Made by a program: the position numbers and the translations under genes. The notes under the pieces were generated by a model that was not told the DNA's origin, did not search any database, and saw only the letters and a list, made by a program, of their open reading frames with translations. A stretch of DNA of 64,000 bases from Entophlyctis helioformis (Eukaryota; Chytridiomycota; Chytridiomycetes; Chytridiales; Chytriomycetaceae): NCBI GenBank assembly GCA_025526915.1, contig JAHLKH010000136.1:1-64000 (forward strand), written 5' to 3'. Shown piece after piece: positions 1 through 64,000 of the stretch; position 1 is the first letter of the stretch, and each line of letters begins with the position of its first letter.

Positions 1-2137
1 TGCACTTGCTGTTCTGACTTCCTCAAACAGGTCACTCTGTGTATGCTGCAAATATGCTGCATTTGCAATGACGCGACGCATCACTCTGTTGGCAGATGCA
101 GCAGGCGTGAGCGATAGATATGCCATACAGAACAGTGTTGACTTACGCAGCAAACAACAGAATGAATTGCTTGCACGACCATTGCTGCGTGTCTGGATGT
201 GCCAGCCATTCATCTAGCTGCTCACTGCATCGCATCATGGCATACTTGCTGGACCCATGCTGCAAAAACAATCGTATCTCTTTCCTGCCATACAGTGCCA
301 TTCAGTCATGTCAGTCTCCAGCGACACACACAACAGGCATCAACTGAGCAACCTTTGAATGCGCGACTCTTCAGCTGTGAGTGGTCTTCGCTTGCTGTTG
401 ATGCCTGGCTTGGATGGATTTGGAAACAATCGGACGCCTGATCCGCTCAAGAGATGGGTCAGCTGGATCGGGCAGCTGACCAAGATTGCTTGGTGCAACG
501 TCACTGAGCATCCAGGCATTCAATGTCCTGAGTGCCGTGACAAGCTGCTGTTGTTGGTCTTGTGTCAATGAGGCGACTGCCAGATCCAGAGACGGGACAT
601 CGAGACGGCTGTTGATTGTTGCATCATCCACAGACTGGCATGCGTCTTGCCATGCTTGCAAGGTGGCGCGGGCTACATCGGCTGCTATCTCTGAGACAGC
701 CCAAACATCGCATTAATGGTCTCACATGCCAGCTGCTCATGCAAACATCCAAGGCAGATCCATCCATTCTGCTCACCAGATGTGCTTGCATTTCGGACTT
801 CCTCACACAGGTCATTGTGTGTCTGCTGGAACGTTTTAGCATTGCCAATGACGCGATGAACCACTCTGTCGGCAGATGCAGCAGGCGTGAGTGACAGATA
901 TGCCGTGCATGACAATGTTGACTTACGTGGCAAACAACAGAATGAACTGCTTGCACGACCATTGCTGCGTGTCTGGATGTACCAGCCACTCATCTAGCTG
1001 CTCGCTGCATCGGAGCATGGCATACTTGTTGGGCCCATGCTGCAGTATCAGCTGTATCTCTTCCCTGCCATACAGTGCCATTCAGCCGTGTCAGTTTCCA
1101 GCGACACACACAACAAGCATCGTATGAGCAACCTTTGAATTCGCGATTCGTCCTCTGTGAGTGATCTTCGCTTGCCCGCTCTCCCTGGCTTGGATGGATT
1201 TGGAAACAATCGACGCCTGATCCGCTCAAGAGATGAGCCTGCTGGATCGGGCAGCTGGCCAAGATTCCTTGGTGCAACGTCACTGAGCATCCAGGCATTC
1301 GTCGTCCTGAGTGCCCTGACAAGCTGCTGATGTTGGTCCTGTGTCAACGAGGCGACTGTCAGATCCAGAGATGGAGACAGGCCGAGACGATCCAGTGATC
1401 TGGCTGTTTTGTCCGAAAATGGCATGCTTTGCAGTTGAAGCAAGACATCGTCTGTTGCTGTTGATGATGGCGAGCCTGTGCGTTGCTCGAGTGGCTCGGC
1501 TGTGCGTCTGCGAGTCTGGCGATGCTGATCAGACGATGCAAGCGAATAGCTGCTGTCTGTATCAAGTGGATCAGATGCAACCGATGTGGCCGCTGATGAG
1601 CGAGATCGCTTGGCAAGGCGGCTGGTGTGGACGGCATCTGGTGCGTCTGCATCGACAGCCATGCTGCGCTGTGCCATCAACAGCGGCTGTCCATCATGGC
1701 ATGCCTCGTGCTGCTGGACCATCGACAACGGTGGCTGTGTTGTGCTGCAAGCGGTCAGCCAGACAGCGCAGGCTGGACAGCAGAGGCAGGCCAGAGCGAC
1801 GGGCACACAGACTCACTCGGTGTCTGCACGAGGGGCTGGCTGCTCGGCAGCAACAGCAACAGCCTGGTTGAGGTTCCGGATGGCAGCAGTGTGCTCGTTG
1901 GACACTTCCGCCAGCTCAGTCACATACCGCGACAGGCTATCGTGCTCGTCGCTCAGCTGCCGGTGTGCCTCGGACAGCCGGTCGACCTTGTCGTGCAGTT
2001 GCCGCAGAAGCTCCTGTGATGCATGCAGTGTGAACCAGCCAGCCAGCCACTCTCTGCCACTCCCAGCCACGGCAGCCCGCCGCACTCACCGCCACATCCG
2101 CCAGTGTCGGCTGGCTGCCGTTCCCTCGCGTGCTCAT
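1..2137 (-). CDS. R1: cassette-repeat protein, unrecognised family, truncated by window edge
   Basis: I do not recognise this gene. It reads from an ATG at 2137 with exons 2137-2090, 2013-1817, 1744-1133, 1064-927, 865-777 and 690 onward; every junction is GT-AG and the phases match. Exon 2 encodes a heptad-rich coiled coil (ELLRQLHDKVDRLSEAHRQL and following). Exon 3 starts with a Ser/Arg-rich linker with basic NLS-like patches (AKRSRS, QTRRRT) and runs into the first repeat cassette (SLDLTVASLTQDQ, LPDPAGSSLERIRRRLFP). Exons 4 and 5 complete that cassette (RCSEQLDEWLVHPDTQQWSC, then VVHRVIGNAKTF). Exon 6 opens a second cassette, but one extra base near 432 shifts the frame and gives a stop at about 371. 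Downstream exons continue to position 1 in recognisable form. It is the reverse-oriented relative of R2 at 46 kb. Function unknown; nuclear location is only suggested by the basic patches. Confidence 0.6.
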
Positions 2138-2199
2138 TCGTGCTGCCGCTTGAGCGTGTTGCTGCGAGCCAAGCAAAACCCGCTTGCCATCCACAACAA

Positions 2200-3560
2200 T
2201 CCCAGATCGCGGCTGGTCAGCATCATCAGCGACCGGAACTCGGCCATGAACCCCTCCATCGACTGTGCTACCAACAAGCGTGATGGATCCTATCAACCAC
2301 CACATACGCTCTGCTCCTGACTGCAGCCTGGTTAGACAGCCGACCAACAAGTTCAAGGCATCGTGCCTGCTCGACACCTGTATGAAGTACTTCGAAACCG
2401 ACTTCACTCTTGAATGCAAGAGAGGACAAAACGATCCTATCCCGCATCGACTATGTATGACAAACCAGACTGCATTCGACCGAGCATTCACACCGTGGAC
2501 AGGCACCATCCTGGATGTGAACGGCGAGCACAAAACAATCGGTATCCAAGTCACCATGCCAGCACAGCGCAGAGGTGTGCGACATACACGCAAGGTTCTC
2601 TGTACACCAAGAGCCAACTGGCCAGAGGCTAAGACCGAGATGATCAGGATAGCGTGTCTTCTGACGACGATCTCACAAAGGTAGCTGCGACCATCGCAGG
2701 GATCTCTGATGAAGGGATGTCCATCCCTCCCAACCAGACTGCCGCTATGCTCCATGCACTCAACATCGCCATCAAGGACGCGATCATTGACCACATCCGC
2801 CACCGCCTGATTGACCCCAATGCCAACCATGGCGAACCCATGACCCGCTTGCCAACACAAGAGTGCCAACGCTCTCAGCAAGCACGTCAGTCTCCACATG
2901 CGACTGGCGATCCTCCTCAAGAAGCCCAATCAAACAGTCCCAGATCTGGCTATGAATCTGCTGCAAGACGACTGCAAAGAACGAGAGACGATGCTCCTCA
3001 TCCCTGCAGACGCAGAGACACCAACTTGTGACAGCCTGGTCACGATCCGAGAGAGTTGACCATCTCGGCAGACTATCCAGACGCGCGTTGGTAGAGATAG
3101 CCAGAGAAGGATCAGAGACGCCATGGCCACAACGAGCAGATCCTGAAAGACGAGGACAGGCGCATCCTTGGCCGCACCATGAGACCACCGGCTGAAAGGC
3201 TGGCTATCAACTACGTCAACACAGGCAATGAGATCGTCACCACAAAGGAAACGGTCCAGGATGCTGCTCACAGTTCTTCTCCAACATCGACTGCACAGGG
3301 CAGAGCGATAAGGACCCCTCATCGACCGCGTGAGACGCCATATGCATCCCATACCAGAGCATCGAGGACACCTGGTTCGCGTTGAAGACCAACATCATGT
3401 AACGGTGCTTGTGTCCCTCGTGCCGGCGCCACCATTTTCGAGTTGTGCAGATCGTGCTGAACGTGTTCAACCCAAAGCGCTCATTCCAAGCGTTCCACAA
3501 CGACCAGAATATCTGACGCACAAGCGCCACCAACTCAGACACCCTCGTCGTGCCTTCGTC
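2200..3560. mobile_element. Decayed mobile-element-like remnant
   Basis: There is no intact gene here. Broken reading frames on the + strand contain patches that resemble the end of a non-LTR retrotransposon endonuclease: a segment LLDTCMKYFETDF near 2370-2405 is followed, one frame away, by ILSRIDYV near 2436-2459, which recalls the SRIDYI motif of LINE endonucleases. Further right, near 3340-3390, a frame reading SIEDTWFALKTNIM could be a transposase-like fragment. Stops and frame changes occur every 50-100 codons. The identification rests on short motifs only and could be chance. Confidence 0.3.
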
Positions 3561-6500
3561 GTGCCCTCGCCCCGGCCGCTGCTCTGGCTGCTCCGGTCTC
3601 TCTCTCACGCACTCGCAGCGGCCCCAGCCCGCCCAGCCGCCAGACGCCGGCCAGCCGGCCCAAGTGGGTCGAGCCAACGGCGGAGGTTGCTGCTCCGTTC
3701 CACCGCCTCTGTTGCGAGCTTGAACCAGGGGGTAAGGAGACTCTGAATGCCTGCAAGCGAGTGCTGGCCTGCCCATCCACCATTGCCTTTTGTCCGCGTC
3801 TCGGTCGTGACCCGACCCGCACCGACCGCCCACAGCCAGCGCGACAAGCTCCGCAGTGCTCGGCTCGCTCGCTCGCTCGCAATTGCGGCGAATCACCGGG
3901 CAGGAATCATGTCTGGCTTCGCCCGACCCTTGCAGGCAGGCTGGCCGTCGGTCTGCCTCTCCAACCCGCCGACGGGTCCACGGCTGTCTGCTCGGCTGTG
4001 TGCCCACGACGGTCGTGTCGACGGGTACCTCCCCAGTCCAGACCTCCACAGACCAGACACGGCTGCGCGGTATTCAATACCACCCACGCTACCACCGTTG
4101 GTCTCTGCTCGGCCGGCCGGTAAGTGCTGCTTCCTGTTGGCCGCAGTGCCCCAAAGAGCATCCCGCCGCAAACGCCGACCCCGACACGGCCATTGCCGCC
4201 TGTGCCGATGCAGATGCCGAGTTGCCAACGCGCTGGGTCGCTTCACCCATGCAGATGAGCGCGAGACGCTCCAGTCTGCCTTGCGGTCGTGGCTGCTGCG
4301 GTGGTTCAAGCGAGACCACATCAGCTGGAAAGGCCAAGAAAGTGGCCAATCGCCCAACCAGCCGTTCGCGAAGCCGTTCGCGAAGCAGTTCGCGAAGCAG
4401 CACACAACCAGCAGCACACAAAGCAGCTCCCGAAGCCAGGCAGTTCGCAAAACTGAACGCAAAGCTGCAGGGCTTGCGGTCATTCTCTCCACTCTCTCCA
4501 CTCTCTCCACTCTCTGCGTTCGCCGTACTATCCAACGTTTATCCATAATACTTCGCCGTGCAACGCCATGACGCTCAAACAGTGACTGGATCTGTGAACG
4601 GCCAGTTGCTGTCTGCGCATCATGGCGATGCCGATTCCTCCGCATCTCCCCAATTGCCTCGGCTTTGCTGGCTCGCTGTCTCTGCATGCACGCTCACTCG
4701 CCTGTACGCGAGACGAACGCAGCCATGCGGACCAGAGCCGCCGATCTGCATCCCAATTCATTTTTGTTCCACGCGGGCTTGCAAAGCAGACGTGGATAAG
4801 GACCGGCTGCTCCTTTGCATCACCGCAGTGGCGAGACTATTGTTTGCAGATCTGCATCTCTCCACCGTGTTCTCTTCACCACACTCTTTCCACCGCGCTC
4901 TCTCGATCGCGCTCTCTCCCCACTGCCCTCTCTCCACCGCGTCGTCATCCTAACAGCCGAATTTTTCCACGACAGGGATCTGCATTCGGCCACAACCGTC
5001 CCCCACAAACAGCTGCTTTCCACCAGCTGCTCTCCACAATCTCCGATCACGACGCGCATGGTTGCTTGCAGGCGTGGGAGTGCGGGCCGATTTGACGCGA
5101 GCCTCCTGCCATTGCCGAGCATTTCATCTGCAATCCACGCGCGGACGTCACGTCACGTCCAGCCACGTCACGTCCAGCCACACCACGGCCACGCGCCTCT
5201 CAACGTCCTGCTCTCCCTGCCCTCCACGGCCGCCAGACCCACGCCACCGGAATCGACAACTCCTGACGCAGCAAATCGGAGTTGGCCATGAGCAGCACGA
5301 CAGCCAACTCCGCCTGCTGCCTATCCATGCCTCGCTTAGTCTGCCCCACCGATGCTCTCGACACAGCGGCTTGTGCGAGACGGGCATGCGAAAGCGCTTG
5401 GATATTGGCAACTGCCAGTTGACAGGCAGTGAAGCCGACGTATAAGCACCTCGGCAGAGAAGCAACTGCTTCGAGAGCCGACCTGCATGAGCAGAATGCT
5501 CGCCGTGGCTCTGGGTCGAGACGCCACAGATGCCACAGATACGCCAGAAGCCGCCGACGCCCAATGCGCATCCACCAGCCAGCACACGAGCGATAGAGCA
5601 ACACCAGCAACAACGGCGAGCGGGACGGGCCGCAGTCTACACAGGCCGACTGCCGCTTCTGTCCTGACGGCCATGGCCAAGATGGACACGACAGACGGCC
5701 GCTGCATGCGTACCGACTCGCCCCACCAATGCTGCGCTGCTCCTGCGCTGCTCCTGCGCTGCTCCGCGCTGCTCCTGCGTGCTCCTGCGCTGTCCTCGCG
5801 CCCTCCAGCCTCCGCCTTGCTGACATTCAGCCTCACGCATTCACGCACCAACGCATCAGCAGCGCTCTCTGGTCGAGCTGTTTGGCTGCTCTCACGGCCT
5901 GCATCTGCAGCAGCAGCAGCAGTAGCAGCAGCGTCTTGCGGCGGTGCTGCTCCAGTATGCGCTGCAGTCGCACGCATATCTGCCTGCGTGACCGTGAGCA
6001 GCTCCAAAAGCACGGACCCGGCCTGCCTGCCCCCAATTCTTGGCTCGGCAGCAGCAGCAGCCAATACAGCGAGCCAGAATATTGGCAAGACGACGGAATT
6101 GGAAAACACCTCTCGAGACGCCCGTCAACGGCGCACCCGCCAAACAGCACGGCCCAGACCCAGATGCTCAGAGTGGGATGCCATATCCACCGTGTCTTGC
6201 CTGGCGTCGACCTAGACTTGTGGTCTCTGCATTTCCCGCATCGAGCGAGTAGAGAGCGTGCAGGGCCTGTCAGCCAGCTCTCCGACGCGCCAGACGCATC
6301 TCAGACGCCTCTCTGACGCCTCACAGACGTCCAAACAAACGTGGTGACAAACGTGGAGACAAAAGCAAACGCCAGGGGCAAAGAGCAGCCGGCATGAGAT
6401 GAGATGTGATGAAACGAATGGGATGTGATGTAATGAATGCGTTGTAATGTGACGTGATACAATGTGTTTAGATGCGACGTCATTTGTTTAAACGGCCATA

Positions 6501-6990
6501 CCCGCCGCGTTTGTACGCCTCGCAGCGTGACGACACGTTTATACTGTACCAGACGCGGCAATATGCAACGCACGCCTTGGCGACGTCCGGGAGAAGGCGT
6601 CCTGCTGCTGAATACATTGGATCCACGCGAGATCCGTGTCTTGCCCTGACCCACCTAACACGATCGCTGTGATCGCCGTGATCGTGCTGGCCGTGCTGGC
6701 CGTGCTGGCCGTGTGGTGGCCTTTGTGAGTACTGTGCGCACACAATCACCATCGCCCTCTTCGCCAACATCCAGCTGCTCTCTGTTCAGTTGGCGATCGC
6801 TGGCTTGCTCAGCGCTGTGGATCGCACAGCCCCCGATTGACACCTATTGAGTCATCTCCGCTTCCGATCCTCTTGGATGAGCCCAAAAAAAGGAGGAGGT
6901 TCTGCTTTTGGTGCTTGGCCGTCTGGCCAGTGCTTGGCTGTCTTAACCAAAACGCTCAAAAAGACGCCGCTTGTCCTCAAACAGCTCACC
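3560..6990. other. Region without a supportable gene
   Basis: Long open frames occur on both strands, as expected for GC-rich DNA, but none shows splice structure, a recognisable domain or non-random composition. The stretch holds only simple local repeats: a CTCTCCA tandem near 4490-4515, a CACGTC/CCAG tandem near 5150-5190, a GCTGCTCCTGC tandem near 5735-5790, an AT-richer ATGTGATG-type stretch near 6400-6480, and three copies of a 9-base CCGTGCTGG unit near 6685-6712. Confidence 0.5.
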
Positions 6991-6998
6991 ATCGATCC

Positions 6999-9077
6999 AT
7001 GAGTGCACCTTCCGACTGCGCTGTTCTGGCCCAGTTGGCCCCGTCCGTCTTTGCCAATGTCACCGACTGCTGCAAGTTTGCCAATACCGACCGTACTGCA
7101 GTCGAGTGCACCAACGGCAGAGTCACCACCTGTGAGTCGCCATCTTCACTGCTGTCTGCCTTCTTGGCACTCATCTGCGCCTCCTTGCTGACCACCGCTT
7201 GAACGCCACATGCTTGGCCGATCATTGCAGCTCACTCTATGGTGTCAAGCTTGCTGGCCCACTGCTCGAGTCGCTCGGATCGCTCACGGAGCTTGTCTCG
7301 CTGTGAGTTGCACTGGCCATCTCTGCTGTGGCAATCCACTCAACGACTCACCCTTCACCACACGAAATGCCGCTTGCAGCCAAGTTGCCTTTGGTTCCAT
7401 CAATAGCCCTATTCCCGAGTCTCTCGGCAGGCTTTCGAAGCTCAAGACATTGGTCTTGCAGAGCAACGATCTGACGGGCACAATCCCCAGCTCTCTTGGC
7501 GGCCTCGTTAGGCTCGAGAAGCTCGCCATCGCCAGCGACCAGCTGACGGGCAGCATCCCTGCCTCATTTGGCAGTCTGACTCAACTGACGTCTTTGAACC
7601 TCGTCGGTAACAAGCTGTCGGGTCCACTGCCAGCCATCTTTGGCAGCATGGCCACTCTTGAGCGTCTGTAAGTTGTGCCTGTGCACTGGCCACACTTGCA
7701 AGCAGCGAGATCTGCCGCTGACACGCATTATGGCGATGAGCAGGGATCTCCAGAGAAATGCACTCTCTGGCTCGCTCGATGTCCTCAAGCCCTTGACAAA
7801 CTTGAGCTACCTGTGAGTGCATCTGAGCAGCTGTCTGGACCATCTTTTTGCTGACCATCCAAGCAGCAACTTGGCCGGCAACCAGTTTACCTCTGATCTG
7901 TCAACACTGCCTGCTCTCCCAAAGCTGTCCAGTCTGTAAGTTGGGTGCATGCCACCGCCATGGCTGCGCATGTTGGTCGAAGCTGACAGCGGCATGCCTT
8001 GTCTGTGCAGCTTCATTTACTACAACAACTTTACTGGCACAGTTGGCGACCTGTTCAGATACACAAACCTGACAACCGTGTTAGTTGATGGATGCATCTC
8101 GGATCCATTGGCTGCATCGCTTGCATGACTGGCTGACATGCATGGCCCTGCCTGCCAAGTGTCGCCTCTGCAAACCGCATCTCAGGCAGCATCCCCGAAG
8201 CCATTGGTCGTCTTACAAACCTCGATTATCTGTAAGTGCACACCATTGCCATTGCATGTGGATCGTGCGATGCTGCATGACTGACTCACTGGCATGCAGC
8301 ATTCTGTCCGCGAATCAGCTGAATGGCTCAATTCCCGACTCTATCGGCCAGCTGCCTCTTATTGACCTGTAAGCTGTTGGTTTGGTTTCACGTTGCATCC
8401 ATGGCATCGCATTCACCTGATATTCTAACCACGTTGTTGGCGGAATGCAGCGACTTGGGCAACAACCAGCTGACTGGCCCCATCCCAGCATCTTTCAGAA
8501 ACCTGTCCAAGCTCAGACGCCTGTAAGTAATCAACAAGAGCGTCGGCCTTGCTATGTTCACATGCCGTTTACCAACCACTCTTGCTGGATGAATGCACAG
8601 GTCGCTCGAGAACAACCAGCTGTCAGGCAACGTGTCGGCAGCTTTGGATGGCAAGAGGCTCGAGATTCTGTAAGTCGCCGTCCCACTCTCGGCTTGATGG
8701 CAAGTGCCTCAATACTGACTCGCATCCCCACCGCAGGCGACTCTTTAACAACACCAAGCTTGAAGGCACCACCAACGTCATCATTGGAGTTTTTGGTGGC
8801 GACATGTGCGACACTCGCAACACAAGCATCACGTTCACGAGTGAGAAAGCCTCCGATCTGTGCATGAAAGGTACGCCACTCCATATTCGCCATTGCACAC
8901 CTGCGAACACGTCACAGTCACTGACACATTGTTACAGTTGAAATGTCGGTGATGTCGAAGCCCTTGCCGACAGGATACATCATCACGATTGTGCTCAGCA
9001 GTGTGGTCGCCATTGCAGCCGTTGTCTTGATTGTCGTGGTCTATCGCAACAAGGCCAAAAAGGCCGACGTGGTGTAA
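6999..9077 (+). CDS. Leucine-rich repeat membrane protein, 12 exons
   Basis: This encodes plant/fungal-type LRRs of the form LxxLxLxxNxLxGxIPxxxG. Exons: 6999-7131, 7231-7302, 7381-7667, 7744-7812, 7867-7935, 8011-8079, 8160-8231, 8300-8368, 8451-8522, 8601-8669, 8737-8870 and 8938-9077. Exon 1 has the Cys pair of an LRR N-terminal cap (TDCCKF). Exon 3 carries several repeats; exons 4-10 each carry about one repeat and are cut in phase 2 inside the same Leu codon. Exon 11 has a Cys-containing cap and exon 12 a single transmembrane helix (YIITIVLSSVVAIAAVVLIV) with a short basic tail, so the LRRs probably face outward or into a lumen. No kinase domain follows. The exon 1-2 phase does not match with the best donor (7132); donor 7136 (GTCGCC) would fix it. 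The frame is open upstream to 6837 and contains a hydrophobic stretch, so an upstream exon may supply a signal peptide. Confidence 0.75.
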
Positions 9078-9218
9078 GACGCGGTGCTTGTGGCATGCCA
9101 TGCCATTGCGATTCTCCATCTATCCAATATGCGGTCTTGCTTCTGCTGCTTTCAAGCACCGTTTGCAGGCACGCATCACTCATTGATTTCTACGAGTCTA
9201 CAATAAACTCAAGCGTCT

Positions 9219-9999
9219 GTGCTAGTACTACCAACCTTAGGCATGCCCATGGTCAGAAGAGGATTGCGTCGCATTCTCCAGCCACATGGCAATGCCATAC
9301 TGCTGAGCATCGACCATATCCATCAGATCCTGTTCCTTGGCCTTGACTTTGGAGTGCTTGCACAGATGCTGGATGGCATCGCAAATGCTCCGGTGCTCAA
9401 GTACTTTGACCCGTCGCTGGAAACGCACGTGTACACGGACGCATCCGAGTTTGCCATTGGTGGCTGGATTGGCCAGAAGCATGTCAAGGCGGACGGCACA
9501 GCCAAGATCCATCCGGTCTCGTTCTACTCGCGCAAGCTCAACAATGCGGAACGCAACTACCCGACCCACGAGTGCGAGATGCTGGCGATCGTGGACACTT
9601 GCGACAAGTACCGGCACTACCTGCTCAGCGTGCACTTCACCATCCACACCGACCATGCCTCGCTGCGCTGGATCTCGACGCAGCCCAAGCTGTCGTACTG
9701 CCAGGCTGGCTGGATCATGGAGCTGCAAGAGTTTGATGCTGTGGTCCAGTACATCCAGGGCGGTGAGAACCACCTTGCCGACATGCTGTCGCGCCATGTG
9801 ACTGTTGCTCCGCACTGTGCCCGCTGCCACTCGATGGTGGATGTGTCTGCCCTGACGACGGTCACCTCTGGCATCGCTGCTCACATCCGTCCGCTGCTGG
9901 CGGCCGACCCGTTCCTGCTCAACGTCGCTCGCTGGAAGGCCGATCCTGCTGATGCTGCTGCGCACGAGCGTCAGTTGGCAGCCAAGCTCGAGCTGGTGG
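9219..9999 (+). mobile_element. Ty3/gypsy retrotransposon fragment (RT end, RNase H)
   Basis: One open frame encodes the end of a Ty3/gypsy reverse transcriptase and its RNase H domain. Visible are the connection APVLKYFDPSLETHVYTDAS with the first catalytic Asp, SFYSRKLNNAERNYPTHECE with the catalytic Glu, FTIHTDHASLRWI with the second Asp, and QYIQGGENHLADMLSR typical of the RNase H end. No gag, protease, integrase or LTR is seen nearby, and the RT catalytic core (YxDD) is missing, so this is a truncated dead copy. The frame runs up to, and overlaps in the opposite direction, the stop codon of the RIB3-containing gene at 10001. Confidence 0.85.
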
Positions 10000-10000
10000 C

Positions 10001-10815
10001 TTACAGACCATGCTTCATTCTGTACTGCACGAGATCATGGATCGTGATCATGCGGAGACCAAACTTGTTGGAAAACGCGCGCAGGTCGTCGCGACGCGCC
10101 ATGCGGCCATCGTCCAAGACAATCTCGCAGATGGCGGCAACGGGCCGCTTGCCAGCCAGCCGGCACAGGTCGACGGACGCTTCCGTGTGTCCGACGCGCT
10201 TGAGCACGCCGCCAGGTACGGCGCGCAGCGGGAACACGTGGCCCGGCCGCGAGAACGCAGCGGGGACGGACGACGGGTCGGCCATGGCACGCACGGTCGC
10301 AGCACGGTCGGCCGCTGAGATGCCCGTGGTCGTACCCTGCTTCAAGTCGAGCGAGATGGTGTATGCCGTCTTGAACGAGTCGGTGTTGTTGGGGACCATG
10401 AGCGGGAGTTCGAGGCGGTCGAGGATGTCGCCGGATGCTGGTGCGCAGATGACGCCGCTCGTGTAGCGGATCATGAACGCGGCCTTTTCGGGCGTGAAGT
10501 CCTCGCCGGCAATGATGAGATCGCCCTCGTTCTCGCGGTCCTCGTTGTCCACGACAACAAGGAACTTGCCATTGCCTGGTTGATGCGGTGCCGGCAATGC
10601 ACGCGTGAGTGCCGGCCGTGCAAGAGAGCCGTCAAGCAAGCACAGGCACGGCGAGACTTACGGTAGTCTTCAAGGGCAGACTCGATCGAGTCGAATCCTG
10701 CCTCGGGAGCAATGTGGGTGGTCTGGGATGCCGATCCGTTGGCAACAACGGAAGGAACAGCAGAAGCAGCAGTGGATGCCGCAGGAGCGTTTTCGCGGTC
10801 GTAGTACCTTGACAT
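10001..10815 (-). CDS. RIB3: 3,4-dihydroxy-2-butanone-4-phosphate synthase domain (riboflavin synthesis)
   Basis: This is the C-terminal part of the fused gene and may also be a stand-alone product from the ATG at 10815 (exons 10815-10662 and 10575-10001, 242 residues, near the usual length of fungal Rib3). It converts ribulose 5-phosphate to 3,4-dihydroxy-2-butanone 4-phosphate plus formate, giving the four-carbon unit of riboflavin. Family motifs are intact: VVDNEDRENEGDLI with the acidic Mg2+-binding loop, TSGVICAP, the GHVFPLRA substrate loop, GHTEASVDLCRLAG, and the C-terminal DLRAFSNKFGLRMITIHDLV. The natural C-terminus seems present. The Met at 10815 follows directly on the amidohydrolase frame (NAFQAATMSRYYD), so it may be internal rather than a start. 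Confidence 0.9.
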
Positions 10816-12250
10816 GGTGGCTGCCTGGAACGCATTGGAAAAGTCTGGTGCGGCGTGCACCAGTCTGCCGTGCTTGAACACGGCAACAACCTCGAGACCG
10901 GCAGGCGATGCAGCGAGCATGGCCGATGCCGTATCTGTGCCGCAAATGGCAACCATTGGCCACAGCCCGGAGCGTTAGGCGAGAGACTGGACCGTCGCAT
11001 GCGCATCACAGGCGAGCATGCCAACATGTCGGCATCGCACCTTTGGTTGTCCAGTGCGGGGCCATCTTGACGAGCACGTAGTCAGCCAGACCGTCCTGAG
11101 CAATCGATCCAGTGCTGTCCAGACCAAGGACACGCGCAGCATCGACAGAAACCGTGCGGAGCAGCGATGTGCCGTCCACGCCGCTGGTCTGTGCAGCGGC
11201 AGACAGTCTCAGCTGCCGGCCAAGAAGAGCAAACAGATCCGTGACGCCAGTCAGCATGTTTCCAGATCCAACGAGTCCGCCTGTACCGATCGCAAGTGTC
11301 GGATGCGCAGGGTCAGTACATGCCCATACACACACCCGACGGAGACGTGTCCAAGCACAGACGTACATGCAGCGAATGCGGACACCGACGCCTCAGTGGC
11401 AATGCGGGTCTCGACGCCGTCGCGGACAGCCGCCCACCCATCCGCCAGACGACGCACACCAAAGCCGGCAGCCACACTGCGGTACAGCAGCGTGTCCGTC
11501 TGGCTGTTGACGAGCGGCACAAGCACGCCGGCAAGACGGCGATCGTTGAGGACAGACGCAGGCGAATCGGTAAACGACGCCGACAGCTGGTGGTCAATGA
11601 GCAGCACGATGGTGGTAGTGCCCGAGCGCACGAGTGCCCACACGGCGTCCGTCGCCAGGGCGATGGGATCCTTGGACGGGGGGAGATTGCAGGCAGGCAG
11701 ACAGACAGACGCAGGCAGACGCAACGCAGGCAGGTAGGGTTAGGCCGTGCACATGTGATGGGCAGCGGCTCAACTGCCCCAGTCCGATGCAATTGTGACG
11801 GCCAGCGCTTACATAGACGGCCGGGTCGATGAGCGTCTCGAGGCCTTGGCCGAGGGCCGACGGAGCGGACACGTGCAGCACCGCATTGACGAGGCCGGGC
11901 ACGGCGACGATGCCGGCGAGGCCCGACAGCACGGCAGGCGCCTGCTCGACGGGCAGACGCAGCGGGCTCTGTGCCGGCGTGTGTGGCTGCGCCAGTGTGT
12001 CGTTGTTGCTGTTGTTGTTGGAGACGGTGTTGTGTCCGTTGGTCGGTGATCCTGGGCCGGCGGCTGCGGGCGTGGACAGGAAGCGGCCGTGGGCGGACAC
12101 GGCCAGCGACGAGCAGGGAACAGGCGCCAGGGCGGGGCCCGACAGCACGCTGATGCCCGAGAGCACGACCGGGGGCACGGCTGCGGTGGACGGCGACGGC
12201 GACGACGACGACGACGAGGATGTGGGTGCAACCATTGCGGTTGTGGTCAT
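10001..12250 (-). CDS. Amidohydrolase-like domain fused to 3,4-dihydroxy-2-butanone-4-phosphate synthase
   Basis: Five exons, 12250-11813, 11670-11367, 11280-11041, 10934-10662 and 10575-10001, all with GT-AG introns, sum to 1830 nt with matching phases (0, 1, 1, 1), giving about 609 residues and no stop between the two halves. Residues 1 to about 360 resemble the shell of an amidohydrolase/guanine-deaminase-type protein: VAVPGLVNAVLHVS (normally PGLxNxHxH), LVRSGTTTIVLL, LRTVSVDAARVLGLDSTGSI, and the closing strand GLEVVAVFKHGRLV. The metal-binding HxH is reduced to one His, the middle of the barrel is short, and the usual active-site Asp is absent, so this half is probably not catalytic. 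Residues from about 368 are the DHBP synthase. Exon 4 contains the end of the first domain and the start of the second, which is the strongest sign of fusion. A separate transcript for the RIB3 half cannot be excluded. Confidence 0.7.
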
Positions 12251-12662
12251 GGCGGTTGAGGAAGGTGCAGCCGCGGCCGACGACGTTAGCAGCGCCGCGT
12301 GATCAGTAGAAGCGCGCGGGTAAATGCTGCTGTAAAAAGGGGGATGGGGATCTCCGTTTTACAGGTACCAGACGTCGCTGTCGCTTGCTGGGCGGTGGAG
12401 CAGACGGCTATGGTGGGCCGATCCCTGGCCGTTGGGCACGGCTGGCAACACATACAACATGATGATCTGCGTGTTATTCAGTCATGAGTATGCTTCGAGA
12501 GAGAGTGTGTGTGGGTGTGGGAGAGGGAGAGGAAAGAGATGGAGAATGTGTGCGTGCGTGGGTAGACAGACAGGTTGGCAGGTGTGGGGGGTACGAAGGA
12601 GGACACAGATGCAGTCAACGAGCATCAGCAAGCAAGGTGCCATGCAGCAACAGCATCCTTGT

Positions 12663-17686
<5,024 letters not shown>

Positions 17687-18140
17687 CAGAGGCGTGCGTG
17701 TGCGAGTGTGTGTGTGTGTGATGGTTGGTTGGATCGCTGGTTGGTTGGTTGGTTGGACTGAGAGTCGCTCGCTGATTGGCTGGTCTCTGGCTGCCTGCCC
17801 TGAGAGTTGCGCGCTGATTGGTGGCTTGTTCCTGCACTGGGCATCTTGCCATCTGTGACTGGCTGACTGGCTGACTGACTGACTGACTGACTGTGTGTGT
17901 GCGTGTGTGTCCATGTCTGTGTGTGCGTGTGTGTCCATGTCTGTGTGTGTCTATGGATGCTGACTCTTGGCGCGCAGCTGCCCTTCCGTTCATGCAGGCG
18001 GGCATGCAGGCGGGCGGTCAGGCAGTCGTCTGTGCCGCTTATGCGACATCAACCAATGCTGGTGGGCCACCTGCTCTGGCTGCCCTGGCTGCTCGGGCTG
18101 CTCTTGTGCTGACCCGCTCGCTCCCCCCTCCCGGCAGTGT
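17687..18140. other. Divergent intergenic region with minisatellites
   Basis: The gap between the start of the USP7-type gene and the Luc7-like gene holds GGTTGGTTGG and GACTGACT runs (about 17725-17890) and a TGTGTGTGCGTGTGTGTCCA-type minisatellite near 17890-17950. A good intron end (CTGACC then a pyrimidine run and CAG at about 18140) shows that the Luc7-like gene has an upstream exon somewhere here, which I could not place. Confidence 0.6.
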
Positions 18141-18910
18141 GCCCCTTTGAGCTGCTCGCTCCGTATGTGCCGGCCCTCGGTAGGCATCCATCCGTGCACT
18201 GCTCAAACACACGAGACGCTCTCGCTGCCCATCTGACCCTGTCCACACAGGCCCTTGTCCATCGGCCTTGCACGACCCTTACCACAGAATCGGCTTCTTG
18301 GCTTCCCGTCGCTCCGTCCAGGCGGAGCTGCTCGCAGAGGCCGTGCTGATCTACGACGCCATCAACTCGGCCCACCAGCTGCAGGTGCGGGATCTGGCCG
18401 CAAAGGTGGCAAAGACCACGCCGAGGCTGTTTGTCGCCCTGCCCAACGGCAACTACACAAGCAGAGACGCGTGGGTGAGCCTTGCTCTCTATGTGTAGAT
18501 GTGTAGACACACTCTCTCTCTCGCTCGCTCGCTCGCTCGTCAGCCGGCTGACCTTGCCCGATCTCGACCAGACCGCACGCCACATGCTCCGTCTCTTGGA
18601 CGCTGCGCCGACCATCACAAAGGCCGAGCAAGAAGCGGCAACCGACACGCGGTCGCTCGATGCTGCCAAATCCCATCTCGCCTCCATCACAAGCAACCTC
18701 GACCGCTACTGGCAGGCCATCCAGTCGCCCGAGAATGCCTCCAACGCCTTTGATGTCTGCCCGACGTGCGGCGCGCTGCTCGCCGAGTCAGACTCCCTGC
18801 TCCAGCGACGCAGCCATGCCACCACGGGCTTGCATCAGGCGTGGCAGGCGTTTGAAGATGCGCACAAACACGCCACCCGTGCTCTCCGTGCCTTGCGCAA
18901 CCCATCGTAG
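18141..18910 (+). CDS. Luc7-like U1 snRNP-associated protein, 5' end unresolved
   Basis: Three exons can be joined: from the acceptor at about 18140 to the donor at about 18180, 18251-18474, and from the acceptor inside GATCTCGACCAG (about 18570) to a stop at 18908-18910. The product has VCPFELLAPYVPALGPCPSA followed by LHDPY, which matches the first zinc finger of Luc7 (CPHDLF...LGxCPxxH), a helical middle, and near the end VCPTCGALLAESDSLLQRRS followed by HATTGLHQAW, which matches the second finger (CxxCGAxL...D...H...GxxH). Luc7 proteins help the U1 snRNP choose 5' splice sites. The N-terminal exon is missing, the linker is shorter and the sequence is divergent, so a degenerate paralogue is possible. 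The assignment depends on the two finger patterns. Confidence 0.5.
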
Positions 18911-18961
18911 TCGTCCCTTTTCCCTTGCTGTCTATATCTCTTCTCTTTGCTTGTCGTAAAA

Positions 18962-19600
18962 ATGCACAGCACCAAGCCGCGTTTCATCCGTATAGACCGC
19001 GTTGATGACATCACCACAGCTTCTTCCCCAATGCGCAAACATTCAGAGGCTGGTCTGGGTGTCCCAAGCGGCTCGCCATCGAGCGACGCGCTGTCTGGGC
19101 CAGCTCCAGCCCGAAACACCGCATCTACCATCGACCGTATGTTGACATTGTCGGTGGTCGCTTGGTCTTGGTTGCAGAGGGCAGATAGAGCGGCCGACTG
19201 CACACCGACCCCTATCCATGTGCAGACACGCTCGGCCTTGTGTCGGCTGGCCGTGTCCATCACCGCTCTCGGTCAGCAGGCTTACATCACCGCCACACAT
19301 ACACACATACACACATACACATGGTCGCAGGCCGTGCTGTGCGGCGCTCGTCTGGGGTGCCGGCCAGGCCACCGCCGCATGCTATCGCTCACCGGCTGTC
19401 GCTGGACGTGTCATCCGCCCCGTGCCTCCCAACAGCAGCAACAGCAGCAGCAAGAGCAGCACCTCCTGCCGTTGCTTGGCTTCCAGCAGTACCAGCAGCA
19501 ACAGCTCAATGCCACCTATAACACGCTGGGCCGTTTCAATGCATCGCGACCGAGTATCCGGCAGGCTCAACCGTCTGTCGCCCCTCGCCCCAGCATCACC
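18962..19600 (+). other. Open frame upstream of permease 1, possible extended N-terminus or separate small exon
   Basis: An ATG at 18962 opens a frame (MHSTKPRFIRIDRVDD) that stays open through a Gln-rich stretch (near 19430-19510) into the first permease exon. A GTATGT donor lies at about 19138. The first 58 codons look more protein-like than the rest, which includes a CACACATA repeat near 19295-19320. I cannot tell whether this is a longer permease N-terminus, a separate short gene or a 5' leader. Confidence 0.3.
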
Positions 19601-22204
19601 ATGACGTCCGCGGCTGCCATCACGAACGCGTCTCAACTGCCCCCAGCACCTTTATGCGGGCCAACAGGAGGAGGAGGAGGAGGGGATAACAGCACGGGCG
19701 GCGATGGCGATGGCGACGGCGAGGGTACCGATACCGGCAGCGGCCCAGACAAGAGCGAGAGCTGCGCGCCATCCAAGGCGTTGCTGGGACGGTCGTTGAG
19801 CGAGTCGCTCCAGGGCCCGACCGCGGTCGGTGTCCTTGGACGCCAGTCATCGCGCGTGCTGGTGGTCGATCGCGCATTTGTGGGTAAGCATTCGCTTTGG
19901 CACGACACGGCATGGCATGGCATCTCTATGGCATTTCAATGGCATGGTAATGTGCCGTGTTGTGCTGCGCGAACCATAACTAACACGCGGGAGCTGGTAG
20001 ATCGCCGTCGGCTGCCGCACGCATACATGGACACGTTCTCTGTGCAAGTCGTGGGATTGTACTGTGCCTTTGCTGGATGCCGTGCTAACAACGTTCATGC
20101 CAACAGATGGGGTATTATCGTGGGCGTGATTCTCGTTGGCGTGTACGCGGGGTTCAATAAGGGCATCAAGTACGGATTCGGCAGCATGCTCGTGGCGCAT
20201 GGGGTCACGACCGTCATGGTGTTCTGTCAGTCTCTGGCGCTTGCTGAAATGGCCACCAAGTTTCCCTTTTCGTCTGGGTGTGCGGCGTACACGTTTGCGG
20301 CATGTGCGTCTGCATGGATCTGGCACTGCCTGCTGCAGCTTCGACTGTGCTGACCGTCTTCTCACGGGGACAGTTGGTGGAGGCGCAGCCGCCGTCATCG
20401 GGTACACCTACATGTTCGAGTTCCTGATGCTGACGTCGCAAGCCTTGCTCTTCCTGGGCACAATCATGACCGAGCTGGTGTCGACACCCGAATGGCTGGA
20501 GCCGCTCTGGTGGTTCGTGCTCCTGCTCTTTGCGTACATACTCAGCCTGTGGCCGCGCGAGTTTGTGCATACGTGCGTCATCATGACCGTTGCCGCGGTC
20601 GTCATTCTTGTCCTGGAGTTGGCTATCGAGGTCAGGCACATCAACTATACGCGCATCTTTGAGACCCAGATGCCAGACGGATCGATATCCACCAACTTTT
20701 TGCCGTTTGGGCTGTCGGGTATCATTCAAGCCATGCCGTCGACACTGTACCTGTACGTCGGCTTCGAGAGTGAGTGGGTTGGTGGCTTGGAGCTGTCGTT
20801 TCGATAAGGAGCGTCTAATGCGTGCGCGCAGTGCTTCCCGTGTGCGCCGAAGAGACGGTCCACACCTCAAAGGCGATGCCGCAAGGCATTCTGCAAACAG
20901 TCGGAACGACTGCCATTCTCGCCACAAGCACGCTCGCCATCACGTTCGCCTCGTCTGCATTCACGAGTAGCAATTCCGAGTCTACTTTCCCGCACATTGA
21001 CGCTGTGCTGCACGCGCTGGATCTCAAGATGCCGGCACCGTGGATCATGCATTTGCTTGCGCTCACCACTTTGCCGGCGATTATAGCTGCGACTCTGTCG
21101 GGGTCCTTTGCGCTGTCTCGCTACATCTACGCGCTTGCTCGCGGCGGGTACCTGCCCACGTCGCTTGCGCTGACAAGCCAGACACGCCGATCGCCGTACA
21201 TTGCACAAGGCGTTGCATGCCTGGCCACGCTTGTGTTTGCGATCATTGTCAAGTTCGTAGACAACGATGGGTCGGGAGAGCTGGCACTTCTCTGCACCAG
21301 CATCGTGTGCGCACTCATTGCGTACATGTTTGACATGATCGTGTACATCCGTCTCCGCCAGATCTTTATTGGCGTGGAGAGCTTTGTCAGCCCGTTGGGG
21401 CGGTGGGGGGCCGTGTTTGTGATTGTTACGTCACTGGGCACGGTGGCAGGGCTCGTTGTGCTGGATCGCATCTACCTGTGGGCAGTGACCGCGCTGATTG
21501 GGTTTGGCGTGCTCATGATCCCGTTCTACATGGGGTACATTCGGCGCAACCTGGTGGCGTCGCCCGAGCGAGAGTGAGTCTGCCGATGCGTATGGGAGCA
21601 TGGCTCGATGGCTGACCCTAATGTAATGTGATGCAATGCCAATGCCATGCAATGTGGCAGGTTTGTGCGACGGGCACTCAAGCAACGGCGGCGCGACGAA
21701 GAGTCGATCGATGACGCGGACGGGCTGATGGAGACCAAGAGTACGCTGCCGCCTGGACATCCCATGTTCGCATACCGGCTGTCGATTGCACGAGCCAGCA
21801 TCGTTGGCGGTAGTCGCAATGCACCGCCACCTCAAGCGCCATCTGCTGGCGGGTTCGCACCAGGCCGACTCGCGACCATCCGAGCGGGAGTGGAGATGGA
21901 CGACGAGGAGCAGGAGGAGGAGGAAGCGCGACCGGCGTCGTTTGGATCGCTGCGGCAGTGGGCAGCCGCCATGCAGCCGAAAGCAGCCAAGGATGCAGGC
22001 GGTGTGTGCGATGGTGCAGCCAAGACAGGTATTGACCCGTTGAGCCGACAGGACACGATGGTAGTGAGCAAGGCGGCGTCGGACAAGGGCGAGTCTGAGG
22101 ATGTCGGAGGTGCCGGTGCCGGTGCAGAGGACGGGACAGGAACAGGTACAGAGGATGGGGCAGAAGCGCCAACGCAGACCGAGGGAAGCACGGCCAAGCA
22201 ATAA
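19601..22204 (+). CDS. APC-superfamily amino-acid/ethanolamine-type permease 1
   Basis: Exons 19601-19883, 20001-20043, 20107-20303, 20374-20769, 20832-21573 and 21661-22204 join in phase. The protein has a Gly/Asp-rich cytosolic N-terminus, then about 12 hydrophobic segments. Family landmarks are WGIIVGVILVGVYAGFNKGI (first helix), FPFSSGCAAYTFAA, GYTYMFEF, FLPFGLSGIIQAMPSTLYLY, PVCAEETVHTSKAMPQGI and SRYIYALARGGYLPTSLALT, as in the ethanolamine/amino-acid permease branch of the APC superfamily. The C-terminal tail is long, acidic and Ser/Gly-rich, suggesting cytosolic regulation. The intron after 20043 starts with GCAAGT, a GC-AG intron, and only this donor keeps frame. It is followed head-to-tail by a paralogue with the same intron positions. 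The substrate is not readable from the sequence. Confidence 0.85.
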
Positions 22205-22222
22205 ACAGAGCAGACGGTTGAG

Positions 22223-22245
22223 CATTCCCGTGTGTGTGTGTGACT

Positions 22246-22286
<41 letters not shown>
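22223..22286. repeat. (TG)n microsatellite between the permease genes
   Basis: TG dinucleotide runs, interrupted once by ACTGAG, lie in the 272-bp gap between the stop of permease 1 and the start of permease 2. Nothing else is seen in that gap. Confidence 0.9.
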
Positions 22287-22287
<1 letters not shown>

Positions 22288-22476
22288 TGGCACAGCAAGC
22301 GAGCAAGAGAGCGCGACGCGTCCAAGGATCCGACGCGCAGAGCGAGCGGGCGACAGCGCGAGTGGCTCCACGAGTGGCTGTGCTTGGGTGTGCGGGCGAG
22401 TGGCCGCCGCCGCCTGCTAGTCCAACACGCATCCGATGTGCATCCAACGCACTTCCAACTCACCCAAACGCGTCCA

Positions 22477-22904
22477 ATGACCGTCGTGACCCGCACGGCC
22501 GTGCCCCTCGTGCGCAAGCCCTCGCCCACAGCCGTCCACGAGCACTCGTACCCGCAGACGCAGTCGCACTCGCAGTCGCAGTCGCACCCGTCCAGCCCCT
22601 CTGCTCCTGCTCCTGCCAGCCAGCAGATGGGCGACGACGCCTGCAGCACCATCACGACCACAACCACGGCCAGCAGCGACATTCCGCACCGGGTCGTCGT
22701 GACCGTGTCCGGCCCTTCGACCGCCGTGCCCGTCGCCCTGACCAACGGCGCCTGCACGCCCTTTATCTCTTCTCACCCACATGCACACGCACACGCACAC
22801 GGCGACCTGCCGTACCCGGCGCCGCATCCCGCCAACATGAGCCTGACCATGGCCCTCGACATGGCGCCAGCGACGGCCAGCGACGTGCACAGCCACTTCC
22901 ATGG

Positions 22905-22945
<41 letters not shown>

Positions 22946-25363
22946 TGTCGCCGCTCGCTCGGTGCGTCTCTCTGTCCTGCTCGAAACTGCTGCCTCTCTG
23001 CTCTCTCCACTGCTCTCTGTGCCGTCGGCCCCCTTCATCGGCATCGGCAATGCCACCACACAGACCCACCCCAAAACCCGCAGATCTGACTGCGTGGCCT
23101 GTCCGCCGCTGCCGCTGCTCACCGCCGCCGCCGCCGTGCACTGACTGACTGACACGCGTTGCTTTTGGTTGTTTGCCTGCCGCGCTTGCTCCGACTCGCT
23201 CCGACAACGCATGCACCAACCTCCGCCCATCCAACCCCCCTTACGTATCGCTGTGTGCGTATGCGTGCACAGCTCTCGCACGCCAAGCAACAGCAGCACC
23301 GCAGCCACCGCCGTCAACGACAGTCGCTCTGCTGCCGCCGCTCCCGGTGCCGCCGGCAAGAAGCGTTCCTTCTTCCAGCGAGGCTTCACGGTCGATGCGG
23401 AGTTTGTCGGTGCGTGCCCTCGCACCCTCTGTCTGAGCCACCCGCTCTTGTCAAGGCTGTGCACAGCCACTCACCCACTCACCCACTCACCAACACACCG
23501 TCCGACAGAGAGGCGCAAGCTGGGTGCACCGTATGCAAACTCGTGGCACATGTGAGCGTGTGCATCTGTCTTGCAACCATGCTATGCCCATGTCCATGCC
23601 CATGCCCACCTATCCGCTGACGCATAGCCCAACAACAGCTGGGGTCTGATCGTCTCGGTCGTGCTGTCGGGCGAGTTTTCCGGCTTCAACGGCGGTCTCG
23701 TCTATGGCTTTGGCAGCATGATTGTGGCCCACATCATCACCAGCGCCATGGTCATGATCCTGTCCGCGTCCTTTGCCGAGCTGGCCACCACGTTCCCGTT
23801 CTCGTCCGGATGTGCGGCGTACACGTTTGCTGCATGTAAGCAAGGCTCCATCCATGGTGCGCATCGGCTGTTGGGGCATGCGAACAGCTCACTCTCTTTG
23901 CCCCTCCAAACAGTCGGTGGCGGTGCCGCCACCATCATCGGCTACGCGTACACGCTCGAGTTCATTTCGCTTGCGGCCCAGAACCTCATCTTCCTCGGCC
24001 AGACCGTCTCGTCGACCTTTGGAACGCCAGTGCATCTCGAGCCCGTCTGGTGGGCCGTCTGCACGACCATCATCTTGCTCATCAACCTGCGTCCGCGCTT
24101 TTTCATGAGCCTCAACGCCATCCTCACTCTGATCGCGTGCCTGCTCCTCGTCGGCATCCTGGGTGTTCAACTGCCCAACATCAACTACAAGGCCGCGTTT
24201 GTCACAAACATGAACGACGAGGGAACCGTGACATCCACAAACTTTCTGCCCTTTGGACTCGTGGGTGTCATCAAGTCCATGCCGTTCACTCTCTATCTGT
24301 ACATTGGCTTTGAGAGTAAGCTTGTGATCCATCCCCAACGTCCCATCGTGTGCAGCCATGCTGACCCAGTCCATTCGTCTGTTGCAAACCAGCCATGTCC
24401 GTGTGTGCCGAAGAGACTATCAAGAACAGCGTCACTCTTCCTCGCGGCACATTTGCTGCCATGAGCACGCTCGGCGTTCTCGCGACAGGCACCCTGATGA
24501 TCACGTCTGTCGCTGCGCCAGGCATCGTGGCCATTGCTGGATCCGTGCTTCCCCACGCGACGAGTTTGAGTGCCATCTTCAACATGGACATGACAGTCAG
24601 CCGCACCGCGCTCCTTGGCGCAATCATGTTCCCGACCCTTGCCGTGTCCCTCATGTCCACCGTCTACGCATCGAGCCGCTACATCTACGCCCTCAGTCGC
24701 GGCGGCTTTCTGCCGACGGTCCTGGCTTTGACGACAAAGTCGCACGGCGCTCCGTACATGGCGCTCATCAGCGGCAACGTGCTCATGATTGTGCTCTGTG
24801 TCCTGATCACCTACGGAGGCGCTGTCTTTGCCGACTTTTTCATCAACGTCGGCACCATGTGCGCTCTGCTGGCCTACACAGTCGACATGATCGTGTACAT
24901 CAGGCTCCGATACTCGATGCCGCTCCTGCCTCGCCCGTACTCGAGCCCCTTCTCGATCCCTGGCGCATTGTTTGTGATCATCCTGAGCATCCTGAGCATC
25001 GTCGGTCTCGTCATTGTCCAGAGCATGTACCGCCGCCTCTTTATCGCTCTCTTGATCATGTCCCTCCTCCTGATCCCGTACTACCTGATCATCATCAAGG
25101 CAAAGCTGACGGCATCTCCGGAAAAGGAGTTTGTGCGGCGCGAGCTGGAGCGCAAGCTGCGCGACGAACTCGGTGGCGTGCCCGCGTATGAGCAGTGGAC
25201 TGGATTCGGACAAGAGCTCGAGCATCTGTCTGTTACTGCCGCCTCTAATGGCGGTGGCGGCGGTGCTGGTGCCCTTCCAAGAAGCATGGCATACCAGGTG
25301 GCTCCCAACGTCGTTGCCAATCCAACCGTGTCCGCCGACTTGTGGAGCGCGCCTCGCCGTTGA
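22477..25363 (+). CDS. APC-superfamily amino-acid/ethanolamine-type permease 2
   Basis: Exons 22477-22961, 23273-23409, about 23511-23551, 23639-23835, 23914-24315 and 24393-25363 join in phase. The leader is low complexity, with repeated Gln-Ser, His-Ala and a run of about 14 Ser from a TCG microsatellite (22907-22945). A small exon (ERRKLGAPYANSWH) leads into the first helix (WGLIVSVVLSGEFSGFNGGL). Later landmarks mirror permease 1: FPFSSGCAAYTFAA, FLPFGLVGVIKSMPFTLYLY, SVCAEETIKNSVTLPRG and SRYIYALSRGGFLPTVLALT. About 12 membrane segments are visible; the C-terminus is a short helical, Gly-rich tail. Compared with permease 1 it lacks the long acidic tail and has its own N-terminus, so the two transporters probably share transport mechanism but differ in regulation or location. 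Confidence 0.87.
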
Positions 25364-25571
25364 CCTTGCTCCACTCTCTCTTCGTGTCGATTATTTGGCT
25401 TTCCAGAGCCTTGTTTTCTGGAGCTGTGCCATGATGTATGCGTCCAAGGACACCCGCTGCGTCCTCGTGTCTCCACCATTCTACTTGTCCATCTGCTTGT
25501 TATTTGCTATCTCATCTGATACTTGTGTTTGATGCTTTCCAATGAACATGTTTTCCACAACAGCGTACTGT

Positions 25572-26339
25572 TTACTCTCCGTATGGCAGCCGGCCCTGGC
25601 CCTGGCCCAGCCGACTGCTAGACATATGGCGATGATGCCCACCATGGTCATGGTCCTCGTGGTGCATCATCATGGAACGCCGCTGCCTCGCCACGAGCCG
25701 CGACAACTCATCCGCGACCCTCGCCCGCGTGACCTTGTACGCCTTGCGCGCATACTCGGCGTCGCGGATACCGTGCACCAGCTCCTGCATCGACCGGTTG
25801 ACCAGCCGATGTATGCCCACTGAGATCGACTGCTGAAAGAACCGTGTTTCCGCAAGGTTCATGTGCGTGCGCGTGTGCGGGTACGTGTGTGCCGGCAGTG
25901 GCGCGGCAGCCGGCGGCGAATCGGGAATCGTGTTGTGTATGCCGGCGCTCGTGGTCAGCGTGAGCGTCGGTGTCTGTGACGGCGTGCACTCTATTTTGAT
26001 GGGTGCGAGTGGCTTGGGTGCCTGCGCCGTCGACATTCGAGTTGCGGTTTGAGATGAGTGGGTTGGCTGCGCATGAGTGTGTGCGGGAAGACTGGCAGTG
26101 TGGCAGTGTGGCATTGTGGCCACAAACGTACCTTTGACGCACTGCGGCGTTCGGGGAGGATGGTGGCAATGGCACCGCGGCTTGTCATTCGCGACGCGGG
26201 CACACCTTCCATGAACAGCGGTGCGCGTTCGTCGGAACTCGTGCTGAGGCGTGCCAGGCCGTCGGCTTCTTCGTCAATGGATGGCGCGCTTTCTTGCTCG
26301 TCGCCTGGCACGTTGAATGCGACTGTCCAAGCCCAACCA

Positions 26340-26370
<31 letters not shown>

Positions 26371-28314
26371 CACGCGGCGTGTCAGTCACACACTGGGCAT
26401 CACCATCCGGCCGGTCGATCCGTGCATACCTCGTTTGGCTGGATGGCTTGGATCGCCCAGTCCAAGCCCGGCCGATTTGGGGAGCACTCGGATCTCGCCC
26501 CTCCCGCCATGGTTCTCCACAAGCCGACGGTCAAAGTTGCCGCGTATCACAACCACATCGCGCCGATCCTCGCCCTCATCATCGCCTTCTCCTTCGCCCT
26601 CGTCGTCGCTCATCCCGCCAGGAATCCGTAGCGTACCTGGTGTGCGTGTGCGTCGCCCAGCGGACCGACCCACACCTGCGCTCGTGCGCCACCCATGCGT
26701 GGCGCCAACCGAAGTGCCTGCGCGGCTCGACATGCCACTGCGGCCCATGCCGGACGTCACGCGCGACCAGTTCCGAGCAGGCGTGCCTGGCCCATTGACC
26801 ACGGCGCTCGACAACCCGGACCGTGTTGGACGCCCTGTGCTGCACCGCGTCGTTGCAGCTGTATGCGTCGGTCCTGTCTGTGACATACCGCCGGTCATGG
26901 CATTGGCATGCACTCCGACTCGCTGGTTGGGCATCTGGCCGCCGTCAAGACGCGTATCTCCGCCAATAACGCCAACGCCTGCCCCACCACCACCACCACC
27001 ACGCTGACGGCCCTTGTCGCCAGTCCCGCATCCAGGCACGGACAAATGCAGCCGCCGCAGCAGATGTACCATCTTGTCATCCACTTCCAGTATCCCGCCG
27101 AGCCCGCTGCCGATCCTCCCGCCGGCACTCCGGTCCATGACCGCGTCGCGCTGGTCCATCGTGTGCACCCGCGCGCGGCCGTGCACCATCTGCATCACGC
27201 GCTGGATGGACCCCGCTGACGCGGACACGGTCGTTGCCACCCGGTGCACCGTCGGCCGGTACGATCCTGGAGGCGCATCGAACCCGCGCCACAGCACGCG
27301 GTCAAGCGCGTCGGGTGTCGGTGCGGCGATGGGCTGGAACCATTCCGTGGTTGGGTAGAGCGTCGGTCCGCCCATCCCAACTCCCACTCCGACTCCCACT
27401 CCCATCCCTGCTCCGACTCCCGCTGTCGCCGGCTTGTCTGCCTGCGGTAGTGGCGGCACGTCGATCACGACAACGGCTGCTGATGCTGCTGCTGCTGCTG
27501 TCGGTGCTGCTGATCCTTGTTGCTGGTCCATGGACTCTGGCTGCGACGCTAGCATCTCTGCCGACAGAGTGTCCAGCCCCCCGCTGCCAAGCGCTGCGGT
27601 GCCGCCATCCACATCCGCGTCAACGCTCCCCACAACAGCAGAGCCGGCACTGTCTCCGATCCCTGCGTCCGCGCCGTCGCTGCCATCACTGCCGCCGCTG
27701 TCGCCCGTGTTACTGCTGCTGCCCGTCGCGACTGGACGTGCCGTGTCAAACAGCGCCGGCGACGAGAAGCTGGCGGTCGTCTCCGCATACCACCTGCCAC
27801 CACCACCACCACCACCACCACCGCCACCGATGTTGTCGTCCAGCACAGACGTCGACCCGCCAACACCCGTCGTTCGCGGCCGATGCAACGGCGGCAGCAT
27901 CCCTCCACGCGCACCACCACCACCACCACCACCGCTCACAGCATTCGGTGGCGCTGAATGCGGCGGGACAGTTGTCGGTACGGCTGCAGTGACGCCTGTA
28001 GTGGCGGTCGCTGGCTGCCCAGCCGGGATCGCGGCAACGGGCTTGGCCGTTGCGGATGCCGACAGCGGTGCGACGAGCTTCTTGGAGCCGTCGTAGATGA
28101 TCGGGTAGTGGAGCGACGACTGCCAAACGAGCGTGAGCATGAGCGTGTGTGAGCGTGTGTGAGCGTGGAGATACGCCAGCAAGTGCAAGTGCCTGCGAGC
28201 GGCTTGCGCAATCGCTGCGTGCCCAGTGCGGCGTACCTCTGTCACGGGCAGCGTCCGCCGCTTGACGGGCGTCAGACGGAACCGTGCTCGCGCCTCCTGC
28301 CGACTGCTGGGCAT
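25572..28314 (-). CDS. Unrecognised low-complexity protein with His-rich C-terminus
   Basis: I do not recognise this protein. Four exons can be seen: from ATG 28314 (MPSSRQEARARFRLTPVKRR) to about 28238; about 28117-26430; about 26330-26132; and about 26050-25572. Introns are GT-AG, and the third acceptor follows a (TG)n tract. The first residues and the start of exon 2 (SSLHYPIIYDGSKKLV) look conserved. The bulk is Gly, Ala, Ser and Pro rich with runs of Gly. Near the end of exon 2 is an acidic block followed by DVVVIRGNFDRRLVENHG. The last 90 residues form a probable helix (QSISVGIHRLVNRSMQELVH) ending in a His/Met-rich tail (MMMHHEDHDHGGHHRHM) that could bind metal. It lies 69 bp downstream of NOP9 on the same strand. 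Confidence 0.55.
26341..26375. repeat. (CA)n microsatellite inside an intron
   Basis: CA dinucleotides with a CGCA interruption lie in an intron of the 25.6-28.3 kb gene. On the coding (minus) strand this is a TG tract upstream of the acceptor GGACAG. The same arrangement is seen at the last USP7 intron. Confidence 0.85.
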
Positions 28315-28382
28315 GCTGGTCCAGTGGCCGGTCGCAACCCTGTAAATGACGTAACGTGTCGGAAACCTCCCCGAAATTCATT

Positions 28383-31182
28383 TCAATTTGGATGCAAACA
28401 ACGCGTCGATCTCATCCATGGCGGGTTCTTGCGCTTCTTCTTCTTCTTCTCGCCGCCCTCGGGGACGCCACCGGCATCGTCGGCCGCAGCCGCCGCCGCA
28501 ACGCCCCCACCACCAGGCGCGCTCCGCATCTCCATTGCCATCTCGCGGCGCTTGATTTCGGCCTGCTGGCGCTCGACCCACTCGTCGCGGCGCTTCTTGT
28601 ACAGCTCGACCTTGCAGTTGCGCAGAATAAACTTGGCGTGGAAGTTGGCCGCCAGCGACGTCATCTTGTCCGCCAGCTCCTGCGCAATCGTTTCCTGTGC
28701 GCACAACACCAACCAACGTCAAGCCAAGTCAGCCCACTCCTTCTCACTAGCTGATGCGAGCCGTGTCCGTGTCTCACCCGCATGTCCATGTTCGACACGG
28801 CCCAGCACTTGTCCACGAGATGGCTGCCGTACTTGTCGCTCGACAGCTCCACAAAGCGTCCAAAAAAGTTGCGCACAAGGCGACGCTGCGTGCGCAGCGC
28901 GAGCGTGTGGCTCGCCAGAATGGCTTCCACAACACGCGACGCGATCGGGTCGAGTGCCCACTTGAACAGCGACTCGGGCTCCATGGCCATGATGCTCTCG
29001 ACACACAGCTTGGCGTTCTCGGGCGTGAACGACGCGACATGCTGCAGCATCAGCGCACCCTGCAGGCTCGGCGCCAGATCCAGCACCTCGTATTTCTGTT
29101 ATCCACGCAGACACGCAAGCATCCCAAAGCATATCCGCCACGTCAGCACACTTCTCGCCAGCCCAGCACCAGCTGAACCTCCGCCTTACCTCGTAGGTCG
29201 TCATGAGCAGAATGACCGAGGCGCATTTCTTCATCTTGGCATCATCGCCTGCCGTGTGCACAGCCGCAAACAGCGCCTTGAGCACACGCTTCTGGCACGC
29301 GGGCACGCGCGAGCACGCCTCGATCGTCTTGACGACAATGCCGGCACGGCTGCGGAACAGCATGCGCTCCATCTCGGGCTCGATAATGTCCAGCAGCGCA
29401 TCCAGCTGCGTCTGGTCAGACACCTTGTCGAGCACGCGCTGGATGACAAAGTTGGCCAGCGGGTGGTTGCACAGCTCAAGGAACCGCGGGCGGATGTGCG
29501 TCTCAAAGAGGCCGGCAAACGCCATGGCTGACGATTTGGCCACGAGCTTCTCGGCAAGGTGCGAGCCGACCTGGTGCTCAATGAGCATCTTGAAGAAATC
29601 GCCGTCCTTGAGGAACGCGGGCACGAGGGTCGTGCTGGCGTGCGGGATCTCGAGCAGCGTCTGGAGCACGGGGTTGGCGACCGGGTGCGTGGCCATGATA
29701 CGCAGGTCCGCGTCCTGGAGGTTCGCCGTGAGCGAGTCGACAATGGACGTGAGCAGGGCCGCAAACGACTCGGGCGTGCGACGCTTGACGCCGGGCTTCT
29801 TTGCCTGCAGTTCAACCCGACAATGCACGAATGAGCCAGTCTGTGCAAGCCGCCGTCACCAGCAAGCCAGCCACATACCACAAATGCATTGTTGTGGTTC
29901 TTGTTGTACTTGCTCGACTTTTTGCTGCGAATGCTCGAGTCGTCGGCAAGCGACTCGCCCGACAGCACGTTGAGCAGCGTGCGAATGACATGCGACGCGT
30001 ACGGGTCCAGCAGCAGTCTCGACCACTCGCCATCGCACTCGCCGCAGAGCGCCACAAGGATCTTCTCCATCGACGGCAGCTTGTTGCGCCACTCGATCTC
30101 CTCGGCATCCAAGTCGTCCTCGTCCATCGTCTTCTCGAACCCGGCCACCTCGCCGTCCACCTCGCGCTCAACGACATCGGCCGCCAAGAGCAGCAGCGTC
30201 TGCACCACGTGCGACGCAAACTGGTGCGTCACCAGTCGCCGAAAGTCGCCGGCAAAGCGATAGGCCTGCGACCGCACCTGGATGTCGCTCGACCCGCGCA
30301 GCAGCTTCTCCAGGATACGCGATCCCTCAAAGTCGCCTGCAATGGCAAGCTCCTTGCCCTTGAGCTCGGCATATGCGTTTTGGATAAATAGTTGCATGTC
30401 TGTCAAGCAGCCGTTGCGTCAGCTCCCCCTCAGCCAGAGTGGTGCACAACCTCGCATCCTTGCTGCATTCGGCACCCAAAACACTCACCGTCCGTCGTCT
30501 CAAACTCTTGCTCCTCCATCAGCTTCTCCATATGGCGGAAGTACTCGCGCAGCTCGTTGTCCGCAACCGGCAGCGCATTGGGATCCACGTCCGGGAATCC
30601 AGCCGTGCCCGTACCCGTGCCCGTGCCCGTCGACTCTCCAAACGGAATCGATCTCGTCACCGTCGGCTTGGGCTGGCTCTTCTTGGCCTGCACCCGCGCA
30701 AGCATCTCCGCTTCCTGGCGCTTCAGAAACTCGCTGTGCGGATCGGCCGCTGCGACTGCCGGCTTCGTGTCCTCGTGGTCGTCGGCATCGTCGTCGCGGG
30801 CTGATCGGCCGCGCTTGCTGCGACGAGTGCGCTTGGCCGGCCGGCCATCGTCACCGTCCTTCTCGTCGTCACCACCACCACCAGCAGCAGCAGCGGCAGC
30901 ATGGCTCGTCTCCTCCTGCTGCCTCTTCTTGGTCTTTTTGGGCCGCGCATCCGCAGCATCCACAGCATCCGTCGCCCGAGACCCAACAGTGTCAATCATA
31001 ATAGGGAGTGGCTTGACGTCAATGTCGTTGTCGTTGCCGTTGGCTCATGCGTCGTTGCCGTCGTTGTCGCTGTGCTGCTCGCCGACCACTGGCTTGCCGT
31101 CCTTGGTCTGGCGAGCCTTCTTGCCGCCACGACGGCCTCGCTTCTTGGTACGGCCGGCTGATCCTGCTGCTGCGACCTGCAT
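28383..31182 (-). CDS. NOP9: Pumilio-repeat nucleolar protein Nop9
   Basis: Nop9 is a U-shaped Pumilio-like RNA-binding protein needed for 18S rRNA maturation. The frame begins with a basic stretch (RTKKRGRRGGKKARQ) typical of its N-terminus, then an acidic/Lys linker, then NELREYFRHMEKLMEEQEFE and, across a GT-AG intron, MQLFIQNAYAELKGKELAIA and FEGSRILEKLL. Puf-like helical repeats follow: ASHVVQTLLLL, YASHVIRTLLN, HPVANPVLQTLLE, VGSHLAEKLV, LANFVIQRVLDK, GSHLVDKCW and AKFILRNCKVELYKKRRDEW. The C-terminus is Lys-rich. Two oddities: an in-frame TGA at 31044-31046 separates the basic N-terminus from the rest, so translation may start at the ATG at 30999 or the base may be wrong; and the usual Arg/Gly content of the N-terminus is preserved on the far side of that stop. 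Confidence 0.88.
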
Positions 31183-31360
31183 TCTCTGTTTGTGCGTGGC
31201 CAGCGAGGCATGCCGTGATCGGCTCGAGTCAGCAGCCTGCATGGACGGCAAGCGACGACGCACATCCACGAGCAGTCCGCTTACAGGGCTGTGAACGGTC
31301 GTGAACTGTCTGAACGGTCGTGGGTTGATTGCCCAAAAAAGAAAAAAGATGCGAATGAAG

Positions 31361-31386
31361 TCACGTGACGTGATGTGGCACGTGAC
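31361..31386. promoter_or_regulatory. Paired CACGTGA E-boxes upstream of NOP9
   Basis: TCACGTGA (31361-31368) and CACGTGAC (31379-31386) lie about 180-200 bp upstream of the NOP9 N-terminal ATG. CACGTGA is the binding site of bHLH factors of the Cbf1/USF class. The same octamer recurs in the KDM5/CAF-1 promoter at 60.74 kb. Function is inference. Confidence 0.5.
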
Positions 31387-31593
31387 TTGAGTGCAAGGTG
31401 GCTGGGATGGCTGGAAGCTGTCTGGATGCTGGCTGGATGCTCGCTGGATGCGCGGTGTGCCAGATCTGGTATTCACACGGCCCAGACATGGCGTGGAAAC
31501 CGTGCCGCAACGGTTGTCAGGGCGATTTATTGACAGTGCAGGCAGACATATTGGTTGGTGGGTTGGGCGGGCGGAGGACGTGGCTGGCGACAC

Positions 31594-32261
31594 TCACTTC
31601 ATCTTCTCGACAATCTCCTCAATGAGCGTGGCCTTGACCATGCCCTTGTTCTTGGTTGACTTCCGCTTGTCGACGCTCTTGTCCGAGGTGCGCATGTCGT
31701 TGGTGACAATGTACGCCTTGCCGACAACGTGGTCGTTGCCAATGACGGCCTTTTTGTCGAGACGGCCAATGAGCGTGCCGACCTTCTTGCCCTCAATGAC
31801 GTGGACGTTGAAGCACTCTTCGCCGTCTGCAGAAGCGCCAGAGGGATGCCAGAAGGGATGCCAGTGGGGATGCCAGGAGGGACGTTGAGAGGGATGCCGA
31901 TGGCGCGATGTGTCGTCGACGTGGTGGTGACATGGCCGGTCGCGTGATGTCGTGTGATCAGGAGGCGCGACCAATGCATGAACGCGGACGATGGCCAGAT
32001 GAGCAAGCGAGAGCAGGCAGGCAGGCAGGCAGGCAGGCAGCACAAACACGAGCGGGTCAGCGACCAGGGCATGGCAGACGGCAGAGATTGGCGCAGGGGC
32101 GAGGGGGGCAACGCACCCTTGAGAGACTTCTTGACGACAACGACCGAGCCAGAGTGCAGCGTCTCCTTCTGGTCCACGGGCACAAAGTCGTCCACTTCCA
32201 CAACCTCGATTTCGGATGGCGGCTGGTTCTGAGCAAGCAGCTGCTGGCCAAGCTTTGACAT
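31594..32261 (-). CDS. A1: small conserved protein, one of an inverted gene pair
   Basis: I do not recognise this protein. Two exons, 32261-32117 and 31826-31594, give 125 residues. Exon 1 encodes an amphipathic start (MSKLGQQLLAQNQPPS), an acidic strand region (EIEVVEVDDFVPV) and HSGSVVVVKKSLK. Exon 2 continues with ECFNVHVIEGKKVGTLIGRL, DKKAVIGNDHVVGKAYIV and a Lys-rich C-terminal helix. The alternation of short beta strands suggests a small barrel; the VGTLIGRL...AV part loosely recalls HIRAN-type barrels, but this is weak. The gene lies 55 bp downstream of the CLC gene on the same strand. Its partner A2 (41604-42254, +) is nearly identical in the middle, including the intron, but not at the first 25 codons or near the C-terminus. 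Confidence 0.8.
32016..32042. repeat. (GCAG)n run in the A1 intron
   Basis: About five to six copies of GCAG lie in the intron of A1. A related (TGCC)n run lies in the A2 intron near 41828-41850. The flanking part of this intron (31830-31930) also holds a 15-bp minisatellite of GGGATGCC-type units, with more copies than in A2. Confidence 0.8.
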
Positions 32262-32316
32262 TGGTTTTGTTGATCGATCTGAGGGAAAGCATAAACTGGC
32301 CACTCACAATGACAGT

Positions 32317-35300
32317 TCATTGCTGGCGAGGGTGGGAAACCGGGGCCGGGTGGAGCAGGTGGGAGGCGGCAGCAGTGCGCTGTGCGTCCTTGCTGGAGAG
32401 AAAGACGAGCAGCCGCTTCTTGTGGATGATGCCCACGTATCTGCCCTCGGTCACGACCGACAGAGTGCGGACGCCGAGCTTGACAAACAGCTCCAGCACG
32501 AGCTCGATGGACGTGTGTTCAGACACGGTCAGCGGCATCTGGCGTTTCCAGGGTCACAATTGATCAGTCAGTCAGCCAGCTAGCCAATATGCTGCTCGGC
32601 ATAGCGTGTCGTGTCGACTTACTTGATCGACCCACTGTGAGATGTCGACGGGCTTGGCGGTCGCACGGCGCCGTCGCGCGCTGCCGTGGCTGTCTGACGT
32701 GTCTGCACCAGACTCGACCGATGAAAGCGACGACAGCGATCCCCGCGACCTGAGCAGCGCATCCACGCCAATACCGCTGCTCGTGTTTGTCGTGTACGTC
32801 GTGTTTGTCGTCGTGGTCGTTGCCGTTGCTGCTGTAGCCGTGCTGTTGTTGAGGCCGCCTTGTAAAGGCATATCAGGATGGCGGCGATCTGCTGCCCCGC
32901 CCGTCTTTGACGCAGGCGATGCTCCTTTCGGTGACGTCGGACCATGGTCAAAGAGCACCGGACTCTCGAGCACAGGCGATGTTGTCATCACAGACGGCAC
33001 AACGCGGACGCTCTGCTGCTCGTTTCTTGAACCAGCCTCGCCGTCGGTGGATCGCACGACCTGCAGGTTGTGAATGACAATCGTGCGCATCTGGCTGTCT
33101 GATCCTCGACGGTTGAGACTGCCTGTGCTGCCATCGGGCCGGATGGCAGAGCCATGCTCCGCATCATCAGATGCTGCCTGGGTGTCAAGAGCGGCGGTCG
33201 ATGTGGACATTCGCGAGCGGCGCTTGACAACACTCAAAGCGTGTTCCAGCTCAGTGTGTGCAATGAAACCGACGAGGATGCCATTGGCTTTAAGCACCGG
33301 AAGACCAGAGTCCTTGGACGCAAACGTTTGCGCTGTCGTCGCGTCAATATCCATTCTGGCCACCCCAAGCGTGTTGATGTGCAACCCACGCGTGCATGCA
33401 CAGCCATGACTTACACAGGACTTGCAGTTTCCGCTCAATGTCAGCGACCGTGTACACGACATCCACCGACAGCGTCTCGCCGCCGCGGATCATCATGTCG
33501 CCGGCTGTGATGGACGGCTCCATCACGAGCGACGTGCGTTTATGGTTGAGGTACGGGTAGCCGCTGCGCTCAATGACGACATCGTAGATGGATGCGTGGC
33601 TGAATGCGTCGCCGACCCATTTCGCCACCATGATGCTGACCATGAGTGGCAGAACATACGTCAATGCACCGGTGAGCTCGAACATGATGATCGTCAGAGA
33701 GACGGTCATGCGTGTCACTCCGCTCAATGCTGCTGCCGCTCCGACCATGGCGTAGACGCCTGGAATGATGCATTCTTTGCCATCTTCGCAGAACCAAAAC
33801 ACTGGATGGTCTGGATAAAGTCTGTCGGTGCCGTCGTTGTGGCGGGTCAGGCAATCATGGAATGGCATTGGCGTCGTGGCACGAAGGGACTCACTGTTGC
33901 ATGTAGAGACCAAAAGTGGCAACCACGCGGCCGGCGCACGCTCCAACGACCATGGACGGCACAAAGATGCCGGCTGGCACGCGGATGCCAAACGTGATGA
34001 TCATCAGGCCCAGCTTGATGAACATGGCGACAATAAGCCGCAGCAGAATGTCTGGATACTCCGACGTGTGGCACAAGAGGTCTTCCTTTGCTGGATGTGC
34101 CTCACACTCGCTGAACAGACTCGCAACCAGTTCGCCATTGCCAGTTCTGTCCATGCTGTGGCATCAGCAGACTAGCCTCTGCACCAGCAAGCGACAAGAA
34201 TGGCATCATACCTGGTTAGAGGAAAGATGTAGCTCAGTGCGCTGGTTGCCAGCGCAATTGTAAACACTTCCAGCACGGGATGCTTGGGTATCCACGTCTT
34301 GGACTTGAACTTTGCCAGAAACGTCGTGCATCTGATAAATAACGCGCCAAACAGTCCCTGATATGCATAAGGACAGATCGTAGTGAGCATGGCGTCTCAG
34401 GAAGCAGCGCACATCTTGAAGAGCAGCGTACACCAAAGATGCCCAGAACAAAAAACGGAATAAGCTCCATGGGATGCCACTGCTTGTCGTACGTGACCTG
34501 GAACATGACAAGCTTGCCAGTCCCCAGAGGATTAATGAGCTGAGCAACCAAGCAGTGTCAGTCACACCATCATGGGCAGCCATGCATCCATCTGTGCGAA
34601 ACCACCAACCTTGAGTGTCACCGCAGCAATGAGAGCACAATAGAAACTCCGCCACATGGTCTTGAGTGGAAAGTAGTACGAGACTTCCTCGAGAGAGAAC
34701 AACACGCCGCCAATCGGTGCACCAAAAGCCACAGAGACACCTGCTGCGGCCGCTGCCGACATGATCTCGCGGCGCTTGCCTTCGTTTTTGGAGTACTTGA
34801 CAAACAGGCGTGACATGACGTTGCCGATCGAGCATGTGATGTGAACAAGCGGCCCTTGCATGCCAATGACAAGCCCAGACGCGATCGAGAATATCTGGCC
34901 ATCATGCCACGCGTCAGTCTTTGCACACATGCCCTTATGCGAGACGCTGGGGAACCTACCAAACCGATTGTCTTGGTGACCAGTGTGCGCACACCAAGGA
35001 ATCCACGGATGACAAAGCCGCCGAGAATGGTCTTGACCTCGGGCACTCCAGAACCGCCTGCAGGGAAGAGGACCTTGCGAGCAGGCTGCGACGAGAGTGT
35101 TGTCAGCGACACGGCGCGTGCAGGCATCCCGCGAGTTGCGCTTGCTGTTCTGGCCATGCTCGCGCCATTTCCAGCCGTGTTCGTCTGGCCAACAGTGCCG
35201 CCTGGCGTGGCAGCCGGAGGGCTTGCAACAGACCCGAGGGACCCAATGCTCCCCAGACTATCCAAGGTTCGCGCGCTGCTGGTGCTGCTGTTAAAGCCAA

Positions 35301-37066
35301 ACGGGAACCTGCCCGTCCAGCTGTACTGCGCAACCGATTCCAGGCAGTCGTCGCTGCGGCTGCTTCTCGGGCGTCTTTGGCGATCGTTTCGGGATCCACC
35401 GGCGACGTTGCACTCCACATGACAAACATGGCCGAGATGACAGCAAATGCCACGCTCACGGCAACGTAGAGCGTGTACGAGATCGTGTACGAGAGAGCAG
35501 GATCCATCCCATCTGACACTGTCGAATTAATGCGAGCAGCCAAGGTGTCGATACTGACGCTGCTGTTGGGGAGGATGCCGTCCATGGCGGTTGTGTTTCC
35601 GGGAAAGTAGCCACCGAGACGCGATGGCCATGTGATCCAGTCTTGCGTGCACTGCGAATGACGCAGCATGATGTGGGTTGAGCAGTAGCCGTACTTGAGA
35701 TCATTCAGCCACGAGTAGCTGACGTCGATAAACGACGCAACGGCACCGACAGCACGCCTGTGCGGATGTCCATAGGGTTGCGGCGTAAGTGGCAGACAAG
35801 GGCGACTATGCTTTCAAATGACCCACCAATGATTGTCAATACGATCCATGCTTGAACAGCATCAATGTGTTTGAGCATGCGGCCCAGCAATGACGTTCGG
35901 CTGCGGATTCCGTTCATGCGGACTCGTTCTTTGACGTGATCGTGGATCCAGTCTGAGCGCAAGAGCAGCATCCATGTCAGCGTCATCGTCAGGGCAAGCC
36001 AAGCAAACCAAACACTCACCAATGGTTGTGTAGTCCTCGTACCAGACACGCATTCCACTGTTGACGGCATTGCCATACTCGTCATAAACACCGCTGCGGC
36101 GCCGCGAGAGCGGCAGCCATTTCAAATGCCGTGTCCGTCTGAACCCTCTGCGCTCTCCGTCTTCGGTGTGCTCATCGTCAGACGCATCCTCGTCCATCTC
36201 GTCAAGCGCACGATAGTCGCCGCTCCACGACCGACGCGCAGGCGATGCAAGCCGGCCAGGCACGAGCCGGCGGCCAGATGCTATATCAGGCGTGGATCCC
36301 GTCGCAGCAGCAGCCGAGATGCTGTCCTGGAACCGCAGGCCGCGTCGCGCGACGGCCCTGCACCGGCACCTGCTGGCTTCGATGTCCTTGCATACGGATT
36401 GAGCCGCGACGTGAATGCGAGCGGTGACCATGAATGCCGCTGCGTTGCATGTGGCAGCGCGGGCCCTTGCCGCTCGGGTGATCTCGAGCTGCTCCCTTCC
36501 TGGCCGTCGTCCCGCAAGAGTGGGCTGTGCGGCCAGTGTCAGCATCCCACACGCACAAACGCTCGACTTTACGATCGCCTGCTCGCTTACCTGGTCTCGG
36601 GAGCAGAGTCGTACTCGCTGTCCGTGGCGACGTGAATGGCTGTCGACTCTGCCGCTGCCGGATGGCTGCCCTTCAGTCTGCCCTTGCCCTTGACCTTGAA
36701 CAGCGACGCTGCTGCTGATGTGCTGCTGCCGCCGCCGCCGTGGCCATGGGCGGGCTGCACTGCCGACCTGCCCCACACACGGCGAGATCCAGCCGACGAA
36801 GATGCTGCTGGCGGCTGGCCATGAGGGTCTTGTGTTGGCAAAGGCGAGCCAGACGAGCCATGAGCCGGAGCAGATGAATACTGCTGGTCATGCGGGTCTG
36901 TATGCTCCTGTTCGTCTGCAAGGTGTTGCTGATGCTGATGCTGATGCTGATGCTGATGCTGGTGGCTGTGATGGTGCCGGTTGGACGACCATGGCCAGCG
37001 CACCTTGCGGCTCTCCTTTCCGGGAGACGGCGGCGGCTGAGACGGCGACGACGGACGGCCAGCCAT
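32317..37066 (-). CDS. CLC-family chloride channel/transporter with C-terminal CBS domains (Gef1/ClC-3-5 type)
   Basis: A multi-exon gene from ATG 37066 (exon 37066-36591) to stop 32317. The N-terminus is Ser/Pro rich with a His-Gln repeat, then [16 protein letters not shown] leads to the first helix. CLC landmarks in order: [20 protein letters not shown] (anion-binding loop), [15 protein letters not shown] (normally GKEGP), [57 protein letters not shown] and [20 protein letters not shown]. Two CBS domains follow, the last ending at 32317, with a long Ser/Thr-rich insert between them. Such proteins move chloride in the Golgi/vacuole system or exchange it for protons. The external gating Glu is Gln here (CAA, 34856-34858), while the internal proton Glu in SLEEVSYY is kept. 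Between 35340 and 35420 the coding frame changes without a clear intron. Confidence 0.87.
36922..36962. repeat. Hexanucleotide CTGATG repeat coding for His-Gln
   Basis: About six copies of CTGATG (minus strand CATCAG) encode a His-Gln dipeptide run in the CLC N-terminus. It lies in the predicted cytosolic leader and is likely length-variable. Confidence 0.85.
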
Positions 37067-37229
37067 CGGATTGTTTGGGTCGGGGCAACCGTCCGACCAA
37101 CCGTGACGAGAGCGGCTTTCAAACTCCGCCCGCTGGTCCACTGGGCAACGCGTCGAAAACATCAAGGTGGATGCAGATGTGTGTGTGTGCAAGGCGCATG
37201 TATTGGTTGGCGTTTCAAGGGCGGCCGTG

Positions 37230-40200
37230 TCATGCAGGATCTCTGGGCTTCGCAGACCCTGGCTTGAGTGCGACCTTGAGCGGCTCATGAGGCTTGGATG
37301 CCTGCTGCTGGAGTCGGCGCTGCTGAGGTCGGCCAGCGCCAAGCCGCCGCTTGTTGATCGGATCGCTGAATAGATCTATAGTCTCGTCAGGCAAAACAGC
37401 AGCTGTGCGCTTCTTTGCGGCCGTCGTCGTCGTCTTGCCACCGGACTTGGATTCGCTTGTCTTGGCACCTTTGACAGACTTGGCCGATTTGGCAGACGGC
37501 TTATCTTGGACAGCGTCAGCCGTTGCAGATACTGGCATCGCAGACACGCCAGTCGCCAGCGTCTCTTCTTGCTCGGCAGACGAGTCAGATTTGCGCCGTT
37601 TTGGTGGATGCGATCCATTATGCATGCTTGGATCCTCGCCAGACTCGGTCAACGGCTCAAAGACGACACCTTGCGAGGCCGGCGATGTAGTCTGATCCTT
37701 GCCCGAGCTAGCGACTGTGGTGGAGTCCAGCACGCCTTCCACTGCATTGTATGCAGCAATGTATGCTGCAAGCGAGTCGTCTGGAATGGCCTCGTCCTGA
37801 ACACGCGGAATTGCTGTTGCATCGTCCAGACGCGCAAGCGGCATCTCTTGTAGCACAAATGCAGCAGTCTTTTCGACGGGCTGGAGCGTCGGGCGAGATG
37901 TTTCCGTGGTGCGAGATGTTGTCGCAACGGCAGCGGCAGCAGCGGCAATCTCGATTGCAGTGGTTGCGGCGGTCTTGATCACGTCGCCTTTGGGTCCATC
38001 AGAGGAAAGGTCTGGTTGGTCGCCTGGCATGCCGCTTCTTTGCATAGGCTCCGGTGGTGGCATAGCCGCGTCTGCGCCAGACATCCCAGCAGCCGAAGAA
38101 GCAGCCAGGACCGCAGCCACGGCTGCAGCAGTCACCGAGGCGCTATCGTGGATTGGCTGTTGGCCGACCATGTCCATAAACGGATGCCTGGCAATACCGC
38201 TTTCGTGCTCATCGTCACTGTGGTCAATGTGCGTTTCTGACAGAAACGATGCTGCAAATCCAGCTGTGCCCAATCCGCTGTCCTCTGGCGGTGGCAGGGA
38301 GACGCTTTTGGGTCGTTGAAGCAACTCGGCGTTTTCTAGGTGATGTTGATGTACGGGTCCGGCATGCTTAACGACCTGGACTATGGAGCGGCCGTCTTTG
38401 TCTTTTGTCTTGTTTGAAGCAAAGCCCTGCATCTGCAAGAGCGTGTGATGCAATGCATAGTCGCGTATGTCAGATGTGCAAGCTGCGGACAGTATGCCAT
38501 GGGCCATAAGGAGCAAGTAAGCATACCTTTTTGACCATGAACCGCATCGACACCTTGGACTCGTGAAGCACATCTTGCATGGCTGCCAGAATCCCATCAT
38601 TGGCGTTGCGGAGATGTATGACAATTCCCTGATGCTTGTATGGCAGATGAAATGCAACGGAAATGTGGAAAGGCGCTTGCGTGTCGCGTGTCTCGATTAT
38701 AGAGTTTTTCGGGATTACCCACCGCACGCCAGGATTCTCCTTGAACTCAAAGAGAATGTCATACACGTTCTTGGGCTCTGCATCTGCCTTTGCAGGGGGT
38801 TTTGCATGATAGCCTTGTACAGAACTGCGCTGTGCATACCCATGCTGCTGAGCCTGAGGCGCTGGTGGTGGAAATGGAGCCTCGAATGGAACCAATGGCG
38901 CAGCAGAGAAGAACGGGTTTGAAAGCGGCGCAGGTAGTCCAGACTGCTCTGCGCGTGCGGCTGTGGCCGCTTGGATGGCTTGCACATATGCAAAGAACAT
39001 GGCAGTCTGCTGATGGGTCGAGAGTGGGGCGACTTGTGTTGGGCCGCCTGATGCATGAGATGCCGCCGCGGGCAAGCTGGTCGTGGAGAGAGCCGATGCG
39101 TGCGTCATTGGCTGGATTGCGGCGAAAAAGGGAAGAAAGGGATTGGCAGCAAGGGCGGCAATCTCTTCTGGAGTGATGTGAACTGCGCCTGGTCCGCCAG
39201 ATACAGTTGGCGCGGCTGGTGCAGGTAGTGCGGCTGGTGCAAGGAAAGCGTCGAATGCTGAGGCTGCATCTGCAGTGGTGGTGTTTGGGTTGGACGGCAA
39301 CGGCATGGGCAGCAAGCTTGGCGGTGCTGTTGTGGACTGGCCGAACAGTTCCTGAGCTGGCATGCGTTTGGACTTGTCAGTAGGCGTTGCAGAGGCTGCG
39401 GCTGCTGCGGCTGCTGCTGCGATCGCTTGTGCATTCAGCTTTGGCAATGGTGCATTGCTGTGTTCCACAGCCTGATTGCTGAACAACGGCGTGCCAGGCT
39501 CGGTGTCGAAGGGATTGCTTGGCTGGACGGCATCGTCATTCGCGTCGCGCTCGATCTTGAGCAGGATGGACGTGGCGGCGGCAGATCCTGCATCGGCGTC
39601 AGCATTTGCTGCGTCTGTTTCAGACAAAGACGACGACGATGCTGCTGCTACGGCTGCTTCTGGTGCTGCTGGTGCTGCTGGTGTTGGTGCTTTCACTACA
39701 GAAGAATGTGCCGTTTGGATCTGGCTGCTGAGGCTCGCACTGCTGTTGGCTGCCTGATCGTGTCCGGATGGGCCAGACTTGGCAAGCAAGGCACCGACAC
39801 TGTCCGTCCCGCCGATGGCGTTGCTGGCTGGCAGCAGCCCAAGAAGCTCGGACAATGCTTGCAGCCCAGCTGCGGTTGCATCTGCGGTGCTGTTGGCTGC
39901 GTGTGGAATGTCAGAGGCAGCGGCTCGTGGAAGAACGGAAACGTCGCCGGCTGCAGCGTTGGCTGGAGTGCTGGCTGGACGGCTCGTTTGCTGCTCCTGG
40001 ACGACAGCGCAGGTCCACGGCGCAGCTTGCGAGGCTCGGAGAGGTAGACGGCTCGGTAGAAGGTGGTCTCGTAGAAGACGTGCGGCCCGATGGCCACATC
40101 TGCCGAGCCCAGGGCATCAACGTGGGTCATGGTCCGTCGAGGCTCGCCGTCCTCAGTGAAGCCTCGTTCGGCCTGCTGCCGTTTCGAGGCGGCTGATGAC

Positions 40201-40733
40201 GCTGCCGCTGTTCCAGACATGCTGCTGCGAGACAGAGCCTGCTGCATGGCCGGTGTGTCTGTGGGGAAGGGCGTCAGGCACCGAGAGAAGGCCGTCGTCG
40301 TCCATGCCAGGCGCGATGTCCGCAGCCGTTCGTGCAAGCCCTCCTTCTCGACATCCATCAATGCCGCCAAGATCGAAGAGGCGCGGTGGTTGAACACACG
40401 TTTATTGCGTCCAAGTGAACCACATCGGTCTGCTGGGCATGCCAGCTGCATCTGATGCGCAGAGGCAGACTGGCTGAGCATGCCGACACCGGCTATGCAC
40501 GGCGACTGGCGAGACGGCCGACGTGCAGACGACCTTGACGCGTTGCTGGGCCTTGCGCTTGGCGTCCGTTGACGACGGAGAAGCGTGGACGCGGTTAGCC
40601 AGCACCAAAGGCGCAGCCCATCTCTGGTGAAGACAGCGTTGTTGGCTTCGACATCGAGAGAGGGGTTGGCGGTGAGAGCGGCCCTGCTGGCGCTATCTCC
40701 GTGAGTTGGCGGGTTGCTGCTGAAAGCGGCCAC
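37230..40733 (-). CDS. Unrecognised large Ala/Ser-rich protein(s), probably nuclear
   Basis: I do not recognise this gene. An ATG at 40733 (MAAFSSNPPTHGDSASRAAL) opens a frame with VFNHRASSILAALMDVEKEG and VFYETTFYRAVYLSEPRK; around 40030-39900 the coding-like frame shifts to one continuing through 38530 (SELLGLLPASNAIGG, NPFLPFFAAIQPM). The best conserved-looking part is near 38770-38530: NVYDILFEFKENPGVRWVIP followed by a region of strands and AMQDVLHESKVSMRFMVKK, which looks like a folded domain of about 85 residues. After an intron the C-terminal part (38430-37230) is Ala-rich and ends in KRRK, AKKRTA and NKRRLGAGRP basic patches. One gene is the simplest reading; two genes, or a gene with one or two base errors near 40640 and 40000, are also possible. 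Confidence 0.5.
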
Positions 40734-41603
40734 TCAAGTGGTCTTGACATTTTGTGTCATTGCAGATGCCACGCAGATGCCGCGCAGATGGGCCAACAGC
40801 CGTGGCGACGAAGATCTGGCGACGTGTGGGCAGTGGTATGAGTGCCTTGAGAGCGAGAGGCAAGCGAGGATGGGCCGGAGAGGCAGACCTTGGCAGATAT
40901 GCCTGGCTGCCTGGAGGAGCGCGGTGGTCTCTGGCTTGGCGATGGTCGTGGCACTTGCGGGCGAGAGAGGACTGGCCAGTCGGCTGGCGGTTGAGCGTGG
41001 CGATGCCGTTGCTCGGTGCCGCCCACCAGATCACCTGCCCACAAGGCGAGAAGCTTAAATGTTCTTGCTGCGGGCCAGATCCAGACTCACAGTCGCTGCC
41101 AACTCACATCGGAGTTGTTCCTTGAATCGCGTGACGAGTAAAGCTTAAGTTCCTCAATGCACATTGCAGTGCCGGACTATAAAAGGCTGCGCCTTCTTCG
41201 CCTGTTTCCTTGGCATCCAACCCTCCTCGCCCACCAGCACCAGCACCAGCACCAACAACCCCCACTCCAGGTAAGCGTGCCGCACGGCATTGCCTGGCAA
41301 GACCGTTGGAATGGCCGTTTGGCACTGGCATCTCCAGCGTGCAATCTGCGTCTCTGCCTGCCCCGCTGCCTGCCTCGGAGCCATCCCGTAGTGGCAGGCT
41401 TGGACGGGGCAGCAGTTGCGGCAGCACCCTGGCACGCCTGGTGAATGTCTCACGCCGCGCCACACGGCCTGTCCGCATTGCCCCGTCTGTGTTGGCGTGA
41501 CGCACGACACTGACCAACGCATCTGTCGCTGTCTCTGACGCTGCCTCTGTCGCTCTCCCTTGCGGTCTCCCCCACCAGCCCCCCTCGCACACCACACAGC
41601 ACG
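40734..41603. promoter_or_regulatory. Divergent promoter region with TATA box before A2
   Basis: The gap between the start of the 37.2-40.7 kb gene and A2 contains no supported gene. A clear TATA box (CTATAAAAGG) lies at about 41177-41186, roughly 420 bp before the A2 ATG, so A2 may have a long 5' leader, perhaps with an intron between about 41273 (CAGGTAAGCG) and a later CAG. Confidence 0.55.
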
Positions 41604-42254
41604 ATGATCTCCCAACTCGGCCAACAGCTCCTCGCCCAGTCGCTCCCCCCGTCCGAAATCGAGGTCATTGAGATTGACGACTTTGTGCCCGTGGACCAGA
41701 AGGAGACGCTGCACTCTGGCTCGGTCGTTGTCGTCAAGAAGTCTCTCAAGGGTGCGTTGCCCCCTGCGCCCCTGCGCCAATCTCTGCCGTCTGCCATGCC
41801 CTGGTCGCTGACCCGCTCGTGTTTGTGCCTGCCTGCCTGCCTGCTTGCCTGTGCCTGCTCTCGCTTGCTCATCTGGCCATCGTCCGCGTTCATGCATTGG
41901 TCGCGCCTCCTGATCACACGACATCACGCGACCGGCCATGTCACCACCACGTCGACAACACATCGCGCCATCGGCATCCCTCTCAACGTCCCTCCTGGCA
42001 TCCCTCCTGGCGCTTCTGCAGACGGCGAAGAGTGCTTCAACGTCCACGTCATTGAGGGCAAGAAGGTCGGCACGCTCATTGGCCGTCTCGATAAAAAGGC
42101 CGTCATTGGCAACGACCACGTTGTCGGCAAGGCGTACATTGTCACCAACGACATGCGCACCTCGGACAAGAGCGTCGACAAGCGGAAGTCGACCAAGCAC
42201 AAGGGCATGGTCAAGGCCACGCTCCTCACTGAGATTGTTGAGAAGATGAAGTGA
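41604..42254 (+). CDS. A2: small conserved protein, inverted partner of A1
   Basis: Exons 41604-41751 and 42022-42254 encode 126 residues starting MISQLGQQLLAQSLPPS. The first 24 codons differ from A1 at many synonymous positions, yet from GACGACTTTG (41676) through the rest of exon 1, the intron and most of exon 2 the two copies are nearly identical. Near the end they differ again (TKHKGMVKATLLTEIV here, TKNKGMVKATLIEEIV in A1). A likely recent gene-conversion tract of about 0.5 kb explains this. The reading frame is intact and the strand pattern (SGSVVVVKKSLK, KKVGTLIGRL, GKAYIV) suggests a small beta-rich fold. Function unknown. It faces UTP13 tail to tail, 108 bp apart. Confidence 0.82.
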   Translation: MISQLGQQLLAQSLPPSEIEVIEIDDFVPVDQKETLHSGSVVVVKKSLKGALPPAPLRQSLPSAMPWSLTRSCLCLPACLLACACSRLLIWPSSAFMHWSRLLITRHHATGHVTTTSTTHRAIGIPLNVPPGIPPGASADGEECFNVHVIEGKKVGTLIGRLDKKAVIGNDHVVGKAYIVTNDMRTSDKSVDKRKSTKHKGMVKATLLTEIVEKMK

Positions 42255-42362
42255 GCCACGTCTCGGTCTCGTCCCTCCAACCCAGCCCAACCACAACCGC
42301 CCCACCACAACCAATCTGTCTGCCTGCGCAATGGCTCTGTCAATAAATCCGTCTGGGTCCCT

Positions 42363-45300
42363 TTATTCGCTGTCGTCTTCCACATCGTCTTGCTCCTGGG
42401 CATCGTCCATGTCAAGATCGTCATCGTCGGCATCGTCGTTGTGACCGTTCTCCAGATGAACCATTTCGTCGTCCTGCTCGTCGTCGTCATCATCATCGCC
42501 GATGGCGAGAAGGTTGTCCATGCACTGAAGCGTGTAGTCAAGCACCTGGCTCTTCTTGAGCATCTCGCTGGCGTGTGTATAGTGGCGCTCAGTGTATGGC
42601 AGCAGCGACTCCAGGATCTCCTTGGCCTTGGGCAGGCCCGTGATGACGTCGGGGCTGTATGCGCGCAGCAGCAAGTACAGCAGACCCTGCGTCACCTGCA
42701 CGTGCTTGGAGTTGGTGTTCCAGTCGCGAATGTACAAAAGGATGCGCTCAAGCTGTTGTTGCATGTCGCCCGTCAGTCCAGCAATGGCTCAGCAAGCGTC
42801 TATTCTGCGGGGCAAAGGGGGCATTGCTTACATCGGCTGGCGCGAGCTCCTTGAACAGCTTGTCCAGCTGGCGCGATCCAGTGACCGTGTCGGCGTCTGG
42901 CGCCTGGTGGTGGACGTCCGACAGGATCGTCAGAATGCGGTACGGCTGGTCGAGCTGCATGGCAAGCAGCACAGCATTGCGGTAGTCCTTGCGCAGCAAA
43001 AACAGCTTCAGATCTTGCTCCCTATGGACCACGCAAAAAGCAGCACCAAGGATCACGTCAGGAATCAGGGGCATGCAAGCATTGGCATCCAATAGACTGA
43101 CTTGACAATGCGGCCGGCGTCTTCTTGGGCCTGCTCTTCCTTCTCCTGCACAGTGACGTCGGTCCACAGGGTGATGGTCGAGTCAGACGAGCCAGAAACG
43201 ACGCGCGACTCGGATTGGTTGACGGCAAGACCCCAGATGCGGTCTTCGTGGTTGTCGAGCGTCGCCACGCACTCGTTGTCCTTGATGGTCCAGACCTTGA
43301 GAAGACCATCGGAGCCGGCCGACATGAGCTGCATGCCCGCCGACAGGAACCACACGTTGAGCACCGTGTTCAAATGGCCCTCAAATGTCTGCAGCGCATG
43401 CCAATGTCAGAGACCAGAGTCAGCACGATGGACGGACAGCCCACAACAGAGGAAATCACGGCAGGGTGCACTTGCCCGAACACAGGAAAAGTCGTGAATG
43501 TTCCACAGCTTGATCGTCTTGTCTGTCGATGTGGTGGCAATGACTTGGTCTACGGGAGAAAAGCGCACACACCAGATACCACGCTTGTGGCCCTTGAATG
43601 TGCCGACCAGGGATCCATCTGCCACGTTCCAAAGCTGCAGTCGTTTGCGGCATGGTTCCAGCAGGGCACGGAGCATGTCAGTTTGCGCGCTACACTCCTC
43701 TGGTAGTCCATTGCCCAGCGGCCGTGCATGCGCAGCAATCGACCCACCTTGGCAACCTTGTCCAGACCAGCAGACGCAAACATGCGATCGTTGGGTGCCA
43801 CGGCAACGCTCTGGATGTCTTTGTCGTGGGCCTGGAACGTGTATCGCGCCTTGGGCTTGCCATTCTCGATCGACTTGAGGTCCCACACCTTGATGGTGCG
43901 GTCCTGGCTTCCCGTGATCACAAAGCCTGCGGCTGCAGATGTGAATGTGGCGCCAGAGGGAGGCGCAGTCGCACGGCGAGACACGGCAACGGCCGTCACA
44001 GGCTCAGTGTGGCCCGCGACTGTGGCCAGCGGCTGGAATCTGTCCTTGGACGGCTGGCTCATGTCGACCCGCCAAAGCATAGCTGTGCGATCCTTGGCGC
44101 CCGAAATGACGAGCCTACCATCCGTCGAGGCTGCAAGCGCCAGGACCGTGTCGCTGTGACCATACACAATGTCGCAGTCGCGCGTCTCAAGGTCGTAGAC
44201 ACGAATCTGTCGCCAGCCAACAAGCACAGGAGTGTCAGCCATGCAGCCAACAGAGGCTGCCAACGTATCAGACCTGGAATCCTGCTGCGCACCTGCTCGG
44301 TGTTGGTCACCACGGCCAGATGGCGCTCCTCCTCGCCAACAAACGAAATGTCCAAGACCTCCTCGTTGTAGCCAGCAATCTGCTTGACACGCGTGAGGCC
44401 AGGCGCCTCCTCGCTCGACTCCTCTTGGCTCGATTCTGCGTAAAAGAGCAGATTTTGGTCGCTTGTCACGGACACAATGGTGCCAGTTGCATCGTCATAC
44501 ACGATGCCCACAATCTCGTGGCGTGCATTGGGTTCGCGTGTCTCCTGGAAGATCAGCTCGCCCGACTGCATGTCCCAGAGGCGGAGGATGCCCTTGTCTC
44601 CACCCGTGCAAATGGCGTGGGTGCTGCCGTTTCCGGCGCCGGTGTATCGCACGACCGAAAGCGCTTCAACCGACTCGAACACTGGCGTGGTCTTGACCAG
44701 CTCAAGCTTGTCGAGATCCCAGGTGTTGATCACCTTGTCACGCGCACCACTGTAGAGCATGGATCCGTCGGGCGAAAAGTCGAGGCCACGAATGACGGAA
44801 ACGTGGCTTGAGAACACGGCAGTGCATCTGTGTGGTTCGCGTTTTGCCGACATGAGATATTGCCGCCAAGTTGGGTCAGTTCCATCGATAGGCGGCCTGC
44901 ACTTGCTGCTGCATTCGCGCTTACGTTCTCTCCTGCAGATCCCACAAACAGATCTTGCAGTCGTCACTGCCAGACACAAGCGTCAGACGCTCGGGATCCG
45001 GGTGGAACTTGACAACCGAGACAATACCGCCGTGGCCACGGAAGTTGTGTGTGCAGTATCCGCGATCGACATCCCACACCTTGACGGTGCTGTCGGCAGA
45101 TCCCGTCGCAACAAGCGTCGATGTGGCATCAAAGTCCATGGCAAGGACAGGCGCCTCATGTGCCTAGAAGCAGCGATGCGGCCGAATCCAGAAGGGTCAG
45201 CATGCCGTCAGTGTGGTGACAGCGAGGCGCATGACGATGCGTCGCACCTTGAAGCTCTTGGTGAGCGACCAGTGTCTGCATCAAAGATCTTGATGAGCAG

Positions 45301-45778
45301 GCTCTGGTAGGCAACAACCAGATGCGATGCATCCGGCTTGAGAGCAAAGCAAGTGACGGCGTTGGATTCCTGCAACAGAGACAGAATGGGACAGGAGCGT
45401 CAGCCAAGCCGAGTGGACAGCCGAGGCATGGATGGACAGCAGACAGGCAAGGCCGAGGGACAGGCGAATGGCAACATCACGCACTCCTTTGATGCGCAGC
45501 AGACGCTCGCCAGACTCCAGGCTGGTGACAATGAGGTCGTCGCCGTAGGTCGTCAGCAGACGGCCGGCACCAGGAGCCAGCGCGGCCTTGCCGCCGGTGA
45601 AAATGGACTCGATGGTGCCAGTGACCTTGAAGCTGTAGCGGGCATGCACGCACGCATGTATGCATGTCAGCAACGGCATTCCGCTGTGCCCGTTCATGCC
45701 CGTTCATGCCATGCCATGCCATGCCATGCCCTGCCCTGCTTGCCTCGTCTTCAGATGCAGCGTCGCTTCGGCCGGCAT
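42363..45778 (-). CDS. UTP13: U3 snoRNP WD40 protein Utp13/TBL3
   Basis: This is a component of the UTP-B part of the small-subunit processome, acting in 18S rRNA processing in the nucleolus. From ATG 45778 the product begins MPAEATLHLKT and then SFKVTGTIESIFTGG. It carries tandem WD40 propellers: VATGSADSTVKVWDVDRGYC, CKICLWDLQ, LYSGARDKVINTWDL, VISGAKDRTAMLWRVD, VITGSQDRTIKVWDL, ATTSTDKTIKLWNI, and MSAGSDGLLKVWTIKD near the end. The last exons hold the Utp13 C-terminal helical domain (AMQLDQPYRILTILSDVHH, VTQGLLYLLLRAYSPDVITG, YTERHYTHASEML) and a very acidic tail. The first intron uses a GC donor (exon 1 45778-45744, then GCAAGC; exon 2 from 45632), the only choice that keeps frame. About ten short introns in all. 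Confidence 0.9.
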
Positions 45779-46003
45779 GTTGATGGTGCGCCAAAAAAAG
45801 TTTTGGTCCCGCCGTTGATATCAAGCCCTGAGAGTCGCCCTCTGATTGGCGGATCTGGGATTTGAGAGCGTGTCTTGAGCATTCGCTGATGAGCACTCGT
45901 TGCTGAAGGGCTGAAAGAGCATCTGCGTGCAGGACAGCAAGAGGCAGGCGGGCAAGGATCTGGTTTGCTTGGCTCAGAGCAACACGCTCAAGCGGCAGCA
46001 CGA

Positions 46004-49000
46004 ATGAGCGCACAAGACAGCGGCGGCCAGCCGACACTGGCAGATATGGCGGTGAGTGCGGCGGGCTGCCGTGGCTGGCTGCCGTGGCTGGCTGGCTGGC
46101 TCACACTGCATGCACCACAGGAGCTGCTGCGGCAACCGCGCCACACGGCCGGCCACCGATACGAGGCACACCGGCAGCCGAGCGGCGAGCCGGCACAAGC
46201 ACCCAGCGAGCCCGCTGCAGCCAACAGACGGCCCACGCAGACGGCCACAGGTGCTGTTGCGCAGCCAGCCCCTCGTGCAGACACCGAGTGAGTCTGCGTG
46301 TCCGTCGCTCTGGCCTGCCTCTGCTGTCCAGCCTGCGCTGTCTGGCTGACCGCTTGCAGCACAACACAGTCGCCGTTGTCGATGATCCAGCAGCACGAGG
46401 CATGCCATGATGGACAGCCGTTGTGGATGGCACAGCGCAGCATGGCTGTCGATGCAGACGCACCAGATGCCGTCCACACCGGCCACGTTGCCAAGCGATC
46501 TCGCTCATCAGCGGCCACATCGGTCGCATCTGACCTATCTGATGCAGACAGCAGCCTTTCGCTTGCATCGCCGGATCACCATCGCCAGACTCGCAGACGC
46601 ACAGCCGAGCCACTCGAGCAACGCACAGGCTCGCCATCATCAACAGCAACAGACGATGTCTTGCTTCAACTGCAAAGCATGCCGTTGCCGGACAAAACAG
46701 CCAGATCACTGGATCGTCTCGGCCTGTCTCCATCTCTGGACTCTCAATCGCCTCATTGACACAAGACCAACAACAGCAACTTATCACGGCACTCAAGACA
46801 TCGAATGCCGGGATGCTCAGAGAGGTTGCGCCAAAGCATATTGGTCAGCTGCCCGATCCAGCTGGCTCATCTCTTGAGCGGATCAAGCGTCGACTGTTTC
46901 CAAATGTAAACAAGCACGCATATCGACACGCGAAGATCACTCACAGAGGAAGAGTCGCGCATTCAAAGGTTGCTCGTTTGATGATCGTTGTGTGTGTGGC
47001 TGGAAACTGACATGACTGAATGACACTGTATGGCAGGAAAGAGATACGATGTTTTTGCAGCATGGGCCCAACAAGTATGCCATGCTCCGATGCAGCGAGC
47101 AGCTAGATGAGTGGCTGGTACATCCAGACACGCAGCAATGGTCGTGCAAGCAAGTCGTTCTGTTGTTCGCCTCGTAAGTCAACATTGTCATGCACGGCAT
47201 ATCTATCGCTCACGCCTGCTGCATCTGCCAACAGAGTGGTTCATCGCATCCTTGCCAGTGCTGTAAACATTCGAAAGACACAGAGCGACCTGTTTGAGGA
47301 AGTCCGAAATGCAAGTGCATCTGGTAAGCAGGATGGATGGATCTACTTTGGATGTTTGCATGAGCAGCTGGAATGTGAGACCATTAATGCGATGATTGGG
47401 CTGTCTCAGAGATAACAGCCGATGTAGTTCTCGCCACCTCGCAAGCATGGCAAGACGCATGCCAGTCTGTGGATGATGCAACAATCAACAGCCGGCTCGA
47501 TGTCCCGTCTCTGGATCTGGCAGTCGCCTCGTTGACTCAAGACCAACAACAGCAGCTTGTCACGGCACTCAAGACTTCGAAAACCTGGATCCTCAGAGAG
47601 GTTGCGCCAAAGCATATTGGTCAGCTGCCCGATCCAGCTGGCTCATCTCTTGAGCGGATCAAGCGTCGACTGTTTCCAAATGTAAACAAGCCACGCATAT
47701 CGGACACGCGAAGATCACTCACAGAGGAAGAGTCGCGCATTCAAAGGTTGCTCGTTTGATGATCGTCGTGCGTGTCGCTGGAAACTGACACGGCTGAATG
47801 GCACTGTATGGCAGGGAAGAGATACAGCTGATACTGCAGTATGGGCCCAACAAGTATACCATGCTCCGATGCAGCGAGAAGTTGGATGAATGGCTGGTAC
47901 ATCCAGACACGCAGCAATGGTCGTGCAAGCAAGTCGTTCTGTTGTTCGCCTCGTAAGTCAACATTGTCATGCACGGCATATCTATCGCTCACGCCTGCTG
48001 CATCTGCCAACAGAGTGGTTCATCGCATCCTTGCCAGTGCTGTAAACATTCGAAAGACACAGAGCGACCTGTTTGAGGAAGTCCGAAATGCAAGTGCATC
48101 TGGTAAGCAGGATGGATGGATCTGCCTTGGATGTTTGCATGAGCAGCTGGAATGTGAGACCATTAATGCGATGTCTGGGCTGTCTCAGAGAGAGCAGCCG
48201 ATGTAGCCCGCGCCACCTCGCAAGCATGGCAAGACGCATGCCAGTCTGTGGATGATGCGACAATCAACAGCCAGCTCGATGTCCCGTCTCTGGATCTGGC
48301 AGTCGCCTCGTTGACTCAAGACCAACAACAGCAGCTTGTCACGGCACTCAGGACTTCGAAAACCTGGATCCTCAGAGAGGTTGCGCCAAAGCATATTGGT
48401 CAGCTGCCCGATCCAGCTGGCTCATCTCTTGAGCGGATCAAGCGTCGACTGTTTCCAAATGTAAACAAGCCACGCATATCGGACACGCGAAGATCACTCA
48501 CAGAGGAAGAGTCGCGCATTCAAAGGTTGCTCGTTTGATGATCGTCGTGCGTGTCGCTGGAAACTGACACGGCTGAATGGCACTGTATGGCAGGGAAGAG
48601 ATACAGCTGATACTGCAGTATGGGCCCAACAAGTATACCATGCTCCGATGCAGCGAGAAGTTGGATGAATGGCTGGTACATCCAGACACGCAGCAATGGT
48701 CGTGCAAGCAAGTCGTTCTGTTGTTCGCCTCGTAAGTCAACATTGTCATGCACGGCATATCTATCGCTCACGCCTGCTGCATCTGCCAACAGAGTGGTGC
48801 GTCGCATCAGTGACAGTGCTGTAAACATTCGAAAGACACAGAGCGACCTGTTTGAGGAAGTCAGAACAGCAAGCACATTTGGTGAGCTGGATGGATGGAT
48901 CTACTTTGGATGTTTGCATGAACAGCTGGAATGTGAGACCATTAATGCGATGGTTGGGCTGTCTCAGAGATAACAGCCGATGTAGTTCTCGCCACCTCGC

Positions 49001-51411
49001 AAGCATGGCAAGACGCATGCCAGTCTGTGGATGATGCAACAATCAGCAGCCGGCTCGATGTCCCGTCTCTGGATCTGGCAGTCGCCTCGTTGGCACAAAA
49101 CCAACAACAGCAGCTTGTCACGGCACTCAGGACTTCGAATGCCGGGATGCTCAGAGAGGTTGCGCCAAAGCATATTTGTCACCTACCTGATCCAGCAGGC
49201 TCATCTCTTGAGCGGATCAAGCGTCGACTGTTTCCAAATGTAAACAAGCCACGCACAAAGGAACGTCGACCACTCACAGAGGAAGAGTCGCGCATTCAAA
49301 GGTTGCTCATTCGATGATCGTCGTGCGTGTCGCTGGAAACTGACACGGCTGAATGGCACTGTATGGCAGGGATGAGATACAGCTGATATTGCAGCATGGG
49401 CCCAACAAGTATGCCATGATGCGATGCAGTGAGAAGTTGGATGAATGGATGGTACATCCAGACACGCAGCAATGGTCGTGCAAGCAAGTCGTTCTGTTGT
49501 TCGCCTCGTAAGTCAACATTGTCATGCACGGCATACCTGAAACTCACGCCTGCTGCATCTGCCGACAGAGTGGTGTGCCGCGTCATTGGCAATTCTGCAG
49601 CATTTCAGCATACACAGTCAACTGTTTGAGGAAGTCCGAAATGCAACCGCATCTGGTAAGCAGAATGGATGGATCTACTTTGGATGTTTGCATGAGCAGC
49701 TGGAATGTGAGACCATTAATGCGATGTCTGGGCTGTCTCAGAGAGGGCAGCCGATGTAGCCCGCGCCACCTCGCAAGCATGGCAAGACGCATGCCAGTCT
49801 GTGGATGATGCAACAATCAACAGCCGGCTCGATGTCCCGTCTCTGGATCTGGCAGTCGCCTCGTTGGCACAAAACCAACAACAGCAGCTTGTCACGGCAC
49901 TCAAGACTTCGAATACATGGATGCTCAGAGAGGTTGCGCTGAGGAACATTGGTCAGCTGCCCGATCCAGCAAGCTCATCTCTTGAGCGGATCAAGCGTCG
50001 ATTGTTTCCAAATCCATCCAAGCCAGGCTCAAAGGAACGTCGACCACTCACAGAGGAAGAGACGCGCATTCAAAGGTTGCCCTTTCGATGGCTGTTGTGT
50101 GTGTGGCTGGAAACTGACATGACTGAATGACACTGTATGGCAGGGAAGAGATACAGCTGATATTGCGGTATGGGCCCAACAAGTATGCCATGCTCCGATG
50201 CAGCGAGCAGCTAGATGAGTGGCTGGCACATCCAGACACGCAGCAATGGTCGTGCAAGCAAGTCGTTCTGTTGTTCGCCTCGTAAGTCAACATTGTCATG
50301 CACGGCATACCTGAAACTCACGCCTGCTGCATTTGCCAACAGAGTGGTTCATCGCGTCATTACAAATGCTGCAGCGTTCCAGCATACATACAATGACCTG
50401 TTTGAGGAAGTCCGAAATGCAACCTCATCTGGTGAGCAGAATGGATGGATCTACTTTGGATGTTTGCATGAACAGCTGGAATGTGAGACCATTAATGCGA
50501 TGTCTGGGCTGTCTCAGAGATAACAGCCGATGTAGCCCGCGCCACCTCGCAAGCATGGCAAGACGCATGCCAGTCTGTGGATGATGCAACAATCAACAGC
50601 CGGCTCGATGTCCCGTCTCTGGATCTGGCAGTCGCCTCGTTGGCACAAAACCAACAACAGCAGCTTGTCACGGCACTCAAGACTTCGAATACATGGATGC
50701 TCAGAGAGGTTGCGCTGAGGAACATTGGTCAGCTGCCCGATCCAGCAGGCTCATCTCTTGAGCGGATCAAGCGTCGATTGTTTCCAAATCCATCCAAGCC
50801 AGGCTCAAAGGAACGTCGACCACTCACAGAGGAAGAGACGCGCATTCAAAGGTTGCCCTTTCGATGGCTGTTGTGTGTGTGGCTGGAAACTGACACGGCT
50901 GAATGGCACTGTATGGCAGGGAAGAGATACAGCTGATATTGCGGTATGGGTCCAGCATATATGCCATGATGCGATGCAGCGAGCAGCTGGATGAATGGAT
51001 GGCACATCCAGACGCGCAGCAATGGTCATGCAAGCAAGTCGTTCTGTTGTTCGCCTCGTAAGTCAACATGGTCATGCACGGCATATCTATCGCTCACGCC
51101 TGCTGCATTTGCCAACAGAGTGGTTCATCGCGTCATTACAAATGCTGCAACATTTCAGCATACACAGAGCGACCTGTTTGAGGAAGTCCGAAATGCAAGG
51201 GCATCTGGTGAGCTGGATGGATGGATCTGCCTTGGATTCTGTGAAACTGACATGGTGGCAAGCAGCAGGAAACATGGCGGCAATGAATGAGCGGCAGAGT
51301 GCACGCTGAAGCACCAGCAATCAGGACGAGGTCACTGGCGATGATGTGGACATGGACGAAGCATGGAACGACCACTCAGACGAGCAAGATGACGATGACG
51401 AGTATTTATGA
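46004..51411 (+). CDS. R2: cassette-repeat gene, six tandem three-exon cassettes, partly frame-broken
   Basis: I do not recognise this gene. It begins like R1: exon 46004-46051 (MSAQDSGGQPTLADMA), exon 46121-46287, exon from 46360. Exon 2 has lost the coiled coil of R1 and is Pro/Ala rich. Six cassettes follow; in the clean ones the exons are 337, 138 and 89 nt (e.g. 48189-48525, 48594-48731, 48793-48881), exactly 188 codons, entered and left in phase 1. Cassette motifs: ADVARATSQAWQDACQSVDD, SLDLAVASLTQDQQQQLVTA, LPDPAGSSLERIKRRLFP, LTEEESRIQR, then RCSEKLDEWLVHPDTQQWSC and KQVVLLFAS, then VVHR and DLFEEVRNA. Frame breaks occur in cassette 1 (near 46740, 46917, 46930, 47055) and cassette 4 (near 49617). 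A closing open frame at 51322-51411 encodes a very acidic tail (DEQDDDDEYL). Whether one long mRNA or several products are made is unknown. Confidence 0.55.
46640..51207 (+). repeat. Tandem array of about 779-bp exon-intron cassettes
   Basis: Cassette starts, taken at the acceptor CTGTCTCAG, are followed by exons at 47410, 48189, 48968, 49742 and 50518, so the period is 779, 779, 774 and 776 bp. A first copy is joined to the N-terminal module from about 46640. Cassettes 2 and 3 are almost identical base for base, introns included, while 5 and 6 form a second closely related pair. This shows recent duplication or conversion within the array. The same unit, in reverse orientation, fills 1-1300. 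Confidence 0.92.
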
Positions 51412-51994
51412 GCTGCAGATGAATGAATGAGCATATGCCGTCAGCCAAAGGCGTGCCTCGCTCTTGTCCGATCGTCGCTGCTCAAGGCATCAAGAGCCAT
51501 CAACCATGGCAGGGACAGCAACAAGGTTGAGATGCGGGTCCACTGAATCGCCTGAAAGGGCCATGCATCGTTGTGGCCATCAGCGCCACTGGCAAGCACC
51601 AGAACCAACACGTATGTCGTCGCTTCCTGCAGCTCACAAGAGCAAACAAGACAACAAGACCCAGCCGTCACACCGTCTCTGGTGTGCACAATCTGGCTTG
51701 ATGCCCTGTTGCTCTCATGACCATCCACCGCCCTCAGTGGCTCATCTAGCGTTCCGTTCTGTCCAACCCATACCGATGACGACGACTCGATTGACGGTGC
51801 TGGCATTGGTGATATCACATTGGTCTTGGATGTGGTTTCACAGGTGAATTCAAGTGATATGGCAGGTTCTTGGGCGTGACATCGTCATATGACAAAAGGC
51901 CGTGCCATATAAAAGCAGCGGCTGGCCCCTGCCCACAACCCACAGCCCACAACCCACAACAACCTACAACAAACGACAACCGACAAACGACAGC
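51412..51994. promoter_or_regulatory. Degenerate coding-like stretch and TATA box of the second LRR gene
   Basis: From 51445 to about 51870 the + strand reads as broken coding-like sequence (KACLALVRSSLLKASRAINH, later DDDDSIDGAGIGDITLVLDV) with several stops; I cannot assign it. A TATA box (CATATAAAAG) lies at 51906-51915, followed by an ACAACCCACAACC-type repeat to 51970, 80-90 bp before the ATG at 51995. Confidence 0.5.
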
Positions 51995-53280
51995 ATGGCC
52001 GCACTTGTCGAAGGCTTTATTGGTGGGATGCTTGGCAGGCCAGCACTTGCCAATGTTGACATCCCCGAGGGAGCCGTCCAGGCCGATTTCAAAGGCGCTG
52101 TGGCCGAAGGCGCCGTCAAGGCCCCCGTTACTGTCAACACGGGCGGCCTACTTGTCGTTGCCGCCGTCCTCATCATGAGTCTGAACCAGCTCTTCTTGAT
52201 GATCTTTGCGGTCGTTGCAACGTCGGGCATTGTTCCTGCACTGATCCTGCTGGCGTTGCTCGGCGGCGGTGGGTACTACGCTTGGATGGCTATCCGGCCG
52301 ACTGTGGTGGCCCAGTTGGATGCTGCCATGATCGACGTCCCGCCAGAGATTCGCAGGCTGCTCGGGATGGATGCTCCTGTGGCTGGCAGGGCATCAGCAT
52401 CGAGCGTCAAACAGATATGCGAGGGCAACGGCACCAAGAAGCAGTTGGACGACGCTGCGCAGGCACTCAAGGATGCGTCAGCAAGCGTCACGAGCGGCGG
52501 CGACCATGTGCCGCCTGCAGCCGATGCCTGCAGCCCTGACAGCCACAACAAGATCGCAGACACGCCGGCCCCCTCGACCGACCTTGCCCTCCTGCTGGCC
52601 ATCTTTCCCTCGCTCGCCGGCGTCACAAAGACAAGTGCGCACGTGCCAGGCATCACGTTTGACGCCGACCGTCATATCACGGCCATCAACCTCGCTTTCC
52701 GCGGTCTGTCGGGCCTGCTCCATGCCGACCTAGGCAAGCTCACTCGCCTCGAGTCGCTCGACCTCCATGGCAACCGCCTCACGGGCAGCATCCCCAAGTC
52801 GATCGGCCGTCTCGTCCATCTGCGCCATCTCAACCTGAGCGAGAACGCGCTCGACGGCCTGCTGCCTGCCGCCGCTTTTGGCAACCTGACCAACCTCGTC
52901 ACGCTCAACCTCGCTCTCAACAACCTGACGGGCGATATCCCGCCATCCCTCGCATCGCTGACACATCTCGAAGAGCTGTGAGTCGCCGCACTCCCGCCCG
53001 CTGTGCACCACGTTCCATGTCCATGCCTGTGTTTGGTGCTCACACTCGGCCCGTCTGACACAGGGATCTGTCATACAACCGGCTGACAGGCACGCTCGAC
53101 GAGTCGCTGGCCAGTCTCACCTGCCTCAAGAGTCTCGACGTCAGCCACAACCAGCTGCACGGCCCCGTGCCGTCCGGTTTCGCCAACCTCGACCAGCTGT
53201 CGTACCTCGGCCTGCGGTTCAACCACTCGATCGACAGGGTGCCTGCCGTCCTCGCTTGCAACACCCGTCTGGTCATGTAA
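51995..53280 (+). CDS. Leucine-rich repeat protein with N-terminal membrane hairpin
   Basis: Exon 1 is 51995-52977 and exon 2 starts at 53064. The product starts MAALVEGFIGGMLGRPALAN, then has two adjacent hydrophobic segments (GGLLVVAAVLIMSLNQLFLM; GIVPALILLALLGGGGYYAW) that could form a membrane hairpin. A linker of about 130 residues leads to LRRs of the LDLHGNRLTGSIPKSIGRL type: about four in exon 1 and three in exon 2. The splice is phase 2 within a Leu codon, exactly as in the LRR gene at 7-9 kb. Exon 2 can end at the TAA at 53278-53280, or a GTAAGG donor at 53276 can join to TGATGAGGACCC after CTCCAG (about 53378), adding a short acidic end. No signal peptide or kinase domain is seen. 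Role unknown; LRRs of this kind bind proteins or peptides. Confidence 0.78.
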
Positions 53281-53639
53281 GGAAACCGCCTGCATTCTGC
53301 TTGCGTGTACTTTAGTGGTTGGCGGCTGGCATGGTGCCTCCCTCTGCCTCCCTCTGCCTCTTACTTCTCCTGCTCCAGTGATGAGGACCCCACTCCCTCG
53401 CGCGGCTGATGCCACACGCCACATGCCACATGCCGCACATGATGTTATCTGAATGAACCGCCGCGTCGTCCCATTCGACGCGACTCACGAGCATGCAGTC
53501 CACAATACAATGCCCATCCACTGCCAACCACTGCCAACCAACCAACAAGCCAGCGAAGAAAGCAACCAGTCACGATCCAACCCACATACACAGAAAAGGC
53601 AGTCGCAGGTTCAGTACACTCCCTCTCCTCGGATCAGGT

Positions 53640-56600
53640 TTATTGCTGGGAATAGTATTGCTGGGGCGGCACAAACCCGCCATACTCGTGGCCATTGCCA
53701 TGGCCATGGCCATACTCGTGGCCATGCCGATACTCGTCGACCGTGTACGGGGGGCCATACACCTGCTGGTTAGCACCATACGCGTCATAGTGGGGTGCAT
53801 GATACGTCGGGTAGGGCGGGTACATTGGATACGCTTGCTGCTGCTGCTGTGGAGGAGGAGGAGGCACCTGTGGCGGTGGTGGCTGTGGTGGTTGGCCAGC
53901 GTACGGCATCGGCGCGTACATCAGTGGCGGCGTGCCTGTCAATGGCCCTGCAGCCAGGGCAACAGGTGCACGTGTCACTGGTGCCGACACTGGGTACAAA
54001 GCTTGGTGCTGGTGCTGCTGCTGGAACGGCGCATGGTGCGGGTGTTGGTACGGCTCGTGAGGCTGCGCATACGGCAACGGCAGCGACACCGGCTGGTCGT
54101 ATCCCATGGATGGGTAGTCGTGCGAGACATGCGGGCCAGGCGGGTGCGGCGGCATGATGGTGCTCGTAGGCGGCAACGGGTGGCGCAGCTGCAGCGGCGC
54201 CGTCATCTTGGCATCGAGACTGCCCTTTGCAGGCGTCTTGGGGTTCTTTGCGCGTTTCGGTGGCGGCGCAGGTGTCTGGACCGGCGGCTGCGTCCGTTTG
54301 GCATTCACCGCTGTCTTGGACGGTTGCTGCGGCTGTTGCTGCTGCTGCTGCTGTCGCGGCTGCCGTTGACGCGGTGCTTGGGACTGAGGCGACGGTTGCA
54401 GCGACACGGGCTGTGGCGGCAGAGCAGGCATGGCGGCCGGCTCGGCATAGGTGCGGACAGCTACCGTCACGGGATGCCGACTGCGTCCAAGCGTCACTGG
54501 CGCAGTGTCCGTCCTGTCGCGCTTGGCATCCGGCGTTTCGCGATCCTGCGGCAAGTTGGCACCCGCAAGAGCAGCAACTAGTGCAAGCGTGCCCAGCGGA
54601 TCACCATGTTCTGGCGCCGACGCCGACGCTGATGCAGATGCAGACTGCGGCACACGAGACGAGGCGGTGGCCGCCGCGTGCCCATCACACCGCGGACACG
54701 TGTACGTCACCACCGACTCGGCAACGTCCTGCGCAAGACCCACGCAGTCGAGATGGTACCACTCGTCGCAGACGTCGCAGCAGACCATGGGCCGATCGTC
54801 CGTGGACGGCCCGCGGCACAGACAGAACACGGCCGCCGTGCTCGTCTGGCTGTCGACGATCGCCGAGATCGACATGGCTCGCGTGCCGCGCTTGCGCGAT
54901 CCCGTCTCGGCGGTGCCAGCTGCATGGGCAACCTTGCGGGTCTTGTCGTGGCCGTTGGACCCGGATGGACCCGTGCCCGTGCCCGACCATCCACCGCCCT
55001 CTCCAGCGCCTTTGGAACCCGCACGACTACCAGCACCGCCATGTCCTTTGCTCCCACTGCCACCAGCCAACTTTCCTGATCCCGAGCCCGAGCCAGACCC
55101 CGATCCAGAGCCAGATCCCAGTCCAGACCGCGGCCCACCACCACCAACCGTCTTGCCAAAGAGCAGGTCGCACATCTTGGCCGTGTACACCTCGTCACAG
55201 AACCCGACCATGCCATCCGCGCAGCGAAGCAGATCGCGCACCTTGCCAACAGGACCGTCGCCGCCACAACTAGCAACCGCAACCGCCTCGTCGACCCGCC
55301 ATCGCCAGCCGGTCCAGTCGTCCAACACACGACTCAACAGCTCCACTTCGTGCGGCACGAGCACAAGCCGTGCAGCCGCCTCGCCGACACTCTGCGTGAC
55401 ACGGTCGATGCCAACGCGCTCGCCTCCCTGTGTCAGTCCGTAATGCCGCCGCTTGACTCCCGCACCGCCGCCCGCGGCTGTCCGCGCATAGTACGCTTCC
55501 CGCGACTGCGTGCCGCAGACGGGACACAGGAGCATCTCGGCAGCGCGCACGTCCTTTTTGGCGATGCCGAGACACGCGCCATGGTACCAGAGGCGGCAGC
55601 CGTCGCACTCGATCATGAAGCCAGAGTCCTCGGCCTGCCGACAGAGACAGTAGCGTTGCGTGTCGCTCTCGGCGGTGGTGTAGAGCCGCGATGCTTCGGT
55701 GAGCTCGGCGACAAGCAGCGAGAGGTGCGTGGCTTTGGCTAGCGGCTCGGTGTAGGCGTCTGCGGCGCTATGTTCGCTCTTGACTCGTGCCAGCGACGCC
55801 GTGGCTACTTCCATCGACCCGGGCACGCAGAGCGCGTCGTGCAGTGTGCTCACCCATCGAGTCGTGGTGTTGACAGCGTCCTGCAGACGCTCGATGCCGT
55901 CCACGACGACGGGCAGCCCCAGGCCATCGACAAGCAGTCCGAGCACGTCTGGCACATGGACGCGCTTGGCTGCACTGCCCACCACGCCTGCAGACACGGC
56001 ATCCAGCAGCGGCTGTGCGCGCGATACCCACAGATGCGCCTTGTACACCACGCTCTTGAGCCTCGACAGCGTGGGCTTGCTCGGCCACACGACAACCGCC
56101 CCGCTACTTCCACTGGCGGTATCGTCGCCCGATCCAGACGCCGACGCCGACGCCGACGCAGCAGCGCCAGCCGACGTCACCGACACCATGGCGAGCATGC
56201 GTTCCAGATCCGCGAGCCGCGCACAGCCGCTATCCAGCGCAGCACCGACATCGCGATCCCACGCCGACCCGGCATCATGCAACCGCTGCAACGCCGCGAC
56301 CGTGGTATCCGTCGCGGCCGTCGCGCCGCACGCGGCCGCCTCATCCAGCGCGTGCTGCAGGTCCTCGAGGTACAGCCGCACGCCGCGCTCGCGCAGTAAC
56401 GACCACGCAAACGACCGCCACTCGCCGTCGCGGATCGCCCGGCGCAGACGGTCAAACTCGCGCGTCTCGAGCCCCGTCGTGGACAGTCCGCGCTCGAGGA
56501 GCCGTTTAAGAGTGTCCAGCCGCACGGCCGACACGGTCGGCACGACGGCAGCCGACGCGGTGCCGTGTGCATGGCTCGTGGGGGCAGACGCGTCAAGGAG

Positions 56601-59600
56601 CCGGCTCGCTTCGTCGCAGATGGATTGGGCCGTCTCGCACAGCTCGGTCAGCTGACGGACTTCGGGCATGTCGACGCCAAGACGAGCGGCAGCTGCCAGC
56701 ATCTCCTGCACGGACTCGAGGGTCGGTGCCTGGTCGTTCTTGGCCGTCGCCTGCTTGCCGGATGCTGATCCTGGTGCCGATGTTGATGCTGATGCCGACG
56801 ACTGCCGTTTCCGTCGCTGCAAGATCCGTCCAGCGGCATCTGCCCACGACCGGGCCTCGTCAACAAGCCGACGCAGCATGGCGACATCCGCGTCCGTGCG
56901 GGTGTCCACGTCATGCTGCTCAGCGTCCTTGATGAGTTTGAGCAGGTCCTTGAGCGTGGGCCGCCTGGCCGCCGTCATCGACACTGTCTGGTGCACGCGG
57001 TTGCGCCATTCCGTGTCGCGCGTGCACAGCCCCGCCACGCGGTCCTGCAGGGCATTGAGCTGGTCCTCGGTGTATCGCACATGGAGCGTGCGTGACGGCG
57101 ACGCACACGAGCAGACCTGTTAAGCAGCGTACACACAATGCACACATCCGATGCGAATGCGAGTGCGGGGTTAGCCAAACGCAGGATGCCGTCACGGGCA
57201 TGCAGACGCGAGAGGCGGCACTTGCCTTGTTGGCGTGGTCCAGACAAGCAACAACAGACGGTGAGCACGCGCACGACACGTAGGAGAGGAAACTGTACCG
57301 CTTGCACACAACGCACTGGTCCTTGTCGTCGGCGTGCAGTGCAGGCGCTCCGATCGACTGTGCAATCTGGGTAGTCGAAAGCAGCTTAGCCCGTGCTTGT
57401 AGTTCGTCGTGCACCATGTCCCGCATGGCGCTCTTGAGCCTGCCGGATACACACGTGTCAGCAGACAGCCCGCCACGCGACCACCACCCAACCGTCCGTC
57501 CGTCCGTCCGTCCATGCAAGCATGCATCCATCCAGAGCAGTCCTCACCAAGCAACACACTCCTTGGCGACCTCCCGCTGTGCCGTCGTCACAACCAGCTC
57601 GTCGTGCGAGAACACGGGCTGCTTGGCATACGCCTGGTACTCCTTCTCGCACGCGCGGCCATACGGCAGCCAGTCAGGCAGAGCAAAGTTGACGGCTTCG
57701 GCGAAATTGAAGCCGTGGTTGAACCCGGCATGGTACGAGCGCGGGAACGTAATGACAAACTCGCCGGGATGGTGGTCGGTGCCAAACACCTCGACGCCGT
57801 GCTCGACGAGCGTCTTGGGCGACAGGATCGTTGTCAGATGGAAGAGCAGGTCCGGGTTCTGCTCAAACAGCTCGGGCACCGTCGCGCGCATCGTCTCTTC
57901 AAACTTGGTTGCGCTCGATGACGGGATGCCGTACCATGTCTTTGTTTCGCCCCCTGCAACGCCAACGCCAGAACCCAAGGAATGCCAACAATCAGTCAGA
58001 CGCGAGCAGACAGGCAGCGCAATGCCATGCAAACAACGACCCACAGTGCAAGTAGTTGATCGAGTACGTGTGATGGTCCTCGGTATGCCAGCAGAATGTG
58101 GAAAAGACCATGCCGACATAGATCCACGGCACCATCATGCCCGAGATGTTGTTGCGGATGTTGCAGAACAGGCTCTGCGGCAGCGTGGCCATGTTGTTGA
58201 GGTTCCATCCGCTGGTCGCGTACGGGTCGTCCGGGTGGTCCTTGGCGCTTGCAAAGCCGCTGCCATACTGCGACGAATGGAGGTCGGCGCCGTACTCGAC
58301 CTCGACGTCGTCGTAGGGCGACTCGACCAGACGCCAAAACTCTTCTTCGCACACGTTTTCGGGTACGCTCGTGGCGCCGTGTTCCTCGAGCCAGTCGGCG
58401 AACCACTCGTCCTTGAACGTGTCGGCGTGCTTCTGGAAGTCGGCCAGGTTGCGCTGCTTTGCAATGTCCTCGAAGCCATAGTCGTTGCCCGAGAGCCGCA
58501 GACACCGCACGCAGTACCACTCTGTGGACGGCACGGCAGCCAGCGGCGGGTTGAGGCAGCCAATGTGCCACGCCTTTTCGCATTCGTCGCAAACCACCAT
58601 GCCGTTGCGCTTGTCTGTGCGCGAGCACGCCTTGCAGGTCTGGCCATGGCGAGGGTCAGCGGCCGTATCAAAATGGGCGATGAATGAATGAATGGATGGA
58701 TGGATGAGGGGGCCACTCACATGCGTCAATGAAGAGGTTGGCGACGGCTTGGCTGGGCGAGCGCTGGGCTGCGAGGTGCGCGATCGGGATGCCCGCATGC
58801 GTCCAGGCTCAGCGACATACAAGTCTGGCTTCTTGGACACGCGATTGCTGCGTCTCGACTTGCTGGGCGACGGTGTCTCTGACTGGGTTCTCTGTGCGGC
58901 ATCGCTGGACAGGGCAGGCTTGGTGGCTGCCATGTCGATGTCGTTGTCGTTGTCGTCATCGTCCAGGCCGTCACGGCTGTCAACGGTGTCGTCATCGCTG
59001 TCGTCGTTGTAGGGCATGTCTTTTGTGGTCTCTTGCTCGTCCTGCGGGTCGCCGAGCTCGTCGTCAGACAAGTGCACGCGTCTGGAGGGAGACGTGGCGA
59101 GGCGACGCGACGATCGTATTGCAGGAGACGAGGCAGCGGAAGTCGCAGCGGACGACACGGCAGACGACGCAAGGGAGGAGCGGGATGGAATACGGCTCAT
59201 GCGGCTCATGCTGCGTGTTGTTGGTCTCTCCTTGGCACCGTCCAGCGGTGATTGATGCGGGGTTTTGGCAGTTGTTGCAGGAGAAGCGGCTGTTGAAGCG
59301 GATGCAGAGGCAGATGCAGATACAGAGGCAGAGGCAGAGGCCGGGATGGTCGAGGCCGACGACGAGAGCGAGTCGGCATTGCGGCAGAGGTACTCTTCGT
59401 AGGGCAGGATCCACTTGAAGTAGATGTTGCGGATCGAGTGGGAGGCAGAGGTGACGACCTTGTTGCAGATGCCGATGGAGCGGCCGACTTCTGCCCACTG
59501 CTTCATGCGGGTGACCTATTGGGGCAAGTGGGGGTCAGCGCGACGACGACGCGGGGATATGAAGATGCGATGGTATGATATGATGGTATGAAGATATACA

Positions 59601-60320
59601 AGTGCACACCGACATGGACAGACATGGACAGACATGGACAGACATGTACAAGCAAGCACGCATGAGCATGCACAAGCACACACAAGCAAGCACACACAAG
59701 CAAGTGCACACAAGCAAGTGCACACAAGCAAGTGCACACCTGGACGTGGCCGCCGCGCAGCTCGACCTCCTTCTTGATCCTGTGCAGGTCAATGTGCTTC
59801 TTGTTGAGCATGGGCACGCGGGTAAAGGGCGTGCCCTGCTGCTGGTGGAACTTTTGCAGCTGGTCGAGGTAGTTGAGCACCGTGCGCGAGCCGCCCTCCA
59901 TCGAGTTGAGTTCCTGGCGGCGCGTGGTGAACCAGAAGCGCTGGCGGGCGGGAGAGACAGATGTGGTGCCGTGTGAGACAATGCGTCAGAGGGCGTGAGA
60001 CAGCCCGCGAGACAACCAGCCGTAAGACAACCAGCCGTGAGACAGCTCACCGAAGTGTCGAGGGCAAAGGGCGGGCGCCACGCGGGGGGCGGGATGACCT
60101 TGCAGATGCCGGCGCGCTCGGCCACGGGGCGGATCGAGGCGATGTAGGCGAGCGGGTCGGCAAACTCGCGCGGCGTGGGCCGGAACACGGGCGCCTGCGG
60201 GATGCCAAACAGGCGGCTGCTGTCGTGGTTGTCGTGCTGCTGCTTGTCGTGCTTGTGGTTGTCATGGTTGTGGTTGTCGTGGTCGGCCGTCGGCATCGGC
60301 ATCGGCATTGGCATGGGCAT
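53640..60320 (-). CDS. KDM5/JARID1-type histone H3K4 demethylase
   Basis: Domains in order: JmjN ([20 protein letters not shown], exon 60320-60051), ARID ([20 protein letters not shown] and ELRGGHVQ, exon 59940-59740, continuing [16 protein letters not shown]), a long Ser/Asp-rich linker, a first PHD finger ([30 protein letters not shown]), and a JmjC domain with the iron site HTE in [17 protein letters not shown] and the distal His in [19 protein letters not shown]. These are followed by a C5HC2 zinc finger ([20 protein letters not shown]), a long PLU-1-like helical region (57080-55700), and two C-terminal PHD fingers ([40 protein letters not shown]). The C-terminus is Pro/Gln rich. Catalytic residues look intact. 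It is divergently paired with the CAF-1 large subunit gene, both chromatin factors. The ATG at 60320 starts a Met-Pro repeat; an upstream exon is possible. Confidence 0.9.
54328..54360. repeat. CTG-type triplet run coding for poly-Gln in the KDM5 tail
   Basis: A run of CTG triplets on the + strand encodes consecutive Gln codons on the minus strand, in the disordered region after the last PHD finger. Confidence 0.8.
59575..59739. repeat. Minisatellites in a KDM5 intron
   Basis: The intron between the two ARID exons (59740 and 59516) contains ATGATATGATGGTATGA, four copies of a 10-bp GACATGGACA unit (59610-59650), and repeats of ACAAGCAAGTGCAC (about 59685-59735). The repeats end exactly at the 5' splice site of the intron on the coding strand. 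Confidence 0.85.
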
Positions 60321-60384
60321 GGGCGGGGCCGATGAGCGGATCGAGTCGAGCCGCAGACGGGGCGCCAGACGGGGCGGCTTGCGG

Positions 60385-60425
60385 GTGTGTGTGTGTGTGT
60401 GTGTGCGTGTGCGTGTGCGTGTGTG
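60385..60425. repeat. (TG)n/(CG TG)n microsatellite upstream of KDM5
   Basis: A TG/CGTG tract lies about 65 bp upstream of the KDM5 start, in the shared promoter region with CAF-1. Confidence 0.85.
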
Positions 60426-60737
60426 CGCATGCGGCTGCGAGCAGTGGTCGGCGATGCAGCAGCATCGTTGTCGCTGTCACTGTTGTCGTCGCTGCTGTGG
60501 TTGTGGTTGTGGGTTGTGGGCGTGGCTGGCCGGCGTCGTGGGCACACGCTTCATCATCGTGGGTGCAGTTGCAGTTGCAGCCTGTCGGTGGGTGGTGCAG
60601 CCAGGCGTCAGTAAGCAGGCAGCGAGCAGGCAGCGAGCAGGCAGCAGGCAGCACACTCGCACTCGTTCTCGTTCTCGCTCACGGGTCCAGTGCGAGTGGC
60701 AAGCGAAGAGGCCAGCGACGGCAGTCTGGCTGGCTGC

Positions 60738-60778
60738 CACGTGACTGCCACGTGACTGCCGCGTGACTGCTACGTGAC
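60738..60778. promoter_or_regulatory. Four E-box-like sites spaced by exactly 11 bp in the divergent KDM5/CAF-1 promoter
   Basis: CACGTGAC occurs at 60738-60745 and 60749-60756, followed by CGCGTGAC at 60760-60767 and TACGTGAC at 60771-60778. The repeat unit is CCACGTGACTG with an 11-bp period, about one turn of DNA, so all sites face the same side. The cluster lies 93-133 bp upstream of the CAF-1 ATG and about 420 bp upstream of the KDM5 ATG. CACGTGAC is a bHLH (Cbf1/USF-class) site; regulation is inferred. Confidence 0.6.
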
Positions 60779-60870
60779 GGGGGAGAACCACGACTACAAT
60801 CACAACGACTACACTCTGACCACACTCTGACCACAACCACTCTGACCACACTCACAGCGACGCCTGCGGG

Positions 60871-62125
60871 ATGACGGGCGACTGCGATGATGCTCCGCTG
60901 GCTCCGTCTGCTCCGTCTGTTCAGTCTGCAGCACTTGCACCTGTCGCACTTGCTCCGTGTGGAACAGCCACAGATACACCAACCTCACCAACAACCACTC
61001 GGACGACGACAACGGCAACGACGACGGCCTCGGACACGCCCGCCTTGAATGTCCGAATGGCCCCTCTTCCACACTCTGCATCTGCAACAGCAGCAGCGAC
61101 CTTGCCGCCACTCGCCCACAAGGTACCGCCTGTGCACACACTCTGTTCTATACATCTACACACACACACTCACTCACACACACACGCCAGATGCTGCACT
61201 TCCGCAAGCCCCGCTCGCCCCTCTCGGCCCCGCCGTCCATTGCCCTCAAAGAGTCGCGCCTGCCGCTCGACAAGCATCCCTCGACCATCTCGGGTGCGTC
61301 CTCTTCTGATACTCTCTTCTTCTGCCTCTTCTTCTTCTTCTTCTCTTACACTCTCTCCCTCCCGCAGATCTCGCCCGCTTCTTTGCCGCCCGCTCGGTCC
61401 CCGCCCCCGACCCCGACCCCGACCATGCCGCGGCCCTGTCCCTCTCCTCTCGCCCGCCTTTGACTCGCTCGTCGCGAACCTGGTGCACGAGTCGCCCCTG
61501 CCCCTCGACGCGCTCGTCGCCTCGGTCGCCCTCGCCCTCTGTCCGCCCGCCTTTGACACCCCTTCCGTCCCTCACGCCGGTACGTGCACTGGCCCATCCT
61601 CTCTCCCTCTCTCTCCTTCTCTCCATCTCTCCTTCTCATCCCTTCTCGGACAGATCTGCCGCGCGTCTCGGCTTGGCTGCTCTCGTGCATCCCTCGCATG
61701 GCCGATCGCGTCAACTACGGCTTCTCCCTGCCCGATGGCTCGTCGCCCGCCGTAAGCATTCTCCCCTTCTTTGCGTGCTTGATCCCAACCAACGATCCCG
61801 CTCACTCCTGCCCGTCAATCTACAGAACGTCGCCATCTGGAGGTGGGAGGTCAGAGACCTAAACATCTTTCCCGCGGACCTGCGCAAGCTCGCTTCTGAC
61901 CGCAAAGAGGCACGCCATGCCGCACACTGCGCTCTGGCCGCGTACGTGGACGCCTTGTCGCCCGACGCGCGTGCCCTGCTGTTGCCCCCCGCTGCCGTGT
62001 CGCTTGTCGGCACGGATCCCTCAGGCTCTGCATCGGCTCCCTTGCGGCCGGCTCCCTCTCCGTCTGGCTCGGGCTCTGGATCTGGACCCAAGCGCAAGGC
62101 TGAGCTGGATGCATCGGCTCTCGCT

Positions 62126-62158
<33 letters not shown>

Positions 62159-64000
62159 GCCAAAGAGCGGCTAGCCAAGGAGGCGGAAAAGGCTGCCGAG
62201 AAGCAACGCAAAGAAGATGAACGGGCAGCCGAGAAGCAGCGTAAAGAGGACGAGCGGGCTGCTGAGAAGCAGCGAAAGGAGGACGAAAAGCAAGCCAAGC
62301 GCGTTGAGCGCGACAAAAAGGTTGGATGGTTGCAGATGCTTGGGTGCCAACTGTCAGGATATGTGACCGAGTGAACGACTGGCTGATGCGATGTAATGCG
62401 ATGCGATGGGTCCTGTGAAGGAGGCGGAGAAGAAAGCCATCAAGGATGCAAAGGATGCCAAAGAGGCCCGGGAGGCCGAGGAGCGCGAAAAGAAGAGAAA
62501 GGAGCAGGTGGGCCGCGTCTTGCTTGCTTGCCTGCTTGCAGGCAGCTTCTGAGGGTGCACTCCAAGTACACTCGGAGTGGCTCTCCGTGACTCACACGCA
62601 TACTGCCTGGTGGGACGGGGTGATCGATGTGTACAGCAAGGACAGCAGCGCACGCTGGCAGGCTTCTTTGCCATCAAGCCCAAAGACAAGAAAGCCGACG
62701 GGTCGCCACCGCGCGCTGGAGATCCGGCCGCAGCCATGGCGGCGGACACTTCCAACAGCGACTACGCGGCCCATTTCCACCCGTTCAAGGTCCGCGACAA
62801 CGTGGCGGTCGCGCCGGCCAACGCCTTCTGGCGGCCGCTGGCCGTGCCGCCCGTGGCTGACCTGGGCTCGGCGGATGCGGCCACGTGTCTGGATGCATTT
62901 ACCGAGTTTTGCAGAGCGGCGCGTGCTAGCCGCGTCCCCGCACGCTCGTTACGGCCGCGCAACGTGGCTGTCGACGGCGCGGCCGGTCTGCGGCCGTGGA
63001 AGCTGCTGCAGTTTGCAGAGAACGTCCGGCCGGCCTACTACGGTACGCGACGCGTCTCTCTGACCGACCTGCCGTCTCTGTGCGATGCTGACTGGACATG
63101 TGGACGTGTGGGCGTGTGAACATGCGGGCATGGCAGGCACGTGGTCCAAGACGAGCAGAACGGTCAATGGCCGCCGGCCGTTTGCTCTCGACAGCTCGCT
63201 GCTGGACTATGACGTGGACAGCGAGGCCGAGTGGGAAGAAGACGAGCCGGGCGAAGAGCTCAAGTCTGATGACGATGACGACGAGGACGACGAGGACGAC
63301 CGCATGTCAGCCGCATCCGCCGACGCCGCCGACGATGAGGAAGACGCGTGGCTGGTGCCGCACGGGTACCTGTCGGACGACGAAGGTGCGGGCGACGACC
63401 CCATGTCGGTTGACGATGAGGCGGGGCACGGGGCGGCCAAGAAGCGTGCAGGCACGGCCAAGGGAGCGGCCGGCGACAAGGGCAAGGACAAGGCGTACCA
63501 AGCGCCGAAACGCAAGCAGCTCGAGCCGCTCGTGCCTGTTGTTGTCGGACCGTGGTTTGGCGTTGTGGGTGATCCGCTCGCCTGCACGGACCCGCTCTTT
63601 GCGCTGACTGTCCAGATCATTGGCGGTGAGTGTCTGCCTCTGTCTCTGTCTCTGTGGACGGGTGGATGGACGGCGCTCATGCAATGTGTCTGGCAGATCT
63701 GGGATCGTCCGTCGATCCCCTGATGCGCGTGTTGGCCGTGGACGAGCCCGCCAAGAAGGCGGCCAAGCTGCCCAACCCACGCGCCGTGTTTCCCGACGAG
63801 CACGAAGCCGAGCTGGCCAAGGTGGGCGAATGACTGTCTCCTATCTCTCTCTCTCTTTCTCTCTCTCTCTGTTGTCGTTGCTCGCCAGACGGAGTCGATC
63901 GCTTACACACATCCTGCACCTCCCTGCCAGTTCATCCACGGACGCGAGACGTCGATCCACAAGTTGGTGCAAGAGTTCAAGGACATGTTCCCCGAGCTGC
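60871..64000 (+). CDS. Chromatin assembly factor 1 large subunit (p150/Cac1), cut by window end
   Basis: CAF-1 deposits H3-H4 behind replication forks and binds PCNA. Exons run from ATG 60871 (MTGDCDDAPLAPSAP); the second starts MLHFRKPRSPLSAPP. Later parts are NVAIWRWEVRDLNIFPADLR, a Lys/Glu/Arg helix (KER region) made of repeated EKQRKEDERAA units (about 62170-62330), a PIP box QRTLAGFF (about 62650), LLQFAENVRPAYYG, then across an intron TWSKTSRTVNGRRPFALDSS and LLDYDVDSEAEWEEDEPGEE, the family signature, with a long acidic ED domain. The last exon (GRETSIHKLVQEFKDMFPEL) enters the C-terminal winged-helix region and runs off the window. Around 61441-61475 the frame must shift by one base to keep the coding sequence (ALSLSSRP to FDSLVANLVHESPLPLDAL), which suggests a base error. 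Confidence 0.87.

Follow-up and report, generated by a model that had tools for sequence, protein, structure and literature searches.

The array that we call R2, at positions 46004–51411 of the window (the whole 64,000-nucleotide stretch analysed, from the start of contig C136 of Entophlyctis helioformis, Chytridiomycota), consists of six head-to-tail units spaced 774–779 nt apart and belongs to a gene family that, judged by sequence comparison, is real, coding and cassette-built. By this comparison the cassettes lie head-to-tail, have exon lengths and phases in common, are under purifying selection and, where paralogs have no introns, are joined in a single reading frame. We think it probable that R2 is a damaged member of this cassette-grown E. 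helioformis family.

R2 reads on the plus strand. It begins with an ATG-bearing exon A (MSAQDSGGQPTLADMA; 46004–46051, 48 nt, phase 0 at its end), followed by exon B (46121–46287, 167 nt), which is Pro/Ala-rich like that of other long arrays, and exon C (46360–46968), in which a basic, Ser-rich N-terminal region is fused to a truncated unit 1 E1. Unit 1 is not a full cassette: the N-terminal exon takes the place of the first part of its E1, a frame shift falls within the rest of that exon, and E2 (47037–47173) has 137 nt, followed by an 89-nt E3 (47235–47323). The description of clean copies as exons of 337, 138 and 89 nt totalling exactly 188 codons fits unit 2 (47410–48102; E1 47410–47746, E2 47815–47952, E3 48014–48102) and unit 3 (48189–48881; E1 48189–48525, E2 48594–48731, E3 48793–48881), two of the five full cassettes. 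Unit 5 (49742–50431; E1 49742–50075, E2 50144–50281, E3 50343–50431) and unit 6 (50518–51207; E1 50518–50851, E2 50920–51057, E3 51119–51207) depart from it, with an E1 of 334 nt and 187 codons, as does unit 4 (48968–49655; E1 48968–49301, E2 49370–49507, E3 49569–49655), whose 87-nt E3 leaves its 559 nt out of frame. The cassette exons of R2 are 331–337, 138 and 89 nt long with intron phases 1-2-2-1, and with phase 1 at both ends of a unit, copying it keeps the frame. The near identity reported for the pairs 2–3 and 5–6 is confirmed, at 98.0% and 94.7% of the unit body against 85–89% for other pairs among units 2–6.

Introns 1, 2 and 3 of the R2 units measure 68, 61 and 86 nt, none divisible by three, and their GT–AG removal restores the frame in units 2, 3, 5 and 6. 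Intron 1 contains an in-frame stop in units 2–5 and none in unit 6. The end of the gene had been placed at 51411, which does not hold for R2 as assembled: the terminal intron is missing from the tail region (51208–51411), and reading through, as public model P0002 does, meets a stop at 51288–51290. Other members have at this position a splice of the GTACGAG..CTGCAG type leading into an acidic C-terminus, the end of which matches R2 51400–51411.

The window holds a second family member, R1 (1–2137, minus strand), which has two visible cassettes, keeps a coiled-coil-like exon and is truncated at base 1, where the contig ends. An open reading frame at 9219–10466 (plus strand) presumably encodes part of an LTR-retroelement pol, having an RNase H-like look by eye, and one just downstream of R2 (51902–52981, plus strand) has what we take, again by eye, to be a leucine-rich-repeat-like end. 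The interval from R2 to this frame recurs after family genes on C4, C1 and C116, a segmental duplication. At 31593–32261 and 41607–42255 there are inverted repeats, in pairs of 249, 222 and 160 nt (96, 89 and 98% complementary) with arms ~9–10 kb apart.

The proposal of repeated, symmetric three-exon cassettes able to grow in frame is borne out and extends to a family spread over the genome. An E1 query of the 29.6-Mb genome gave 61 matches on 18 contigs; two further queries added C411, C321, C283, C477, C81 and C26, then C37, C226 and C341, some of them weakly, for 27 contigs with weak matches included. The 18 stretches of the first search and nine more from the wider queries were compared. 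Thirteen close members (L031–L040, L044, R1 and R2) hold 50 units, with 1–9 cassettes each: nine in L031, seven in L032 and in L033, six in L034 and in R2, one in L037, and two in each of L035, L036, L038, L039, L040, L044 and R1, the last two members being cut by contig ends. Their gene plan is exon A (MS..PTLADVA), exon B, an exon C running into the first E1, the cassettes, a short terminal intron and an acidic tail. Twelve members have a 5' end; exon A measures 48 nt in 11 of them and 47 nt in L031. Among the 48 units listed of the 50, E2 has 138 nt in 41 and E3 has 89 nt in 45, so that exon lengths are largely constant, with phases 1-2-2-1 and the same phase at both ends; exceptions to this frame-keeping layout are R2 unit 4 and some units elsewhere in the family. 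Under the splice rules applied, two of the 12 members that have a 5' end read open throughout, the C168 gene (7 cassettes, 24 exons, 1538 aa) and the C255 gene (2 cassettes, 9 exons, 616 aa). The other ten comprise R1, cut by the contig end, L034, which exon finding did not settle, and members with at least one frame lesion. Six public hypothetical proteins belong to the family (BC831DRAFT_55453, 55540, 276453, 27687, 134882 and 78950); these models are short (210–492 aa), and none contains a full array.

An N-terminal coiled-coil module had been suggested to accompany the cassettes. A coiled-coil-like exon B, the coiled coil being assigned by eye, occurs at 8 loci, namely all six genes for which the full count is 1–2 cassettes, R1 and, as a weak match, the paralog L043, but finds no match at any of the five arrays with 6–9 units. 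A single origin could explain this split between short and long arrays, which is therefore not an independent correlation. At the other end of the protein, the C-terminal motif YI(P/Q)LKF(E/D)DxE(F/Y) is common to the divergent L046 (2381–2635, minus strand) and the tails of the close members L038–L040.

Strong comparative support from paralogs points to splicing across cassettes in the main family. The divergent L041 (on C10) has exons of 138, 89, 334 and 138 nt as in the main family and also a single 561-nt exon equivalent to E2, E3 and E1 without introns. In L042 (C16), E2 and E3 are fused in 227 nt, followed by 138-nt E2 exons; L049 (C26) has E1, E2 and E3 in one open frame, and L050 (C81) carries two copies, one intronless and the other with an intron only at the E1/E2 place. 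C81 and C26 are related to the main family by query matches (E 3.5e-4 and 7.3e-4 with L041, 6.2e-6 and 7.6e-4 with E2) and by the same predicted helix order. The claim that a third intron joins each cassette to the next finds support in these intron-lacking paralogs, and in four of the six public models (P0001, P0002, P0003 and P0005) E3 is spliced to the following E1 at the acceptor of the first-pass annotation. The accompanying argument from an out-of-frame TAA stands in so far as splicing is needed here; it does not require that exact acceptor, because a second in-frame one lies 9 nt downstream (AGATAACAG|CC) and gives 185 codons. Across 37 listed junctions, AG is present at the original site in 32, absent in four (CTCGG or TTCGG) and not displayed in one, and is present at the +9 site in 34. 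On sequence, the choice of intron-3 acceptor is ambiguous between the two sites. No gap is needed to align the spliced join NASAS|ERAADV with the unspliced SASALEAISN stretch of L041, a fit that favours the original acceptor.

Purifying selection supports coding. Median dN/dS between arrays, with frame-shifted codons set aside by the alignment, is 0.46 for the last part of E1, 0.26 for E2 and 0.64 for E3, and no in-frame stop occurs in 49 units examined of the 50, the same codons set aside. In these 49 units pairwise π at the three codon positions is 0.152/0.143/0.236 in the last 240 nt of E1, 0.158/0.066/0.181 in E2 and 0.244/0.215/0.272 in E3. Residue entropy is highest in E3 as well (1.17 bits versus 0.71 and 0.49, 39 of 50 units). 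In the close members, uncorrected divergence is 14–16% in introns 1 and 2, lower than at synonymous sites in the exons next to them (dS 0.34–0.43). A site test for positive selection, covering about 150 sites in 39 of 50 units and ignoring recombination, gave sites 134, 16 and 124 p values of 0.001–0.008, none of which passes Bonferroni correction. Variable residues show no periodicity that would place them on one helix face (permutation p 0.44–0.88), and intron 3, considered as an unusually homogenised zone, equals intron 2 on the same 36 units.

The view that the array is evolving fast applies to part of the family. In the unit tree, units cluster by array in R2 (support 80/95), L031 (71/96) and L040 (100/96), each of which needs one change, but not in L032 and L033, which need six and four; L034 needs two. 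Cassettes of L032 and L033 interleave, so within-array homogenisation is not universal, and the units of L038 and L039 pair by position. The tree pattern thus indicates local array turnover, exchange between arrays and the copying of some genes whole. The flanks agree with this reading: a core reaching at most from about −209 to about +157 is common to most members (the exceptions are L034 and, upstream, also L035), and beyond it several classes of flank are common to subsets of members.

The absence of a known domain holds as far as it was tested, and the domain is unnamed by any library searched. A structure prediction, which had been proposed for the cassette, gives a confident helical unit (AF2, pLDDT 89.2, pTM 0.74), and the model of a divergent single-cassette protein (pLDDT 89.0, pTM 0.84) has the identical helix order. 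The cassette model has no significant structural match in the PDB or among viral structure models, which does not make the fold new, and profile search led us to accept no Pfam family for the cassettes. For alignment A1, whose members have 2–3 cassettes each, the Pfam hits were rejected. The best was Mtr2 (9.1e-10), with others from 4.4e-5 up; each appears in only one of four members, and Mtr2 reaches 12.4 bits against a cut-off of 23.7 on P0003, which has one full cassette and part of another. We therefore read these as weak matches summed over repeats. Protein searches, two of them among the best 8000 candidates, returned matches only from E. helioformis or none; no relative was confirmed in bacterial and archaeal genome contigs, none was found in plasmids, and a search of titles and abstracts found no paper treating the family. 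A link to telomeres was considered and set aside: TTAGGG arrays were found, and four contigs among the matches listed do not carry the family. The stretch RRPLTEEE...YGPNKY visually resembles a Myb/SANT motif, and with the basic stretch this could make each cassette a diverged Myb/SANT-like DNA-binding domain. That identity is highly improbable and we reject it. Neither cassettes nor paralogs have a Pfam Myb/SANT match above the curated cut-off, and AF2 gives LTEEES...DEW as one continuous helix through the YG-like site, so that a superficial TEEE...YG likeness is paired with a different predicted helix layout.

What, then, is R2 itself? We find no support for reading this array as one working gene. 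Units 1 and 4 carry frame lesions and the terminal intron is missing, so that R2 as assembled is probably not such a gene, and it is probably damaged unless the short lesions are assembly errors. Chances seem about evenly balanced that it is a relic pseudogene, homogenised by recombination and making no full product while the family codes elsewhere, a reading that agrees with the account of the family preferred below. It is supported by the lesions and the lost intron, and by public models that break off or begin anew near the lesions; on the other hand units 2, 3, 5 and 6 are intact, and the lesions are short and have similar counterparts in most members, so assembly error is possible. Short frame-breaking changes of exon length occur in L031, L033, L035–L039, L044, R1 and R2, mostly of 1–2 nt and larger in L044, and could be decay or assembly indels, which are indistinguishable here. 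The public annotation splits the array into two models, BC831DRAFT_55453 and _55540, and two shorter working genes, P0001 (units 1–4) and P0002 (units 5–6), are accordingly conceivable but unlikely: P0001 fuses units 2 and 3, with the E1 of the former and the E3 of the latter, and uses a shifted frame for part of unit 1, and inspection finds no second 5' end inside the arrays.

For the family, cassette growth remains the preferred account. An ancestral single-domain gene and its introns would have given rise to the phase 1-1 three-exon cassette. Unequal exchange among near-identical units would then change the cassette number, at no cost to the frame since both ends of a unit are in phase 1, and whole genes would spread via segmental duplication and recombination. 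Dispersal could alternatively reflect a mobile element, with the family as its cargo or protein. About 97–209 nt or more before the ATG are common to 10 of the 12 members in which a 5' end is present, as are about 94–157 nt or more after the stop to 10 of 11 examined, and these common flanks have sharp limits in otherwise different surroundings. By eye, however, no terminal inverted repeat lies at the limits, and several pairs have 0.6–2 kb of common flank, as fits segmental duplication; we regard a mobile element as very unlikely.

Under cassette growth, the structure model suggests that each cassette would add a helical domain and that the intron-3 junction would fall inside a helix that connects neighbouring domains; a long array would then form a chain of connected domains. 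Such a protein might tentatively be a multivalent scaffold. L032 has basic clusters in its N-terminal region, a charge of +6 in the E1 stretch and −17 in the tail; the basic clusters, basic E1 stretch and acidic tail of the family would suit nuclear or chromatin binding, and in short-array genes the coiled-coil-like N-terminus may replace the avidity that repeat number gives to long arrays. Protein and structure searches found no homolog of known function or structural match to back the proposed function. A more specific idea, that a chain of new-fold domains uses its variable cassette residues, above all those of E3, to set binding, strikes us as quite improbable; if true, cassettes would be gained and lost singly, and array length and composition would encode binding specificity.

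The proposed mode of growth is of an already known kind. Nebulin grew by internal duplication of multi-exon blocks of fixed pattern, four exons per seven short domains, and there, as in the family, a repeated multi-exon block equals a fixed protein block with exon borders inside structural units (PMC1553488). The family differs in having three exons per one ~188-residue unit of unrecognised fold, and in being fungal, with intron-poor paralogs in the same genome. It also offers a confidently predicted helical domain for which the searches found no described family. Intron-poor single-cassette copies, genes with 1–3 cassettes and arrays of 6–9 are stages of domain-repeat growth that coexist in one fungal genome, which makes the origin and expansion of multi-exon cassettes testable.
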